From Streptomyces tsukubensis (GTDB lineage: Bacteria > Actinomycetota > Actinomycetes > Streptomycetales > Streptomycetaceae), in contig NZ_CP045178.1 in assembly GCF_009296025.1 (NCBI RefSeq), positions 6,138,001 to 6,202,000 of the forward strand: a stretch of 64,000 bases of DNA, in the 5' to 3' direction. The notes beneath the pieces were generated by a model. That model had not been told where the DNA came from and made no database searches. It saw nothing but the letters and a program-made list of their open reading frames with translations. The position numbers were made by a program, and so were the translations under genes. Positions 1 to 64,000 of this stretch are shown piece after piece (position 1 is the stretch's first letter; every line of letters starts with the position of its first letter).

Positions 1-931
1 AACGGTCGGCGTCAAGCCGACGTACGGCGCGGTCAGCCGCTACGGCATGGTCGCGTTCTCCAGCTCCCTCGACCAGGGCGGCCCCTGCGCCCGCACCGTC
101 CTCGACGCGGCGCTGCTGCACGAGGTCATCGCGGGCCACGACGTACTCGACTCGACATCGATCGACGCCCCGGTCCCGCCGGTCGTGGAGGCCGCGCGCA
201 ACGGCACCGTCCGCGGCATGCGCGTCGGTGTCGTCAAGCAGTTCCGCGGCGAGGGCTACCAGGCGGGTGTCGTCCAGCGCTTCGACGAGTCCGTCGAGCT
301 GCTGAAGGAGCTGGGCGCCGAGGTCGTGGAGCTGGACTGCCCCTCCTTCGACCTGGCCCTCTCCGCGTACTACCTGATCGCTCCCTCCGAATGCTCGTCG
401 AACCTCGCGCGGTTCGACGCGATGCGCTACGGGCTGCGCGTCGGCGACGACGGCACCCGTTCCGCCGAGGACGTCACCGCGATCACCCGCGAGGAAGGCT
501 TCGGCGACGAGGTCAAGCGCCGCGTGATCCTCGGTACGTACGCGCTCAGCTCGGGCTACTACGACGCGTACTACGGTTCCGCGCAGAAGGTCCGCACGCT
601 GATCACCCGCGATTTCGAGAAGGCCTTCGAGCAGGTGGACGTCATCGTGTCGCCCACCACGCCCACCACCGCCTTCCCGATCGGTGAGCGCGCCGACGAC
701 CCGATGGCGATGTACCTCGCGGACCTGTGCACCATCCCGACCAACATGGCGGGCAACGCCGCCATGTCGCTGCCCTGCGGCCTCGCGCCCGAGGACGGCC
801 TGCCCGTGGGGCTCCAGATCATCGCTCCCGCGATGAAGGACGACCGGCTCTACAAGGTCGGAGCCGCCGTCGAGGCCGCGTATCTGGAACGCTGGGGACA
901 CCCGTTGCTTGAGGAGGCTCCGTCGTTGTGA
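1..931 (+). CDS. gatA: Glutamyl/aspartyl-tRNA amidotransferase subunit A, 3' part
   Basis: The gene is cut by the window start; the reading frame begins at base 2. GatA is the amidase subunit of the GatCAB complex, which converts Glu-tRNA(Gln) and Asp-tRNA(Asn) to the amidated forms using ammonia released from glutamine. The visible protein opens inside the amidase signature ([12 protein letters not shown] followed by [10 protein letters not shown]), so the N-terminal catalytic lysine and first serine lie upstream. The tail shows the family's [13 protein letters not shown] and [10 protein letters not shown] motifs. The stop codon overlaps the GTG start of the next gene (GTGA), indicating translational coupling. 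Confidence 0.97.
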
Positions 932-1170
932 GTAATGCAATGAGCAAGGCCAAGGGTTTCAAGAAGTCCAAGGCCGGCACATACCTGTCCATCGGTACGA
1001 CCGCTTTCGGCGCGCTCAGCGTCGTCAAGCAGGTGAAGACGGCGCGCAGCGAGGGCGACAGCCTCCGGCTCGTCGACGCCGTCGTGACCGCCGCCGGAAT
1101 CGCCACCGGTATCGCTCTGCTCCTGCGTGAGCTGAAGCGCCTCGGCGACGACGACGTCCTGCTGGGCTGA
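928..1170 (+). CDS. Small conserved protein between gatA and gatB
   Basis: This 80-residue protein has a basic N-terminus rich in lysine ([12 protein letters not shown]) and a hydrophobic stretch near residues 50-65 ([16 protein letters not shown]) that could be a single membrane segment. The GTG start overlaps the gatA stop by 4 bases; an ATG four codons later, at 940, is an alternative start. It sits between gatA and gatB with only 16 bases to gatB, so it is almost certainly co-transcribed with them. A gene in this position is usual in Streptomyces as I recall. I do not recognise a function, and a direct role in tRNA amidation is not shown. Confidence 0.8.
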
Positions 1171-1186
1171 GAGGGATAGGGAACAC

Positions 1187-2701
1187 GTGACCGCCACGAT
1201 CGACCTGGTGTCGTACGAGGACGCCCTCGCGGCGTACGACCCCGTCATGGGCCTTGAGGTCCATGTCGAGCTCGGCACCAGGACCAAGATGTTCTGCGGC
1301 TGCTCCACGGAGCTGTTCGCCGACGCCAACTCCCAGACCTGCCCCACCTGCCTCGGCCTGCCGGGCGCGCTGCCCGTCGTCAACGAGATCGGCGTCGAGT
1401 CTGCCGTCAAGATCGGCCTCGCGCTGAACTGCGAGATCGCCGAGTGGTGCCGCTTCGCCCGGAAGAACTACTTCTATCCGGACATGCCGAAGAACTTCCA
1501 GACCTCCCAGTACGACGAGCCGATCGCCTTCAACGGCCATCTCGACGTCCAGCTGGAGGACGGCGAGGTCTTCCGCGTGCAGATCGAGCGCGCCCACATG
1601 GAGGAGGACACCGGAAAGTCGACCCACGTGGGCGGCGCCACCGGACGGATCCAAGGTGCCTCGCACTCCCTCCTCGACTACAACCGCGCGGGCATCCCGC
1701 TCATCGAGATCGTCACCAAGCCCATCGAGGGCGCGGGCGAGCGTGCCCCCGAGGTCGCCCGTGCCTACGTCGCCGAGCTGCGTGAACTGATCAAGGCGCT
1801 GGACGTCTCCGAGGCCCGGATGGACAAGGGCCAGATGCGGTGCGACGTGAACCTGTCGCTGCGCCCGCACGGCCGCGAGGCGTTCGGCACGCGTTCCGAG
1901 ACGAAGAACGTGAACTCCCTGCGTTCCGTCGAGCGTGCCGCGCGTTTCGAGATCCAGCGCCACGCGGCGGTCCTGTCCTCCGGCGGGACGATCGTGCAGG
2001 AGACCCGTCACTTCCACGAGGAGGACGGCTCCACCACGTCGGGCCGTATCAAGGACAACGCCGAGGACTACCGGTACTTCCCCGAGCCCGACCTGGTCCC
2101 CGTCGCCCCGGCGCGGTCCTGGGTGGAGGAGCTGCGCGGTCGACTGCCCGAGCTGCCCCTCGCCCGGCGTAACCGGCTCCGCGAGGAGTGGGGCGTCTCG
2201 GCCCACGACATGCAGTCGATGGTGAACGCCGGGGCGATCGATCCGATCGTCGCCACGATCACCGCCGGCGCCCCCGCCGACCAGGCACGCAAGTGGTGGA
2301 TGGGCGAGCTGGCCCGCAGCGCCAACGAGTCGGGCAAGGCGCTCGACGATCTCCCCATCACCCCTGAGGCCGTCGCCAGGGTCGCCGCGCTCGTCGACTC
2401 CGGCGACCTCAACGACAAGCTGGCCCGCCAGGTCATCGAGGGCGTACTCGCGGGTGAGGGCGACCCCGACACCGTCGTGACCGAGCGCGGTCTGAAGGTC
2501 GTCTCCGACGACGGCGCCCTGGGTACCGCGGTCGATGAGGCCATCGCGGGCAACCCGGGCATCGCGGACAAGATCCGCGGCGGCAAGGTGCAGGCCGCGG
2601 GCGCCCTGGTGGGTGCCGTCATGAAGGCCACTCGCGGGCAGGCCGACGCGGCCCGCGTCAAGGAGCTGATCCTCGACAGGCTGGGTGTGGCGGAAGGCTG
2701 A
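1187..2701 (+). CDS. gatB: Glutamyl/aspartyl-tRNA amidotransferase subunit B
   Basis: GatB is the kinase and tRNA-binding subunit of GatCAB; it phosphorylates the misacylated Glu or Asp on the tRNA before amidation. The 504-residue length is normal. The N-terminal domain shows [10 protein letters not shown] and a cysteine cluster ([10 protein letters not shown] then [10 protein letters not shown]) typical of the zinc site. [14 protein letters not shown] and [11 protein letters not shown] follow, and the C-terminal YqeY-like tail includes [20 protein letters not shown]. The start is a GTG with a purine-rich ribosome site (GAGGGATAGGG). A strong hairpin follows the stop. Confidence 0.98.
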
Positions 2702-2752
2702 GCGGCACCACCACCTGTCCACCGTGCGGGCGGCCGTCCGAGCGGTGGCCCG

Positions 2753-2790
2753 AGGGCGGCGCACCGGTTCATCGACCGGGGCGCCGCCCT
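2753..2790 (+). terminator. Hairpin terminator after gatB
   Basis: Inverted repeat AGGGCGGCGC (2753-2762) pairs with GCGCCGCCCT (2781-2790). An inner CCGG/CCGG pairing surrounds an 8-base loop. There is no long T-run, as is common for Streptomyces terminators. It closes the gat operon. Confidence 0.7.
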
Positions 2791-2950
2791 TGGTGTACGG
2801 CCCCGGCCCCTCCCGCCGGGCTCTGGACCGCTTCGGGCGGGTGCCACGGGCGCCCCGCGTGTCCGCGTGTGCGGGCGGCCGGGTGTCCTCGGTCCGCCCT
2901 TCCGCTCCCCTCCCCGCTCTCCCCGACTACTGGATCTCCTGGAGGAACCG

Positions 2951-3529
2951 GTGTTCTCGATATCCCTGGGCGACGACGGGGCCCTGCTGTGCCCCCTTGA
3001 ACCCCGGCACGCGGATGAGCTGCTCGCCCACATCGACAGGGGTCGCGACCACATAGGGCGGTACACCCCTCTGCCCGACGTCGTCGTCGACGCGCCGTCG
3101 GCGCGGGCGTACCTCCAGGCGTACGCCGACAAGCGCGCGGCCGACGGCGGCGAGATCTTCGGCATCAGGTCCGGCGGCGTCCTGGTCGGCGGGGTCATGT
3201 TCCGCCTCTTCGACGCGGCCACGGGGAACTGCGAGATCGGCTGCTGGCTGGAGCCGGGAGCGGCGGGCCGCGGACTCGTCACCCGCGCGGTGCGTCTCCT
3301 CATCGACTGGGCCTTCGCTGAGCGGGGCATGCACCGGGTCGAATGGATCGCCGCCTCAGGCAACGAGGCCAGTGTCGCCACCGCCCGGCGGCTCGGTATG
3401 ACCCGTGACGGCGTCCTGCGGCAGAGCGGACTCCACCGGGGCGTACGCCACGACATGGAGATCTGGTCGGTGCTCGCCCACGAGTGGGACGGCGCGAGTG
3501 GGACGGCGCGAGTGGGACGGGAAGGCTGA
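2951..3529 (+). CDS. GNAT N-acetyltransferase, RimJ/RimL-like
   Basis: The 192-residue protein has the RimJ/RimL type of GNAT layout: LRPLEPRHADEL-like opening (CPLEPRHADELLAHI), a mid-region GCWLEPGAAGRGLVTRAVRLL that matches the acetyl-CoA pyrophosphate loop, then a C-terminal NEASVATARRLGMTRDGVLR. Such enzymes acetylate protein N-termini or small amines; the substrate is unknown. The frame is open further upstream. GTG at 2951 is chosen because a strong TGGAGGA site lies 5 bases before it and the family homology begins there. A repeated GTGGGACGGCGCGA-like segment ends the gene (TARVGREG tail), probably lineage-specific. Confidence 0.85.
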   Translation: MFSISLGDDGALLCPLEPRHADELLAHIDRGRDHIGRYTPLPDVVVDAPSARAYLQAYADKRAADGGEIFGIRSGGVLVGGVMFRLFDAATGNCEIGCWLEPGAAGRGLVTRAVRLLIDWAFAERGMHRVEWIAASGNEASVATARRLGMTRDGVLRQSGLHRGVRHDMEIWSVLAHEWDGASGTARVGREG

Positions 3530-3620
3530 AACAGCCGTCGAGGACCGGTGAAAAAGGCCCCTCGGCGGGGGACCGCGGGCGTTAAGAGAGTTCTCAGACT
3601 CCGTCCGTACGGTGCGGAGC

Positions 3621-4262
3621 ATGGAATCCAAGACCGTTGACGAGACCGGGCCCAAGAGCGGTACCGATGAAGCCGTGGCCGCCGACGGTAAGCCGGCCAC
3701 CGAGGGCGCGGCCGACAAGAACGCGGAAGGCGTGAAGGGCGCCCCCGTGGACAAGGTCCGGGACGAGAACCAGGCCGGTAGGGCCGCCCCCGACGAGGTG
3801 GCGGCCGACGAGGCCGCCCTCGGCGACGACGACCTCGACGAGCCCGTGGCCGAGGGACGCAAGTCCTCAGGAGTGGGCCTCGGGGCGGGCGCGATCGTCT
3901 CGGCCGCGCTCGGATTCGTCTCCCTCAGCGGCGGCTGGGTCGGCACGGTGGCCTCCGCCAGGTCGGCGCTGAACGGCCAGCTGAAGACGGCCCAGAGCGC
4001 GAGCGTCCCCACTCAGCTCAAGGCGTTGTACGGCGACTCCTGGCACGCCACCGCCATGTTCGCGGGCGCCTTCGCCCTTGTCGCCCTGATCGTCGGTGTC
4101 GTCGTACTGGTACGGCCCGCCTTCGGAGCCCCCGGCAAGGTCACGTCCGCCCCGTGGATCAAGTCCGTGGCCTGGGGCGGCGTCGTCCTCGGCGTCATCG
4201 GACTGCTGCTCGCCGTGGCGAAGGTGACCGACATCATCCTCGGGTTGCCCTCAAGCTCCTGA
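3621..4262 (+). CDS. Membrane protein with acidic N-terminal tail
   Basis: About 213 residues. The first ~85 residues are charged and low in complexity (rich in D, E, K, A), then three hydrophobic helices follow: one at about GLGAGAIVSAALGFVSL, one at MFAGAFALVALIVGVVVLV and one at WGGVVLGVIGLLLAVA. The start is placed at ATG 3621; an in-frame GTG three codons upstream at 3612 is possible. No catalytic motif is visible. It is probably a small integral membrane protein with a disordered cytoplasmic or extracytoplasmic tail. Function unknown. Confidence 0.75.
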   Translation: MESKTVDETGPKSGTDEAVAADGKPATEGAADKNAEGVKGAPVDKVRDENQAGRAAPDEVAADEAALGDDDLDEPVAEGRKSSGVGLGAGAIVSAALGFVSLSGGWVGTVASARSALNGQLKTAQSASVPTQLKALYGDSWHATAMFAGAFALVALIVGVVVLVRPAFGAPGKVTSAPWIKSVAWGGVVLGVIGLLLAVAKVTDIILGLPSSS

Positions 4263-4276
4263 ACAACCGCTCCGTC

Positions 4277-4319
4277 CGGCCCGGTCGGCGTGAGGCAACC
4301 CCTCACGTCGGCCGGGCCG
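4277..4319 (+). terminator. Strong hairpin terminator
   Basis: Two 19-base arms (4277-4295 and 4301-4319) pair with two G-U wobbles around a 5-base loop. TTTG follows shortly after. It ends transcription of the membrane-protein gene. Confidence 0.7.
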
Positions 4320-4327
4320 TTTGCGTG

Positions 4328-4367
4328 CCGGGGGCCGGGGGCCGGGGGCCGGGGGCCCGGGGGCCGG
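4328..4367 (+). repeat. Heptanucleotide CCGGGGG tandem repeat
   Basis: Four perfect CCGGGGG units starting at 4328 are followed by a fifth with one extra C and a partial CCGG. It lies in the intergenic space directly after the terminator. It is likely prone to length change. Confidence 0.8.
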
Positions 4368-4574
4368 ACACGGGAGTGACCTGCGGGAATATCTCCGGGT
4401 AAGCATCTGTGCGCGTACCGGCGCCTCCGGGTAAGGAGGGTCGGTCCCGACTCTGAGGCCCCCCGGCCCCGCAGGATGCGGCAGATCACCGATGTGCGGG
4501 ACCCCCCTGGGGATCGAAGGTGGATACAGCGCAGAACAGCGAGACACCACCGTCAAAACCCAGGAGAACCAACG

Positions 4575-4763
4575 ATGTTCACGTACGAGCTCCAGAAGAT
4601 CCGGTCCGCCGAACTGCTTGTCGAGGCCGAGCACGAGCGCCGGGTACGCGAGGCCGTCAACGCCAGGCGGGCCGAGCGTCGCGCCGAGCGGGCGTCACGG
4701 CGGAGTGAGGCAGGGGGGCGGGTGAAGGAGCATTCACGGCACTGGTTCACCCGTGCCGCCTGA
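4575..4763 (+). CDS. Small basic protein, unknown
   Basis: The 62-residue product is very rich in Arg, Glu and Ala (EAEHERRVREAVNARRAERR) and predicted helical throughout, so a coiled-coil or nucleic-acid-binding role is possible. ATG 4575 is chosen over the upstream in-frame ATG because AGGAGA lies 8 bases before it and the upstream residues look non-coding. A comparable small basic protein gene is found at 48639. No known family is recognised. Confidence 0.65.
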   Translation: MFTYELQKIRSAELLVEAEHERRVREAVNARRAERRAERASRRSEAGGRVKEHSRHWFTRAA

Positions 4764-4984
4764 CCCGGGTGGCCGCCGGGCCAGTACCGGTACCCGGTGG
4801 TCACCGCCCGACGGCGGTTCCGGCCGGCCTGACGCGCGGGGGGCGACAGGGCGGCAGGAACCGCCGTGCCGTCATGCCTCCCCGCCGTCACGTACGTTCC
4901 CCCGCCCCGCCCCGCCCCCGCGCCCCGTCGTCGTCCGGTGGCGCTCCTCCATCCACCTCGCCGACCGAGATAACGAGTGCCGCG

Positions 4985-7900
4985 ATGTCGTACCCCTGTG
5001 CGATGCTCAGCGACGTGGAGATCAGGTCGGTCAGCCCCGTCTTCGTTGGCCGCGTCGAGGAGATCGGCGTGCTCAACGAGGCTTTCGCGCGCGTCACTTC
5101 GGGGGAGCGGGACTCCGGGGGGACGGCGGCAGGACCGCAGACACTTCTCGTCGGCGGCGAGGCCGGGGTCGGGAAGACCCGGTTCTTGGAGGAGTTCGCC
5201 GGCCGTGCCTGTCAGCAGGGCGCGATCGTCGCCATCGGCGGCTGCGTCGAGATCGGCGCGGACGGCCTGCCCTTCGCCCCCTTCTCGGCGGCACTGCGTG
5301 CCCTGCGCCGCCAGCTCCCCGACGAGGTCGCGGCGGCGGCGGCCGGGCGCGAAGAGGATCTGTCGCGTCTGCTGCCGGAGTTGGGGGAGTTCTCCCGCGA
5401 CCGGCACGACGAGGAGAGCATGGCCAGGCTCTTCGAGCTCACGGCCAGGGTCCTGGAGCGGATCGCCGCCGACAGGACAGTCGTCGTCGCCCTGGAGGAC
5501 ATGCACTGGGCCGACGCCTCCACCCGCCACCTCCTCGCCTACCTCTTCCGTACCCTGCGCAGCGGACGCCTCGTGGTCATCGCCACCTACCGGACGGACG
5601 ACGTCCACCGCCGCCATCCGCTGCGTCCCCTGCTGGCAGAGCTGGACCGGCTGCGCACCGTCACCCGCGTCGAACTCGCCCGCTTCAACCGCGAAGAGGT
5701 ACGCGGCCAGATGACCGGCATCCTCGCGGCGGAACCCGACCCCACGCTGGTGGACGAGGTGTTCGAGCGCTCCGACGGCAACGCCTTCTTTGTGGAGGAA
5801 CTGGCGGTCGCCGAGAACGAGGGCTGCGCCACCGGCCTCACCGACTCGCTGCGCGATCTGCTCCTGGTCCGCGTGGAGGCGCTGCCGGGCCACGCGGAGG
5901 CGGTCGTCAGACTCGTCGCGGAGGGCGGCTCCACCGTGGAGTACGCACTGCTCGCAGCCGTCAGCCGACTGGGCGAGGACGAACTGATCGAGGCACTGCG
6001 CGTGGCGGTCGGCGCCAACATCCTGCTGGCCAGCCCCGACGGCGACGGCTTCCGCTTCCGGCACTCCCTCGTCCGCGAGGCCGTCAGCGACGATCTGCTG
6101 CCCGGCGAGCGCACACAGCTCAACCGGCGCTACGCCCAGGCGCTCGAAGCCGGACCCGGACTGGTCGGCGGTGACGTCCGCACCACCCGCCTCGCGAGCT
6201 ACTGGTATCACGCCCATGACGCGGAGAAGGCCCTCCCCGTCGTGCTGCGCGCCTCCGTCGAGGCCCGCCGTCGGCACGCCTACGCCGAACAACTGCGCCT
6301 GCTGGAACGGGCCATGGAGCTGTGGGACGAGGCACCGCACTCCGCGGGGGCCGAGCTGCGCCCCGCCGACCACGCGGAGACCTATCCCGCCTGTGCCGGC
6401 GACGGCGCCACCACACCCCTGAGCTATATCGACCTGATGGCCGAGGCAGCCGTCGCGGGGAGGCTCTGCGGTGAGCGGGAACGGGCGCTCAAGATCTGCA
6501 AGCGGGCGCTGAACCGGGTCGACGAGCGCGCCGACCCGCTGCGCGCCGCCTGGTTCTGGGTCCAGCGCTCACGGCTGATCCAGAGCCTCGGCCGCGGTGA
6601 CGGCTGGCACGAACTGGGTACGGCACAGACCCTGGTGAAAGGCTTGCCGCCGTCCGAGGTGCACGCCGAGGTGCTGGCCAACGTCGCCAGCTGGTCCATG
6701 CTCCACGACCCCGGCCCGGACAGTCTCCTCGCCGCTCAGCGGGCCGTGGACTACGCCCGGATGCTGAACGCCGACGACATCGAGATGAACGCCCGGATCA
6801 CCCTGGGCGGCCTGATGGTCGACGCAGGCGACATCGAGGCGGGGCTCGCCGAGATGTACGAGGTCAGGGACCAGGCGGTGGCCCGGGAAATGGCAGCCCA
6901 CCTGGGCCGCAGCCATGTGAACCTGCCGTCGGCCCTGGAGGGGATCGGCCGCTCGGCGGAGGCGGTCCGCGTCCTCAAGGAAGGGGTCGGTCTCGCCAGG
7001 GAGTACGGCCTCATGGACACCGAGGCCTATGTCTTCTGCAACATGGCCGAATCACTGCTCTCGCTGGGTCTCTGGGACGAAGCGGAAGCGGCCGTCGAGA
7101 GCGCCGCGCGCACCGCCCTCAGCGCGAAGACCCGAGGCTCCGCGGGTGCACACCGGGCCCAGCTCCTGCTCTGGAGGGGGCAGATGGACCGGGCACAAGC
7201 GGAACTCGACGCCGCTCGCGCCCACTTCGGCACCCACGATCCGATGCCTCAGCACAGTATGCCGCTGGCCGGCATCGCCGCCGGCATCGCGGCGGGCCAA
7301 GGCCGTCTCCTCGACGCCCGAGCCGTACTGGCCACCGCCCTCGACGCCGGGTTCCCGCCGGGCACCCAGCGTTACGGCTGGCCCCTGGTGCTGGCCGCCG
7401 CGAGCCTGGAGGCCGAAAGCCGTGGCCTCCCCGCCGCGGAGCCCGGCCGTGCCGAGTCCGTGCACCGCATCCGTGGGAGCGCCAAGACCCTCGCCGCGCA
7501 GGCGCCCATCTGGAAGGCCCACGAACAGTGGGTCCGCGCCGAACTGCTCAGGGCGGAAGATCGTGACACCGTCGCCGACTGGGCCGCGGTGCACGCGGCC
7601 TTCGAACCGCTTGAGGCCGTCCACGACCTCGCCCGTGTCCGGCACAGGCTGGCCGAAGCGCTCCTCTCGGGCGACCGGCAGGTCCGCGCGGGGCGGGGGA
7701 CGGCGGGCGAATCCGCGGGCCTCGCCTCAGCCGTACGGGAAGGGGCGGCGCGCCGATCCCTCGGCGACAGGGAGCGGGCGCTCGTCCTCATCAGACAGGT
7801 CACCGAGACCGCGGAACGTCTCGGCGCGGTGCGGTTGGCCGAGGCCGCGGCGCAGCTCGCCCAGCGGGCCCGCCTCCCGCTCGCTCCCGCTGCGGAGCGG

Positions 7901-8170
7901 GATACCACTCCCCGCCCGCTGCCGTCCGCGGACGAGGACCCCGCCGAGACGCTCGGGCTGACCGCCAGGGAACGGGACGTCCTGCGCCTGGTCGCTGTCG
8001 GGCGGAGCAATCGGCAGATAGCCGAGGAACTGTTCATCTCGCCGAAGACCGCCAGCGTCCACGTCTCCAACATCCTGGCCAAGCTCGGCGTCTCGGGACG
8101 GGGTGAGGCCGCAGCGATAGCGCACCGACTGCGCCTCTTCCCGACGGCGCCCGAGCCCATGAGCGGCTGA
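4985..8170 (+). CDS. Large ATP-binding LuxR-type regulator (LAL-like)
   Basis: About 1061 residues. The protein starts with FVGR-type sensor ATPase sequence (VFVGRVEEIGVLNEAF). A Walker A motif GEAGVGKT lies near residue 60 and a Walker-B-like VVVALEDMHWAD near 170. The long middle region resembles TPR/MalT-like helices. The end is a LuxR helix-turn-helix (LTARERDVLRLVAVGRSNRQ then IAEELFISPKTASVHVSNIL). It is expected to bind DNA after ATP and ligand sensing. The open frame extends to 4769, but the upstream residues are low-complexity Pro/Arg/Ser; ATG 4985 or 5003, just before the conserved domain, is preferred. No target is evident from neighbours. Confidence 0.9.
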   Translation: MSYPCAMLSDVEIRSVSPVFVGRVEEIGVLNEAFARVTSGERDSGGTAAGPQTLLVGGEAGVGKTRFLEEFAGRACQQGAIVAIGGCVEIGADGLPFAPFSAALRALRRQLPDEVAAAAAGREEDLSRLLPELGEFSRDRHDEESMARLFELTARVLERIAADRTVVVALEDMHWADASTRHLLAYLFRTLRSGRLVVIATYRTDDVHRRHPLRPLLAELDRLRTVTRVELARFNREEVRGQMTGILAAEPDPTLVDEVFERSDGNAFFVEELAVAENEGCATGLTDSLRDLLLVRVEALPGHAEAVVRLVAEGGSTVEYALLAAVSRLGEDELIEALRVAVGANILLASPDGDGFRFRHSLVREAVSDDLLPGERTQLNRRYAQALEAGPGLVGGDVRTTRLASYWYHAHDAEKALPVVLRASVEARRRHAYAEQLRLLERAMELWDEAPHSAGAELRPADHAETYPACAGDGATTPLSYIDLMAEAAVAGRLCGERERALKICKRALNRVDERADPLRAAWFWVQRSRLIQSLGRGDGWHELGTAQTLVKGLPPSEVHAEVLANVASWSMLHDPGPDSLLAAQRAVDYARMLNADDIEMNARITLGGLMVDAGDIEAGLAEMYEVRDQAVAREMAAHLGRSHVNLPSALEGIGRSAEAVRVLKEGVGLAREYGLMDTEAYVFCNMAESLLSLGLWDEAEAAVESAARTALSAKTRGSAGAHRAQLLLWRGQMDRAQAELDAARAHFGTHDPMPQHSMPLAGIAAGIAAGQGRLLDARAVLATALDAGFPPGTQRYGWPLVLAAASLEAESRGLPAAEPGRAESVHRIRGSAKTLAAQAPIWKAHEQWVRAELLRAEDRDTVADWAAVHAAFEPLEAVHDLARVRHRLAEALLSGDRQVRAGRGTAGESAGLASAVREGAARRSLGDRERALVLIRQVTETAERLGAVRLAEAAAQLAQRARLPLAPAAERDTTPRPLPSADEDPAETLGLTARERDVLRLVAVGRSNRQIAEELFISPKTASVHVSNILAKLGVSGRGEAAAIAHRLRLFPTAPEPMSG

Positions 8171-8357
8171 CCCCGGCACGCCCCGAGGAAGGGCAGCCAG
8201 GGTCGAGGGACGGGCGCTGCGGGCGGACGCCGTACCCGCATCGGTATCCGCGCCCGCATCCGGGCCCGCGCCCGCTTCCGCGCCCGTACGACGGTCCGAG
8301 CCGTTCCGGGACCGGCTCGCTTACGCTTGACGGGGAAGCTCGGTGCTGGAGGTATCC

Positions 8358-8633
8358 GTGTTCAATGCGATAGACGCGCTGTTCGCCCCGGGGCGTAAAC
8401 ACAGCGAGGACGAGAAGCGCCGCCTGGAGATGACCCGCGAACAGGCTGGCGACAACGATCCCGGCCGGGGACCGATAGACCTCTCCTCCGGGAAAGTGGT
8501 TGTCCGCGTCCCCGGGTCCGACACCGCACCCGCGGCCCCGACTGAGCCGCAGGAGGCCGACGCGGCCGCTGAGCCGCAGGACACCGACCCGTCACCGGAT
8601 CCGCACGGCGCCGACCCGCGCCCCGGCGCCTGA
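8358..8633 (+). CDS. DUF6191-like small protein
   Basis: A 91-residue protein. The conserved-looking first half contains LFAPGRKHSEDEKRRLEMTR and DPGRGPIDLSSGKVVVRVP, which I recall as the hallmark of the actinobacterial DUF6191 family. The second half is acidic, Pro/Asp-rich and likely disordered. GTG 8358 follows GGAGGT by 4 bases; an upstream in-frame start at 8343 would place the ribosome site inside the gene and is rejected. Function unknown. It converges on the minus-strand lipoprotein gene 76 bases downstream. Confidence 0.7.
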   Translation: MFNAIDALFAPGRKHSEDEKRRLEMTREQAGDNDPGRGPIDLSSGKVVVRVPGSDTAPAAPTEPQEADAAAEPQDTDPSPDPHGADPRPGA

Positions 8634-8709
8634 GACGGCGGTCCGCGACGCCGAACCCGACTCGCCCCCGGCTCGAAGGCACCGACGCGGCCCACCCCGG
8701 CCCCCGCCG

Positions 8710-9879
8710 CTATTTCACCTCCACCTCCAAGATCCGGTCGTCGCCCTTCTTCGGCGTGCCTCGGCTGTCGGTCTCGCTCGTCACCAGCCACAGCTTGTCG
8801 CCGCCAGCCGCGACGACTGTCCGCAGCCGTCCGTACTCGCCCTGGAGGAACGGCTGCGGTTCCGCCTTGCGTTTCGCGCCGTCCAGCGGGACGCGCCACA
8901 GCCGCTCGCCGCGCAACCCCGCCATCCAGACCGAACCCTTCGCCCACGCGACGCCACTCGGGGACGCCTGGGACGTCTTCCACTGGGCCACCGGGTCGAC
9001 GAAACCGGACTTGTCCGTCCGGCCCTCCGCCTCCGGCCAGCCGTAATTCTTCCCGGCGCGGATGAGATTCAGCTCGTCCCAGGTGTCCTGGCCGAATTCG
9101 GAGGCCCAGAGCCGTTTCTGGTCGTCCCAGGCCAGGCCCTGCACATTGCGGTGGCCGTACGACCACACCACGGAGTTCTTCACGGGGTTGCCCTCGGCGG
9201 GGTCGCCGTCGGCCGTCATGCGCAGGATCTTGCCGCCCAGCGCCTTCTTGTCCTGTGCCTGGCCCGTGTCGCCGGTCTCGCCCGTCCCCGCGTACAGCAT
9301 CTTGTCCGGGCCGAAGGCGATCCTGCCGCCGTTGTGAATGCTGCCTTTCGGGATGCCCTTGAGAAGGGTGTTCGGCGCGCCCAACTGGTCGCCCGCCGGC
9401 TTCTTCTCGTCGTACAGCACCCGCGCCACTCGGTTGTCGGACTCCGTCGTGAAGTACGCGTAGATCATGTGGTCCGTGGCGTAGTCCGGGGAGACCGCCA
9501 GCCCCAGGAGACCGCCCTCTCCCGCGGGGGAAACCCCGGGCACGGTTCCCACCCTGGTCTTCTTGCCCGTCTTCTCGTCGATCCGGGTGATCGTTCCCTC
9601 GTCCCTGGAGGAGACCAGCAGCCCGCCGCCAGGCAGCGGCGCCAGGCCCCAGGGGGAGTTCAGCCCGTCGGTGACCGTACGGAGGACTTTCACCGAGCCC
9701 TTCGCCGGGGGCCCCTGGTCGGCGCTCCTGCTCGCTGAGGGGGAGTCGGACACTCCGGTGCCCGGTGTCCACGAGGAAGCCGGTCCGTTCTCCGCCTTCC
9801 CGTCCGAGGACGAGCAGCCCGCCACGGACAGGAGGGCGGCGGCGACCAGTGACGCCGGCACTGCACTTCGGCTTCGCAT
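8710..9879 (-). CDS. Lipoprotein PQQ-type glucose/sorbosone dehydrogenase
   Basis: A 389-residue secreted protein of the glucose/sorbosone dehydrogenase (six-bladed propeller) family. The N-terminus is a lipoprotein signal with lipobox LLSVAGC. The body shows LNSPWGLAPLPGGGLLVSSR, GEGGLLGLAVSPDY, HNGGRIAFGPDKMLYAGTGE and YGHRNVQGLAWD, all typical of the family. It probably oxidises a sugar or aldose at the outer face of the membrane with PQQ or a similar cofactor. The start at 9879 matches the signal peptide and has GAAGGGA upstream; the open frame continues 96 codons further but that part is low-complexity and not signal-like. Confidence 0.9.
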   Translation of the reverse strand: MRSRSAVPASLVAAALLSVAGCSSSDGKAENGPASSWTPGTGVSDSPSASRSADQGPPAKGSVKVLRTVTDGLNSPWGLAPLPGGGLLVSSRDEGTITRIDEKTGKKTRVGTVPGVSPAGEGGLLGLAVSPDYATDHMIYAYFTTESDNRVARVLYDEKKPAGDQLGAPNTLLKGIPKGSIHNGGRIAFGPDKMLYAGTGETGDTGQAQDKKALGGKILRMTADGDPAEGNPVKNSVVWSYGHRNVQGLAWDDQKRLWASEFGQDTWDELNLIRAGKNYGWPEAEGRTDKSGFVDPVAQWKTSQASPSGVAWAKGSVWMAGLRGERLWRVPLDGAKRKAEPQPFLQGEYGRLRTVVAAGGDKLWLVTSETDSRGTPKKGDDRILEVEVK

Positions 9880-10541
9880 GAACGGGATCCCTTCGACGGG
9901 GCGGTTCCTCTCATTCTTACGTCGCGCACGCCCCACGAGTTCCCCCTCGGTGTCAGGTTCAGCCGTCGGTGGCGGGTGGTGCGGCGCCGCCGGGTGATGG
10001 AGCCCCTCGCTCGGGTCCCCTCCCCACGCCCGACCTGCACGCACACACCTGGTGCAGCTTTCCGTCACAACCGAGAACAGAACACCGGCATCACGACACG
10101 CAGAAAATCTGTCATGGCGAGGATAGACATCCGGGGTCACGGGGGTTAGTGTCTTGTCCGTAGCCAAGAAGTCGCAAAGGCGCGGCAGACACGAAACTGC
10201 CGCGCAAGCAGGTCAGAAGCAGGTAGTGGCACGGCAGTGGGACGGCGGGGCCGAAAGGATGTCGGGGTCCCCTCATCGACTGCCGGACCAGGTGGCTCAG
10301 CGGGGCCGCCGCCAGTACACCCGTGCAGAACTGGATCAGGAAAGAAGAGAGGGAGGCAGACGCCATCAGGATCGCCCGGACAAGGACATGGTCGGTCCGG
10401 GTTGCCGCAGACCCCGGAACGGAAGGTGGTCACACGGTCACGCATTCGCGGTCCCCGCATGCGTTCCCTCCTCCCGGGGGAGCGAGCGGAAAGGGAAAGC
10501 CGGCGCCGAAGTAGGCCGGCAGATGGTGTTTCAGATCCTTC
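9880..10541. other. Long intergenic region, no gene recognised
   Basis: About 660 bases between the divergent lipoprotein gene and the MerR-like gene. Several frames are open on both strands (for example 10112-10366 minus and 10154 onward plus), but their products are arginine-rich or lack family features and ribosome sites. It should hold the promoters of the two flanking genes. I see no RNA gene in it. Confidence 0.5.
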
Positions 10542-10573
10542 GGGGCCCTGGTGCCGTACGGCGCCAGGGCCCC
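10542..10573 (+). promoter_or_regulatory. Strong hairpin just upstream of the MerR-like gene
   Basis: Fourteen-base arms (10542-10555 and 10560-10573) pair with one G-U wobble around the tetraloop GTAC. The stem ends 18 bases before the GGAGGT ribosome site of the gene at 10601. It could be a terminator for upstream transcription or an attenuator/UTR element; there is no T-run. Confidence 0.6.
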
Positions 10574-10600
10574 CCGACGCGTTGCCACAACGGAGGTGCG

Positions 10601-10936
10601 ATGACCGCAGGAAACTCACAGAGCCGTCTCGATGACGAGAACTACCCTGCCTACACCATGGGGCGGGCCGCCGAGATACTCGGTGCCACGCCCGCGTTTC
10701 TGCGGGCCCTCGGCGAAGCCCGCCTGATAACGCCCCTGCGCTCGGAGGGCGGCCATCGCCGCTACTCCCGTTACCAGCTGAAAATCGCTGCCCGCGCTCG
10801 CGAACTCGTCGACCGGGGAACCCCGGTCGAGGCCGCCTGCCGCATCGTCATCCTCGAAGACCAGCTCGAAGAAGCCCAGCGCGTCAACGAAGAACACCGC
10901 ACAGCCACCGAGTCGCGCCGCACGGCGGACGCGTGA
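10601..10936 (+). CDS. Small MerR-type helix-turn-helix protein
   Basis: A 111-residue protein with a MerR-like winged helix: YTMGRAAEILGATPAFLRAL, EARLITPLRSEGGHRRYSRY, then a helix RARELVDRGTPVEAACRIV. The C-terminal part is a short helix (EDQLEEAQRVNEEHR) that would dimerise; there is no effector domain, so it may respond to none or to a partner protein. ATG 10601 has a strong GGAGGT 4 bases upstream; the longer frame from 10154 is rejected. Streptomyces carry several such stand-alone short MerR proteins as I recall. Targets are unknown. Confidence 0.85.
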   Translation: MTAGNSQSRLDDENYPAYTMGRAAEILGATPAFLRALGEARLITPLRSEGGHRRYSRYQLKIAARARELVDRGTPVEAACRIVILEDQLEEAQRVNEEHRTATESRRTADA

Positions 10937-11295
10937 CCCCCGCCGGTCCGTCCTGCCCCGGTCGGCCCCGACCCGCCGCACCCGCGTCCGCGACCCACAG
11001 GGGCGCTCCGGTGGCGACGCCGCCGGAGCGTCGCTTCACGGTGTCGATCTCGCCTCCGATCTGGCGTGCGGCGGCGGCTCTGCCACGTGACTCGCCGATA
11101 TCGGGTGCCGTACGGAGGGAAGGGAGACGTCCGGACGCGGGGACCGGAGGTGAGACGTCCGGGCCCGAGACGCCGGCCCGAGACGCCCGGCCCGAGGCGC
11201 CGGAGACGAGACGTCCAGAACCAAGGCGTCCGCGTACGCCACTCACTCCCACGCTCCAGCCCCACGGATCACTCCCACGTCCCAGCCCCCCCGGC
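10937..11295. other. Intergenic region with short imperfect repeats
   Basis: A 359-base convergent space. Five copies of GAGACGTCC or GAGACGCC(C/G)G lie between 11124 and 11216, and ACTCCCACG-like units lie between 11239 and 11306. No gene, promoter or clear terminator is seen. Confidence 0.5.
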
Positions 11296-12360
11296 TCAGT
11301 CCCACGACTCCCGCGCCGATGGCAGTCCCGCGATCTCCGTCAGATCGGCGTCGGTCAGCCGCAGCCCGGCCGCGTCCGCGTTCTCCGCGGCCCATCGGGC
11401 CCGCTTCGTGCCGGCCACGGCCACCACCCTGCTGCCACGCCCCAGCACCCACGCCAGAGCGACCTGCGCCGTGGTGGCCCCGTGCCGCTCGGCCACTCGC
11501 CGCAACCCCGCGACCACCGGCTGGTTGGCGGCCATCATCTCCGCCGTGAAGCGCGGGTGCCTGGCCCGCAGGTCGTCAGGTTCGAACCCCTGCCCCGGTG
11601 TCAGAGTCCCCGTCAGATAACCGTTGCCCAGGGGCATCGCGGCGAGAAAACCGATGTCCCGCTGCTCGCACCAGGGAAGCAACGCGTCCAGGGCGCCGGG
11701 CGACCATACGGACAGCTCCGCCTGGACCGCGCTGACGGGGAAGACCTGCTGCACCCGTTCCAGACGCCGGATCGTCGCCGCGTACTCCGTGGCTCCGGGG
11801 CCGCGCCGCGCGCGTTCCGCGGCGGCGCGCACCGCCGCCCTGCCGGGCGCCGCACGGCGCTGCTCGGTCACCCAGCGCGGCGCCCTCGCCCCCACCGCGC
11901 ACAGTCCCAGCGCCCGTACTTTGCCCGCGGCGACCAGTTCCGCCATGGCGCCCCAGGTCTCCTCGACCGGAACCTCCGGATCCGGCCTGTGCAACTGGTA
12001 CAGGTCGATCACGTCGGTCTGGAGCCGCCGCAGTGACGCGTCGCAGGCGCGGCGCACGTAGGCCGGTCTGCCATTGGCGACGAGATGCTGTTCGCCCACG
12101 AGCAGGCCGCACTTGGTCGAGACGAAAGCGTCCGCGCGCCGCTCCCTGAGCACTCGGCCGAGCAGTAGTTCGTTGGTGAACGGTCCGTACATGTCCGCCG
12201 TGTCCAGCAGCGTGGAGCCCCGGTCGAGGGCTGTGTGCACAGCACGCACCGACTCCTCCCCGTGCTGTTGCGATCCCGTGTAGGCCCAGCTCATCGGCAT
12301 GCAGCCGAGACCCACGGCGCCCACCTCCAGCGCCGCGGCGCCGACCGTCCTGCGCTCCAC
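11296..12360 (-). CDS. Aldo/keto reductase with internal insertion
   Basis: A 354-residue NAD(P)H-dependent oxidoreductase of the TIM-barrel aldo/keto reductase superfamily. The catalytic tetrad is visible: Asp53 and Tyr58 in LLDTADMYG, Lys83 in VSTKCGLL and His124 in LYQLHRPD. The end carries the cofactor-binding VVAVAGTKRARWAAENADA. Between LGLCAVGA and FPVSAVQAELSVW there are about 35-40 extra Ala/Arg-rich residues compared with the usual family length, which I read as a lineage-specific insertion. Start GTG 12360 has a GGGAGGA site about 9 bases upstream; the longer frame to 12417 lacks support. Substrate unknown. Confidence 0.88.
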   Translation of the reverse strand: MERRTVGAAALEVGAVGLGCMPMSWAYTGSQQHGEESVRAVHTALDRGSTLLDTADMYGPFTNELLLGRVLRERRADAFVSTKCGLLVGEQHLVANGRPAYVRRACDASLRRLQTDVIDLYQLHRPDPEVPVEETWGAMAELVAAGKVRALGLCAVGARAPRWVTEQRRAAPGRAAVRAAAERARRGPGATEYAATIRRLERVQQVFPVSAVQAELSVWSPGALDALLPWCEQRDIGFLAAMPLGNGYLTGTLTPGQGFEPDDLRARHPRFTAEMMAANQPVVAGLRRVAERHGATTAQVALAWVLGRGSRVVAVAGTKRARWAAENADAAGLRLTDADLTEIAGLPSARESWD

Positions 12361-12554
12361 CTGCCTTGTCCTCCCACCGCACTCCGAGCGCACCCAAAGT
12401 AACCTCCACAGCCCCACGCGCCTCGCACAGCCTCCCCTGTCACAGGAATTGCCCGGGTCACCTGCCCCGGGGGCCCCTGTCGCAAGGACCGCTCACACCT
12501 CGTGCGCCGCCCCTCACGGCCACCACCACAGGAAAGGCCCCTAGCCTGCTGGCC

Positions 12555-13505
12555 ATGACCAGTGACGTATGGCTCCCCTTCAGGCCGGACGAGATACCTG
12601 GCCTGCCCGCTCCGTCCGAGGCCGGCCCGGCCTACCGTTTCTGGGACGGGGGTGACTACCCGGCCGACCCGGCGGACTGCGCCTTCTACGTCGTCCCCTA
12701 CATGAAGGCCGCACCGATCGTGGTGCGTCCCCTGCCGGAGATGACCTCGGTACGGGTCGTGCAGACGCTCTCCGCCGGTATCGACAACGTCGAACCCGGC
12801 ATCGGAACCCTGCCCCCGGGAGTGCGGCTCTGCAACGCGCGCGGTGTCCACGAGGCGAGTACGGCGGAACTGGCCCTGACGCTGATCCTCGCCTCGCTGC
12901 GCGGCATACCCGGGTTCGTGGAGGGGCAGCGTGTGGGGGAGTGGCGTTCCGGCTTCTGTCCCGCGCTCGCGGACAGGACCGTACTGATCGTCGGCTACGG
13001 GGCGATCGGCTCCGCGATCGAGGACAGACTCGCCCCGTTCGAGTGCGCGCGGGTGGTGCGCGTCGCACGCTCCGCACGTACCACCGGGCGCGGACCGGTG
13101 CACTCGCTCGCCGAACTCCCCCGTCTGCTGGGCGAAGCGGACATCGTGGTCCTCTCCACGCCGCTCACGGAGGGGACACGGGGGCTGGCGGACGCGGAGT
13201 TCCTCGCGAGGCTGCGGGACGGCGCTCTTCTGGTCAACGTCGCGCGCGGGCCCGTGGTCGACACGAAAGCGCTTCTCGCCGAGGCGAAAACCGGCCGGAT
13301 CACCGCCGCACTCGATGTCACGGACCCTGAGCCCCTGCCCCAGGAGCATCCTCTGTGGCACGCTCCAGGAGTGCTCATCAGTCCCCATGTGGGCGGCTCG
13401 ACGTCCGCGTTCCCGCCTCGCGCCAAGAGGTTGCTCGCGAGGCAGTTGACCAGCTTCGTTTCCGGTGAGCCTTTGGACAACATCGTGCTGACGACCGGGG
13501 GTTGA
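12555..13505 (+). CDS. D-isomer 2-hydroxyacid dehydrogenase
   Basis: A 316-residue NAD-dependent dehydrogenase of the D-2-hydroxyacid family. The nucleotide loop is VGYGAIGSAIE, the catalytic arginine sits in NVARGPVVD, the glutamate in DPEPLPQEHPLW and the histidine in SPHVGG. The N-terminal sequence is shorter than in SerA and there is no ACT domain, so it is not the serine-pathway enzyme (that is at 20960). ATG 12555 begins the conserved protein; the open frame to 12366 is dismissed. It is divergent from the aldo/keto reductase with 194 bases between. Substrate unknown. Confidence 0.88.
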   Translation: MTSDVWLPFRPDEIPGLPAPSEAGPAYRFWDGGDYPADPADCAFYVVPYMKAAPIVVRPLPEMTSVRVVQTLSAGIDNVEPGIGTLPPGVRLCNARGVHEASTAELALTLILASLRGIPGFVEGQRVGEWRSGFCPALADRTVLIVGYGAIGSAIEDRLAPFECARVVRVARSARTTGRGPVHSLAELPRLLGEADIVVLSTPLTEGTRGLADAEFLARLRDGALLVNVARGPVVDTKALLAEAKTGRITAALDVTDPEPLPQEHPLWHAPGVLISPHVGGSTSAFPPRAKRLLARQLTSFVSGEPLDNIVLTTGG

Positions 13506-13722
13506 AGCCAGTGAGCCGGTCTCGACCCCGTTTCGCGTACTCTCCGCACTCGTGCGCGTGCTTGCTGTGCCGAATCGTCGCTGCCAGTTACGGAGAGTAG
13601 AGAGGCTATGTCCCTGAGTGACCAACCTGGTGTATCGTCCCGTCAGGGGTTGCGCCGGGCGACGCACAGACGCCGGGGCGCGGGACAGGACTGCAAGGGG
13701 GGCGACGGGCGATGCACGGCCT

Positions 13723-16700
13723 ATGGACCAGCGATCCGACGCGGCACGACCGCCGGGGGCGTACCCGGTCGGCGTCATCACGCATGGACGGGCCAAGGAC
13801 CAGAGTTGGCCAGTTCTCCACCGGAGCGGCCCGGTGAGCGCCCCCGGTCTCGTACTGACCCGCCGCCCGTTCGCGGGCGGCGGGGGACTGCTCGCCCAGC
13901 TCGTACTCGCCCTCGTCTGCGGGGGCTACGCGGTCGGTTCCGCGCTCGGCTGGGGTTCGGCCCCAATCGCCCTCTTCATGGGTGACTTCGGCCTCAGCGT
14001 CGCCGCCGCTGCCGCCGCGGTCTCCTGTCTCCTCTACGCACGCAGGCGCCGCACGCGTTTCCGGCCGGCCTGGCTGCTGTTCGCGCTCTCCTCCGCGATG
14101 GCGGCCCTGGGCAACGGCACGTGGGGGTGGTACGAGGTGGTGCTCCAACGCCCCGTGCCCGCGCCCGGCCTGGCCGACTTCTTCTTCCTCTGCTTCGCGC
14201 CGCCCGCCATCGTCGGGCTGCTCGTGCTCGCCAAGCGGCCGGTCTCCCGGGCCGGCTGGACCTGCCTCGCGCTCGACTCCTGGCTGATCGGCGGCTCGCT
14301 GCTCACGCTCTCCTGGAGCCTCGCGCTGGCCCACACCGCGCAGTTCGAGGGGCAGAGCGTCGCCAGGTCGGCGCTCTCCCTCGCCTATCCGCTGCTCGAC
14401 ATCGCGCTGGTCAGCATGGTGCTCGCGCTCCACTTCAAACGCTCGGCGGTCAACCGCTCGGCGATCAACACCGCTGTCGGTGCCCTCGCGTTGACCGTGT
14501 TGTGCGACGCGCTCTTCACCTCCCCGCTGCTGCGCGAGACCTACCGTTCGGGGCAACTGCTCGACGCGGGCTGGTTCGCGGGGTCGTTGCTGCTCGCGTA
14601 CGCCCCCTGGGTCGCGGCCAAGCAGGGGCCGGAGAGCCACGCGCCGGTCGAGGAGGAGCACGGCAGGGCCCTCGACGAAGGGGACAGGCCCGACACCGCC
14701 TACCGCCCCGGACGCCACCCTCTCGCGCATCCGCGTCCCCTCACCGGGTCGCTGGCCGCCCTCACTCCGTATCTCGCAGCCGCGGTCTGCACGCTGGGCA
14801 TCCTCTACAACGCGCTCAACGACCGGAGCGTCGACCGGGTGGTTCTCTTCACCGCCTGCACCGTCGTGCTCGCGCTCGTGCTGCGCCAGGGCATCATGCT
14901 CGTCGACAACATCACCCTCACCCAGGAGCTGGCCCAGAAGGAGAACCACTTCAGGTCACTGGTGCAGGGATCGAGCGACGTCATCATGATCGCCGCCCCC
15001 AACGGCATCCTGCGGTACGTCAGTCCGGCCGCCGCGGGGGTCTACGGCAGGGACGCGGAGGATCTGGTCGGCTCGGAGCTGGCCTCGCTCATCCACCCCG
15101 AGGATCTGGGCCTCGTCGTCCATGAAGTGCGGCGTTTCCTCGCCGCCACCCCGGCGGACGAGCCCACCACCCGTATCGAATGCCGCTTCAAATCGGGGTG
15201 CGGGGACTGGCTCAACGTCGAGTCGACCGTCAACAGACTGCACGGCGGCCTGATCTTCAACAGCAGGGACGTGACGGAACGCGTCAGACTCCAGGCGCAG
15301 TTGCAGCACAACGCGGAACACGACCCGCTGACCGACCTGCCCAACCGCGCGCTGTTCACCCGGCGCGTGCGCCAGGCGCTCAGCGGACGCCGCAGCTCCG
15401 ACCCGGGCACCGCGGTCCTCTTCATCGACCTCGACGGCTTCAAGGCCGTCAACGACACCATCGGCCACCAGGCGGGCGACGAACTGCTCGTGCAGGCGGC
15501 CCGCAGGCTCCACGAGGCGGTCAGGGCCGGGGACACGGCGGCCCGCCTCGGCGGGGACGAGTTCGCCGCGCTCATCCTCGGTGAGGGCGGCAGCGACCGG
15601 GCGGCGCGCGAGCGTCAGATGCGGGAGCTCGCCGACCGCCTCAGACTCACCCTCTCGCAGCCCTACATCATCGACGGCCAGGAGGTGCGGGTCGCCGCCT
15701 CCATCGGAGTGGCCTTCGCCGGGCCGGGGCTCTCCGCGGGGGAGATCCTGCGCAACGCCGACCTCGCCATGTACCGGGCCAAGGCCGCGGGCAAGGACCG
15801 CGTGGAGATGTATGCCCCGCAGATGCAGGCCGAGGTGGTCCGCAGGTCCGAGCTGGCCACCCGGCTGCGTACCGCCCTGCGCGACGGGGAGTTCGCGCTG
15901 CTGCACCAGCCGGTGGTCTGCCTGAGTACGGGACGGGTCACCTCCGTCGCCGCCCAGCCCCGCTGGCGCTCCGCCGAGGGCATCCTCTTCACCCCCGCCG
16001 AGTTCCTGCGCTCCGCCGAGACCGACAAGACCGCCGCCCTCGACCGCTGGGTCCTGGAGGAGGCGGTGGCGCAGGCGGCGGAGCGGCGCCGTGAAGGACA
16101 CGCGGCTCCGGTCGCCGTCCGCATCAGCGCGCGCAGGCTGCTCGACCGCTCGATGCCGCTCGGTTCCGTCGAGGCGTTGCTGACCCGGCACGGGCTGCCC
16201 TCCGGCGCCCTCCTCATCGAACTCTCCGACAGCGACTCCCACGTACCGCTGGACGAGCTGGAGCGGCGTCTCACCGCGCTGCGCCGGCTCGGCGTCCGGG
16301 TCGCCCTCGACGGCTTCGGCAGCGGCTACGCGGCGATCACGGCGCTGCGCAGGCTCCCCGTCGACGCGCTCAAACTGGACCGAGGTCTCGTTGAGGGCGT
16401 GGTCGAGTCCGCGCGGCTCCACAAGATCACCTCGGGGCTGCTGCGCATCGCCACCGACCTCGGGCTGTACTCCATGGCGGAAGGCGTGGACCGGCCGGAA
16501 CAGGTCGTGGCGCTGCGCGCGATGGGGTGTACGCACGGGCAGGGCCTGGCGTTCGCGGGGCCGCTCGACGAGTACCGCGTACGCAGGGCGCTCGCCGTCG
16601 GCGGCTATCCGGTCCCGCACGACCGCGCGGAGCCGGTCCTCGCGGGCGGCCCGGTGCTGGAGCGGCCCCGCGGGATCCAGGGGATCGGCGCAGGCCCCCC

Positions 16701-16872
16701 GCTGGGCTCCGGCGTGGGGCCAGGAATGGGGGCGGGGCTGGGTGCGGGACTGGGCACGGGACTGGGCACCGGTGTCGGCCAGGGGGTCGGATCGGGGCTC
16801 GCCCCCGGGCTCGGGCAGCCCTTCGGTACGGGCTTCGGTTCACATAATGAGACCTCCATCCCACCGACTTGA
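13723..16872 (+). CDS. Membrane PAS-GGDEF-EAL protein (c-di-GMP), EAL degenerate
   Basis: About 1049 residues. Roughly ten hydrophobic helices cover the first ~390 residues, a PAS domain begins near 406, a GGDEF domain near 534 and an EAL domain spans about 720-950. The GGDEF signature is intact ([10 protein letters not shown] near 609), with an inhibitory RxxD site five residues upstream (RAGD), so diguanylate cyclase activity is likely. In the EAL domain the expected EALLRW reads AAQPRW, the metal Asn (usual VNLSA) is VRISA, and DDFG is DGFG; phosphodiesterase activity is probably lost. The last ~60 residues are Gly-rich repeats. The start is uncertain (13618, 13723 or GTG 13834). It resembles the S. 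coelicolor CdgC-type protein at this locus, from memory. Confidence 0.88.
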
Positions 16873-16905
16873 CAGTCATCAGGCCCTGGGGAGAGGGTCG
16901 GTTCC

Positions 16906-16947
16906 ATGCGCACCCGAATTCTCGTACTTGGAAAGCGCGTCGGCTGA
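16906..16947 (+). CDS. ilvB leader peptide
   Basis: The 13-residue [16 protein letters not shown] contains consecutive Ile-Leu-Val-Leu codons and a later Val. A purine-rich GAGAGGG precedes the ATG. It is followed by competing hairpins and a T-run terminator before ilvB, so it fits a ribosome-mediated attenuator that senses charged branched-chain tRNAs. Confidence 0.85.
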
Positions 16948-16948
16948 A

Positions 16949-16968
16949 GCCGGGAAGCCAATCCCGGC
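16949..16968 (+). promoter_or_regulatory. ilvB attenuator first stem (pause/antiterminator strand)
   Basis: GCCGGGA (16949-16955) pairs with TCCCGGC (16962-16968) around a 6-base loop, directly after the leader stop codon. The same TCCCGGC recurs at 17000-17006 within the terminator stem. The first arm can therefore pair with either copy, and the second pairing would break the terminator. Confidence 0.75.
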
Positions 16969-16986
16969 GAACACCTCCGACGCGCT

Positions 16987-17020
16987 CCCCTCGCCTGCCT
17001 CCCGGCACGAGGGGTTTTTT
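16987..17020 (+). terminator. ilvB attenuator terminator
   Basis: CCCCTCG (16987-16993) pairs with CGAGGGG (17008-17014). TGCC/GGCA forms an inner stem with a 2-base bulge and a TCCC loop. Six T residues follow (17015-17020), giving an intrinsic terminator 63 bases before ilvB. Confidence 0.9.
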
Positions 17021-17083
17021 GTTGCACTGGCACCTGACGAAGCCCGCACAACCCTCGCAAAAACCCTCAGCATCGAGAAGAGA

Positions 17084-18940
17084 ATGCCGATGACCGAGCA
17101 GGCCACCGGGGCCCCCCATCCGCAACCGCGGCCCCGTTCCGGAGGACAGCAGTCCGCCCTCGTTGAGCACGTCACGGGCGCCAAGTCCCTCATTCGTTCA
17201 CTTGAGGAGGTCGGGGCGGACACGGTATTCGGCATTCCGGGAGGGGCGATCCTCCCCGCGTACGACCCGATGATGGACTCCGTCCGGGTGCGTCACGTCC
17301 TCGTCCGCCACGAGCAGGGCGCGGGCCACGCGGCCACCGGATACGCGCAGGCCACCGGCAAGGTCGGGGTGTGCATGGCGACCTCCGGCCCCGGTGCGAC
17401 CAACCTCGTCACGCCGATCGCCGACGCGCACATGGACTCCGTGCCGCTCGTCGCCATCACCGGGCAGGTCGCCTCCCACACCATCGGGACCGACGCCTTC
17501 CAGGAAGCGGACATCGTCGGCATCACCATGCCGATCACGAAGCACAACTTCCTGATCACCGATCCCGCGGAGATCCCCCGGACGATCGCGGAGGCCTTCC
17601 ACATCGCCTCGACCGGCCGCCCAGGGCCCGTGCTGGTCGACATCGCCAAGGACGCCCTTCAGGCGCAGACCACCTTCTCCTGGCCGCCCTCGCTGAGCCT
17701 GCCCGGCTACCGCCCGGTGACCAAGCCGCACGCCAAGCAGATCCGTGAGGCCGCCAAGCTCATCAACGACGCCAAGCGGCCCGTCCTCTACGTCGGCGGC
17801 GGCGTCATCAAGGCCGGAGCCACCGCCGAACTCAAGGTCCTCGCGGAGCTGACAGGAGTGCCGGTCACCACCACCCTGATGGCGCTCGGCGCGTTCCCCG
17901 ACAGCCACCCGCTGCACGTCGGAATGCCGGGAATGCACGGTTCGGTCACCGCCGTCACCGCGCTTCAGAAGGCCGACCTGATCGTCGCCCTCGGTGCCCG
18001 CTTCGACGACCGCGTCACCGGCAAGCTCGACAGCTTCGCGCCGTTCGCGAAGATCGTCCACGCCGATGTCGACCCCGCGGAGATCGGCAAGAACCGCCAG
18101 GCCGACGTGCCGATCGTCGGTGACGCCCGCGATGTCATCGCCGACCTCGTCCAGGCCGTCCAGGCCGACCACGCCGCGGGCCAGAAGGGCGACTACACCG
18201 CCTGGTGGAAGGACCTGAGCAGGTGGCGCGACACCTACCCGCTCGGCTACGACCAGCCCGGCAACGGCAGCCTCTCCCCGCAGCAGGTCATCGAGCGGGT
18301 CGGCGCGCTCGCCCCCGAGGACACGATCTTCGCGGCGGGCGTCGGCCAGCACCAGATGTGGGCCGCCCACTTCATCAACTACGAGAAGCCCGCCACCTGG
18401 CTCAACTCGGGCGGCGCGGGAACGATGGGGTACGCGGTTCCCGCGGCGATGGGGGCCAAGGCCGGCAGGCCGGAACAGACCGTGTGGGCCATCGACGGCG
18501 ACGGCTGCTTCCAGATGACCAACCAGGAACTGACGACCTGCGCCCTGAACAACATCCCGATCAAGGTCGCGATCATCAACAACGGCGCACTCGGCATGGT
18601 CCGCCAGTGGCAGACGCTCTTCTACAACCAGCGCTACTCCAACACCGTGCTCGCCTCCGGCGCGAACACGGACGGCTCGCCGATCGCGGGCACCCGGGTC
18701 CCCGACTTCGTGAAGCTCGCCGAGGCCATGGGCTGTGTGGCGCTGCGCTGCGAGGACCCCGCGGAACTCGACGCGGTCATCGCCGAGGCCAACGCGATCA
18801 ACGACCGCCCCGTCGTTGTCGACTTCATCGTCCACCAGGACGCGATGGTCTGGCCCATGGTCGCGGCGGGAACCTCCAACGACGAGGTCATGGCCGCACT
18901 CGGTGTCCGTCCCGACTTCGGCGACAACGCAGACGACTGA
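17084..18940 (+). CDS. ilvB: Acetolactate synthase large subunit
   Basis: A 618-residue thiamine-diphosphate enzyme that joins two pyruvates, or pyruvate and 2-oxobutyrate, in the first common step of Val/Leu/Ile synthesis. The N-terminal half contains the activating glutamate in [17 protein letters not shown]. The FAD/Rossmann middle domain follows, and the ThDP motif is [20 protein letters not shown] with NN. The first ~35 residues ([12 protein letters not shown]) are Streptomyces-type extension. ATG 17084 or the ATG two codons later is the start. It lies 32 bases before ilvN and is preceded by the attenuator, so end-product control by branched-chain tRNA is expected. Confidence 0.97.
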
Positions 18941-18972
18941 CGACGGCCACGCCGAGAGAGAGACCACAGAAC

Positions 18973-19500
18973 ATGTCCTCCAAGCACACGCTCTCCGTCC
19001 TGGTCGAGAACACCCCCGGTATCCTCGCCAGGATCGCCGCACTGTTCTCCCGCCGCGGTTTCAACATCGACTCGCTCGCGGTCGGTGTCACAGAACACCC
19101 CGACATCTCACGCATCACCATCGTCGTGAACGTCGAGGACCTGCCACTCGAACAGGTCACCAAACAGCTCAACAAGCTGGTCAACGTCCTGAAGATCGTC
19201 GAGCTGGAAGCCGGCTCAGCGATCGAGCGCGAACTCATCCTGGCGAAGGTGCGCGCGGACAACGAGACGCGTTCCCAGATCGTCGAGATCGTCCAGCTCT
19301 TCCGCGCCAAGACCGTGGACGTGTCGCCGGAGGCCGTGACCATCGAGGCCACCGGCTCCAGCGACAAGCTGGAAGCGATGCTGAAGATGCTGGAGCCCTT
19401 CGGCATCAAGGAACTCGTCCAGTCCGGCACCATCGCCGTCGGCCGCGGCAGCCGGTCCATCACCGACCGGTCGCTGCGCTCCCTGGAACGCAGCGCCTAG
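18973..19500 (+). CDS. ilvN: Acetolactate synthase small (regulatory) subunit
   Basis: A 175-residue protein. The N-terminal ACT domain (HTLSVLVENTPGILARIAAL) and the C-terminal ALS_ss domain (ETRSQIVEIVQLFRAKTVDV, then GIKELVQSGTIAVGRG) match IlvN/IlvH. It binds the IlvB subunit and confers feedback inhibition by valine. The larger frame in which it lies begins inside ilvB in another phase; the true start is ATG 18973. It is the second gene of the ilvBNC operon. Confidence 0.97.
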   Translation: MSSKHTLSVLVENTPGILARIAALFSRRGFNIDSLAVGVTEHPDISRITIVVNVEDLPLEQVTKQLNKLVNVLKIVELEAGSAIERELILAKVRADNETRSQIVEIVQLFRAKTVDVSPEAVTIEATGSSDKLEAMLKMLEPFGIKELVQSGTIAVGRGSRSITDRSLRSLERSA

Positions 19501-20664
<1,164 letters not shown>

Positions 20665-20675
20665 GCCGCCGGAGG

Positions 20676-20711
20676 GCGTGGGGGCGGGACGGTAGCGTCC
20701 CGCCCCCACGC
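20676..20711 (+). terminator. ilvC terminator
   Basis: A perfect 15-base stem (20676-20690 with 20697-20711) has a GGTAGC loop. It begins 12 bases after the ilvC stop and separates the ilv genes from serA. Confidence 0.85.
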
Positions 20712-20959
20712 CCCGCTGCCTTCACGCGGCCCAGCGGTCGCACCCGCACCACCCGCACCACCCGCACATCAATGGACGACCGGTCCAGCCACGGACGAGT
20801 GACTCTTCCGCAGGGGTGAAAAAGGCCCTCGGGGGCGGCACTACACTGCTCAACACATACGCGTCAGGCCCACAGTGTCGTGCGTCTTCCACGCGGCCAG
20901 AACCTCCACCGCCTGCGGCCGTCGGGACGGCCGTCCGCACTGGACTTGTGAGGACTCAC

Positions 20960-22564
20960 GTGAGCGCGCACACCCAACAGAAGCCTGTAGTACTCATCGC
21001 CGAGGAGCTGTCGCCCGCCACCGTCGACGCTCTGGGCCCGGACTTCGAGATCCGGCACTGCAACGGAGCCGACCGCGCGGAGCTGCTGCCCGCCATCGCC
21101 GAGGTCGACGCGATCCTGATCCGCTCCGCGACCAAGGTCGACGCCGAGGCCATCGCCGCTGCGGGCAGGCTCAAGGTCGTCGCCCGAGCCGGTGTGGGCC
21201 TCGACAACGTGGACGTCTCCGCCGCCACCAAGGCGGGTGTGATGGTCGTCAACGCCCCCACCTCCAACATCGTCACGGCGGCCGAACTGGCCTGCGGACT
21301 GCTGATCGCCACCGCGCGCAACATCCCCCAGGCGAGCAGCGCGCTGAAGAACGGCGAGTGGAAGCGCTCGAAATACACGGGTGTCGAGCTGGCGGAGAAG
21401 ACCCTCGGTGTCGTCGGCCTCGGCCGCATCGGTGTCCTGGTCGCGCAGCGCATGTCGGCCTTCGGCATGAAGATCGTGGCGTACGACCCCTACGTACAGC
21501 CGGCCCGCGCCGCCCAGATGGGTGTGAAGCTGCTGACGCTGGACGAGCTGCTTGAGGTCGCGGACTTCATCACCGTGCACCTTCCCAAGACCCCCGAGAC
21601 GCTGGGGCTCATCGGCGACGAGGCGCTGCACAGGGTCAAGCCCTCGGTGCGCATCGTCAACGCCGCGCGGGGCGGGATCGTCGACGAGGAGGCGCTGGCC
21701 TCGGCGCTCAAGGAGGGCCGCGTCGCCGGAGCCGGGCTCGACGTGTACGCCAAGGAGCCCTGCACGGACTCCCCGCTCTTCCAGTACGACCAGGTCGTCT
21801 GTACGCCGCACCTCGGCGCCTCCACCGACGAGGCCCAGGAGAAGGCCGGTATCGCCGTCGCCAAGTCGGTGCGGCTGGCCCTCGCCGGTGAACTGGTCCC
21901 CGACGCGGTCAACGTCCAGGGCGGCGTCATCGCCGAGGACGTGCGCCCCGGACTGCCGCTCGCCGAGCGTCTCGGCCGTATCTTCACCGCGCTCGCGGGT
22001 GAGGTCGCGGTCCGCCTGGACGTCGAGGTGTACGGCGAGATCACGCAGCACGACGTGAAGGTGCTCGAACTCTCCGCGCTCAAGGGTGTCTTCGAGGATG
22101 TCGTCGCGGAGACCGTGAGCTATGTCAACGCCCCGCTCTTCGCGCAGGAGCGCGGTGTCGAGGTCCGTCTCACCACCAGCTCCGAGTCGCCCGACCACCG
22201 CAACGTGGTCACGGTGCGCGGCACCCTCTCCGACGGTCAGGAGATCTCGGTCTCCGGCACGCTGGCGGGCCCCAAGCACCTCCAGAAGCTCGTCGCCATC
22301 GGCGACCACGACGTGGACCTGGCCCTCGCCGACCACATGGTGGTCCTCCGCTACGCGGACCGTCCCGGTGTCATCGGCACCGTCGGCCGGGTACTCGGCG
22401 AGTCGGGGATCAACATCGCCGGCATGCAGGTGTCGCGCGCTGAGGAGGGTGGCGAGGCGCTGTCCATCCTCACCGTCGACGACTCGGTGCCGCAGGAGGC
22501 ACTGAACGAGGTGGCCAGCGAGATCGGCGCCACCTCCGCGCGCGCCGTCGACCTGACGGACTGA
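20960..22564 (+). CDS. serA: D-3-phosphoglycerate dehydrogenase
   Basis: A 534-residue long-form enzyme that begins serine synthesis by oxidising 3-phosphoglycerate with NAD. It shows VVARAGVGLDNVD, the nucleotide loop GLGRIGVLVAQRM, the catalytic arginine in NAARGGIVDEEAL, the acid in KEPCTDSPL and the histidine in TPHLGASTDEAQ. A substrate-binding ASB domain follows, and a C-terminal ACT domain (LRYADRPGVIGTVGRVLGES) for serine feedback. GTG 20960 begins the conserved protein; the ORF extends to 20816, but those residues are not conserved-looking and a GTGAGGACT motif precedes 20960. Confidence 0.97.
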   Translation: MSAHTQQKPVVLIAEELSPATVDALGPDFEIRHCNGADRAELLPAIAEVDAILIRSATKVDAEAIAAAGRLKVVARAGVGLDNVDVSAATKAGVMVVNAPTSNIVTAAELACGLLIATARNIPQASSALKNGEWKRSKYTGVELAEKTLGVVGLGRIGVLVAQRMSAFGMKIVAYDPYVQPARAAQMGVKLLTLDELLEVADFITVHLPKTPETLGLIGDEALHRVKPSVRIVNAARGGIVDEEALASALKEGRVAGAGLDVYAKEPCTDSPLFQYDQVVCTPHLGASTDEAQEKAGIAVAKSVRLALAGELVPDAVNVQGGVIAEDVRPGLPLAERLGRIFTALAGEVAVRLDVEVYGEITQHDVKVLELSALKGVFEDVVAETVSYVNAPLFAQERGVEVRLTTSSESPDHRNVVTVRGTLSDGQEISVSGTLAGPKHLQKLVAIGDHDVDLALADHMVVLRYADRPGVIGTVGRVLGESGINIAGMQVSRAEEGGEALSILTVDDSVPQEALNEVASEIGATSARAVDLTD

Positions 22565-22621
22565 CCTCTCCCGTGAGGCCGTAGGCCAGGCGCCCCCGGA
22601 ACGTATGCCGGAACGCACGGT

Positions 22622-22652
22622 GGGGCGGGACCTCGGTAAGAGGTCCCGCCCC
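22622..22652 (+). terminator. serA terminator
   Basis: Perfect 13-base arms GGGGCGGGACCTC and GAGGTCCCGCCCC flank a GGTAA loop, 57 bases after the serA stop. CTTCCTTCCCC follows. Confidence 0.85.
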
Positions 22653-22720
22653 GTCTTCCTTCCCCATGGGTCACGCGGCAACGGGCTGTACGGCGGTGAC
22701 CCTTGCGACCGGTCTCGGAA

Positions 22721-24439
22721 TCAGAAGCGGTCCAGGGCGCGCCGGGGGAGCGGAGATCCGGGGAGCACGTTCCGCTTCTGGCTCTTCCGTCCCTCCGTAC
22801 CCTCCGTACCCTCCGTACCCTCCGTACCCTCTGAGCCCTCCGGGTTCGAACCGGCCGTCGCCTCGCAGGTCTTGTCCTTCGCCGGGAGTCTGCCGGTTCG
22901 CAGGTAGTCGTTGACCGTGCCGTCCGTGCAGGCGTCGCCGTTCGGGTAGACGCCGTGGCCCTCGCCGCCGAGGACGGTGACCATTTTCGACCCCTTCAGG
23001 TCGGCGTGCAGGGCCTGGCCGCTGGGCAGCGGGGTCTGCGGGTCCCACTCGTTCTGGACGATCAGGGAGCCGACCTTGTTGTTCACCTTGGTCGCGGGCT
23101 CCACGGACTCGCCCCAGAAAGCACAGGGCTTGACGCTGGACGCGAAGTCACCGAAGAGCGGGTAGCGGGCCTTGTCCGCGAGGGCGTCCTCGCGGTAGCT
23201 CTCGGGGTCGCGGGACCACGCGGCCGAGTTGTCGCCGCAGACGATGGCCAGGAGACTCGCGGTCCCGTTGTCGGCAGGCGCCTCTGCGGCGTCAGCGTCG
23301 GCAGGCACCTCTGCGGCGTCAGCGGCGCCGTCCGCCGTCCCTGCCCCCTCGGATACGGCGAACGCGGCGAGCTTCTTCGGGGAGGCGGGCTTACCGGCAG
23401 CGGCCTTCTTCAGCTCCACGACGCCCTCGGTGGCGTACTCCGGTGTGTGGACCGCCCCGCGCAGACCACTGCGGATGTCATCACCCGTGGTCGGCTCTCC
23501 GTCCACCTCGATGGGCTTCTCGTCGGCCTGCGCGACCAGATCCCAGAAGGTCTTCTCGACCTCCTTCGGGGTGTCGCCGAGGCCGTACGTGTCCGAGCGT
23601 TCCGCGGCCCACTTGGTCCACCGGTCGAACGCGGGCTCCGCGCCCTGTGCCCACCACTGGATCATGCCCCGCCAGGCCCGCGCGGGATCGACGGCGCTGT
23701 CCAGTACGAACCGGTCGGCCCGCCCCGGGAAGAGCTGGGTGTAGACGGCGCCCAGGTAAGTGCCGTAGGAGGTGCCCACGTACGAGATCTTCTTCGCACC
23801 GAGGATCGCCCGGAGGAGGTCCATGTCGCGGGCGGTGTTGCGGGTGGTCATGTGGGGGAGTGCGCCGCCCGCCTTCTCCTCGCATTTTTTCGCGACGTCA
23901 CGCGCCCAGGCGACGTCCTTGTCGAACGTCTTCGCCTTGTACGGCCGCAGCCAGTTCTCCTCGTCCGGGGTCAGGCCACAGGAGAGCGGGCTGCTCTTTC
24001 CCACTCCGCGCGGATCGAAGCCGATGAGGTCGTACGTCTCGCGCGCGGACTCGGGGAGCCTGTCCCGCATGCTCATCGGCATGTAGCGTCCCTGCATTCC
24101 GGGGCCGCCGGGGTTGGAGAACAGGACGCCGTGCCGTCCGGCGGGCGCGGTGCTCTTGATCCGCGATATGGCCAGGTCGATCCGTTTGCCGCCGGGCGCC
24201 CCGTAGTCCAGCGGGACCTTGATCGTGGCGCACTCGAACTCCGCCGGAGAGTCGGCGTCGCACCGCTTCCACCGCGGCTTCTGTTTCACGTACGGGGCCT
24301 GCACGCCCTCGGCGGCGGACGAGGAGACGGCTGAGGGGGTCGTGGCCACAGTGGCGGCGGCCGTCGAGGTGGCGAGCGCGGGTGCCAGCGTCGCCGTGAC
24401 ACTCACGGCCAACAAGGGCGCGAGACGTCGTCTGCGCAC
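22721..24439 (-). CDS. Secreted S33-family peptidase (tripeptidyl aminopeptidase-like)
   Basis: A 572-residue exported alpha/beta-hydrolase. It starts with a basic signal peptide (MRRRRLAPLLAVSV and an Ala-rich core). VLFSNPGGPGMQG forms the oxyanion region, FDPRGVGKSSP follows, and the nucleophile Ser224 sits in YVGTSYGTYLGAVY. The TAP-like C-terminal domain carries the catalytic-histidine motif LGGEGHGVY. An extra Ala/Asp/Pro linker (ADADAAEAPADNG) interrupts the C-terminal domain, and the tail has a GTE repeat. GTG 24439 has GGAAGGA upstream. It probably trims peptides outside the cell. Confidence 0.9.
   Translation of the reverse strand: MRRRRLAPLLAVSVTATLAPALATSTAAATVATTPSAVSSSAAEGVQAPYVKQKPRWKRCDADSPAEFECATIKVPLDYGAPGGKRIDLAISRIKSTAPAGRHGVLFSNPGGPGMQGRYMPMSMRDRLPESARETYDLIGFDPRGVGKSSPLSCGLTPDEENWLRPYKAKTFDKDVAWARDVAKKCEEKAGGALPHMTTRNTARDMDLLRAILGAKKISYVGTSYGTYLGAVYTQLFPGRADRFVLDSAVDPARAWRGMIQWWAQGAEPAFDRWTKWAAERSDTYGLGDTPKEVEKTFWDLVAQADEKPIEVDGEPTTGDDIRSGLRGAVHTPEYATEGVVELKKAAAGKPASPKKLAAFAVSEGAGTADGAADAAEVPADADAAEAPADNGTASLLAIVCGDNSAAWSRDPESYREDALADKARYPLFGDFASSVKPCAFWGESVEPATKVNNKVGSLIVQNEWDPQTPLPSGQALHADLKGSKMVTVLGGEGHGVYPNGDACTDGTVNDYLRTGRLPAKDKTCEATAGSNPEGSEGTEGTEGTEGTEGRKSQKRNVLPGSPLPRRALDRF
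22791..22844 (-). repeat. 9-bp tandem repeat encoding a GTE repeat
   Basis: Four perfect CCCTCCGTA units run from 22791 to 22826, with a decayed further copy. On the minus strand the repeat codes a Gly-Thr-Glu-Gly pattern in the tail of the S33 peptidase, so copy changes keep the frame. Confidence 0.85.
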
Positions 24440-24611
24440 GGTATCGATCCTTCCGGTCTGACGTTCGGACAGGAAAGATCATTCAGGAGACGGGTACGCG
24501 GCGGATCCCTCGCCGGGGCTGTACCTCGCCTCCGTCCTGGGAGTGACACAGGGGGCAGGGGTGGTACCCGAGTTGTACGGGGGCGGGCCGCTCTCAGCGC
24601 TTTGCTGTACG

Positions 24612-24638
24612 CGGCCTACGGCGGGGCGCCGTAGGCCG
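24612..24638 (-). terminator. Terminator after the FG-GAP gene
   Basis: Perfect 12-base arms CGGCCTACGGCG and CGCCGTAGGCCG have a 3-base loop. It lies 34 bases beyond the stop of the minus-strand FG-GAP gene. Confidence 0.75.
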
Positions 24639-24672
24639 TGGCAGTCTCCGACCGGGGACAGCGAGCAGGTGC

Positions 24673-26025
24673 CTACGAACCCGAGTCCTGCTGCGGGGCG
24701 ACCGGGAACGATGCCTTGTCGCGGTCCGTGCCGTCGGTGATCCACCATGTGTCCCCGCCGAAGAGGGCCAGTTCCGCGCGGCCGTCGCCGTCCCAGTCAC
24801 CGACGTCGAAGAGCATGCCGTCGATGGGGCCGTCGTCACCCGGCTCGGAGCGCTTGGTGGAGCGCCAGGGCTTCGACCCGAGCCCGTGCTCGGAGCCGCC
24901 CCGCAGCACCTCGATCCGCGCGTCCCCGGCCTCCTTCTTCTTGGTGAGCTGTACGGCCAGGTCGTCGCAGCCGTCGCCGTTGAAGTCCCCGACGGCGAGG
25001 GTGGTGCCGAACCCCTCCTTGAAGTCGCCGCCTTCCATGGTGACCCACTTCCCGGGCTCCTTGCCGTAGCGGACGCTGACCTGGCCGCGCCGGTGGGGCG
25101 TGTCCTCCTCGTCGTAGTCGTGGACGAAGCTTCGGCCCACGGCGATGTCCTGCCGCCCGTCGCCGTCGAAGTCGCCGAAGACGACGTTCTCGCCCTCCGG
25201 CAGCCGCTCGGGTTCCTTGCTCAGGCCGCCTGCGGTACGGGCACCGCCGGTGAACAGCAGGGGCGGGTCGTACGGGGAGTCGTAGAGGGCGAGATCGGTG
25301 GCGCGGTCGTCGTTCGCGTCCCCGGCGACCAGCAGGGGTGTCGCGTTCTCGCGGACCGGGCTGTGGATACGCACGGTCTTGGCGGGGGCGCCGGAGCGCT
25401 TGAACGGCCCCTTGAGCAGGACCAGTTCGTCGTTGTGTTCGTCGTTCATCGAGGATCTGAAGGCCGCGAGGTCGGTGTGGCCGTCCCCGTCGAAGTCACC
25501 GGCGACCGGCGCGGTGCTGTATCCGCCGTCCGGCAGTGGCACACGCCCGTGCGGCCCATCGGCCCGCGGACCCTTGGGGCCTCCCCACGCGACCCGGGCG
25601 TCGCCGCTGGCGATGAGGTCGGAGTGGCCGTCCTCATCCAGGTCGGCGACGGTGGGCTGCCACGGTTCGTCGCCGTTCTGGACGTCGTCAGGCACCCCGA
25701 GATCGTCGTGGCTGAGGACGGTCGTGCGGCCGTGGGCAGGGCCGTGCTCGGAGCCGGGCAGGATCAGCACGTCGAAGTCGTCGGAGTCGGAGAACTCGTG
25801 CACCAGATCGACGAAGCCGTCCCCGTCGAGGTCGGGGGTGGCCGGCCTGTCCTTGCGTACCGAATCGACCGGTCGGCAGGGGCTGTTGGCCACCGAGACC
25901 GTACCGTCGGACGGGCGTAGGACGAAGACCGCCGCCACCACCGCCACCACTACGAGGAAGGCCGTCACGGCGTGCCACACACGCACGTGGCGGAAGAAGG
26001 GGCCGCCTGTTGTCGGGAAGTGCAT
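24673..26025 (-). CDS. Membrane-anchored FG-GAP/VCBS repeat protein
   Basis: A 450-residue protein with one N-terminal membrane anchor (VTAFLVVVAVVAAVFVL, about residues 20-36) and an extracellular beta-propeller. I count seven calcium-type FG-GAP repeats: DLDGDGFVDLV, DLDEDGHSDLI, DFDGDGHTDLAAF, DANDDRATDLALY, DFDGDGRQDIAVG, DFNGDGCDDLAVQL and DWDGDGRAELALF. Such propellers bind ligands or proteins at the surface. No enzyme motif is present. It is the first gene before a terminator on the same strand as the S33 peptidase, but they are 230 bases apart. Function unknown. Confidence 0.88.
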   Translation of the reverse strand: MHFPTTGGPFFRHVRVWHAVTAFLVVVAVVAAVFVLRPSDGTVSVANSPCRPVDSVRKDRPATPDLDGDGFVDLVHEFSDSDDFDVLILPGSEHGPAHGRTTVLSHDDLGVPDDVQNGDEPWQPTVADLDEDGHSDLIASGDARVAWGGPKGPRADGPHGRVPLPDGGYSTAPVAGDFDGDGHTDLAAFRSSMNDEHNDELVLLKGPFKRSGAPAKTVRIHSPVRENATPLLVAGDANDDRATDLALYDSPYDPPLLFTGGARTAGGLSKEPERLPEGENVVFGDFDGDGRQDIAVGRSFVHDYDEEDTPHRRGQVSVRYGKEPGKWVTMEGGDFKEGFGTTLAVGDFNGDGCDDLAVQLTKKKEAGDARIEVLRGGSEHGLGSKPWRSTKRSEPGDDGPIDGMLFDVGDWDGDGRAELALFGGDTWWITDGTDRDKASFPVAPQQDSGS

Positions 26026-26078
26026 CAGCCCAGTTCAAGGGCGTGAGCGTGGCCCGCACAAGGAAGTGGATCACTTTG

Positions 26079-26309
26079 TTACGGGGGTGATGCACGACGG
26101 TCCCGCCCCTCCCGGCTGCCGCCGATCGCCGAGACGAAGGGGGACCAGGCCGGGGCCCGGAACAGGAGGATCGGGCCGTGCGGGTTTTTGCTGTCCCGTA
26201 CGGGGACGGTGGCGGTGAGGTCGTCGGAGACCTCGACGCACTCGCCGCCGTCGGAGTTGCTGTAGCTGCTCTTGCGCCACGAGATGGCAGGCAGCTCACT
26301 GCATCGCAC
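26079..26309 (-). CDS. DUF397 protein
   Basis: A 76-residue protein with the DUF397 core WRKSSYSNSDGGECVEVSDD, then VPVRDSKNPHGPILLF and WSPFVSAI. GTG 26309 has GGAGGA 6 bases upstream. DUF397 proteins are usually partners of XRE regulators with a DUF5753 domain; one lies upstream at 26665. The tail (REGRDRRASPP) is longer than in the sister gene at 26474. I infer a regulatory partner role; no biochemical function is established from the sequence. Confidence 0.85.
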   Translation of the reverse strand: MRCSELPAISWRKSSYSNSDGGECVEVSDDLTATVPVRDSKNPHGPILLFRAPAWSPFVSAIGGSREGRDRRASPP

Positions 26310-26426
26310 GTTGCTTCCTCCGAAACCTCGGGGTGAACTTGCGCGACTTGGCCCGGGGGCGGGCCGGCCCTCCGTCGCATCGTACGCACGCGGAAGTGGT
26401 CTGTCTTTACGTGCTGTCCTTACGCC

Positions 26427-26462
26427 GACGCCCCCACGATCGGAGCGGATCGTGGGGGCGTC
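26427..26462 (-). terminator. Hairpin between the two DUF397 genes
   Basis: A 15-base perfect stem (26427-26441 with 26448-26462) has a 6-base loop. It lies 12 bases beyond the stop of the minus-strand DUF397 gene at 26474 and may end that operon. Confidence 0.75.
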
Positions 26463-26473
26463 TTCTTGCCTGA

Positions 26474-26683
26474 TCAGCCGGGCAACTGGCTGTGATTGAT
26501 GGCCGAGACGAAGGAGGACCAGGCCGGGGCCTGAAATACGAGGGCGGGACCGTGCGGGTTCTTGCTGTCCCGTACGGGGATCACGGTGATGAAGTCGTCG
26601 GAGACCTCGACGCACGCGCCACCGTCCGAGTTGCTGTAAGAGCTCTTGCGCCACGTCACGGCGCTCAGTTCGATGGATCGCAC
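26474..26683 (-). CDS. DUF397 protein, coupled to the XRE regulator
   Basis: A 69-residue protein nearly parallel to its neighbour: VTWRKSSYSNSDGGACVEVSDD then IPVRDSKNPHGPALVF and WSSFVSAI. GTG 26683 has GGAGGA 6 bases upstream and overlaps the end of the XRE gene (stop at 26665-26667) by 19 bases, so they are translationally coupled. This is the standard XRE-DUF397 arrangement. The two DUF397 copies in tandem suggest a local duplication. Confidence 0.9.
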   Translation of the reverse strand: MRSIELSAVTWRKSSYSNSDGGACVEVSDDFITVIPVRDSKNPHGPALVFQAPAWSSFVSAINHSQLPG

Positions 26684-27507
26684 GGCACTTCCTCCAACAT
26701 GCGCAGGACCAACTTCCGTGACTCGGCCGGAGACAGCGCCAGGTCACGCACTACATCGTAAACACCTTGCAGCTTCTCAACCGCCACGCAATCTTCGATC
26801 AGATCACCACGGTGTGCATTCTCCGTGTACGCCACCGTACGTCCCAGCGGTAGACGCAGGAACCACACGTCGGTGCTGTCCAGCCCATAAGGACCGGCAC
26901 TGAACGGCAGCACCTGAATCGCCACATTGCGGCGACCCGCCATCTCAACCAAGTGTTCCAACTGGCCTTGCCACTCGGCTGTGTCCAACAGTGCCGTCCG
27001 TAAGACAGCCTCGGAGAGGACTGTCCGGAAGCGGGGCGCGTCTTCCCCCTCCAACAGCTCCCGCCGCCCCATCCGCGCCTCGACCTGCTGTTCAAGTTCC
27101 TTCCCCTTGAGGCCGCCCGCCGCCAGGACCTCCCGTGCGTACCCCGGTGTCTGCAACAGTCCCGGCAGGACACTGACCGCGAAGTGCCACAGGCTCACCG
27201 CCTCCGCCTCCAGCGACATGTACCGCCGGTACCGCTCGCGGAACTGCGTATGGTCCCCGGCCGCGACCTCCCACAGCGCCAGCAGCAGCCCGGGCGTCCC
27301 GTAGTACGTGTCGAGGGCCTGGACGACTTCCGGGCTGCCGAGAGTCTCGCCCTTCTCCATCTTGCCGAACAGTGACCAGTCCCAGCCCAGCCGTTCGCCG
27401 AGGGCTCGCAGGCTCAGGCCGCTCGCGGCCCGCAGGACGCGTAGTTCCTCGGCGAACCGTTGGCGTGGGTCCTGGCTGCGGCCGGTGATGGCGCGTCGTT
27501 GCGGCAT
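26665..27507 (-). CDS. XRE-family regulator with DUF5753-type domain
   Basis: A 280-residue protein. The helix-turn-helix is at about residues 15-70 (FAEELRVLRAASGLSLRALG, then WDWSLFGKMEKGETLGSPE). The C-terminal DUF5753-like part includes SVLPGLLQTPGYAREVL and WFLRLPLGRTVAYTENAHRG. These Streptomyces regulators act with DUF397 proteins and control development or antibiotic genes in the few studied cases (WhiJ-type). ATG 27507 has GGAGGGAG upstream; 36 extra codons in the open frame are excluded. Divergent small genes at 27711 and 27965 are likely targets or partners. Confidence 0.9.
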   Translation of the reverse strand: MPQRRAITGRSQDPRQRFAEELRVLRAASGLSLRALGERLGWDWSLFGKMEKGETLGSPEVVQALDTYYGTPGLLLALWEVAAGDHTQFRERYRRYMSLEAEAVSLWHFAVSVLPGLLQTPGYAREVLAAGGLKGKELEQQVEARMGRRELLEGEDAPRFRTVLSEAVLRTALLDTAEWQGQLEHLVEMAGRRNVAIQVLPFSAGPYGLDSTDVWFLRLPLGRTVAYTENAHRGDLIEDCVAVEKLQGVYDVVRDLALSPAESRKLVLRMLEEVPCDPSN

Positions 27508-27710
27508 ACCGCTCCCTCCGGGGCGTTCGTGTGAGCGAGGTCGAATGTGGAACGTGTGGCACCACTTGTGCCTGGCGGGGCGGTACCTTCCCGCCCACGA
27601 TCCGGTCGGCCACATCCGCGCGCATTCTCGTGACGACCGGACTACGCAGCGTAGTTCACGCAGTGCAGGCCGGTCATGGAATCAACGGAACCGCCACCGA
27701 CGAGGACTCT

Positions 27711-27968
27711 GTGACCCCCACACCGCACGCCCCGCACGCCCCCCACCCTCCCCACGACCTCAAAGTCGAGGAAGCTCTCGAAGCCAGAGACGCTCTCGCC
27801 GCCGCCCTCTCCCAGGCCGGTGTCCAGCTTCCCGGGATGGAGATCCGCACCCCCTGGGCGGACGACCGTGAGGCGGAGACCCGGTACGCGCTCGTCCACC
27901 TCGGCGTGTGCTCGGCTCAAGTGGCCCTCCTGCTCGCGGACGTGATTCTGAAGGGGATCGCACGGTGA
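27711..27968 (+). CDS. Small protein, divergent from the XRE gene
   Basis: An 85-residue protein. It begins with a His/Pro-rich tract (TPTPHAPHAPHPPHDL) and then has a helical region ending in CSAQVALLLADVILKGIAR. GTG 27711 is chosen (GAGGA upstream); ATG 27676 in frame is an alternative. Its stop overlaps the next gene's start by 4 bases (GTGA), so the two are coupled. No family is recognised; its location suggests a role linked to the XRE/DUF397 set. Confidence 0.65.
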   Translation: MTPTPHAPHAPHPPHDLKVEEALEARDALAAALSQAGVQLPGMEIRTPWADDREAETRYALVHLGVCSAQVALLLADVILKGIAR

Positions 27969-28195
27969 CGGAGGAGATCGGTGAGGTTCCCGCCGTCGGT
28001 GACGCCGTACGCGATACCGTCCGCGACCGCGTCGGACGCGTCATGGGTCACATCGGTCCGTACGTCCAGCTGCGTCCGCTCGCCGGGGGCCGAGAATGGG
28101 ACGCCAGCCCCGACCGGCTCCACACCCTCACCCCGGCCGAGCTGCTGAGCGCACTCGTGGCGGAGGCGAACGCCCGGAGCAGGCGCGCCAGATGA
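27965..28195 (+). CDS. Small protein coupled to the previous gene
   Basis: A 76-residue protein with EEIGEVPAVGDAVRDTVRDR, VGHIGPYVQLRPL-like core (VMGHIGPYVQLRPLAGGREW) and a final LTPAELLSALVAEANAR. The pattern resembles the small proteins that often sit beside XRE/DUF397 loci in Streptomyces. The GTG start at 27965 overlaps the previous stop. Function unknown. Confidence 0.7.
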   Translation: MTEEIGEVPAVGDAVRDTVRDRVGRVMGHIGPYVQLRPLAGGREWDASPDRLHTLTPAELLSALVAEANARSRRAR

Positions 28196-28255
28196 CGGCG
28201 CAAGGCGGACCGGACACCGTGACGGGTTGATCGGACCGGTACGCCCGACGTGATG

Positions 28256-28289
28256 CCCGTCCGATCGAACGATCGAACGATCGGACGGG
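28256..28289. terminator. Bidirectional hairpin between convergent genes
   Basis: CCCGTCCGATCG (28256-28267) pairs perfectly with CGATCGGACGGG (28278-28289) around a 10-base loop that itself contains CGATCGA. It lies between the convergent 27965 gene and the S9 peptidase gene and marks the left edge of the accessory cluster. Confidence 0.75.
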
Positions 28290-28339
28290 AAAACGAGAAC
28301 TGTTCCCGAGCTACTGTGACTCAAGAACGGCTCCGGCGG

Positions 28340-30448
28340 TCAGCTGGACGGAGTCGGAGGGCGGGATCCGCACAGCGCGTCCTTGAGGAACGCGACCTGG
28401 AGAAGGAGCATGTTCCGCTGTACCTCGTGGTCAGCCACCATGTGGGCAGCGCCGGGGAGCGGCAGAAACGTGTGCGGTCGGCCCGCCCTCAGCAGGGCTT
28501 CCGATAGCCGGAAAGTGTGGGCGCTGACCACGTTGTCGTCGGCCGTCCCATGGATCAGCATCAACGGCCTGGTCAGGTGGGCAGCGTCCTTGATCAACGA
28601 CGAGCGGACGTAATTGTCGGGCTCGTCGGCCGGGTGACCGAGGTGGCGTTCCCGCCAATGGGTGTCGTAGAGGGTCTGGTCGGTGACGGGGGCCCCCGCG
28701 ACAGCTGCGTGGAACACGTCTGGCCTGCGCAGCACCGCCAACGCCGCGAGGAATCCGCCGAAAGACCACCCCCGGATGCCCACCCTGGTCAGATCGAGGC
28801 CGCCGACCGCCGCAGCTGTAGCCTGCAACCCGTCGACCTGGTCCTGGAGAACTGGCGTGGCAATGTCCCCTCTGATGGTCCGCTCCCACCCAGGACCGCG
28901 TCCCGGGGTGCCGCGCCCGTCGATGATGACAACTGCGAAACCTTGCTCCGCCAGCCACTGCGGGAGGAGGTACCCGTCCTGCTCCTCGGTGACCCGCTGT
29001 AGGTAGGGACCGGCGTACGGGTCCATGAGCACCGGGAGGAGCTGATCGGTGTCGGATCCGGCGGGCCGCACGACAGCGACGCGCAACTTCCTTTGCCCCA
29101 CGCGCAGTAGCTGGACGTTCGGCTTCAGCAATGGGCGTTCAGCGAGGCTGCGCACCCGGCTCGTAGCGCGGGAGCGGTCGCGGACAGTAACTTCCCACCC
29201 GTCCCGGTCAGGGGCGCGGCCGTAGGACACCACCGTTCCCCCACCGACCCGGCCGTTCCAGACACCCGCCGCACGGGTCTCCTGACGCGCACCGTACGAG
29301 GGGTCCCAGCTCCATAGGCCGGTGCGTGTCGGTTCCCGCGAGGCGCGAACGAACACCGTCTCACCATCGGTACCGACTACCTCCCGCACCTGGAGGCCGG
29401 GCGGGGTGACGGCCTCACCGTCGACCAGCAGCCGACGGGAGTCCTCCTGGTCGGTCACGGTGACGAGCCGTCCCGAGGCCGTCACCGCCGGGACGCCCTT
29501 GACCACCGTCACCCAGCAGGGGTCGGTCTCCTCGCGTACCACGCGCGTCCTGCCGGTGGCCGGCGCCACGGCCAGCACACGCATCCTGCGTTGGGTGCGG
29601 TCCTGGACGAGGACGAGGGGTTCGTCCAGACTCCAGTTGACCTCCACGACGTACTCGAACGCCTTGCGGTCCCATTCCACCGCTACGGCGTCTTCGTCTG
29701 GGCTGACCAGCCACAAGGAGACGTCCGCGTTCGCTGTACCGGCCGCAGGATAAGCCACCTGCCTGGGAGGGGTGGCGGGACGGGCGGGGTCGCTGAGGTA
29801 CCAGCGCTCGACCGAGGTGGTGTCCACCCGGGCGACCATCAGCCTCCGACTGTCCGGCGACCACCAAAACCCCCTCAGGCGTTCCATCGACTCGGCGGCC
29901 ACGTGCTCCGCCACGCCGTAGGTGACATTCTCGCCCTCCGGCGCGACCACGAGGCTGTCACCGCGACCGTCGACGCCGACCGTACGGAGCGATCCGGCGT
30001 GGACGTAGGCGATGCGGGTGCCGTCCGGGGAAGGGCGTGGGTCAAACGCGGGCCGGGCGGTTTCCAGCGTGCGCACCTGACGGGTACCGAGCCGGGCCGT
30101 GCAAACTCTGCCGTCCAAGCAGAACACGGCGAGGTCCACGACCGCGTCGGTGGCGTAAGCGGTGATGCCGTGGGCGCGTTGCCGGGTGCGCTCGCGGAGC
30201 CAGGCGTCCGCAGATGACGCTCCCCGGTCCTCTGCCGGGGGCAGGATGTCGTCGGGGTCCACGACGAGCTGCTCCTCCCCGGTGCCCGCAGACAGTGTCC
30301 ATAGGCAGGAGAGGGGGTCGCCACCGCTGCGCGTGCGCAGGAACACCACCCGTTCGCCGTCGGGCGAGACGGTGAAGGAGGACGGGACCCCGAGCTGGAA
30401 CCGGTGGGTGCGGAGGTACTGGTCGAGGAAGGCGTCGGTGGCACTCAT
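28340..30448 (-). CDS. S9-family peptidase (prolyl oligopeptidase / DPP-IV-like)
   Basis: A 702-residue cytoplasmic-looking serine peptidase with no signal peptide. The N-terminal ~430 residues form a beta-propeller (repeated SPDG-type motifs: VSPDGERVVFL, PSPDGTRIAYV, WSPDSRRLMVA). The C-terminal hydrolase has Ser562 in RGWSFGGFLA, Asp near 638 in HGTADDNV and His near 669 in GAAHMV. It is the last gene of the seven-gene operon and overlaps the methyltransferase gene by 4 bases (ATGA). In a peptide pathway it could remove a leader or N-terminal dipeptide, or degrade the product. The substrate is unknown. Confidence 0.92.
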   Translation of the reverse strand: MSATDAFLDQYLRTHRFQLGVPSSFTVSPDGERVVFLRTRSGGDPLSCLWTLSAGTGEEQLVVDPDDILPPAEDRGASSADAWLRERTRQRAHGITAYATDAVVDLAVFCLDGRVCTARLGTRQVRTLETARPAFDPRPSPDGTRIAYVHAGSLRTVGVDGRGDSLVVAPEGENVTYGVAEHVAAESMERLRGFWWSPDSRRLMVARVDTTSVERWYLSDPARPATPPRQVAYPAAGTANADVSLWLVSPDEDAVAVEWDRKAFEYVVEVNWSLDEPLVLVQDRTQRRMRVLAVAPATGRTRVVREETDPCWVTVVKGVPAVTASGRLVTVTDQEDSRRLLVDGEAVTPPGLQVREVVGTDGETVFVRASREPTRTGLWSWDPSYGARQETRAAGVWNGRVGGGTVVSYGRAPDRDGWEVTVRDRSRATSRVRSLAERPLLKPNVQLLRVGQRKLRVAVVRPAGSDTDQLLPVLMDPYAGPYLQRVTEEQDGYLLPQWLAEQGFAVVIIDGRGTPGRGPGWERTIRGDIATPVLQDQVDGLQATAAAVGGLDLTRVGIRGWSFGGFLAALAVLRRPDVFHAAVAGAPVTDQTLYDTHWRERHLGHPADEPDNYVRSSLIKDAAHLTRPLMLIHGTADDNVVSAHTFRLSEALLRAGRPHTFLPLPGAAHMVADHEVQRNMLLLQVAFLKDALCGSRPPTPSS

Positions 30449-31089
30449 CGTGCGCCCTCAGGCAGCCGGGACCACAGGAAATAATAGTCTTCGAAACCGG
30501 GACCGCACCCGAAGGAACCCACGACTTCCAGACCGGCGTCCTCGATCATCTGCATGAAGTCCTCCGGGGCGGAGAACCGGTGGTTCTCCTGGATGAGGAT
30601 CGACCCGCCCGGGTTCAGGAAGCCAGGAGCAGCCGCGTAGAAGTCGCGGTGGATGGACCAGTCCGTGTCCTTCCAGATCAGCGGGGAGTGGCTGTGTTGG
30701 TACTCCGAGGCGGGTGCGGCAGCGTTGACGTGAGGTGGGTTCCCGACGATCAGATCCCAACGGAGGTCGGCGGGAACCTGTGCGAAGGAGTCGGACAGGT
30801 GGAAACGGACCTGATTCTCCAGACCGTTGGCCTTCACCGTGCGGTCCACCACGGCCTGGGAAGCAGGGTTGAGGTCGCCGAGGTCGAGGGACGTGCAGAG
30901 TCCCGCTGCGAGGAGTGAGAAGCCGATGAAGCCCGGCCCGGCACACCATTCGAAGGCACTCCCCACATGCCCGAGGTGACGTTCGACGAAGGGCGCGTAC
31001 GCGCGGCCGAAGGTATTTCCACCGCCATCCAGTTCCTCGGTGTAGGAAACCCCCACGGGACCGTACTGGGCCTGTAGATGACGAGGCAC
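30445..31089 (-). CDS. SAM-dependent methyltransferase
   Basis: A 214-residue class I methyltransferase. Motif I is EWCAGPGFIGFSLL (about residues 47-60), an acidic motif follows in DLGDLNP, and motif IV reads VGNPPH (117-120), similar to the NPPY motif of N-methyltransferases of the PrmC/HemK type. This suggests N-methylation, perhaps of a peptide amide, guanidine or amine. GTG 31089 is chosen over the upstream frame because GGAGGAGG lies 5 bases before it. It sits between the oxygenase and the S9 peptidase in the operon. Confidence 0.85.
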   Translation of the reverse strand: MPRHLQAQYGPVGVSYTEELDGGGNTFGRAYAPFVERHLGHVGSAFEWCAGPGFIGFSLLAAGLCTSLDLGDLNPASQAVVDRTVKANGLENQVRFHLSDSFAQVPADLRWDLIVGNPPHVNAAAPASEYQHSHSPLIWKDTDWSIHRDFYAAAPGFLNPGGSILIQENHRFSAPEDFMQMIEDAGLEVVGSFGCGPGFEDYYFLWSRLPEGAR

Positions 31090-31133
31090 GCGTCCTCCTC
31101 CTGTCCGTAACAACTGAAAGGGTCGACGAGGGA

Positions 31134-32159
31134 TCAGTAGATGACGCGCTCGTGGGGCGCCGGACGGGCGTCCCGTGACTTGCGCAAGTCCCTGGCGACG
31201 TTGATGCGCTTGAGCCAGCGGTCCTTCCCGTCGTACCTCGCCCGGAAGGGGCGGCGCCCGTGTATCGCCTTGAAGTTGTCGATGAAGATGACCTGGCCCG
31301 GCTCCAGGATGGCCTCCTTCATGTGCGTCTCCACCTTCTCGGAGAAGAGCTCCAGGGCCTGGCGGGCTTCGTCGTCCTCGATCGGTGCGATGTAGTACGG
31401 ATGCACCCGTAGGTACGGGTCCGAAGGGTCGCCGAAGAGGACGGGGACCGGCTCGGGCCGGCTCAGCATGCGGCTGATGCGCGCGTAACTGCGCTCCCGC
31501 AGTTCCGCGGTGGGGTCGCCGGCCCGTGGCTCGGCTCGGTTCTCGGAGCGGTGGGCGTCGTCGGGCAGCAGCGGGAAGTGCGCCCCGGCGAGCACCTCAC
31601 GGGTGCGTGGGTCCAACGACAGGTCGTCCACCCCCACGTATGTCGTCTCGGCGGCGTCGGGATTGCGCAGGCACATCAACCCGACGTAGTCGGCGCGGTA
31701 GGGATGGAAGGCGTCCTCGGTGTGCCACTCCAGAGGGGTGCTGCTCCCGGTGCCCAGCTGGCCCACCTCGTGGCCCTTGATGGGTATCACGTCGTGCATG
31801 ATCCGCCCGTCCTGTTGGGTCGCCCAGGCGATGGGGTCGCCGAGGAGCTGCCCGCAGAGCAGGAAGAACATTTCCTCCCGCAGGGTGGGAGAGTGGACGG
31901 GCCGGTCCTTCCAGTGGTCCGGTGTCGGACCGATCGCTCCGTCGTCGACGGGGATACCTTCGACGACGCAGGCCACAGCGGGCTCCTTGAGCCGGAACGC
32001 GCTGAGCGCGGCCCGTAGCCCCTTGGGGAGGTCGTGCGCGTGGAGGGCCGCATCGTCCAGGAACTCCTGCGACTCGACCGAGGGGTAGCGCTCCGCCAGC
32101 TCCGCCACCAGAGCGCGGCACTGTGCAGCTTCTTGTGGGGTCAGGGTGATGCGGTACAT
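31134..32159 (-). CDS. Fe(II)/2-oxoglutarate amino-acid hydroxylase (VioC/AsnO-like)
   Basis: A 341-residue protein of the clavaminate-synthase-like oxygenase group that hydroxylates free amino acids such as Arg, Asn or Lys. The metal ligands His146 and Glu148 lie in PLEWHTEDAFHPYRADYVG, the distal His300 in FIDNFKAIHGRRPF and the 2-oxoglutarate Arg314 in GKDRWLKR, which is 14 residues after the distal His as expected. The HTE (rather than HTD) ligand set matches the VioC/AsnO/lysine-hydroxylase clade. ATG 32159 has GAAGGA upstream. It likely supplies a hydroxylated building block for the cluster product. Confidence 0.9.
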   Translation of the reverse strand: MYRITLTPQEAAQCRALVAELAERYPSVESQEFLDDAALHAHDLPKGLRAALSAFRLKEPAVACVVEGIPVDDGAIGPTPDHWKDRPVHSPTLREEMFFLLCGQLLGDPIAWATQQDGRIMHDVIPIKGHEVGQLGTGSSTPLEWHTEDAFHPYRADYVGLMCLRNPDAAETTYVGVDDLSLDPRTREVLAGAHFPLLPDDAHRSENRAEPRAGDPTAELRERSYARISRMLSRPEPVPVLFGDPSDPYLRVHPYYIAPIEDDEARQALELFSEKVETHMKEAILEPGQVIFIDNFKAIHGRRPFRARYDGKDRWLKRINVARDLRKSRDARPAPHERVIY

Positions 32160-32219
32160 CAGGGCGTCCTTCGGAACAGGTGTCGTGCGGTACGGGGACT
32201 GTCCGGGGTTGTTGGCAGT

Positions 32220-33551
32220 TCAGCGATGGGCGACCGCCACCGTCGGGAGGGCGCCGTGCCCGTGGATACTGACGACCCCATGCCGTCCGGGCGGCAGGTA
32301 GCGGACCATGCAGCCGCCCGGCCGATCGTCGAAGATGTAAGGGCTGAAGACGGGGAACACGTCGGCCTCGTAGGTGCTTTTGCCGTCGTCGGCGGCGAAC
32401 TCCATCGGGTACGGCACCGGGTCCACGTATGCCTGCACGATGTGATCCTCGTTCGCCGCCGCGCGAGCCACCGTCCGCCGCCAGAGTTCGCGGTCGCAGT
32501 GGCGCCCGACGAGGACATCCCGCGCCTTCATCCCGATCGCCGGCTTCAGGACGAACTCCTCGGGGTGTTCGACCAGCAGTTCTGGAAGGTTGTGGGTGGA
32601 GCCCCGCCACTTGGTGGGCCGCTCGCCCACTACCCGTGTCCAGGGCAGGTACCGCTCGACCGTCTCGCGGTCGTGGTCCGACATCCAGGGACGTCCTTCA
32701 GACACCCAACCGAGGACCTTCTTGTTGGAGATGAGATAGGCGGTCTGTGTCGCGATCAACGTGCAGCCGGCGTCGAGCGCGGTACGGACGGGCGCCAGGT
32801 CGATCCCGTGGCCGCGCCACTCGGGGACGGTGAAGTGACGCAGCCCGACCCCGTAGCGCGGGCGACCCGGCAGCCCCAGCCCCCGCAACAGGTCCTCGGG
32901 CTCGAAGAACTCGGCCTTCAGCCCATGGCTGGTGAGCGAGTCGACCTGAACGTCGTAGTAACGGTTGGTCCTACTGCCGTTGAGGTCCCGGGCAGTCCCC
33001 ACGATGGCGACGGCCGGGTCGACCCCGAGTTTCCTGACCGCACGGAGGAAGATCTCGTCGCGCACGGCCAGCGGGTCGGGCCCGAGGAACGGCGCTCGGT
33101 CGGCGCCGCCGTAGACCGCCGTCCACGCCGCGGAGTTCAACGAGGTATCGACTACCCCGCCGATGCCCGCACCGATGTTGAATTCGACAAACTTCGGGCC
33201 GGTGGCGTCGACCATCATGTCGGGCCGTGCGATGCACGTGGCGAAGTCCTCCTCCACCGTTCCCTCCAGGAAGAGCGGGTACATCCGCTCGTCGGCGCCG
33301 AGCGCAGCGACACGGCCCGCCGCAGTGGGGGCCGACGCCAGCAGGGTCCTGCGGAGGAGCCCAAGGAGCCTCGCGGCGGCGTCGAACATCTCCCGGTAGG
33401 ACGGCTGGGGAAGCACCACCGGACGCACCGATGCCGGGGACATGGGGAAGGCGATGTCGTCCATCGCCCCGCTGAGCGACTCGATCAGGGCAGGAACCGG
33501 GAGTCGGGAACCGTGGGGGATGTTGGTCGTGCCGTACCAGTGGGTGCTCAC
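32220..33551 (-). CDS. ATP-grasp ligase
   Basis: A 443-residue protein with ATP-grasp features: KFVEFNIGAGIGG (about 120-132) and FVLKPAIGMKARDVLVGR (333-350), followed by HIVQAYVDPVPYP (370-382). Such enzymes join an amine to a carboxylate through an acyl phosphate and often make peptide bonds in small peptide pathways. I did not recognise a closer family, so which two substrates are joined is open. GTG 33551 overlaps the stop of the GNAT gene (GTGA). A 60-base gap separates it from the oxygenase gene. Confidence 0.8.
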   Translation of the reverse strand: MSTHWYGTTNIPHGSRLPVPALIESLSGAMDDIAFPMSPASVRPVVLPQPSYREMFDAAARLLGLLRRTLLASAPTAAGRVAALGADERMYPLFLEGTVEEDFATCIARPDMMVDATGPKFVEFNIGAGIGGVVDTSLNSAAWTAVYGGADRAPFLGPDPLAVRDEIFLRAVRKLGVDPAVAIVGTARDLNGSRTNRYYDVQVDSLTSHGLKAEFFEPEDLLRGLGLPGRPRYGVGLRHFTVPEWRGHGIDLAPVRTALDAGCTLIATQTAYLISNKKVLGWVSEGRPWMSDHDRETVERYLPWTRVVGERPTKWRGSTHNLPELLVEHPEEFVLKPAIGMKARDVLVGRHCDRELWRRTVARAAANEDHIVQAYVDPVPYPMEFAADDGKSTYEADVFPVFSPYIFDDRPGGCMVRYLPPGRHGVVSIHGHGALPTVAVAHR

Positions 33552-34732
33552 GGGTGCGTCCTCCTGTCGAGGTTCTGGGGTACCGATGCGAGGAACGAGT
33601 CGAGGTCCACGTGGTCGACCCGTGCGACGCCGGGGGACTTCGCGGAGTAGTCGCGGCGGGCAGGTCGGTCGGAGTCGTGGAAGTAGACCGCTCGTAGGGA
33701 CCCGTCGACGTCCTCGGCCAATACGGGATTGGCGACCAGGAAGTCGCGGACCTCGGGGGTGTCACGACGCACCTGTAGCCACAGGCGTTTGTTGCCGAAG
33801 TGGTTCGGAGGCAGGATCACGCGGGTCCCGAACCGGCGCTTCCACTGGTAGGTGCCCTTGCTGAGGAAGGGCTCCGTGCCCTGGAAGTCGAGGAACCGCA
33901 CCCCGTTGTCCGCCGCCCATCCGATGAGGAAGTGGTAGATGGCCTTGAAGGCACCGTTGTCGTAATGCTCCTCGGACCCGTCCAGCACACCGAGCAGACG
34001 GAGGGTCAACACCTGGGTCGCGGGGTCCCAGTGGCACAGGGCGCCCGCGATGTGCTCGCCGTTCTGCGAGAGGCTGAACATGCGGCCCGAGCGGAAGAGG
34101 CACTCGTAGGAGACCTCCTTGGTTTCCGTCCTCTCGCGTGTGCCGTGGCGATTCCGCATGGTGGGGCGGTATAGGCGGTCGTAGAAGAAGTCGAACCACG
34201 CGGGGTCACGTTCGACGGACCAGCTCCAGTCCCGCAGCTTCATGTCGTGGTTGAACTGGGAGCGTTCTCGCTTGGAGATCTTCCGACGCGCCGTGTCGGA
34301 TCCCCCCTGGGTATCGAGCACGAAGTGGATGCGCATGGGGATGATCAAGGAGGCCGACTCGGTCATCTGCCGGGCGCGCGCCGCACTGGTGCCCACGATG
34401 GTGACGTCAGCGTCCGGGAGTCGGGACACTGCCCCCAGCGCCTTCCCGCTGATCCGTGCGGATGTGCGCCGCGCAGCCTTCCCCGAGCCCGTCTCGCGGC
34501 GCAGTTCGGTGAACTCCAGCGTGTACGCGAGCCCTTCGGCCAATCCGGCGTAGGAGACGGACATGCCGTTCAGGTCCGAGCGGACGGCGGGGAACACGGC
34601 GCTGTCACGGGTGTCCACCGCGGTGCGCCACCTGGTCACCGCAGGGTGGCCACTGTTGCGCCAGTGGTACCCGGCGTGCATGCGCAGACGACGGTACAGC
34701 GGTGAACGTGAGGGCGGGGTTCCAGCAGACAA
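33548..34732 (-). CDS. GNAT/FemAB-like transferase, possible tRNA-dependent peptide ligase
   Basis: A 394-residue protein. The second half has the BioF2/FemAB-type GNAT layout: WFDFFYDRLYRPTMRNRHG, FSLSQNGEHIAGALCHW, FKAIYHFLIGWAADNGVRFL and TEPFLSKGTYQWKRRFGTRV. Proteins of this fold either acetylate or use aminoacyl-tRNA to add an amino acid to a peptide (Fem family; DhpH-type in dehydrophos). Start TTG 34732 fits GAGGA 8 bases upstream; an internal ATG start is possible. It lies between the LanB-like and ATP-grasp genes, which supports a peptide-forming role, but this is an inference. Confidence 0.7.
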   Translation of the reverse strand: MSAGTPPSRSPLYRRLRMHAGYHWRNSGHPAVTRWRTAVDTRDSAVFPAVRSDLNGMSVSYAGLAEGLAYTLEFTELRRETGSGKAARRTSARISGKALGAVSRLPDADVTIVGTSAARARQMTESASLIIPMRIHFVLDTQGGSDTARRKISKRERSQFNHDMKLRDWSWSVERDPAWFDFFYDRLYRPTMRNRHGTRERTETKEVSYECLFRSGRMFSLSQNGEHIAGALCHWDPATQVLTLRLLGVLDGSEEHYDNGAFKAIYHFLIGWAADNGVRFLDFQGTEPFLSKGTYQWKRRFGTRVILPPNHFGNKRLWLQVRRDTPEVRDFLVANPVLAEDVDGSLRAVYFHDSDRPARRDYSAKSPGVARVDHVDLDSFLASVPQNLDRRTHP

Positions 34733-34759
34733 GGGTTCGTTCCTCGATGGTCGGACGAG

Positions 34760-37330
34760 TCAGCGGGTCGGGGCGGAGAACGCGGCGTAGCGCAGTTCTG
34801 ACGAGTAGTGGCCGCGTTGGTCCGACACCCAGAGGTGCTCGGGTGCGGGCAGCATCTCGGACAGTTCGACGGGCTCCGCCGACCGGCCGGCGAGCCGGGT
34901 GAGCTGCCGGACCAGTAGTGGACTGTCGAGGTCGCAGTACACGGGCTTGGTCTCCCCAGCGACCTTGGCGTACAGGTGTCGGCACAGACCCCTGTCCTCC
35001 CGCACCTGCTGCACCTTCAAGAAGGCGTCGCGGCGGTGCCGTGCGGAAAGATCCGCGGCCGGCACTCGCCAGGACTCTCGCTGGAGCACCACGGGGCCCA
35101 TCGTGACCCGGGGCAGGTGCGGGTGGCGGCGTCCGGGGAGCAGCCTGCCGCCCTGGTGCCGGGGGAAACCGAAGGGCACGAACGGGTTCCGCCGCACTCC
35201 CAGCCAGGCATAGGGGAGTGCGGCCATCCGCAGGAAGCGCCCGCTCTCCGGATGGCGCAGGCGGAGGGCTCCGCCTGACCACACCACCCTGAGGTCGGCC
35301 AACGCTGCCACCCGGTCGCGGGGCAGCGGGGAGCGCCCGCTCGCCTCTATCTCGAAGGTCTCCAGGGGCACCCGGATATAGGACTTGTTCCGGTGCGCGA
35401 GGGTGACGCACGCGAGGTCCTCGTCCGCCGCCATGAGCCCCCGGTACCCGTCGAGGACATGGGTGGGGAAGGCGGGGAACCGCTCGCTCAACATGGGGCC
35501 GAACAGTCCATGGCTGAGCGACTCCTCGTTGGAGTGCAGCTCACTGAGGACCAAGTGGAAGTCGCCGGCCGCCAGATCTTCGGGCGACCGTGCCCCGATC
35601 ATGAGGTCAGGGTTGCACAGCGCAGGCAGCAGTTCCCCGGCCGAGGACACGAGCTCCCGCACCGTGGCTGTGTCCACTTGGATCCGGGGGTCGTCATATG
35701 TGCCCCCGGACAGCAGTGTGTCCTCCACCCGGTCCAGGAAGGCGGTTTCGGCGGCGTCCATCTCCGCGTAGCGGCTCTCCAACTGCGCGGAGTCCTCGAT
35801 GAAACCGGTGGTGAACTCGTGGAGGCCGACCTCCGACCGCCCGGGGAAGTGTTTGGCGTACCACTCACCGAGCAGCCTCGACTCGGTGGCGAACCGTCGT
35901 CGTGGCCCCGCCATGACCAGGTCGTAGGCGAGGGGGAGGCCGTCAGCGAGGAGATCGGTCAACGGCTTCCCGATGGACAGGTCGGCGTAGCGACCTGAAC
36001 AGTCCTCGTGGAGGACGGACCGGTCGCCGTAGAAGGTCCCCCTGCCACGTTCGGCTGACACACCCGTGTACGCCTCGAAGCCGGCCTTGAGCGAGTCGAG
36101 CGTTGCCCGGCGCTGGACCGTCGTGCTCCCCGGCGCTCCGAAGTCGGCAAGGTGACACCGGGCCTCCTGTAGCAGCCCACGCCAGGCGACACCACCGGGG
36201 TCGCCCGTGTGAAGGGCGAGTTCGGGTATCGGATCCGGCGTGCCGTAGGGAATCTCCGGTCCCACGATGATGGCGCCCAGTTCCTCCAGGCTGTGGAGGG
36301 CATCCAGCAGGGCCTGCGGCAGGAGACCGCCGTCCTGGTATGTGGGGTCCACTTGGTGCGCGAGGTGGGCTGTCGTCCTCTCACCGTCGCACAGGACGAA
36401 GAGGGCGTGGGCGAACTCGTCCAGTTCCGTCGGCGGGTGCTCACGGGTCGCGCTCCCGACGTCGGAGACTTTCGAGGAGTAGTCGAAGGAGAGGACCCGC
36501 AGAGTGCGACCCGACACGGACGCGCCAGGGGCCCGGCGAGGGCGGCACTGCCTGAGCACCTCGGGGTCGTCACGCATGGCGGTGGCGATGGCCTCGCCCG
36601 CCCAGCGTGACAGCAGGGGGTGGCGGCTCAAGGGGGTCTGCCTCGCGTCGACCCCAGGGATGCCGGGTGCGAAGGACCCCAGGGTGAAGGGCCCGAGGTG
36701 GCCGGTCGTGTCGTTCTTGGCACAGGCACGCTGTAGGTGGCGGACCAGGGTGTCGACGCGTGGCTGGTCGTCCTTGTGCCAGCGCCGGTCCGGCCGCCGG
36801 GTCCCGGCGATCCAGCGTGAGAGGACCGGTTCGGAGCTCTCGTTGGACACCAGCAGGGCGTCCCGCAGGTCCTCGTGCTGTTGGAAGAGACGGACCACTT
36901 GGTCGGACGCTTGGAGTTCCTCCTGGGGGAAGACACGGAGAAACTCCTCCTCGGCTCGGGCCTCGTCGTGGAGGAGCGTGGCGAAACGCTGGACGACCGC
37001 CTCGACCTCGGCGGACTCGATCGCGGAGAGAATGTGCGGCGGTGGCAGTCTGCGCTTGCGCACCGCTCGCAGTGCGGCACCGTCCGCGCGGGTCCTGGCG
37101 GCGGCGAGCACACCCTCGGAGTGCGAGTCGGCGACGGCCTGGTCGAGTCTGCCGCGCGTGGTGACCAGGTGCCGGGCCGCCGAGGTCGCGGTCTTCGACG
37201 CGAGGTCAGCCAGTAGTTCGAACGGGAACCCGGACATGCGCAGCACGAACGGCGACAGCGTGTTCCAACCGTCACCAGGGACACGGTCGGGGACAGCGCC
37301 GTTCGTCAACGCGGGCACGGAGGTGGTCAT
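34760..37330 (-). CDS. LanB-like (lantibiotic-dehydratase N-domain) protein
   Basis: An 856-residue protein. The opening FVLRMSGFPFELLADLASKT (28-47) matches the start of LanB-type glutamylation domains. RHLQRACAKNDTTGHLGPF (198-215) resembles the CAKND-SFFGP block I recall from stand-alone LanB-like proteins, including peptide aminoacyl-tRNA ligases. I see no SpaB-type C-terminal elimination domain, and no other gene in the cluster encodes one. LanB-type enzymes use Glu-tRNA to glutamylate Ser/Thr, while PEARLs add an amino acid to a peptide C-terminus. No precursor peptide is found in the operon. ATG 37330 has AAAGG upstream. Confidence 0.8.
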   Translation of the reverse strand: MTTSVPALTNGAVPDRVPGDGWNTLSPFVLRMSGFPFELLADLASKTATSAARHLVTTRGRLDQAVADSHSEGVLAAARTRADGAALRAVRKRRLPPPHILSAIESAEVEAVVQRFATLLHDEARAEEEFLRVFPQEELQASDQVVRLFQQHEDLRDALLVSNESSEPVLSRWIAGTRRPDRRWHKDDQPRVDTLVRHLQRACAKNDTTGHLGPFTLGSFAPGIPGVDARQTPLSRHPLLSRWAGEAIATAMRDDPEVLRQCRPRRAPGASVSGRTLRVLSFDYSSKVSDVGSATREHPPTELDEFAHALFVLCDGERTTAHLAHQVDPTYQDGGLLPQALLDALHSLEELGAIIVGPEIPYGTPDPIPELALHTGDPGGVAWRGLLQEARCHLADFGAPGSTTVQRRATLDSLKAGFEAYTGVSAERGRGTFYGDRSVLHEDCSGRYADLSIGKPLTDLLADGLPLAYDLVMAGPRRRFATESRLLGEWYAKHFPGRSEVGLHEFTTGFIEDSAQLESRYAEMDAAETAFLDRVEDTLLSGGTYDDPRIQVDTATVRELVSSAGELLPALCNPDLMIGARSPEDLAAGDFHLVLSELHSNEESLSHGLFGPMLSERFPAFPTHVLDGYRGLMAADEDLACVTLAHRNKSYIRVPLETFEIEASGRSPLPRDRVAALADLRVVWSGGALRLRHPESGRFLRMAALPYAWLGVRRNPFVPFGFPRHQGGRLLPGRRHPHLPRVTMGPVVLQRESWRVPAADLSARHRRDAFLKVQQVREDRGLCRHLYAKVAGETKPVYCDLDSPLLVRQLTRLAGRSAEPVELSEMLPAPEHLWVSDQRGHYSSELRYAAFSAPTR

Positions 37331-37379
37331 GGTGAGCCTTTCAGGAGCAGTGTGACGCGGGGACGTGAGACGTCACCGG

Positions 37380-38756
37380 TCATGCCTGAGCGGCCTTGAA
37401 CACCACGTCCTTGAGCATGTCGCCGTTCTCCACCAGGTGCAGAGCCGTGTGCGGCAGAACTGAGTAGTCATGCACGCTGTAGCAGCCCGAACCGTGCACG
37501 AGGACGTCCTCCTCGTCGATCAGGCCCCGGTCGACGGCGTTGAGGAGCCCGGTCATCGCCATGACCAGCGACCATTCCCGTAGCTCCCGCGGGTCAGCGG
37601 GAAGTTCCAACCTGGCCTTGCGCAACAGGGCCCTGACCTGCGCGTAACGGGAAAGGCACTCGTGCAGCGAGACCACGATGCCACCACCGCCGTGCGAGTG
37701 GATCAACTCGTTCATCCGCGCGGAGGTGGGCGGGTTGCGGGTGTAGAAAGTAGTGTCCAGAGTCTCGCTCGTGTCGGCGGTCAGGTACGGGAACCGGGGG
37801 TCGGTCCGCTGCTCGAACAGACCGGTCATGTCGTCGTAGCGGTACGCGGGCACCAGGTCCCGGCTCGTGCCACCGTGGTAGAGGCTCAGCACCATGTCAG
37901 GCGCGCCCAAGTGCTGCACCAGGAAGTATCGAGGTCGCGGCGTGTGCTCGCGGGTTGACTCGTCGAGCAGGGCACGGCCCTGCGCGTGGCCGAGCAGACC
38001 GTACGCGCTGGACACCGCATGGACGTGCAGCCTCGGTGCGACGGGCGGGAAGAGTTCGGATTCCACGAATGCACGGACGACATCCGCAGCCATGTAGTTG
38101 TTCAGGTCGAGTGTGTACCAGAGGTTGACGCCCGCCGCGTCCTTCAGGGCGCTCCCGTACGCGTCCACGACGTGGCGGGCCAGGGCCTTCACACCAGCTG
38201 GGTCCGTCCCGGGGTACACCGCCACGGGGTTGCGGGCCTGAAGTTCGGGGTCGCGGTGGAGTTCGGAGTCCCAGAGCTTGGACGTCGAGCCCTGCGGTAT
38301 GACGACGGAGACGCTCAACTGCTCCGGGGTGACGAGGTCCAGGCGAAGGGCCCGCAGCACCGCGTCACGCATGGCGGTGGCCTTGTTGGCCGACGAAGGC
38401 GTAAGGATCATGACGCGCTCGCCGGTCTCCTGGATGAAGCGGACCGCGCGGGCGACCGTCAGCAGGGAAGCGAAGGTCTTCGTAGTGCGGGTGCCGGGGT
38501 TGAGTGCCAGATTCAGCAGGGCGAGGCGCTTGCCCCCGTATTCGCCCATGGAGGCGTGGTGCAGACCGGACGCGGAGAAGAACTCGCGGATTCCCGACGT
38601 CATCCCGGGGAGCTCGGGGCCCGGGTTGAACTCCGGCGAGCGACCGGCGTCTTCACCGAGGAGCAACTGCAACGTGGGGCCGATGCGTGAGTAGTAGCGC
38701 TCGATCGCGTTGGTGAGTTCGACCTCGTCCATGGGTACCTGCGTTGTTACCTGCAC
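37380..38756 (-). CDS. PLP-type protein, possible DUF6002 family
   Basis: A 458-residue protein. ALNPGTRTTKTFASLLTVAR (Lys93) and MILTPSSANKATAMRDAV look like the PLP-lysine and the S-x-N-K phosphate region of fold-type II enzymes such as threonine synthase. I recall a similar sequence family as DUF6002, but I cannot confirm it. It could make or modify an unusual amino acid precursor. GTG 38756 has GGGGGAG 8 bases upstream; two upstream starts in frame (38786 and 38780) are alternatives. It is the first gene of the seven-gene operon, next to the divergent control region. Confidence 0.65.
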   Translation of the reverse strand: MQVTTQVPMDEVELTNAIERYYSRIGPTLQLLLGEDAGRSPEFNPGPELPGMTSGIREFFSASGLHHASMGEYGGKRLALLNLALNPGTRTTKTFASLLTVARAVRFIQETGERVMILTPSSANKATAMRDAVLRALRLDLVTPEQLSVSVVIPQGSTSKLWDSELHRDPELQARNPVAVYPGTDPAGVKALARHVVDAYGSALKDAAGVNLWYTLDLNNYMAADVVRAFVESELFPPVAPRLHVHAVSSAYGLLGHAQGRALLDESTREHTPRPRYFLVQHLGAPDMVLSLYHGGTSRDLVPAYRYDDMTGLFEQRTDPRFPYLTADTSETLDTTFYTRNPPTSARMNELIHSHGGGGIVVSLHECLSRYAQVRALLRKARLELPADPRELREWSLVMAMTGLLNAVDRGLIDEEDVLVHGSGCYSVHDYSVLPHTALHLVENGDMLKDVVFKAAQA

Positions 38757-39198
38757 TTGCCGCTCCCCCGTTCGATGCATGATCACTTGGGTGACGTAAT
38801 TCGATCAGATGGCCGATACGCCCACAAAGGCTTGACGAACTGCAACGTGTTTGAATCGGCCAGGAGTGTTCCGGGTGAAACCGCAGAAACCTGTGATCTG
38901 CTACCTTGCTCCGCTCTGATCCCCGGCCCCTTCCGGCGGGGCGTACAGCTGCTGTGCGGCGGGAATGGGCCCGGTCGTGCAGCCTTTCGGTACCTCCCCG
39001 TCGACGGGCACGGCCGACCGATTGCCCGGGTCGGCGCGGTGTTCGACCGGACATGGCTGAGAATCGTCGGCCGCCGGGGCCGTTGCTGTGGGCTCGTCAT
39101 CGAGAAGGAGAGGAACACCGCACAGGTGGTCCCCGCCGCACGACGGGGCCGGCTCGGTCTGCTTGACAAGTTAACCAAGGACGTGGCTACAAACTTGC
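38757..39198. promoter_or_regulatory. Divergent control region of the accessory cluster
   Basis: A 442-base space between the minus-strand operon and the plus-strand MFS gene. It is visibly richer in A and T near 38780-38880 and 39160-39195. ORFs in it (38906-39166 plus and 38783-39226 minus) look non-coding and do not resemble a RiPP precursor. It must contain at least two promoters. No regulator gene is present in the cluster. Confidence 0.6.
39163..39193 (+). promoter_or_regulatory. Promoter for the MFS exporter, possibly leaderless
   Basis: TTGACA (39163-39168) is followed 19 bases later by TACAAA (39188-39193). The predicted start of transcription falls at about the ATG of the MFS gene (39199), and no ribosome site lies near that ATG. 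This fits a leaderless transcript. Confidence 0.5.
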
Positions 39199-40473
39199 AT
39201 GACATCATCAACACCGGGTGCAGCAAGTCAAGTCGAGGAACCGGGCACCGAACCGCTGCGCCGGATCCGCGACTTCCGCCTGTTCTGGCTCTCCCGGGTC
39301 CTGTCCGGTCTGGGATCAGCAGTCACCTACGTGGCTATGCCGATCCTGGTCTACAAGGAAACGGGATCGCCACTGCTGGTCTCCCTGGTCGCCGCGGGGG
39401 AGGCGATGCCTTACGTCTTCTTCGGGCTGCTGGCCGGAGCGCTCGCCGACCGCATGGACCGACGGCGCCTCATGGTGACCTCCGACATCGCCAACGGTCT
39501 GTGCCTGGCGAGCATCCCCCTGGCTTCGGCACTTCACTGTCTGACCGCCGTGCACATCGTGGCCGCAGCCTTCTTGTCCTCGACCCTCTACATCTTCTTC
39601 GACGCGGCCGGGTACGGGGTAGTGCCGACGGTGGTGGGGAGGGACCGGCTGCCGCAGGCCAACAGCGCCATCTGGGGGGCGGAGACGGCGGTGCGGATCG
39701 TCGGTACGGCGATGGCCGGCCTCCTCATCGCCGCTATGCGTCCCACCGGGGTGCTGGCGCTGGATGCCGTCACGTTCCTCGCCTCGGCTCTCCTCATCCG
39801 CGCGCTCACGAGGGCAGCGCCTGAGCCGGAGGTCCGGGCCGACTCCCGACCCCGCCTGGTCGAGTCGATCAAGGAGGGGCTTCACTTCCTCTGGAACCAG
39901 CCCGAGTTGAGGCTCATGACGATCTCGGGATGTCTACAGTCCTTCGCCGGCGGCGCCTTCATCGGCCAGCTCGTGATCTTCGCGGACCGAGGCCTGGGAA
40001 TCAGGGAGCCCGATCCACGTGTGGGCCTGTTGTTCACCGCCTGGAGCGTCGGTGGGGTCCTGGGGGCCGTGGCCCTCCCGCGCCTCCTCAAGAGGATCGG
40101 CGCCCTCCAGATCATGCGGGTCGCACTGCCCGCCAGCATGATCCTTGGCCTGCTCACCGCACTTACATCCGACTGGCGCCTGGCGCTCCCCGCCATCGCG
40201 GCATGGGGTACGGCGTACCTGATGGTTATCGTCAACACGGTGACGTACGCCCAGACTGTGACCCCCGCGTCCCTACAGAGCAGGGTCAACACCACGCGCC
40301 GCATGCTTTCCTCGGGGGTGGGCGCCCCGGCAGGCGCGATGACGGCGGGACTGATGACTGCGTCGTTCAACGTCCGTGCCGGGCTCCTGCTGGCGGTGGC
40401 GGCCATCGCCGTCGCCGCCGTTGCGGCCTGGTGCTTGCGCCCTTCGTCGGCGGCGGTCGGCGCGCAGGGCTGA
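39199..40473 (+). CDS. MFS exporter (MFS_3 / EntS-like)
   Basis: A 424-residue, 12-helix major-facilitator protein of the MFS_3 group (enterobactin-exporter type). Motif A-like AGALADRMDRRRLM follows the second helix, and the N-terminal RDFRLFWLSRVLSGLGSAVT is typical of the group. It is likely the exporter and resistance protein for the cluster product, being divergent from the biosynthetic operon. The start ATG 39199 agrees with the leaderless promoter. Confidence 0.88.
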   Translation: MTSSTPGAASQVEEPGTEPLRRIRDFRLFWLSRVLSGLGSAVTYVAMPILVYKETGSPLLVSLVAAGEAMPYVFFGLLAGALADRMDRRRLMVTSDIANGLCLASIPLASALHCLTAVHIVAAAFLSSTLYIFFDAAGYGVVPTVVGRDRLPQANSAIWGAETAVRIVGTAMAGLLIAAMRPTGVLALDAVTFLASALLIRALTRAAPEPEVRADSRPRLVESIKEGLHFLWNQPELRLMTISGCLQSFAGGAFIGQLVIFADRGLGIREPDPRVGLLFTAWSVGGVLGAVALPRLLKRIGALQIMRVALPASMILGLLTALTSDWRLALPAIAAWGTAYLMVIVNTVTYAQTVTPASLQSRVNTTRRMLSSGVGAPAGAMTAGLMTASFNVRAGLLLAVAAIAVAAVAAWCLRPSSAAVGAQG

Positions 40474-40992
40474 GTCGCTCGCGCGCGGCCACCCATCCGG
40501 TGGCGAGCGGCCGTGTCGTGACTCCCGCCCTGTGCCTCCGGCCTTCGCGCAGGCGGGAGACTGCTGGAGGGACGGGCCATCAGCACCGACAGGTCCACCT
40601 GCCGCCACGTGGGACGGCCTTCTGCCGAAATCTGTCGCAGGAGAATACGGCGGCCCTCGATCTCCGCGATACCGGCCTCAGGATATCGGCCTCAGGGACA
40701 ACCGGGGCCTCCACGATCTTCGGATCGGCGAGCCGCTCTGCGGGCTTGACGTTGACCACCCGGACCGTCCAACCGCAGGTCTCCGAAGGGGATCTTCCGC
40801 ACCGACGCGTCGTCGTACCGGATCGACGCCATAGCCGGCCCGTTCTTCACGCCGGATCGCGAGGAACTCTTAACGACCATACAGAGGAACGCAGTTACTG
40901 AACGCAGCCCATGCCCACGCAACCGTGAAATTGCCCATCTGTTGCCCATCTCGCAGGGGCGTCGTCCATCAAAACGCGGAACCTGCACTCCG
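40474..40992. other. Intergenic region at the right edge of the island
   Basis: A 519-base convergent region. On the minus strand an ORF start at 40832 (ASIRYDDASVRKIPFGDLRL) runs into a frameshift; the adjacent frame continues with VNVKPAERLADPKIVEAPVV, as if a gene had decayed by one indel. A duplicated TTGCCCATCT lies at 40931-40951. No intact gene is found. Confidence 0.4.
40931..40951. repeat. Tandem TTGCCCATCT duplication
   Basis: TTGCCCATCT occurs at 40931-40940 and again at 40942-40951. It sits where the accessory cluster meets the conserved proline genes and could be a remnant of an insertion event. No matching copy was found at the left side. Confidence 0.5.
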
Positions 40993-42132
40993 TCACAACC
41001 GTGACGCCTTCACCGCCATGTGCAGCAGCAGCCTGTGCTCGCCGTCGCCCAGGTCGAGACCGGTGAGCTGTTCCACCCGGGACAGCCGGTAGTAGAGGGT
41101 CTGGCGGTGGATACCGAGCGCCGCCGCCGTGCGGCCCGCCTGGCCCGCGTGGTCGAGGAACACCTCCACCGTGCGGGCCAGCTCCGCGTGGGCCGGAGCG
41201 AGCAGGTCACGCAGGACGGGGTCGTGCGCGGCGCCGGGCGGCAGCGCCGTCAGCAGCCGGTAGGGGCCGATCGCCGACCACTGCGCGACCGGACCGAGCT
41301 GCGGCTCCGCCGCTGCCGCTCGCGCAGCGGCCGCCGCCTCCTGCCAGAGCGCGGGGACCTCGGCGGGCCCCCTGCGCGGCGCGCCCGCCCCGGCCGCCGA
41401 CCCCGCGGCGAGACTGCCCACCGCCGTCAGCACCGACGCCGGGGCCCCCGCCGCCGTCCGTACCCGGACCAGCAGCGCCAGCATCCGCCCGCCGCCCGCC
41501 GTGGCCAGTACGCAGCCGGCGGCCGTGCCGGGCACCCTGCGCGGGGACGGCGGGCCGTCCGAGGCCCACGGCGTCACGCACACCACCGTGTACAGCTCGT
41601 CGGCGCTCGCGCCGAGCGCCGTGCGCAGCGCGGTCAGCGCCGTGTCGCGCTCCCAGCCGGAGTCGCTGAGGATCACCCGCCTGAACTCCCGGGTCACGTC
41701 GTCCTCCGCCGTGGCCTCGTCGGCCATCAGCAGGCCGATACGGTCAGCCACCTGCATGGCCGCCGCCAGCTGCGCGTCCGTGGGACCCGGTTCCCCGTCG
41801 AGCAGCCACACATACCCATGAACCACGCCGCGCCTTCGTACAGGAAGGCAGATCCGGCCACGCAGCACCCCCGCGTCGGGCGCGGCCGGGATTCTGAGGG
41901 GGCCGGTGGCATGGGTGATGCCGAACCCCTCGAACCAGGCCCGTACCGCGTTGGACGACGTACGCGTCAGGATCGACCGGGTGCGCACGGGATCGAGCGC
42001 CGCCTCGTCCACACTGCCGCCGCTGTCATGGGCTCCGAAGGCGATCAGCCCGAATTCCCTGTCCTCCAGGGTCGCGGGCGCCCCGAGCAGCGCGGAGATC
42101 TCATCGATCAGTTCCTGGTAGTCGCCCTTCAC
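40993..42132 (-). CDS. PucR/CdaR-type transcription regulator
   Basis: A 379-residue regulator. The N-terminal part is an unidentified sensor-like region, and the C-terminus is the PucR helix-turn-helix ([20 protein letters not shown], then [20 protein letters not shown]). It is divergent from the proline dehydrogenase gene with about 200 bases between, and in S. coelicolor the same kind of gene precedes proline-catabolism genes (memory). I infer a proline- or pyrroline-5-carboxylate-responsive regulator. The start codon is GTG 42132. Confidence 0.85.
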
Positions 42133-42331
42133 CAGGTCATTGTCCCTCGTATCGGCCGTGTGTCCGGTACCTGTTCATACAGATGTCTGAGATGAACCGC
42201 TCGGATGCGTGACAGGTGTCGATGGTCGAAGATCGGAGCGGTCCCTAAATTGCGAAGTGGTTCTCCGTGCCGCGCACGAACCCACCGAGAGTGATCGTCG
42301 CGGCTTGTTTCTACCCTTCGTGGAGGTGCCC

Positions 42332-43258
42332 GTGCTGGGTCCCGTGATCCTCGCCGCGTCGCGCAGTGACCGGCTGCGCCGCATCGTGTCGGCCGCGCCC
42401 GTCACCAAGCAGGTCGTGACACGTTTCATCGCCGGTGAAGGCGTCGCCACGACAGTCCCCGCCGTCCGGCGGATGGCCGAGCACGGACTCGACGTCACAC
42501 TCGACGTACTCGGCGAGGACATCACCGATCCCACCGAGGCGCTGCGCGCCCGCGATGCCTACCTCGAACTCATCGAAGCCCTCGGCCCACTGGGACTCGG
42601 GCCCAGGGCCGAGATGTCGGTGAAGCTCAGCTCCTTCGGACAGGCCCTCCCCGGCGGCCACGACCTGGCCCTGGCCAACGTCACCCCCGTCGTCGAGGCC
42701 GCCACCGCGATCGGCACCACGGTCACCCTCGACATGGAGGACCACACCACCGTCGACTCGACGCTGGCGATCGGCAGGACCCTGCGCGAGAAGTTCCCCC
42801 AGACCGGCGCCGTCGTCCAGTCCTACCTCTTCCGCACCGAGGACGACTGCCGCGCGCTCGCCGAGGAAGGCGCCCGCGTACGCCTCGTGAAGGGCGCCTA
42901 CAAGGAGCCCGCCTCCGTCGCCTACCAGGACAAGGCGGAGGTCGACAAGGCGTACGTGCGCTGCCTGCGCATCCTCATGGACGGCAGCGGCTACCCCATG
43001 GTCGGCTCCCACGACCCGCGCCTCATCACCATCGCGCAGGAACTCGCCAGGCACGCCGGGCGCAAACTGGAGGAGTACGAGTTCCAGATGCTGTACGGCA
43101 TCAGGGACACCGAACAGGTGCGCCTGGCAGCCGAGGGGCACCGGATGCGCGTATACACGGCATATGGCACCGACTGGTACGGCTACTTCATGCGCCGGCT
43201 CGCGGAGCGTCCCGCCAACCTCGCTTTCTTCCTGCGCAGCATGGTCACGCGAGGCTGA
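42332..43258 (+). CDS. Proline dehydrogenase
   Basis: A 308-residue FAD-linked monofunctional PRODH (short Gram-positive type) that oxidises proline to pyrroline-5-carboxylate at the membrane. It shows SVKLSSFG, TLDMEDHTTVDSTL, QSYLFRTEDDC, RLVKGAYKEP and the C-terminal QMLYGIRD with RVYTAYGTDWYGYFMRRLAERPAN-type substrate-binding motif. GTG 42332 lies 4 bases after GGAGGT; the frame open to 42209 is not conserved. It is followed by pruA (197 bases) in the same direction. Confidence 0.95.
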   Translation: MLGPVILAASRSDRLRRIVSAAPVTKQVVTRFIAGEGVATTVPAVRRMAEHGLDVTLDVLGEDITDPTEALRARDAYLELIEALGPLGLGPRAEMSVKLSSFGQALPGGHDLALANVTPVVEAATAIGTTVTLDMEDHTTVDSTLAIGRTLREKFPQTGAVVQSYLFRTEDDCRALAEEGARVRLVKGAYKEPASVAYQDKAEVDKAYVRCLRILMDGSGYPMVGSHDPRLITIAQELARHAGRKLEEYEFQMLYGIRDTEQVRLAAEGHRMRVYTAYGTDWYGYFMRRLAERPANLAFFLRSMVTRG

Positions 43259-43455
43259 CAGCCCCCTGGAAGACCCGTAGCCGGCCAGGAAGCCCACAGC
43301 CGGCCGGGGGGCTCAGCCGGCCGGCCAGGAGAAGCTGGGAAGCTCATAGCGCCCAGCCGACCGCGAGGCCGACTCCGGCTCATCGAGGCCGGTCCCGACT
43401 TTTTTTCCCACGGTCCCCGAACCGAACCCAACCCCTGTAAGGAGATTCGGCACCG

Positions 43456-45087
43456 ATGGACGCCGTAACCCAGGTTCCCGCGCCGGTCAACGAGCCGGTC
43501 CACGGCTACGCCCCCGGCTCCCCCGAGCGCGCCCGTCTGGAGGCCAAGCTCAAGGAGCTGGCGGACAACCCGATCGAACTCCCCATGACCATCGGCGGCG
43601 TGAAGCGCCTCGGTGGCGGCGAGGAGTTCAAGGTCGTGCAGCCGCACAACCACAAGTCGGTCATCGGCACCGGTCGCGGCGCCACGACCCAGGATGCGCA
43701 GGACGCCGTCGACGCCGCGCTCGCCGCCGCCCCCGCGTGGCGCGCCATGTCCTTCGACGACCGCGCCGCGATCATCCTGCGCGCCGCCGACCTGCTCTCC
43801 GGCCCGTGGCGCGAGACGGTCGCCGCCTCGGCCATGCTCGGCCAGGGCAAGACCGCCCAGCAGGCCGAGATCGACGTGCCCTGCGAGCTGGTCGACTTCT
43901 GGCGTTTCAACGTGCACTACGCGCGCCAGATCCTCGCCGAGCAGCCCCCGGCCAACTCGCGCGGCGTGTGGAACCGGATGGACCACCGCCCCCTCGAAGG
44001 CTTCGTCTACGCGATCACGCCCTTCAACTTCTCCGCCATCGCGCTGAACCTGCCGACCGCCCCCGCCCTCATGGGCAACGTGGTCGTCTGGAAGCCGTCG
44101 CCCACCCAGACCCACGCGGCCGTGCTGCTCATGAAGGTCCTGGAGGAGGCCGGTCTGCCCAAGGGCGTCATCAACCTGGTGACCGGTGACGGCATCGCCG
44201 TCTCCGAGGTGGCCCTCGCCCACCGTGACCTGGCCGGTATTCACTTCACCGGCTCGACCAAGACCTTCCAGCACCTGTGGAAGACGGTCGGCGCCAACAT
44301 CGAGAACTACCGCACCTACCCGCGGCTCGTCGGCGAGACCGGCGGCAAGGACTTCGTCGTCGCGCACCCCAGCGCCGACCGCGGCGTACTGAAGACCGCG
44401 CTCACGCGTGGCTCCTTCGAGTACCAGGGACAGAAGTGTTCCGCCACGTCGCGCGCCTACATCCCCGCGTCGATCTGGAACGACGGCTTCAAGGAGGAGT
44501 TCGCGGCAGAGGTCGACGGCATCGCCATGGGCGACGTCACCGACCTGTCGAACTTCATCGGCGCCGTCATCGACGACCGCGCCTTCGCCAAGAACAAGGC
44601 CGCGATCGACCGGGCCAAGTCCGACGCGACGTGCACCATCGTCGCGGGCGGCAGCTACGACGACTCGGTCGGCTACTTCGTGCGCCCGACCGTCATCGAG
44701 TGCACCGACCCGGAGAACGAGGTCTTCACGACCGAGTACTTCGGCCCCGTGCTCTCCGTGTACGTCTACGAGGACGACAACTACGACGCCATGCTCGACC
44801 AGATGGAGTCCGTCTCCGACTACGCGCTGACCGGCTCGGTCATCGCGGGCGACCGGCAGGCCGCCGTTCACACGATGGAGAAGCTGCGGTACGCCGCGGG
44901 CAACTTCTACATCAACGACAAGTCGACCGGCGCCGTCGTCGGCCAGCAGCCCTTCGGTGGCGGCCGCGCCTCCGGCACCAACGACAAGGCCGGTGCCCCG
45001 CAGAACCTCCAGCGGTGGACGCTGACGCGCGCCATCAAGGACTCGCTGCTCTCGCCGACCGAGTACGGATACCCGCACATGGGCTGA
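43456..45087 (+). CDS. pruA: L-glutamate gamma-semialdehyde (P5C) dehydrogenase
   Basis: A 543-residue NAD-dependent aldehyde dehydrogenase that converts P5C/glutamate semialdehyde to glutamate, completing proline use. It has AITPFNFSAIALNLPTAP, the glutamate region LVGETGGKDFVVAH, the nucleophilic cysteine in YQGQKCSATSRAYIP and FGGGRASGTNDKAGAP, all matching the PruA family (TIGR01236 type). AAGGAGA lies 7 bases before the ATG. Regulation by the upstream PucR protein is likely. Confidence 0.97.
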   Translation: MDAVTQVPAPVNEPVHGYAPGSPERARLEAKLKELADNPIELPMTIGGVKRLGGGEEFKVVQPHNHKSVIGTGRGATTQDAQDAVDAALAAAPAWRAMSFDDRAAIILRAADLLSGPWRETVAASAMLGQGKTAQQAEIDVPCELVDFWRFNVHYARQILAEQPPANSRGVWNRMDHRPLEGFVYAITPFNFSAIALNLPTAPALMGNVVVWKPSPTQTHAAVLLMKVLEEAGLPKGVINLVTGDGIAVSEVALAHRDLAGIHFTGSTKTFQHLWKTVGANIENYRTYPRLVGETGGKDFVVAHPSADRGVLKTALTRGSFEYQGQKCSATSRAYIPASIWNDGFKEEFAAEVDGIAMGDVTDLSNFIGAVIDDRAFAKNKAAIDRAKSDATCTIVAGGSYDDSVGYFVRPTVIECTDPENEVFTTEYFGPVLSVYVYEDDNYDAMLDQMESVSDYALTGSVIAGDRQAAVHTMEKLRYAAGNFYINDKSTGAVVGQQPFGGGRASGTNDKAGAPQNLQRWTLTRAIKDSLLSPTEYGYPHMG

Positions 45088-45142
45088 CGCCCCCTCGGAC
45101 GGGGTTCCGACGGGGTCCTCCCCGCCCTCGTCCCCCACAGTC

Positions 45143-45177
45143 CCGCCCCCGTCCGGTCCCCCGCCGGACGGGGGCGG
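45143..45177 (+). terminator. pruA terminator
   Basis: Perfect 14-base arms (45143-45156 and 45164-45177) with a 7-base loop begin 56 bases after the pruA stop. Confidence 0.8.
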
Positions 45178-45258
45178 TGTCGTGTGCGGCCAGTCGTTCG
45201 CGTCTCGTTCAGGCATGCGGCCTACGCCGGCCCCCGGGCGCTCGGTAGCTTGTACGGG

Positions 45259-45792
45259 GTGACCCAGCAGCGCACCGTCCACACCGCAGATCTGACCGCA
45301 GGCGAACTCAGCCGCATCCGGGTTCTCCTCGAAGCCGCTTTCAAAGGCGACTTCGACGACTCCGACTGGGAGCACGGCCTCGGCGGTCAGCATGTCCTGA
45401 TCGACCACGGCGGCGGCCTCGTCGCCCATGGCAGCGTGGTGCAACGGCGCGTACTGCACCACGGACGTTCACTCCGCGCCGGATACATCGAAGCCGTCGC
45501 CGTCCGTGCCGACGCACGCCGTCGCGGTCTCGGATCCCGCGTCATGCGAGAGCTGGAACGGCTCGTGGACGGCGCCTACGACCTGGGGGCCCTCGCCGCC
45601 TCCGACGAGGGCGCGCCGTTGTACGCGGCGCGCGACTGGTGGCGCTGGCCGGGAACGCTCGGCACCCTGGGCCCTTCCGGCCCCGTCCCGTTGCCTGAGG
45701 AAGAGGGCGCGGTGTGGGTCAGGTCGGCGCCCCATGCCCTCGACTCCTCGGACGGCCTTCTTTTCGACTGGCGCGACGGGGATGTGCTGTAG
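45259..45792 (+). CDS. Aminoglycoside 2'-N-acetyltransferase-like GNAT protein
   Basis: A 177-residue protein, the length of AAC(2')-I enzymes. It carries HTADLTAGELSRIRVLLEAA, the acetyl-CoA loop VAVRADARRRGLGSRVMREL and the family's LGALAASDEGAPLYAARDWW and DWRDGDVL end. AAC(2')-I enzymes acetylate the 2'-amino group of aminoglycosides and in mycobacteria are intrinsic genes of unclear natural role. It is probably intrinsic here too. GTG 45259 begins the conserved part; the longer frame from 45184 is dismissed. Confidence 0.85.
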   Translation: MTQQRTVHTADLTAGELSRIRVLLEAAFKGDFDDSDWEHGLGGQHVLIDHGGGLVAHGSVVQRRVLHHGRSLRAGYIEAVAVRADARRRGLGSRVMRELERLVDGAYDLGALAASDEGAPLYAARDWWRWPGTLGTLGPSGPVPLPEEEGAVWVRSAPHALDSSDGLLFDWRDGDVL

Positions 45793-45849
45793 GGGGACGA
45801 GTTGTAGGGGAAGGGCGGGGCGAGCCGCGGGGCGGGGCGAGCAGCGGGG

Positions 45850-46387
45850 CGCGCCGTGCGGCGCGGGAAACGGCCTCCCTTGGTGCGGGATGGCGCGCCG
45901 TGCGGCGCGTGGACACGTGCTGCGTGGGTGGGGATGGCGCGCCGTGCGGCGCGTGGACACGTGCTGCGTGGGTGGGGATGGCGCGCCGTGCGGCGCGTGG
46001 ACACGTGCTCCGTGGGTGGGGATGGCGCGCCGTGCGGCGCGTGCCGGGCCGGGTCTCGTCGGGGCGGGGCGGGGCGCCTCGGGCCGGGTCTCGTCGGGGC
46101 GGGCGCGTGGGGTCGGGGCGCGCCGTACGGCGCGGCTGGGGAAGGTCGGGTGGCGCCGTGCGGCGCGGCTGGAGCGACCCCTTGGTGGGGGATGGCGCGC
46201 CGTGCGGCGCGGGAGACGGTCCTCGTGGTGGGGGATGGCGCGCCGTACGGCGCGGGAGACGGTCCTCGTGGTGGGGGATGGCGCGCCGTGCGGCGCGGGA
46301 GACGGTCCTCGTAGTGGGGGAGGGCGCGCCGTGCGGCGCGAGGAGGGGCCCCCATGGGTGCGGGATAACGCGCCGCACGGCGCGCGG
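45850..46387 (+). repeat. Array 1 of the CGCGCC-GTGC-GGCGCG palindrome, 12 copies
   Basis: Twelve copies of a 16-base palindrome (stem CGCGCC / GGCGCG, tetraloop GTGC, GTAC or GCAC) lie between the AAC(2')-like gene and the acyl-CoA dehydrogenase. Copies 2-5 begin at 45894, 45938, 45982 and 46026, an exact 44-base period. Copies 8-11 begin at 46196, 46239, 46282 and 46325, an exact 43-base period. The units between palindromes are nearly identical, unlike CRISPR spacers. Each copy can form a short hairpin in RNA on either strand. Confidence 0.9.
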
Positions 46388-46443
46388 GCCCCGCGTGAAG
46401 AGCCATGGCCGCCGCGCACCGGCGCACAGCTCTGGCCGTCTCC

Positions 46444-46459
46444 CTAAGCGTCCGCTTAG
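46444..46459 (+). promoter_or_regulatory. Palindromic operator overlapping a promoter
   Basis: The perfect palindrome CTAAGCG-TC-CGCTTAG lies 42 bases before the acyl-CoA dehydrogenase. A TAGTAT -10-like hexamer overlaps its right arm (46457-46462). The arrangement fits a TetR-family repressor of a fatty-acyl gene; no such regulator gene is next to it. Confidence 0.6.
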
Positions 46460-46501
46460 TATGGGAGGGTCGCCCGTCGCCCACAGCCGAAGAAGGACCG
46501 C

Positions 46502-48298
46502 ATGACCTCTCTGCTGCTGTCCCGCCGTGATCTCTCCTTCCTGCTGCACGAATGGCTCCACGTCGAGGAGCTCACCAAGCGGCCCCGGTACGCGGAGCAC
46601 GACCGCGAGACCTTCGACGCGGCGCTGGAGCTGAGCGAGACCATCGCCACCCGGCACTTCGCCCCGCACAACAAGAAGAACGACGCGCGGGAGCCGACCT
46701 TCGACGGGGAGCGGGTGCACATCATCCCCGAGGTCTCCGAGGCCCTGAAGGTCTTCGCGGAATCGGGCCTGACGGGCGCGGGGATGGACGAGGCGGTGGG
46801 GGGCATGCAGTTGCCGCGTGTCGTCACCGACGCGTGCTTCGCCTGGTTCCAGGCGGCCAACGCGGGGACCTCGGCGTATCCCTTCCTCACCGTCGGCAAC
46901 GCCAACCTGCTTCTCGCGCACGGCAGCGCCGAGCAGATCGATCGCTACGTGCGGCCCATGGTGGACGGCCGCTACTTCGGCACGATGTGTCTCTCCGAGC
47001 CGCAGGCCGGCTCGTCGCTCGCCGACGTACGGACCCGCGCCGAACGCGCGGAGGACGGCACCTACCGGCTCTTCGGCAACAAGATGTGGATCTCGGGCGG
47101 TGACCACGAACTCTCCGAGAACATCGTCCACCTCGTCCTCGCCCGCATCCCCGGCGGCCCTCCGGGCGTCAAGGGTCTCTCGCTCTTCGTGGTGCCCAAG
47201 TACCTGGTCGGGGACGACGGCGCACGCGGCGAACGCAACGACGTGGTCCTCGCTGGGCTGAACCACAAGATGGGCTTCCGCGGCACCACCAACACCCTCC
47301 TCAACTTCGGCGAGGGAACGCACCGCCCGTCCGGCGCCCCCGGAGCCGTCGGCCACCTCGTGGGGGAGGAGCACCGGGGCCTGGCCTACATGTTCCACAT
47401 GATGAACGAGGCCAGGATCGGCGTCGGTCTCGGCGCCACCGCCCTCGGCTACACGGGGTACCTGCACGCCCTCGACTACGCCCGCACCCGCCCCCAGGGC
47501 CGTCCGCTCACCGACAGGGACCCGGTGGCCCCCCAGGTGCCGATCATCGAGCACGCCGACGTACGCCGGATGCTCCTGGCCCAGAAGTCGTATGTGGAGG
47601 GCGCGCTCGCCCTCACGCTCTACTGCGGACGGCTGGTGGACGAACAGCGCACAGCCCCGGAGGATGAGGCGCGGAAGCGGGCGGGGCTGCTGCTCGACAT
47701 CCTCACGCCCATCGCCAAGAGCTGGCCCTCACAGTGGTGCCTTGAGGCCAACAGCCTCGCCATTCAGGTGCACGGCGGATATGGGTACACGCGCGAGTAC
47801 GACGTCGAACAGTTCTACCGCGACAACCGTCTGAACCCCATTCACGAGGGCACCCACGGCATCCACGGTCTCGACCTGCTCGGCCGCAAGGCGGTGATCG
47901 ACGGCGGCGCCGCGCTACGGCTGCTGCTCGGCGAGGCCGCCGCCACCGCCGACCGCGCGGGCGCCGGGGGAGGCGTCCTCGCGGAGTACGGCGCGGCGCT
48001 GAACGCCGCGACGCGGCGGGTCGCCGAGGTCACGGCGCGGCTCTGGTCGACCGGGGACCCCGGCACGGCGCTCGCCAACGCCTCGGTCTACCTGGAGGCC
48101 GTCGGGCATGTCGTCGTGGCCTGGATGTGGCTGGAGCAGCTCCTCGCGGCGGATGGCGCCACCGGTGACTTCTACGAGGGCAAGCGCGCGGCGGGACAGT
48201 ACTTCTTCCGTCACGAGCTGCCGTCCGTCCACCCGAAGTTCGACCTTCTGGAGAGCCTGGACAGGACGGCCGCGGACATGGACCCCGCTCAGTTCTGA
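46502..48298 (+). CDS. Acyl-CoA dehydrogenase
   Basis: A 598-residue FAD enzyme of the acyl-CoA dehydrogenase family, long type. It shows GTMCLSEPQAGSSLADVRTR (FAD/substrate loop), YRLFGNKMWISGGDH, GLNHKMGFRGTTNTLLNFGE, QVHGGYGYTREYDVEQFYRD and the catalytic glutamate in NPIHEGTHGIHGLDLLGRK. It catalyses the first step of beta-oxidation for an unknown acyl-CoA. ATG 46502 has GAAGGA upstream. The palindromic operator suggests de-repression by fatty acyl ligands. Confidence 0.93.
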   Translation: MTSLLLSRRDLSFLLHEWLHVEELTKRPRYAEHDRETFDAALELSETIATRHFAPHNKKNDAREPTFDGERVHIIPEVSEALKVFAESGLTGAGMDEAVGGMQLPRVVTDACFAWFQAANAGTSAYPFLTVGNANLLLAHGSAEQIDRYVRPMVDGRYFGTMCLSEPQAGSSLADVRTRAERAEDGTYRLFGNKMWISGGDHELSENIVHLVLARIPGGPPGVKGLSLFVVPKYLVGDDGARGERNDVVLAGLNHKMGFRGTTNTLLNFGEGTHRPSGAPGAVGHLVGEEHRGLAYMFHMMNEARIGVGLGATALGYTGYLHALDYARTRPQGRPLTDRDPVAPQVPIIEHADVRRMLLAQKSYVEGALALTLYCGRLVDEQRTAPEDEARKRAGLLLDILTPIAKSWPSQWCLEANSLAIQVHGGYGYTREYDVEQFYRDNRLNPIHEGTHGIHGLDLLGRKAVIDGGAALRLLLGEAAATADRAGAGGGVLAEYGAALNAATRRVAEVTARLWSTGDPGTALANASVYLEAVGHVVVAWMWLEQLLAADGATGDFYEGKRAAGQYFFRHELPSVHPKFDLLESLDRTAADMDPAQF

Positions 48299-48305
48299 CC
48301 GGCTC

Positions 48306-48369
48306 CGCGCCGTGCGGCGCGTCCGGCTCCGCGCCGTGCGGCGCGTCCGGCCTCGCGCCGTGCGGCGCC
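48306..48369 (+). repeat. Array 2 of the CGCGCC-GTGC-GGCGCG palindrome, 3 copies
   Basis: Three copies start at 48306, 48330 and 48354, a perfect 24-base period. They begin 8 bases after the acyl-CoA dehydrogenase stop, so they would form hairpins at the 3' end of its mRNA and could also act as a terminator. Confidence 0.9.
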
Positions 48370-48638
48370 GCGTACCTCCAGAACCGGGCCAGGGACAAGG
48401 TCCGACGTGGCGTTCGGGTGTCCGCCGTCTCAGATAGTAGGAAGTCCGAGTAATTGTGGAGACAGATAAGAGAAGCTGACTTAGCTTTGTATGAGCCGAA
48501 CGAATCGCTCGATCCAGCGAACGGCGGTTGAGTGCCGGAGCCCGAAGCAGGCGAACCCTGCGGCTCCTGCCCCCGCCCTCTCCGGCGCCTCGAAACCCGT
48601 GATCTCGAAACCTCTGTGATCTCAAGGAGTCGATCAGC
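48370..48638 (+). promoter_or_regulatory. Intergenic region with AT-rich leader before a small gene
   Basis: About 270 bases that are unusually rich in A and T between 48430 and 48500, then G+C-rich. It leads to the small gene at 48639. It may be a promoter plus 5' leader. No known riboswitch or leader peptide was recognised. Confidence 0.4.
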
Positions 48639-48773
48639 ATGGCCGCCGACACGACTGTCCGCCGAGTCCGCCACACCCGCCGCACCGCCGAGGCCGCGGA
48701 GCGCAGGAACGCCGCCGCGGCCCTCCAGCGCGCCCTCGACCGCCGTGACAACGGCGGAGCGACCGGCCACTAG
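48639..48773 (+). CDS. Small basic protein of 44 residues
   Basis: The 44-residue product (start [20 protein letters not shown]) is rich in Arg and Ala and probably a single helix. A strong AAGGAG site lies 9 bases before the ATG. It resembles in style the small basic protein at 4575, but the sequences differ. No family or function recognised. Confidence 0.6.
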
Positions 48774-48891
48774 CCGCAGCCGGGACCGAAGGCGGTACCG
48801 AGGACCCCGTCTCCCCGGTACCGGCCCTCCCCGTCTCCCGGGTCGCCGGCCCTCCGCGTTCCCCCGGTACCGGCCCTCCGCCCGGCGTCGC

Positions 48892-50463
48892 TCAGTGCTT
48901 GATGGTGAAGTGGTCGACGCGTTCGCCGCTCTCGGCGAGCGCCGTCACCTTCAGCTCAGGACGCCGCCCCGTCGTCACCTCGACTGCGAGGAACGAGAAT
49001 CCGGTGTAGCGCACCCGGGACCACTCCACGGTCTCGGTCTTCTTGCCGTCCTTCTGCGTGTGATAGGTGTCCACGCTGTCCACGTGGTGCTCGTGGCCCT
49101 CGTAGCTGTCGGGCGCGGGGAAGTCGTAGAGCGCCTTGCCCGCCCCGCCCGCCGTCACGTAGACGATGCCGTCGCGCTGCGAGCTGACGGACTCGCCGCT
49201 CGGTACCCGCCGTGCGACGGCGCCGCCGCGGAGCGCGTCGGTCCGCTCGTACACGTGGTTGTGGCCGTTGATGACCAGGTCCACCTTGTGCCGGTCGAAC
49301 AGCGGCACCCACGCGTCACGGACGCCGCCCTCGGACGCGTGCGCGTTGGTTGTCGAGTAGGCGCAGTGGTGGAAGAAGACCACGACGAAGTCGATGTCGG
49401 CGCGGCGTCGCAGCTCGCGCAGTTTCCGGTCGAGCCAACGGGTCTGGGCGCCGCCCGTGTAGTCGAGGTTGGCCTTGATCTCGTACGAGACGTCGTTGGC
49501 GTCCAGCGCGACCACGCCGACGTTCCCGTAGACGAAGGAGTAGACGCCCGGCGACTTCGTTTCGTCGAGGCCGCCGCCCGGCAGTGTCCAGCGGGCGTTC
49601 TGGCCGCCGTAGCCGTTGGGGGAGTACCAGGCCTCCATGTCGTGATTGCCCGTCGTCACCATCCACGGCACACGCGCAGCGACCGACTCCGTCTGGGACA
49701 GGAACTGGTCCCACACCCGCGCGTCGTAGGTGTCGGAGGCCGACCCCGAACCGCTGCTGTCCGCGTAGCAGATGTCGCCCGCGTGCAGGTGGAACCTCGG
49801 GTCCTGGCCAAGGATCAACTGGTCGTTGGCGAGGGCGTGGTACGAGACGCCCTGGTCGCCGAAGGCGGTGAAGGTGAAGTTCTCCGGACGTGCGGGGGCG
49901 GTACGGAAGGTGCCGACGGTGCCGTAGTTGCGGCTGTCGGCCGGGTCGAAACCCTGGTGGCCGACGCCGTAGTAGTACGTGGTGTCGGGGCGCAGCCGCT
50001 CCATGGAGGCGTGCAGGTAGTACTGGTCGACCGCGGGCAGCTTCGAGGTCAGCGCGGGGGTGTGGAGGTGGCGCACCTCGGCCTCGATCTTGCGGCTGAG
50101 GTCCCACGGCTTGGTGCCCACGCGCAGGAAGGGGCGCTTGACGGCGAGCGGCACCTGCCAGCTCACCGTCATCTCGGTTCTGGGGTCGGCGCCGAAGGCG
50201 AGATGCCGGCCGAAGGGCGCGACCAGGGACCCGTCCACGTGACTCGCCGCCGACGCGGTCTTCAGGAAGGCGGGAGCCTGGGGGAGCGGCGTCGCCGAAG
50301 CGCTGCCGCCCAGCAGCCCCGCGCCCGCCACCGCACCGGCGGCGACGGTGCCGGTGCGCAGGGCGCCGCGTCGGCTGAATTTGGCCCGCAGGTACTCGTG
50401 CTGTTCCGGCATGGTCATACGGGCGGCGAGCTGGTCGGGGATCCCGACTCGGGGAGTGTCCAT
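48892..50463 (-). CDS. Secreted purple-acid-phosphatase-like metallophosphoesterase
   Basis: A 523-residue Tat-exported enzyme. The twin-arginine signal [20 protein letters not shown] is about 30 residues from the start. An N-terminal Fn3-like domain ([20 protein letters not shown]) precedes the dimetal phosphoesterase core with the five motifs: [29 protein letters not shown] and [12 protein letters not shown]. These match purple acid phosphatases. It would release phosphate from organic esters outside the cell. ATG 50463 is chosen as the start of the signal peptide; the frame runs further but without signal features. Confidence 0.9.
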
Positions 50464-50592
50464 GAACGGAACGTTCCACCCCGCGGTGGCGGATTCGTGG
50501 CGGCAAGGTGTCCTACGGTCGACCGGATGACGACTTGTCCGCATGCCGGACACCGTGTGTCAGGCAGTGGGACGAAGAGTAGGCTCCCGACC

Positions 50593-51633
50593 ATGTCTCG
50601 CAGCATCAATCTCGCAGTGATCCCCGGTGACGGCATTGGCCAGGAGGTCGTGGCCCAGGGCCTGAAGGTCCTGAACGCGGCCCTCCCGCAGGATGTGAAG
50701 CTGGAGACCAAGGAGTACGACCTCGGCGCCCAGCGCTGGCACCGCACCGGTGAAACCCTCCCCGACGCGGAGCTGGAGGCGCTGAAGAACCACGACGCGA
50801 TCCTGCTCGGAGCCATCGGCGACCCCTCGGTGCCCTCCGGTGTCCTGGAGCGCGGTCTGCTCCTGAAGCTGCGTTTCGCTTTCGACCACTTCATCAACCT
50901 GCGCCCCTCGAAGCTCTTCCCCAACACGGAGAGCCCCCTCGCGGGCAACCCCGACATCGACTTCGTCGTGGTCCGTGAGGGCACGGAAGGCCCGTACACG
51001 GGCAACGGCGGCTCGCTGCGTACCGGCACCCCGGCCGAGGTCGCCACCGAGGTCAGCCTGAACACCGCCTACGGTGTGGAGCGCGTCGTCAGGGACGCCT
51101 TCGAGCGCGCCGACTCGCGCCCCCGCAAGAAGCTGACCCTGGTCCACAAGACCAACGTGCTCGTGTACGCGGGACACCTGTGGAAGAACACCTTCGACAA
51201 GGTGGCCGAGGAATACCCCGACGTCACCACGGACTACCTGCACGTGGACGCCGCGACGATCTTCCTCGTCACCGACCCCGGGCGCTTCGACGTCATCGTC
51301 ACCGACAACCTCTTCGGAGACATCCTGACCGACCTCGCCGCCGCCGTCAGCGGAGGCATCGGCCTCGCCGCGTCGGGCAACGTCAACCCGACCGGTGACT
51401 TCCCGTCCATGTTCGAGCCGGTGCACGGCTCCGCGCCCGACATCGCGGGCCAGGGCAAGGCCGACCCCACCGCGACAGTTCTCTCCGTCGCCCTCCTGCT
51501 GCGCCACCTCGGCTACGAGGACCGGGCCGTGCGCATCGAGGACGCCGTCTCCGCCGACCTCGCGGAGCGCGACGGGACCCCCCGCACCACCGACGAGATC
51601 GGCGACGCGCTCGCCGTACGAGTAGCGGGCTGA
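50593..51633 (+). CDS. leuB: 3-isopropylmalate dehydrogenase
   Basis: A 346-residue NAD-dependent beta-decarboxylating dehydrogenase of leucine synthesis. It begins [15 protein letters not shown] and carries [56 protein letters not shown] and the metal-binding [23 protein letters not shown] with [19 protein letters not shown] 50593 begins the conserved protein, although the open frame starts far upstream. It is divergent from the phosphatase gene and shares a 129-base promoter space. Confidence 0.97.
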
Positions 51634-51661
51634 CCCGGACGGCCGCTCCACCAGCACACGA

Positions 51662-51693
51662 GCCGCCGGGTCCCTACAAGGGCACCCGGCGGC
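51662..51693 (+). terminator. leuB terminator
   Basis: GCCGCCGGGT (51662-51671) pairs with ACCCGGCGGC (51684-51693), with an inner CCCT/AGGG pair and a one-base bulge. It starts 28 bases after the leuB stop. Confidence 0.8.
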
Positions 51694-51905
51694 TCTGTAC
51701 ATGCCGTCCGGGTGCGACCATCGAAACCAGGACCGCATTCACGTCCATTTCCCCCTCGCGACCTCCGCGACGTTCCCTTCACCGCGCCACGCGCGCGATA
51801 ATCGAACGCGGAACCGCGATGTGCGGGGATGCTCGGACGTCCTAGTACTCGCCGTACAGGCGTGAGCGCGGTCCGTCACAACCGACCGGTGAAGGACATC
51901 CATTC

Positions 51906-52991
51906 ATGACCACGCCCACGATTGAGCTGAAGCCCACCGCACGCCCGCTGTCCGACACGGAGCGCGAAGCGATCCTCGCCGACCCCGGGTTCGGCCGCTT
52001 CTTCACCGACCACATGGTCACCATCAGGTGGACGGAGGGCCGCGGCTGGCACGATGCCCAGCTTGAGCCGTACGCCCCGCTCTCCATGGACCCCGCCAAC
52101 ATGACGCTGCACTACGCGCAGACGATCTTCGAGGGTCTCAAGGCGTACCGCCGTCCCGACGGCACCGTCGCCAGCTTCCGCCCCCGCGCCAACGCGGAGC
52201 GCTTCCAGACCTCCGCCCGCCGCCTCGCCATGCCCGAGCTGCCGGTCGAGACCTTCATCGAGGCATGCGACGCGCTGGTCCAGCAGGACAAGGCGTGGGT
52301 GCCCGCCCACGGCGAGTCCTCGCTCTACCTGCGCCCCTTCATGATCGCCACGGAGAACGGCCTCGGCGTGAAGCCGGCCAACGAGTACCTGTTCCTGGTC
52401 ATCGCCTCTCCGGCGGGCGCGTACTTCAGCGGCGGCGTGAAGCCCGTCTCCATCTGGCTCTCCGAGGACCGGGTGCGCGCCGTCCCCGGCGGCATGGGCG
52501 ACGCCAAGACCGGCGGCAACTACGCCGCGTCGCTGCTCGCCCAGGCGGAAGCGGCGGAGAAGGGCTGCGAGCAGGTCGCCTACCTCGACGCGGTGGAGCA
52601 CAAATGGGTCGAGGAACTCGGCGGCATGAACCTGTACTTCGTGTACGGGAACAAGATCGTCACGCCCTCGCTCACCGGCTCGCTGCTGCCCGGCATAACC
52701 CGTGACTCGCTCCTCACCCTCGCCCGTGACCTCGGGTACGAGGCGGAGGAAGCCCGCGTCTCCATCGACGACTGGAAGAACCACACCGCCGACGGCAGCC
52801 TGACGGAGGTCTTCGCCTGCGGAACGGCCGCGGTGATCACCCCGGTCGGCCTGGTGAAGTCGGCGGGCGCCGAGTGGACCCAGGGCGACGGCGAACCCGG
52901 CAAGGTCACCATGAGGCTGCGCGAAGCCCTCCTCGGCCTCCAGACGGGCGCCGAGAGTGACACGCACGGCTGGATGCACGAGCTGGGCTGA
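51906..52991 (+). CDS. ilvE: Branched-chain amino-acid aminotransferase
   Basis: A 361-residue PLP enzyme that does the last step of Val/Leu/Ile synthesis. It shows [32 protein letters not shown], the PLP lysine in [40 protein letters not shown] and [14 protein letters not shown] 51906 is the start. It sits after leuB with a 270-base gap and a terminator between, so it is likely its own unit. Confidence 0.97.
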
Positions 52992-53036
52992 CGGAGTGGA
53001 CGGCTTAACAGTGGGCGTGCGTCTCTGCTCGCGCGC

Positions 53037-53094
53037 GTGTGAGCCGGCTTCCGTGCGGACCGTGGTTCCGCTGGTCGTCGGCTCACACGGTTTT
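53037..53094 (+). terminator. Branched terminator after ilvE
   Basis: GTGTGAGCC (53037-53045) pairs with GGCTCACAC (53080-53088); the 34-base loop can form an inner GCGGA/TCCGC stem. GGTTTTG follows. Confidence 0.7.
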
Positions 53095-53208
53095 GCGGCC
53101 GCCTGACAGCGGTCCGGTCGTACCGCTCAGTCAGTTCGCACTGCTGGGGCGTGCTCCCCGGCCGTCCCCCTCCGGCGGGACTCGTCGGCCGTGCCGTCCG
53201 GGTGAGGT

Positions 53209-54624
53209 TCAGCCCGCGATGCCGCCCATCGTCGCGTCCGGCGGCAGCACACGGACCAGCTTCTGGTTGACGAACTCACGCATGCCGAGTGCGGAGAGTT
53301 CACGTCCGTAGCCGGACCGCTTGATTCCGCCGAACGGCAGGTCCGGCTGGGTGCCTGTGGGGTGATTGACCCAGATCATGCCGGTCTCCACCCGCTCCGC
53401 GACCTTGCGGGCCCGCTCCACGTCCGCGCAGAAGACCGACCCGCCGAGACCGAACTCGCTGTCATTGGCGAGTGCGACCGCCTCGTCCTCGTCGGCCACG
53501 CGGTAGACCACCGCGGCGGGTCCGAACAGTTCCTCCGCGTACGCGCGCATGCCCGGCGCGACGTCCGCCAGGATCGTCGGCTCGACGAACGCGCCGGGAT
53601 GGTCGAGCCTGCCGCCTCCGATCACCACCGTCGCGCCCTGGTCCACGGTGTCCTGAATCTGCCGCACCAGGTCCGCCGCCGCCTTCTCCGTGGAAAGCGG
53701 GCCGAGCGTCGTGGTCTCCGCCGCGGGATCGCCGGGGACCAGCCGCGCGAACGCCGCGCGCATCCCCTCCACGAAAGCGTCGTAGGCCTCGTCCAGCACG
53801 ATGAACCGTTTGGCCGCCACACAGCTCTGGCCGGTGTTGCCGAGACGGGCGGCCACGGCCGCGCCGACGGTACGGTCCAGGTTCTCCGCGTCGAGCACGA
53901 TGAACGCGTCGCTGCCGCCCAGTTCGAGCAGGCTCTTCTTCATGTTGCGGCCCGCGGCCTCAGCGAGCGCGGAACCCGCCCGCTCGCTGCCCGTGAGCGA
54001 CGCACCCCGCACGTGGGGGCTTCCGATGACGCGGGCCACCTCGTCGTGGTTCATGAAGAGGTTGGTGTACGCCCCTTCCGGGGCCCCGGCGTCCACGAAC
54101 AGTTTCTCCAGCGCGAGCGCCGACTGCGGACAGTTCGCGGCGTGCTTGACCATGACGGTGTTGCCGAGCACGAGATTCGGGCCCGCGAACCGCACGACCT
54201 GATAGAGCGGGAAGTTCCACGGCATGACGCCGAGCAGCACACCGACGGGCTCGTGCTTGATGTACGCCTCGCCCTCCCCCACATCCAGCGGCTCGGGTTT
54301 GGTGAAACCCGGCCCCTTCTCTCCGTAGTACGCGAGGATCGACGCGGCCAGATCGACCTCACCGCGCGACTCGCCGATCAACTTGCCCATCTCCAGGGTG
54401 ATGAGACCGGCCAGCTCCTCCTTGCGGTCCCGCATCAGCTCCGCCGCCCGGCCGACCACGGCGCCGCGCTCCTCCGCTGTCCGCTCGCGCCACGTCCCGA
54501 AGGCCCGGTGCGCGCCGTCGACGCGTGCGTCGACCTCCGCGCCCTCGATCATCGGGTACTCCGCGACGGTCTCCCCGTTGTACGGGTTCACCGTGGCGAA
54601 CGTCTGCTTGCTCTGCTTCGGCAT
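53209..54624 (-). CDS. NAD(P)-dependent aldehyde dehydrogenase (succinate-semialdehyde type)
   Basis: A 471-residue aldehyde dehydrogenase. It starts [18 protein letters not shown], has [20 protein letters not shown], the general-base glutamate in [15 protein letters not shown] and the nucleophilic cysteine in [15 protein letters not shown], with [20 protein letters not shown] near the end. The GSDAFIVL and PWNFPLYQ forms match the succinate-semialdehyde dehydrogenase group. ATG 54624 has GGAGCT upstream; the frame open to 54783 is Arg/Pro-rich and not conserved. Confidence 0.9.
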
Positions 54625-54985
54625 GAGAGCTCCATCGTCGGGCGTGGTGTACGGCGTCGTCGATCGGCGTCGCATCGCGTGGCGCCGCCGGTCGGTCGTG
54701 GTCGGGCGCTCCCGCTGTCCTTCGTGACCCGGAGGTGCGAGCGGCTTACCGCACGTCGCAGTCGTCCCTCCGTTTTGGGTCACGGTTACATCACGTACCC
54801 GATGGGATAGTCGGCAAACAGGACTTATAGGTATTTATCGTCCTGGTGTGAGAGGTCCCGATCCCCGTGCCGAGCCGACCGCTCCGCGCGGAGCGCGACC
54901 CCATGACCGCAATGAACACAAGTACGCCCGATCGTTGCGGCACGCGCCCTTGTCATGGAACTGATCACTCCGGCACCGTTCCGCC
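54625..54985. promoter_or_regulatory. Divergent promoter region with AT-rich block
   Basis: A 361-base space between the aldehyde dehydrogenase and the MFS gene. An AT-rich block at about 54815-54840 (CAAACAGG then TTATAGGTATTTAT) is the best promoter candidate, for the plus-strand gene. No operator or RNA structure was recognised. Confidence 0.4.
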
Positions 54986-56323
54986 ATGGGACGTATGGAG
55001 CGGCAGCAATGGAAGAAGATCTGGGTCGGCTCGGCGGGCAACATGGTCGAGTGGTTCGACTGGTTCGTCTACGCGAGCTTCGCGACGTACTTCGCCGGTT
55101 CCTTCTTCCCGAGCGGCGACTCGACCGCCCAGCTCATGAACACGGCGGGCATCTTCGCTGTCGGCTTCTTCATGCGCCCCGTCGGCGGCTGGCTGCTCGG
55201 CCGTATCGGTGACCGCAAGGGCCGCAAGGCCGCCCTCACCCTCACCGTCTCCCTGATGTCGGCCTCCGCCGTCCTCATCGCCGTCGCGCCCACTTACGGC
55301 GTCGCGGGCTACGGCGGCGCCGTCGTCCTCCTCGTCGCCCGGCTGCTGCAGGGGCTCTCGGTCGGCGGGGAGTACGCCGCGAGCGCCACCTATCTGACGG
55401 AGGCCTCCGCGCCGTCGCGGCGCGGTTTCGCCTCCAGCTTCCAGTACGTCTCCATGACGGCGGGCCAGATCGTCGGCCTCGGCCTTCAGATCATCCTCCA
55501 GCGCACCATGTCCGACGACGCGCTGCACAGCTGGGGATGGCGCATCCCGTTCATCGTCGGCGCACTGGGCGCGGCGGTCGTGTTCTACCTGCGCCGTTCG
55601 ATGCTGGAGACAGAGGTCTACGAGGCGTCCGCCGACGACACCCACGACGCGGACAAGGGCACGATCAAGGCCCTGTGGGCGCACAAGCGTGAGGCGTTCC
55701 TGGTGGTCGCGCTCACCATGGGCGGCACCGTCGCCTACTACACGTACACGACCTACCTGACGAAGTACCTCTCCAACTCGGCAGGCCTGCCCAAGCAGAC
55801 GGCGACACTCGTCTCGTTCTGCGCGTTGATCGTCTTCGCCGCCATCCAGCCGCTCGCCGGCATGGTCTCCGACCGGATCGGGCGCCGACCGTTGCTCATC
55901 ACCTTCGCGGTGGGTTCGACCTTCCTGACAGTGCCGATCATGACGATGCTCAAGCACGCCGGTAGCTTCTGGCCGGCACTCGGGCTCTCCCTGCTGGCCC
56001 TGGTGGTGGTCACCGGCTACACCTCGATCAACGCCTGTGTGAAGGCCGAACTCTTCCCCACCGGCATCCGCGCCCTGGGCGTCGCCCTCCCGTACGCGAT
56101 CGCCAACGCCCTCTTCGGCGGCACCGCGGAGTACGTCGCGCTCTGGTTCAAGAACGCGGGCATCGAGGGCGGCTTCGCCTGGTACGTCGCGGGGTGCGCC
56201 GCGGTGTCGCTGATCGTCTACCTGCTGATGCGTGAAACCCGCGAACTGGACCTCAACAAGGTCAGCACCCCGGCCTCGGCCTCCGCTTCCGCTTCCGTGT
56301 CGACTGTGACCACGTCCGGGTGA
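54986..56323 (+). CDS. MFS metabolite:H+ symporter (KgtP/ShiA-like)
   Basis: A 445-residue MFS transporter of the metabolite:H+ symporter family. The start KKIWVGSAGNMVEWFDWFVY is the family hallmark. GRIGDRKGRKAAL is motif A, RLLQGLSVGGEYAASATYL follows, and GMVSDRIGRRPLL is the second-half motif. Likely substrates are organic acids or osmolytes such as 2-oxoglutarate, citrate or proline/betaine. The tail has an ASASASAS repeat. ATG 54986 or the ATG three codons later is the start. Downstream lies palindrome array 3. Confidence 0.9.
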   Translation: MGRMERQQWKKIWVGSAGNMVEWFDWFVYASFATYFAGSFFPSGDSTAQLMNTAGIFAVGFFMRPVGGWLLGRIGDRKGRKAALTLTVSLMSASAVLIAVAPTYGVAGYGGAVVLLVARLLQGLSVGGEYAASATYLTEASAPSRRGFASSFQYVSMTAGQIVGLGLQIILQRTMSDDALHSWGWRIPFIVGALGAAVVFYLRRSMLETEVYEASADDTHDADKGTIKALWAHKREAFLVVALTMGGTVAYYTYTTYLTKYLSNSAGLPKQTATLVSFCALIVFAAIQPLAGMVSDRIGRRPLLITFAVGSTFLTVPIMTMLKHAGSFWPALGLSLLALVVVTGYTSINACVKAELFPTGIRALGVALPYAIANALFGGTAEYVALWFKNAGIEGGFAWYVAGCAAVSLIVYLLMRETRELDLNKVSTPASASASASVSTVTTSG

Positions 56324-56387
56324 CGGACGTGGTGGGCGGGGACGGCGCCTGTGCGGGGCGCTGGTGGGGCTTCCTGTCCAGGTCGCG

Positions 56388-56674
56388 CGCGCCGTGCGGC
56401 GCGCGGCGCCGGTGGCAGGTGCGGGGCGGGGACACGCGCCGTACGGCGCGAGCGTGGCGCCCCATTCCATCTGGCCCGGTTCCGCGCCGTGCGGCGTGAG
56501 ACAGGTCCGTGAGCCCTGCGCGCCGTGCGGCGCGATGCCCGACCCCCTGCCCCCGCGCCGCACGGCGCGATGCCCGCACCCCTGCCCCCGCGCCGTGCGG
56601 CGCGACGCACACGCCTCCCACGTACCGCACGGAGCCGATCGCGCACACCGCCCCCCCACGCGCCGTGCGGCGCG
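56388..56674 (+). repeat. Array 3 of the CGCGCC-GTGC-GGCGCG palindrome, 7 copies
   Basis: Copies begin at 56388, 56435 (GTAC centre), 56483 (one arm base changed), 56519, 56554 (GCAC, opposite orientation), 56589 and 56659. Spacings of 35-36 bases recur for four of them. All lie between the MFS gene and the cimA leader. Confidence 0.9.
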
Positions 56675-56763
56675 CACAGCACAGTCTCTCCGGCCGCGCC
56701 GGGCCCGCCCGCATGATGAGACTCGCCCCCGGTCTCCCACGCGGGTGTGGCAGACTTCCGCCC

Positions 56764-56820
56764 ATGTTCGCTTCCGTCATGATTATTGACAGCAGCGCGC
56801 CGGTCCGCAGTGACCGTTGA
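56764..56820 (+). CDS. cimA leader peptide
   Basis: A short ORF MFASVMIIDSSAPVRSDR contains Val, consecutive Ile-Ile and Val codons; an internal ATG at 56779 gives a 13-residue MIIDSSAPVRSDR form. It precedes a stem that includes its stop codon and then a T-run terminator before cimA. The codon content suits an attenuator responding to isoleucine and valine tRNA charging. No clear ribosome site is visible, so the start is uncertain. Confidence 0.65.
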   Translation: MFASVMIIDSSAPVRSDR

Positions 56821-56847
56821 ACCGCGGTAAGACCCCCGCGGCAACGG
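56814..56847 (+). promoter_or_regulatory. cimA attenuator stem overlapping the leader stop
   Basis: CCGTTG (56814-56819) and CCGCGG (56822-56827) pair with CCGCGG (56836-56841) and CAACGG (56842-56847), leaving a 2-base bulge. The leader stop codon 56818-56820 is inside the stem, so a stalled or terminating ribosome would open it. Confidence 0.65.
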
Positions 56848-56874
56848 GCATCGTGCCTCAGACCCGCGCGCAGA

Positions 56875-56901
56875 CCTCTCGCACCCGCGAGAGGTTTTTT
56901 T
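56875..56901 (+). terminator. cimA attenuator terminator
   Basis: CCTCTCGC (56875-56882) pairs with GCGAGAGG (56887-56894), loop ACCC, then seven T residues (56895-56901). It lies 103 bases before cimA. Confidence 0.9.
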
Positions 56902-57004
56902 CGTTTCCGGACCTCACAAGGGACGGAGCGGGGAGCGCGCGACGACGGGGGCAAGTGGAGCCACGAATTCCGGAGCCACTCATCCGACAGGAGTCACCCC
57001 AGCC

Positions 57005-58660
57005 ATGACCAGTCAGGCAACCGACGGCACAGCTCCGACCGCGGCCGACGCCGCGGGCAGCGCCGACGCGGCCGTCGAGCACGGCTTCCACGTCTTCGAC
57101 ACGACGCTGCGCGACGGAGCGCAACGTGAGGGCATCAACCTCACCGTCGCGGACAAACTGACCATCGCCCGGCACCTGGACGAGTTCGGCGTGGGCTTCA
57201 TCGAAGGTGGCTGGCCCGGTGCCAACCCGCGCGACACAGAGTTCTTCTCCCGCGCGCGACAGGAGATCGATTTCCGCAACGCGCAACTCGTCGCCTTCGG
57301 CGCCACCCGCAGAGCCAACGCCAAGGCCGCGGACGACCCCCAGGTGAAGGCGCTGCTCGACTCCGGCGCCCAGGTGATCACCCTGGTCGCCAAATCGCAC
57401 GACCGGCACGTCGAGTTGGCCCTGCGTACCACTCTCGAAGAGAACCTGGAGATGGTCAGCGACACCGTCTCGCACCTGCGCGCCCAGGGCCGCAGGGTCT
57501 TCGTGGACTGTGAGCACTTCTTCGACGGCTACCGCGCGAACCCCGAGTACGCCAAGGCCGTCGTCCGCGCGGCCGCCGAAGCCGGCGCCGATGTCGTCGT
57601 GCTCTGCGACACCAACGGCGGGATGCTGCCCGCACAGATCCAGGCCGTGGTCTCCACCGTGCTCGCCGACACAGGGGCCAGGCTCGGTATCCACGCGCAG
57701 GACGACACGGGCTGCGCCGTGGCCAACACCCTCGCCGCCGTCGACGCGGGCGCCACCCACGTGCAGTGCACCGCCAACGGATACGGGGAACGCGTCGGCA
57801 ACGCCAACCTCTTCCCCGTCGTCGGCGCCCTGGAGCTGAAGTACGGCATGGAGGTCCTGCCCGAGGGCAGCCTGCGCGAGATGACGCGGATCTCGCACGC
57901 CATCGCCGAGGTGGTCAATCTCGCCCCCTCCACGCACCAGCCGTACGTCGGTGTCTCCGCCTTCGCCCACAAGGCGGGCCTGCACGCCTCCGCCATCAAG
58001 ATCGACCCCGACCTCTACCAGCACATCGACCCCGACCTTGTCGGCAACCGGCTGCGCATGCTCGTCTCCGACATGGCGGGACGCGCCTCCATCGAGCTGA
58101 AGGGCAAGGAACTCGGCATCGACCTCGGCGACGACCGCGCCCTGGTCGGCCGTGTCGTGGAACGGGTGAAGGAGCGCGAACTCCAGGGCTACTCCTACGA
58201 GGCGGCCGACGCCTCCTTCGAACTGCTGCTGCGACAAGAGGTGGAGGGCAAGGCGCGCAGCTACTTCCGCACCGAATCCTGGCGCGCCATCGTCGAGGAC
58301 CGTCCCGACGGGACCCATGCCAACGAAGCCACCGTGAAGCTCTGGGCCAAGGGCGAGCGCATCGTGGCCACCGCCGAGGGCAACGGTCCTGTCAACGCCC
58401 TCGACCGCGCCCTGCGCGTCGCGCTGGAGCGCATCTACCCCCAGCTCGACGACCTGGAGCTCACCGACTACAAGGTCCGCATCCTGGAAGGCAGGCACGG
58501 TACCGACTCCACGACCCGCGTCCTGATCTCGACCAGCGACGGAACGGGGGAGTGGTCGACCGTAGGCGTCGCGGAGAACGTCATCGCCGCGTCCTGGCAG
58601 GCGCTCGTGGACGCGTACACGTACGGCCTGCTGCGCGCCGGGGTCGCACCGGCCGAATAG
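57005..58660 (+). CDS. cimA: Citramalate synthase
   Basis: A 551-residue enzyme of the isopropylmalate/homocitrate synthase group. FDTTLRDGAQREGINLTVADK, EGGWPGANPRDTEFF, HDRHVELALRTTLEENLEMV and VFVDCEHFFDGYRANPEYA match the citramalate synthase branch (TIGR00977 type) rather than LeuA. The C-terminal half carries GVSAFAHKAGLHASAI and a LeuA-type regulatory domain. It makes citramalate from pyruvate and acetyl-CoA for isoleucine synthesis. AGGAGT lies 10 bases before the ATG. The attenuator controls it. Confidence 0.95.
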   Translation: MTSQATDGTAPTAADAAGSADAAVEHGFHVFDTTLRDGAQREGINLTVADKLTIARHLDEFGVGFIEGGWPGANPRDTEFFSRARQEIDFRNAQLVAFGATRRANAKAADDPQVKALLDSGAQVITLVAKSHDRHVELALRTTLEENLEMVSDTVSHLRAQGRRVFVDCEHFFDGYRANPEYAKAVVRAAAEAGADVVVLCDTNGGMLPAQIQAVVSTVLADTGARLGIHAQDDTGCAVANTLAAVDAGATHVQCTANGYGERVGNANLFPVVGALELKYGMEVLPEGSLREMTRISHAIAEVVNLAPSTHQPYVGVSAFAHKAGLHASAIKIDPDLYQHIDPDLVGNRLRMLVSDMAGRASIELKGKELGIDLGDDRALVGRVVERVKERELQGYSYEAADASFELLLRQEVEGKARSYFRTESWRAIVEDRPDGTHANEATVKLWAKGERIVATAEGNGPVNALDRALRVALERIYPQLDDLELTDYKVRILEGRHGTDSTTRVLISTSDGTGEWSTVGVAENVIAASWQALVDAYTYGLLRAGVAPAE

Positions 58661-58711
58661 CTCCAGATCGGATCCCTCGATCCGCCCCTCAGCGCCGGAG
58701 GGGGACGTGTC

Positions 58712-59071
58712 CGCGCCGCACGGCGCGGCACCTACGCGGAAGCTGTGCGCCGTGCGGCGCGGCACCCACGCCGGAAGCTGCGCGCCGTGCGGCGCGGCAC
58801 CCACGCCGGAAGCCGCGCGCCGCGCGGCGCGCCACACACGCGGAAGCTGCGCCCCGCACGGTGCGCGGAACCCGGTAACAAGGGGGCGGCGCCGCGTCAC
58901 GTACGGCGCCGTGCGGCGCGCAGCGCCCCCCCGCTATGAAGTTGGACCGTGCCACGCCATGACACGCGCCGTGCGGCGCGCAGCGCCCCGCCACGAGTCG
59001 GACCCTGTCGCGTCACGTACCGCGCCGCACGGCGCGCGGCCCCCGCGTCACGTACCGCGCCGCACGGCGCC
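58712..59071 (+). repeat. Array 4 of the CGCGCC-GTGC-GGCGCG palindrome, 9 copies
   Basis: Nine copies begin at 58712, 58746, 58781, 58816 (CG centre), 58849 (degenerate), 58905, 58965, 59021 and 59056. Copies 1-4 are about 35 bases apart and share flanking sequence. Both orientations (GTGC and GCAC) occur. They fill the space between cimA and the TPM-like gene. Confidence 0.9.
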
Positions 59072-59212
59072 CACGTCCCCACCCCGAGCCGACGAAGAAA
59101 GCCTGAAGACACCCTCGGCCCCGCCCCAGCCCGGTGCCGGCTCAACCCCAGACGCGCGCCGAACCCGCGTCTGCCCCGGCATCCCGTAGCCATCTGGGCT
59201 AACGTCGAACAC

Positions 59213-60598
59213 ATGACGCCCGAAAGGATGGCCGGTCCTTCCCGGACCGCCCGCCGACTGATCACCCTGCTCTCCGGGATACTCCTGGCCCTGGGCGCCG
59301 TACTGGCGACGGCACCCGGGGCTCAGGCCGCGAGTGACCTCTCCGATGTCGCCGACGGGTTGCGTGACGGTCCCGTTTATGTGGATCCGGCGATGCGGGA
59401 CCAGTTCCCGAAGTCGGACGCGGACGCCCTCGCGAAGAAGATCAAGGATGCCGACCGGGCCGTTTTCGTGGCGGTCCTCCCGGTGGACCAGCCGACGAAG
59501 AATCTCTTCTCCGACCTACGTAGCAGGACCGGCGTCACCGGTGTCTACGGGATACGGCTCGGCGACGCCTTCGACGCCAGGGCCGACTCGCGCGCCATGT
59601 CGACGCAGTCCCTGCGCAACATCCTGGGCAGCGTCAAGGGCGAGCCCCTCACGACGCAGCTGAACGACTTCACGGACCAGGCCCTGCGTACCGCCAACGG
59701 CTCCGCCCCCGAATCCTGGGGCGGTTCGGACGACGGCGGCGTCCCGGTGGGCGCACTCGTCGGGGTCGGCGCCGTAGTGGTGCTGGGTGGCGCGGGGCTC
59801 TACGCGGGTGTGCGCCGCAGCCGCAAGCGGCGCGCGGAGGAGCAGCGAGCCGCCCTGGAGCGTCTGCGGGTCGTGGTGGACGAGGACATCACCGCGTTCG
59901 GCGAGGAACTGGACCGGCTCGACTTCCACCCGGCCGAGGACGGCGCGGACGACGCCATGCGCGCCGACTACGAACGCGCCCTGGACTCGTACGAGCAGGC
60001 CAAATCGATCATGGCATCGGCGCAGCGCCCCGAGGACGTGCGCGGTGTGACCGAGGCGCTGGAGGACGGGCGTTTCTCGCTCGCCACCCTGGCCGCCCGG
60101 CGGAAGGGCGGCGAACTGCCCGAGCGGCGCGTGCCCTGCTTCTTCGATCCGCGGCACGGCCCCTCCGTCGCCGACGTGACCTGGTCTCCGGCCACCGGCG
60201 CCGAGCGTGAGGTACCGGTCTGCGCGGCGGACAAGGCGCGCCTGGAGGACGGCCAGGACCCGGAGACCCGTACCGTCGACACCGCGTACGGCCGCCGCCC
60301 CTACTGGGACGCGGGCCCGGCGTACGGGCCCTGGGCGGGCGGCTACTTCGGCGGCGGCATGCTGCCGGGGCTGCTGGTCGGCACCATGCTCGGCAGCGCG
60401 ATGGCGAGCCCGGCCTACGCCTCGGACTACGGCTCCGGATATGGCGACTTCGGCGGGCAGGGCGGTTTCGACGGCGGTGACGTCTCCGGCTCGGACTTCA
60501 ACCCCGGCGACTTCGGGGACTTCGGCGGCGGCGGTGGCGGCTTCGGGGGCGACAACAACAACTTCGGGGGCGGCGGCGACTTCGGCGGAGGCTTCTGA
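59213..60598 (+). CDS. TPM-domain-like exported membrane protein
   Basis: A 461-residue protein. A signal peptide (LITLLSGILLALGAVLATAPGAQA) is followed by a TPM-like domain (VYVDPAMRDQFPKSDADALA, AVFVAVLPVDQPT), a membrane helix (GVPVGALVGVGAVVVLGGAGLY), and a charged cytoplasmic coiled part. The end is a long Gly/Asp/Phe-rich tail (DFGGQGGFDGGDVSGSDF, then FGGGGGGFGGDNNNFGGGG) typical of YgcG/TPM proteins. Function unknown. ATG 59213 or 59228 is the start. The upstream frame covers the palindrome array and is not coding. Confidence 0.8.
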   Translation: MTPERMAGPSRTARRLITLLSGILLALGAVLATAPGAQAASDLSDVADGLRDGPVYVDPAMRDQFPKSDADALAKKIKDADRAVFVAVLPVDQPTKNLFSDLRSRTGVTGVYGIRLGDAFDARADSRAMSTQSLRNILGSVKGEPLTTQLNDFTDQALRTANGSAPESWGGSDDGGVPVGALVGVGAVVVLGGAGLYAGVRRSRKRRAEEQRAALERLRVVVDEDITAFGEELDRLDFHPAEDGADDAMRADYERALDSYEQAKSIMASAQRPEDVRGVTEALEDGRFSLATLAARRKGGELPERRVPCFFDPRHGPSVADVTWSPATGAEREVPVCAADKARLEDGQDPETRTVDTAYGRRPYWDAGPAYGPWAGGYFGGGMLPGLLVGTMLGSAMASPAYASDYGSGYGDFGGQGGFDGGDVSGSDFNPGDFGDFGGGGGGFGGDNNNFGGGGDFGGGF

Positions 60599-60720
60599 CG
60601 CACCGCGCCCCTGATCCGAACACGCGCCTCATTCACACGCGCCTCTGATCCGAGCACTCTGATCCGAGCATGCCCCTCACCCGCACGCGCTCCTCACCCG
60701 AAGGGGCTCCCGCCCCAAGC

Positions 60721-60780
60721 GAACGCGAACGCGAACGCGAACACGAACGCGAACGGGATCGGGAACACGAACGCGAACGC
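60721..60780 (+). repeat. Hexanucleotide GAACGC repeat
   Basis: Ten consecutive 6-base units, six being GAACGC and four variants (GAACAC, GAACGG, GATCGG, GAACAC), lie between the TPM-like gene and the minus-strand YceI gene. It is a simple-sequence tract of unknown role. Confidence 0.9.
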
Positions 60781-60806
60781 GCCCGCACCCCCGAAGGGGG
60801 CGGGCG
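60780..60806. terminator. Terminator between convergent genes
   Basis: CGCCCG pairs with CGGGCG and CCCCC with GGGGG around a GAA loop with a 2-base bulge. It serves the convergent TPM-like and YceI genes. Confidence 0.75.
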
Positions 60807-60849
60807 CGTTCCTGCCGCGCTGTCGCGGCCTGCCCGGCCGCGCACGCGC

Positions 60850-61464
60850 TCAGCCGGCGTTCTTGATCGCCGAGATGTCGAAGTTCAGTTTGATGCGGTC
60901 GGAGACGAGGACGCCGCCGGTCTCCAGGGTGGCGTTGTAGGTCAGACCCCAGTCGGAGCGCAGCAGTTCCGACTTGCCCTCGAAACCGGCGCGCTCGTTG
61001 CCGAACGGGTCGGTCGCGACGCCGTTGAACTCCAGGTCGATCGTGAGCGGTTTGGTGATGCCGTGGATCGTCAGCTCACCGGTGAGCCGGTAGTCCTCGC
61101 CGCCGAGCGGTTCGACCTGGGTGGAGCGGAACGACATGACGGGGAACTCGTCGACCTTGAAAAAGTCCCCGCTCTTCAGGTGACCGTCACGGTCGGGGGA
61201 GCCGGTGTCGACGCTCGCCAGCTGTACGTCGATGGAGGCAGACGACTTGGCGGGGTCGCTGCCGTCGAGGTGGAGGGTGCCCTCCAGCTCGTTGAAGCTG
61301 CCCTTGACGTTGGTGACCATCGCGTGACGGGCCGAGAACCCGAGCGTGGTGTGCGCGGGGTCGATCGTGTAGTCGCCGGTCAGCTCGGTGAGGTCGGTGG
61401 CCGCGGTAGCGGGCGCGGTGCCACTGTCGCTGCCGGAGTCGTTCTTGCGGCTGAAGAGACCCAT
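60850..61464 (-). CDS. YceI-family polyisoprenoid-binding protein
   Basis: A 204-residue lipocalin-like protein with no signal peptide. YTIDPAHTTLGFSARHAMVT, GHLKSGDFFKVDEFPVMSFR and the ELTIHGITKPLTIDLEFNG block are the YceI signature. Members bind isoprenoid or quinone-like chains. The first ~25 residues are a polar extension. Its promoter region holds palindromic TTGAA elements that suggest a MarR-type repressor. Confidence 0.92.
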   Translation of the reverse strand: MGLFSRKNDSGSDSGTAPATAATDLTELTGDYTIDPAHTTLGFSARHAMVTNVKGSFNELEGTLHLDGSDPAKSSASIDVQLASVDTGSPDRDGHLKSGDFFKVDEFPVMSFRSTQVEPLGGEDYRLTGELTIHGITKPLTIDLEFNGVATDPFGNERAGFEGKSELLRSDWGLTYNATLETGGVLVSDRIKLNFDISAIKNAG

Positions 61465-61506
61465 GACTGCTCCTTGGGGACGAGCTACGACACTGCGGCC
61501 GAAGCT

Positions 61507-61563
61507 GTTGAAGATTCAACTAGAACGACCATAGGGCAGGTACGTTCAATTTTCAACATCAAA
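61507..61563 (-). promoter_or_regulatory. YceI promoter with TTGAA operator elements
   Basis: On the minus strand TTGAAA followed 17 bases later by TATGGT forms a good promoter. GTTGAA-GA-TTCAAC (61507-61520) lies just downstream of the -10, and TTGAA/TTCAA motifs occur over the -35. This suits a MarR-family repressor; none is adjacent in the window. Confidence 0.6.
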
Positions 61564-61863
61564 CACGCTGTACTCCCGTGACTACTCACCGATAGTGCCC
61601 CAACTTCGCCGGGAAGGCGCGACGTCGCCCGATGAACATCTCCGGGGGTAGTGTCGGCGCGGACGTCCGGCGCCTGCCCGCGCGGGCAGGATGTGAGAAT
61701 GCTCTCCGCGAGGACCGGCTCCGCTGTTTGTGCGGACCCCACAACGTGAAGCCCCCCTGAGCAGTCACTTTGCCCACACAGTCACAGTCTTCTGTCCGGG
61801 CCTACCAGGAAATCGGTCCGGAGACTGTCCGGAGTCGACGGTCCGTTTATGTGGGCGCACTTC

Positions 61864-61877
61864 GTATGGTCACTACA
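61864..61877 (+). promoter_or_regulatory. Possible leaderless promoter of accB
   Basis: TATGGT (61864-61869) is 7 bases before the accB ATG and there is no ribosome site, so transcription may start at or near the ATG. A convincing -35 was not seen. Confidence 0.35.
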
Positions 61878-63460
61878 TGACCGTTTTGGACGAGACGCCG
61901 GGTGAACCCAAGGACGCGCGTGGACGCGTGGCCGAACTGCACGCCATTCGCGAGCAGGCTCTGCGCGGACCCAGCGACAAGGCCACCGAGGCTCAGCACG
62001 CCAAGGGCAAGCTGACCGCCCGCGAGCGGATCGAGCTGCTGCTCGACCCGGAGTCCTTCCACGAGGTCGAGCAGTTGCGCAGGCACCGTGCGACCGGTTT
62101 CGGCCTGGAGGCCAAGAAGCCCTACACGGACGGTGTGATCACCGGCTGGGGCACGGTCGAGGGCCGTACGGTCTTCGTGTACGCGCACGACTTCCGGATC
62201 TTCGGCGGCGCGCTCGGCGAGGCCCACGCCACCAAGATCCACAAGATCATGGACAAGGCCATCGCGGCCGGCGCGCCGCTGGTCTCGCTCAACGACGGCG
62301 CGGGTGCCCGTATCCAGGAGGGTGTCTCCGCGCTGGCCGGATACGGCGGCATCTTCCAGCGCAACACCAGGGCGTCCGGCGTCATCCCGCAGATCAGCGT
62401 GATGCTCGGCCCGTGCGCGGGCGGCGCGGCCTACTCGCCGGCGCTCACCGACTTCGTGTTCATGGTCCGCGACACCTCGCAGATGTTCATCACGGGCCCC
62501 GACGTGGTCCGCGCCGTCACCGGCGAGGAGATCACGCAGAACGGCCTGGGCGGCGCCGACGTGCACGCCGAGACCTCCGGCGTCGCGCACTTCGCCTACG
62601 ACGACGAGGAGACGTGCCTCGCGGAGGTCCGCTACCTGCTGTCGATGCTCCCGCAGAACAACCGCGAGAACCCCCCCACCGTCGAGGCACAGGACCCCGC
62701 GGACCGGTCGGGGGACGTCCTCCTCGACCTGGTGCCCGCCGACGGCAACCGGCCCTACGACATGCGCAAGGTCATCGAGGAGATCGTCGACGACGGCGAC
62801 TACCTGGAGATCCACGAGCGCTGGGCCACCAACATCCTCTGCGCACTCGCCAGGCTCGACGGGCAGGTCGTCGGTATCGTCGCCAACCAGCCGCAGTCGC
62901 TGGCCGGTGTCCTGGACATCGAGGCGTCGGAGAAGGCCGCACGATTCGTCCAGATGTGCGACGCCTTCAACATTCCGATCGTCACCCTCCTCGACGTCCC
63001 CGGTTTCCTGCCCGGCGTAGACCAGGAGCACGGCGGGATCATCCGCCACGGCGCCAAGCTGCTCTACGCCTACTGCAACGCCACCGTCCCGCGTATCTCC
63101 CTGATCCTGCGCAAGGCCTACGGCGGCGCGTACATCGTGATGGACTCCCAGTCCATCGGCGCCGACCTCACCTACGCCTGGCCCACCAACGAGATCGCCG
63201 TCATGGGCGCCGAGGGCGCGGCCAACGTCATCTTCCGCAGGCAGATCGCCGAGGCCGAGGACCCCGAGGCGATGCGGGTACGCATGGTCAAGGAGTACAA
63301 GGCCGAGCTGATGCACCCCTACTACGCCGCGGAGCGCGGCCTGGTCGACGACGTCATCGACCCGGCGCAGACCCGGCAGGTGCTCATCGGTTCCCTCGCC
63401 ATGCTCCGCTCGAAACACGCCGACCTGCCCTCGCGCAAGCACGGCAACCCGCCCCAGTAG
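61877..63460 (+). CDS. accB: Acyl-CoA carboxylase carboxyltransferase (beta) subunit
   Basis: A 527-residue carboxyltransferase of the AccB/PccB type, transferring CO2 from biotin to acetyl-CoA or propionyl-CoA. KGKLTARERIELLLDPESF, FGGALGEAHATKIHKIMDKA, NDGAGARIQEGVSALAGYGG, GPCAGGAAYSPALTDFVFMV and LDVPGFLPGVDQEHGGIIRH are family blocks. The S. coelicolor gene at this locus is accB, paired with accE, and supplies malonyl-CoA (memory). ATG 61877 begins the conserved protein. accE lies 59 bases downstream. Confidence 0.95.
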   Translation: MTVLDETPGEPKDARGRVAELHAIREQALRGPSDKATEAQHAKGKLTARERIELLLDPESFHEVEQLRRHRATGFGLEAKKPYTDGVITGWGTVEGRTVFVYAHDFRIFGGALGEAHATKIHKIMDKAIAAGAPLVSLNDGAGARIQEGVSALAGYGGIFQRNTRASGVIPQISVMLGPCAGGAAYSPALTDFVFMVRDTSQMFITGPDVVRAVTGEEITQNGLGGADVHAETSGVAHFAYDDEETCLAEVRYLLSMLPQNNRENPPTVEAQDPADRSGDVLLDLVPADGNRPYDMRKVIEEIVDDGDYLEIHERWATNILCALARLDGQVVGIVANQPQSLAGVLDIEASEKAARFVQMCDAFNIPIVTLLDVPGFLPGVDQEHGGIIRHGAKLLYAYCNATVPRISLILRKAYGGAYIVMDSQSIGADLTYAWPTNEIAVMGAEGAANVIFRRQIAEAEDPEAMRVRMVKEYKAELMHPYYAAERGLVDDVIDPAQTRQVLIGSLAMLRSKHADLPSRKHGNPPQ

Positions 63461-63519
63461 CCGGCCTCGCGCCCGGCCCGCCGCCACCCGTTCACGTCAC
63501 TCGTACGGAGACCCCACTG

Positions 63520-63759
63520 ATGAGCGAACCCGTTCCCTCCTCGACCACCCCCGACGCCGTCGGCGACTTCCTCCGCGTCGAGCGTGGCCAGGCGGGCCCC
63601 GAGGAACTGGCGGCCATCACCGCCGTCCTGATGGCCCGTGCGGCGGCCCGCCCCGCGGAGATCGGCGCAGGCACCCACCGCGGCCGTACCGACCGCGCGG
63701 GCTGGCGCCGTCTGGAGCGCACGCCCGGTTTCCGCGCTCCGCACAGCTGGCAGGGCTGA
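63520..63759 (+). CDS. accE: Acyl-CoA carboxylase epsilon subunit
   Basis: A 79-residue protein with FLRVERGQAGPEELAAITAV and AGWRRLERTPGFRAPHSWQG, the epsilon-subunit pattern of actinobacterial acyl-CoA carboxylases. It binds and activates the beta-subunit complex. It follows accB directly and probably shares its transcript; GGAG lies about 9 bases before the ATG. Confidence 0.9.
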   Translation: MSEPVPSSTTPDAVGDFLRVERGQAGPEELAAITAVLMARAAARPAEIGAGTHRGRTDRAGWRRLERTPGFRAPHSWQG

Positions 63760-63832
63760 CGGCCCCGGCCCCCGCCGCCGGAGCGCCCGCCGGAAAGCCT
63801 CGAAGAACCCCGCTGCCCGGCGCACTCACCGA

Positions 63833-63866
63833 AAAAGCCCCGAACTCCTCGGAGTTCGGGGCTTTT
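63833..63866 (+). terminator. accE terminator
   Basis: The 16-base arms AAAAGCCCCGAACTCC (63833-63848) and GGAGTTCGGGGCTTTT (63851-63866) pair perfectly around a 2-base loop. T and A runs flank the stem, so it may work in both directions. Confidence 0.9.
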
Positions 63867-63884
63867 CCCATGTCGTGCTCTTCT

Positions 63885-64000
63885 CAAGTACGTGCTCAAC
63901 AAGTACGTGCCAAGCACGTATCAGCCAGTATCAGCACATCAGTGCGGCGAGGCATCGAAGCGTCGACACATCAGCACATCGAGACATCGACACATCAGTG
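63885..64000 (+). repeat. Short direct repeats at window end
   Basis: AAGTACGTGC occurs at about 63886 and 63900, and ACATCAG or ACATCGA-type units recur at least five times between 63935 and 64000. The array runs off the window. No gene is seen. Confidence 0.6.

Follow-up and report, generated by a model that had tools for sequence, protein, structure and literature searches.

PEARLs are peptide-aminoacyl-tRNA ligases that use ATP. TglB, BhaB and AmmB, together with SnaE of Stackebrandtia nassauensis, resemble a LanB-like protein of Streptomyces tsukubensis in carrying PF04738 without an elimination domain and in their marker residues (Asp, Glu-x-His and Glu-x-Arg). The gene for this protein lies in a cluster within the window (the whole 64,000-nt stretch of DNA analysed here). 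No scaffold gene was seen in the sna cluster of SnaE, or in the gaps of the window cluster. Unlike sna, the window cluster has no NRPS or PKS partner and, in contrast to the genes for the PEARLs and SnaE, its LanB-like gene is accompanied by Fem-like, DUF6002 and ligase genes.

Other described systems resemble single members of the cluster. The FemX-like natural-product transferases (DhpH-C, DhpK, VlmA, PacB and BD-12 Orf11) share a GNAT/FemAB-type motif with the window Fem-like protein, including a lysine at the catalytic place, although for the latter no Pfam profile scores over its cut-off and the PDB sequences give no match. The arginine hydroxylases VioC, CmnC, OrfP and NapI, along with GntD, share sequence family and Fe ligands with the window hydroxylase, which exceeds the VioC and GntD NCBIfam cut-offs, but the guanidine-binding aspartates of the arginine hydroxylases are replaced in it by histidine and tyrosine. 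The PGM1-type peptide ligase clusters of pheganomycin and ketomemicin differ in that the window cluster has no PGM1.

Results

The first-pass annotation had described seven closely spaced minus-strand genes, with 4-base overlaps at two junctions and a divergent exporter, and the coordinates and junction letters agree. The gene order along the minus strand is DUF6002 protein (likely first in the operon), LanB-like protein, Fem-like transferase, ligase, hydroxylase, methyltransferase and S9 peptidase. A GTGA overlap joins the Fem-like gene to the ligase gene (CCCGTGAGC) and an ATGA overlap joins the methyltransferase gene to the S9 gene (ACGATGAGT), while the remaining four junctions are gaps of 20-60 bases, as computed from the coordinates. 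The S9 protein (28340..30448, minus strand, 702 aa) belongs to the DPP IV/prolyl-oligopeptidase family, with DPPIV_N and Peptidase_S9 domains. The terminator-like hairpin just 3' of its gene (28302..28328, minus strand) is weak, since a scan found seven such hairpins against 5.1 (sd 2.2) by chance. The MFS exporter (39199..40473, plus strand; MFS_3 domain call) is separated from the operon by a divergent intergenic region (38787..39198), presumed to hold promoters and without a precursor-like small ORF. A Pfam profile search of the eight cluster proteins found no NRPS or PKS domains, as had been claimed, and no PF14028 elimination domain or carbamoyltransferase.

The LanB-like protein (34760..37330, minus strand, 856 aa) matches PF04738 only, at 101 bits. 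PF14028, the elimination domain of class I lantibiotic dehydratases, lies neither in it nor beside it among the eight cluster proteins. In an alignment made without a characterised PEARL, its residues D575, E597-x-H599 and E845-x-R847 correspond, as judged from spacing and motif, to TglB Asp542, Glu564-x-His, Glu801 and Arg803; these residues are missing from the three own-genome LanB rows of the same alignment. The LanB-like assignment was thus borne out, and the protein is probably PEARL-like, with the marker residues of ATP-using peptide-aminoacyl-tRNA ligases. A pattern scan for relatives gave 62 matches, none a true relative. Searches of PDB sequences yielded no credible relative of the LanB-like, DUF6002 or ligase proteins and no solved relative of the Fem-like protein; absences from fold searches were not counted as evidence.

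The Fem-like transferase (33548..34732, minus strand, 394 aa, TTG start) has a weak FemAB_like Pfam match (E 0.0067; 16.1 bits, cut-off 27). Lys298, in SKGTYQWKRRFGT, is invariant in 10/10 aligned rows and, as read from the motif, is equivalent to the catalytic Lys305 of FemX and Lys329 of DhpH-C; this Fem-type motif supports the GNAT/FemAB-like assignment, whose Pfam score is under the cut-off. The ligase (32220..33551, minus strand, 443 aa) is less clear. No Pfam family matches the protein itself, its best NCBIfam match, D-cycloserine synthetase (E 0.064), is far under the cut-off, and ATP-grasp Pfam matches appear, below cut-off (E 0.005-0.03), in at most five of 20 homologues. It contains a VLKPAIGM-type loop and is probably a circularly permuted ATP-grasp enzyme. 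The ATP-grasp call, also made in the first-pass annotation, is weak because it rests on these sub-cut-off matches and on ATP-grasp names given by sources to a few homologues.

The protein first described as PLP-type (37380..38786, minus strand, 468 aa) is a DUF6002 member (PF19465, 694 bits), and its structure model has a threonine-synthase-like fold. It is therefore a predicted fold-type-II PLP enzyme, whose PLP lysine is presumed to be Lys103 in NPGTRTTKTF; the PLP call stands in this corrected form. In the best rows, identity to PLP enzymes of fold type II, among them threonine synthase and CapA2 (9k3c), is 14-20%, and unlike them DUF6002 is a separate Pfam family of unknown function. Two routes considered for this enzyme were set aside: an SbnA/SbnB-like (Dap) route with f43, whose L064 copy matches no Pfam family although an ornithine-cyclodeaminase match was expected, and a phosphonate route, for which no PEP mutase was noticed among the inspected ORFs.

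The hydroxylase (31134..32159, minus strand, 341 aa) is a VioC/GntD-like Fe(II)/2-oxoglutarate enzyme with a TauD domain call that scores 473 bits with NF041363 (cut-off 345) and 424.7 with TIGR03946 (cut-off 418.6). It matches the VioC chain 2wbq at E 1.2e-85 in the PDB sequence search and has the Fe-binding HxE...H in the alignment. VioC Asp268 and Asp270 are replaced by His and Tyr, while the first Asp is kept in 28/28 aligned relatives. PMC9513391 and PMC10884159 attribute guanidine binding to the VioC-type aspartates, or to the first alone. Since both are replaced, arginine is probably not the substrate; the earlier assignment to the VioC-type family stands, and free arginine becomes doubtful.

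The methyltransferase (30445..31113, minus strand; MTS/HemK-like domain call) likely starts near 31089, judging from P0138, in which this protein is recorded with 214 aa. It is related in sequence and structure model to the carbamoyl N-methyltransferase Asc-Orf2 (PDB 9l4q; 47% identity), which refines the original family call. No carbamoyltransferase is encoded in the window cluster. A literature search found no paper on 9L4Q or "carbamoyl N-methyltransferase", none on DUF6002, none for a streptothricin/Fem-like set and, among the entries listed, no title or abstract on the DUF6002, Fem-like and ligase combination.

This combination is a recurrent core, counted in 16 genomes, and other actinomycetes carry clusters related to the one described here. 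LanB-like genes accompany it in at least 4/16, a lower bound as the LanB searches took in part of the core genomes; LanB is therefore an accessory to the core. MFS-exporter relatives lie in the same neighbourhood in 14/16 core genomes, the window included. The VioC-like gene was seen only away from the full core, in L102 (47%) next to a LanB-like gene and in L143 (29%) next to DUF6002, and the S9 gene was beside no other core and in none of the fetched neighbourhoods. PanD-like and sulfopyruvate/phosphonopyruvate-decarboxylase-like genes accompany the core in relatives. Searches for LanB took in 395 genomes related to that of the window and 395 relatives of G335, two lists with a large overlap in the part shown; the second search added only G154 (30%) beyond E 1e-30 to the places already found. 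No close orthologous seven-gene cluster was found among these relatives, and the nearest LanB proteins (P0009-P0011) are known as protein records alone. LanB-, ligase- and methyltransferase-like proteins have matching longest contigs (51483, 65240 and 227720) in each of three other strains. The serA-rocA interval holding the cluster is longer than in 11/11 comparable relatives, which, as far as these 11 go, is in keeping with the insertion into a conserved Streptomyces core that was proposed relative to S. coelicolor.

Discussion

On balance, we think that the eight genes work as one unit to make and export a small peptide, which is assembled without an NRPS and does not belong to the classical RiPPs. 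They are best explained as a small-peptide pathway that depends on tRNA and ATP, and the first-pass reading is upheld in its non-NRPS logic and in part overall. Gene order, protein families, motif residues, the two modelled folds (DUF6002 and methyltransferase) and core recurrence are the observations behind it; the substrates, step order and product that follow are conjectural. The DUF6002 enzyme would make or alter a non-protein amino acid. The PEARL-like protein would use ATP to phosphorylate a free carboxylate for condensation with aminoacyl-tRNA, extending the C-terminus apparently without a scaffold peptide, and the Fem-like protein would extend the N-terminus by transferring the amino acid of an aminoacyl-tRNA onto an amine. 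The ligase could form a further amide, the hydroxylase could oxidise a side chain, probably not that of arginine, and the methyltransferase could methylate a carbamoyl- or amide-type nitrogen. The MFS protein would export the product, and the S9 peptidase may trim it or protect the producer.

The PEARL marker residues and the presence of a peptidase would also suit a pearlin-type pathway, in which a carrier peptide, made by the ribosome from a gene located elsewhere, receives an amino acid from LanB and S9 releases the modified amino acid after tailoring; the PEARLs of PMC11962472 and PMC11117183 act on such a carrier. We consider this improbable, as the cluster gaps hold no scaffold-like ORF and ORF calling in L101, down to 50 aa, gave no small ORF between its core genes. 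The window cluster also has Fem-like and ligase genes. To our knowledge, the known pearlin clusters have neither. A chance neighbourhood of unrelated genes would account for the missing S9 companions and for a VioC-like gene seen only away from the full core, but the short or overlapping junctions, the recurrent core and the matching contigs in three strains make it very hard to credit; because some neighbour genes recur in other genomes, the association is more than chance.

Two further alternatives concern the substrate. Beta-hydroxylation of free L-Arg by the VioC-like enzyme, followed by ligation and N-methylation, would fit the above-cut-off family scores and the match to 2wbq, but the His/Tyr replacement at a guanidine-binding site whose first Asp all 28 relatives keep renders it unlikely. 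The same replacement, taken with the carbamoyl N-methyltransferase relative, lends somewhat more plausibility to a citrulline-, glutamine- or O-carbamoyl-type product, with hydroxylation of a side chain that is neutral (ureido or amide) and N-methylation of the same carbamoyl; this too is doubtful, given that the eight proteins include no carbamoyltransferase and that the methyltransferase substrate is read from one relative at 47% identity.

Within the small-peptide reading, we tentatively entertain a scaffold-free assembly fed from aminoacyl-tRNA in two directions, PEARL-type at the C-terminus and Fem-type at the N-terminus, with interchangeable ATP-grasp third couplers and a non-ribosomal starter made by the DUF6002 PLP enzyme. 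If true, this would make the DUF6002 core the mark of a large family of non-NRPS peptides, put together by mix and match and as yet undescribed. Because of the PanD-like and decarboxylase-like genes of relatives, DUF6002 may make a cysteate-like sulfonate or another acidic beta-substituted amino acid. The locus would bring PEARL-type and Fem-type tRNA-dependent enzymes and a probable ATP-grasp ligase into a single small operon that has no NRPS and in which no carrier peptide was seen. Its VioC-like enzyme, with an altered pocket, and its methyltransferase of carbamoyl type offer concrete substrate hypotheses. The DUF6002, Fem-like and ligase genes provide a searchable core for clusters that searches keyed to NRPS, PKS or precursors would not flag. 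PGM1-type ligase genes occur in the relatives L064, L066, L067 and L098.

Gene layout and genomic position

The seven minus-strand ORFs (28340-38786), encoding an S9 peptidase, a methyltransferase, a VioC-like hydroxylase, a ligase, a Fem-like protein, a LanB-like protein and DUF6002, and the divergent MFS gene (39199-40473, plus strand) are present as the first-pass annotation described. Its view of the kind of cluster, an NRPS-free peptide pathway, was also right: the most likely function, which we favor with moderate confidence, is tRNA- and ATP-dependent peptide assembly with export. The cluster combines enzymes of known kinds in a new way and does not amount to a new kind of system. Among the titles and abstracts listed in searches of openly available literature, none dealt with the core of DUF6002, Fem-like protein and ligase. 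Two junctions are four-base overlaps (GTGA and ATGA) and the remaining four are gaps of 20-60 bases, which fits a single operon.

On its left the cluster is bordered by ilvC-serA; to its right lie a gene resembling proline dehydrogenase, rocA, leuB and ilvE. The serA-rocA gap is 20.9 kb in the window and 2.9-11.4 kb in the 11 of 12 same-genus genomes with both genes on one contig (they are on separate contigs in the twelfth, G008); therefore, the window has extra DNA relative to these 11, at a site of variable length. Among 8 same-order genomes, serA and rocA lie on separate contigs in 7 and 247 kb apart in the other (G393). The adjoining gene at 24673-26025 has no close match in the compared same-genus genomes (best 39%). 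GC3 of the eight cluster genes is 0.76-0.89, the minimum being the methyltransferase when its long TTG start is used; ten of the 12 neighbor genes measured are at 0.90-0.96, one is at 0.895 and an XRE-type regulator is at 0.785. As a hint of foreign origin this composition is weak, because some more distant ORFs of the window are equally low (0.82-0.87). The XRE-type regulator gene, immediately downstream (26665-27615), has a TTA codon and low GC3 and may be part of the inserted DNA.

Predicted amide-forming enzymes

The LanB-like protein has the glutamylation-type domain PF04738 and, by Pfam, no elimination domain. Peptide-aminoacyl-tRNA ligases (PEARLs) are described as set apart from glutamyl-transferring LanBs by the ATP-site residues Asp542 and Arg803, with Glu801, of TglB, split LanBs having other residues in place of the Asp and Arg; PEARLs also have a Glu, a conserved His and a tRNA-binding Arg (PMC11117183, PMC11962472). 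Our alignment comprised 16 LanB-like proteins, both window-type and more distant ones, plus three other LanB ORFs from the window's own genome (one partial). The window protein has Asp575, Glu597-x-His599 and Glu845-x-Arg847, the 22-residue spacing from Asp575 to Glu597 being that of TglB 542/564; equivalence to the PEARL residues is our reading of an alignment that contained no characterized PEARL. The Asp, His and Glu-x-Arg markers are kept in 16/16 LanB-like rows (Glu597 is Asp in 6) and are missing from the three own-genome rows. Arg201, in the presumed tRNA helix, is not discriminating, since the own-genome LanBs share it. These three further PF04738 loci, all above the family cut-off, are G000:C2:4582454, 4207163 and 3397402-3399162. 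No plausible scaffold-peptide ORF was found in the gaps of the cluster. The PEARL-like SnaE is reported to act on a short, nonribosomal substrate, and the account of its cluster identifies no carrier-peptide gene (PMC11212132).

Among 10 Fem-like members, the window's included, Pfam matches were to Acetyltransf_6 in 4 (best E 5.6e-5), FemAB_like in 3 and FemAB in 2; the best match of the window protein has E 0.0067. Lys298 in SKGTYQWKRRFGT, invariant in 10/10 rows, is placed by motif like the catalytic Lys described for FemX and DhpH-C (PMC12945691). The earlier ATP-grasp call for the ligase was too strong. Pfam matches are weak among 13 members (PF14403 in 2, best E 0.021; PF04174 in 1, 0.0053; PF02655 in 1, 0.026) and 7 more distant ones (PF14403 in 1, E 0.010), and a few source names among the 120 listed of 126 homologs include "circularly permuted ATP-grasp"; we take the ATP-grasp assignment as only probable.

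Hydroxylase

The hydroxylase exceeds the GntD cut-off of NCBIfam and, by a small margin, that of VioC; these profile scores favor an arginine-type enzyme. Against this, free arginine is a doubtful substrate, since the window protein has His and Tyr at the places of VioC Asp268 and Asp270, and 28/28 aligned Streptomyces relatives (from 29 loci) keep the first Asp. This pair is described as holding the guanidine in VioC and is also present in CmnC, the second place being Tyr in OrfP and Ala in NapI (PMC9513391, PMC10884159). On the hydroxylase substrate the first-pass annotation was mistaken or imprecise, as it was on the "PLP-type" protein, a DUF6002 member.

A recurrent core

DUF6002 matches occur in 33 of 392 Streptomyces genomes searched, near full length in 29. 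In these 29 neighborhoods (window included; about 10 kb per side where the contig allows, G223, G335 and G114 each joined from two pieces), tblastn found Fem-like genes in 19, the ligase in 12, LanB-like genes in 4 and the three-gene core in 9. Of 12 loci from a separate genome-contig scan, 9 carry the core, 3 of these being in genomes already counted. The core totals 16 genomes, window included, one (G431, locus L101) from another family. A LanB-like gene accompanies it in at least 4 of the 16 (window, G223, G431, G375), an MFS relative in 14, and a relative of the window methyltransferase at L056 and L057. Three strains have LanB-like (69-73% identity), ligase-like (80-83%) and methyltransferase-like (73-80%) proteins, the longest contigs of the three kinds matching in length; in NPDC060048 the LanB-like and ligase-like proteins have consecutive locus numbers. 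Outside the window, a VioC-like gene occurs with a LanB-like gene in L102 and with DUF6002 in L143 (29%); tblastn found no S9 gene in the examined neighborhoods of relatives. The neighborhoods differ in their other coupling and tailoring enzymes, among them RimK-type and PGM1-type ATP-grasp enzymes, a stand-alone A-PCP, methyltransferases, dioxygenases, luciferase-like proteins and PanD.

Related clusters

DUF6002 lies near a PanD-like aspartate decarboxylase or a ComD/E-like ThDP pair resembling sulfopyruvate/phosphonopyruvate decarboxylase at a number of loci (L135-L138, L140, L144-L146, L148, L152, L056, L058; L036, L101, L142, L144, L145, L147, L150); of the 29 Streptomyces neighborhoods, 10 have the former, 6 the latter and 14 one or the other. 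This company, with CapA2 (PDB 9k3c) among the top fold matches of DUF6002, points to a beta-substituted alanine of acidic type, perhaps a sulfonate, as the product. Another frequent neighbor of DUF6002, present in 10 of the 29, is f43 (seen at L045, L064, L066, L101, L136-L141, L144, L145 and L152). It is some 330-375 aa long and Rossmann-like by eye at its N-terminus, with no NCBIfam match for the L064 and L101 copies and no Pfam match for the former.

In four genomes (L036, L037/L060, L056, L058) the core's MFS gene adjoins the gene for a UvrD-type helicase of roughly 815 aa (Pfam, L058 copy), which we take to be HelD-like and which might protect the producer against an RNA polymerase inhibitor of its own making. 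Clusters L099 (G148) and L100 (G077) have two window-type LanB proteins, an MFS gene and, by eye, radical SAM, arginase-family and PHP enzyme look-alikes, with no DUF6002, Fem-like or ligase match in the 20 kb examined. L067 (S. sabulosicollis) has ligase, Fem-like, PGM1-type ligase, DapF-like and (by eye) amidinotransferase-like genes; an MNIO gene (MbnB/TglH/ChrH) and a LanB-like protein of 729 aa are encoded nearby. One long region of G223 (L045 and L098) holds LanB-like, PGM1-type ligase, P450-like, dioxygenase, DUF6002, f43, Fem-like, ligase and O-methyltransferase genes, combining four different amide-forming enzyme types.
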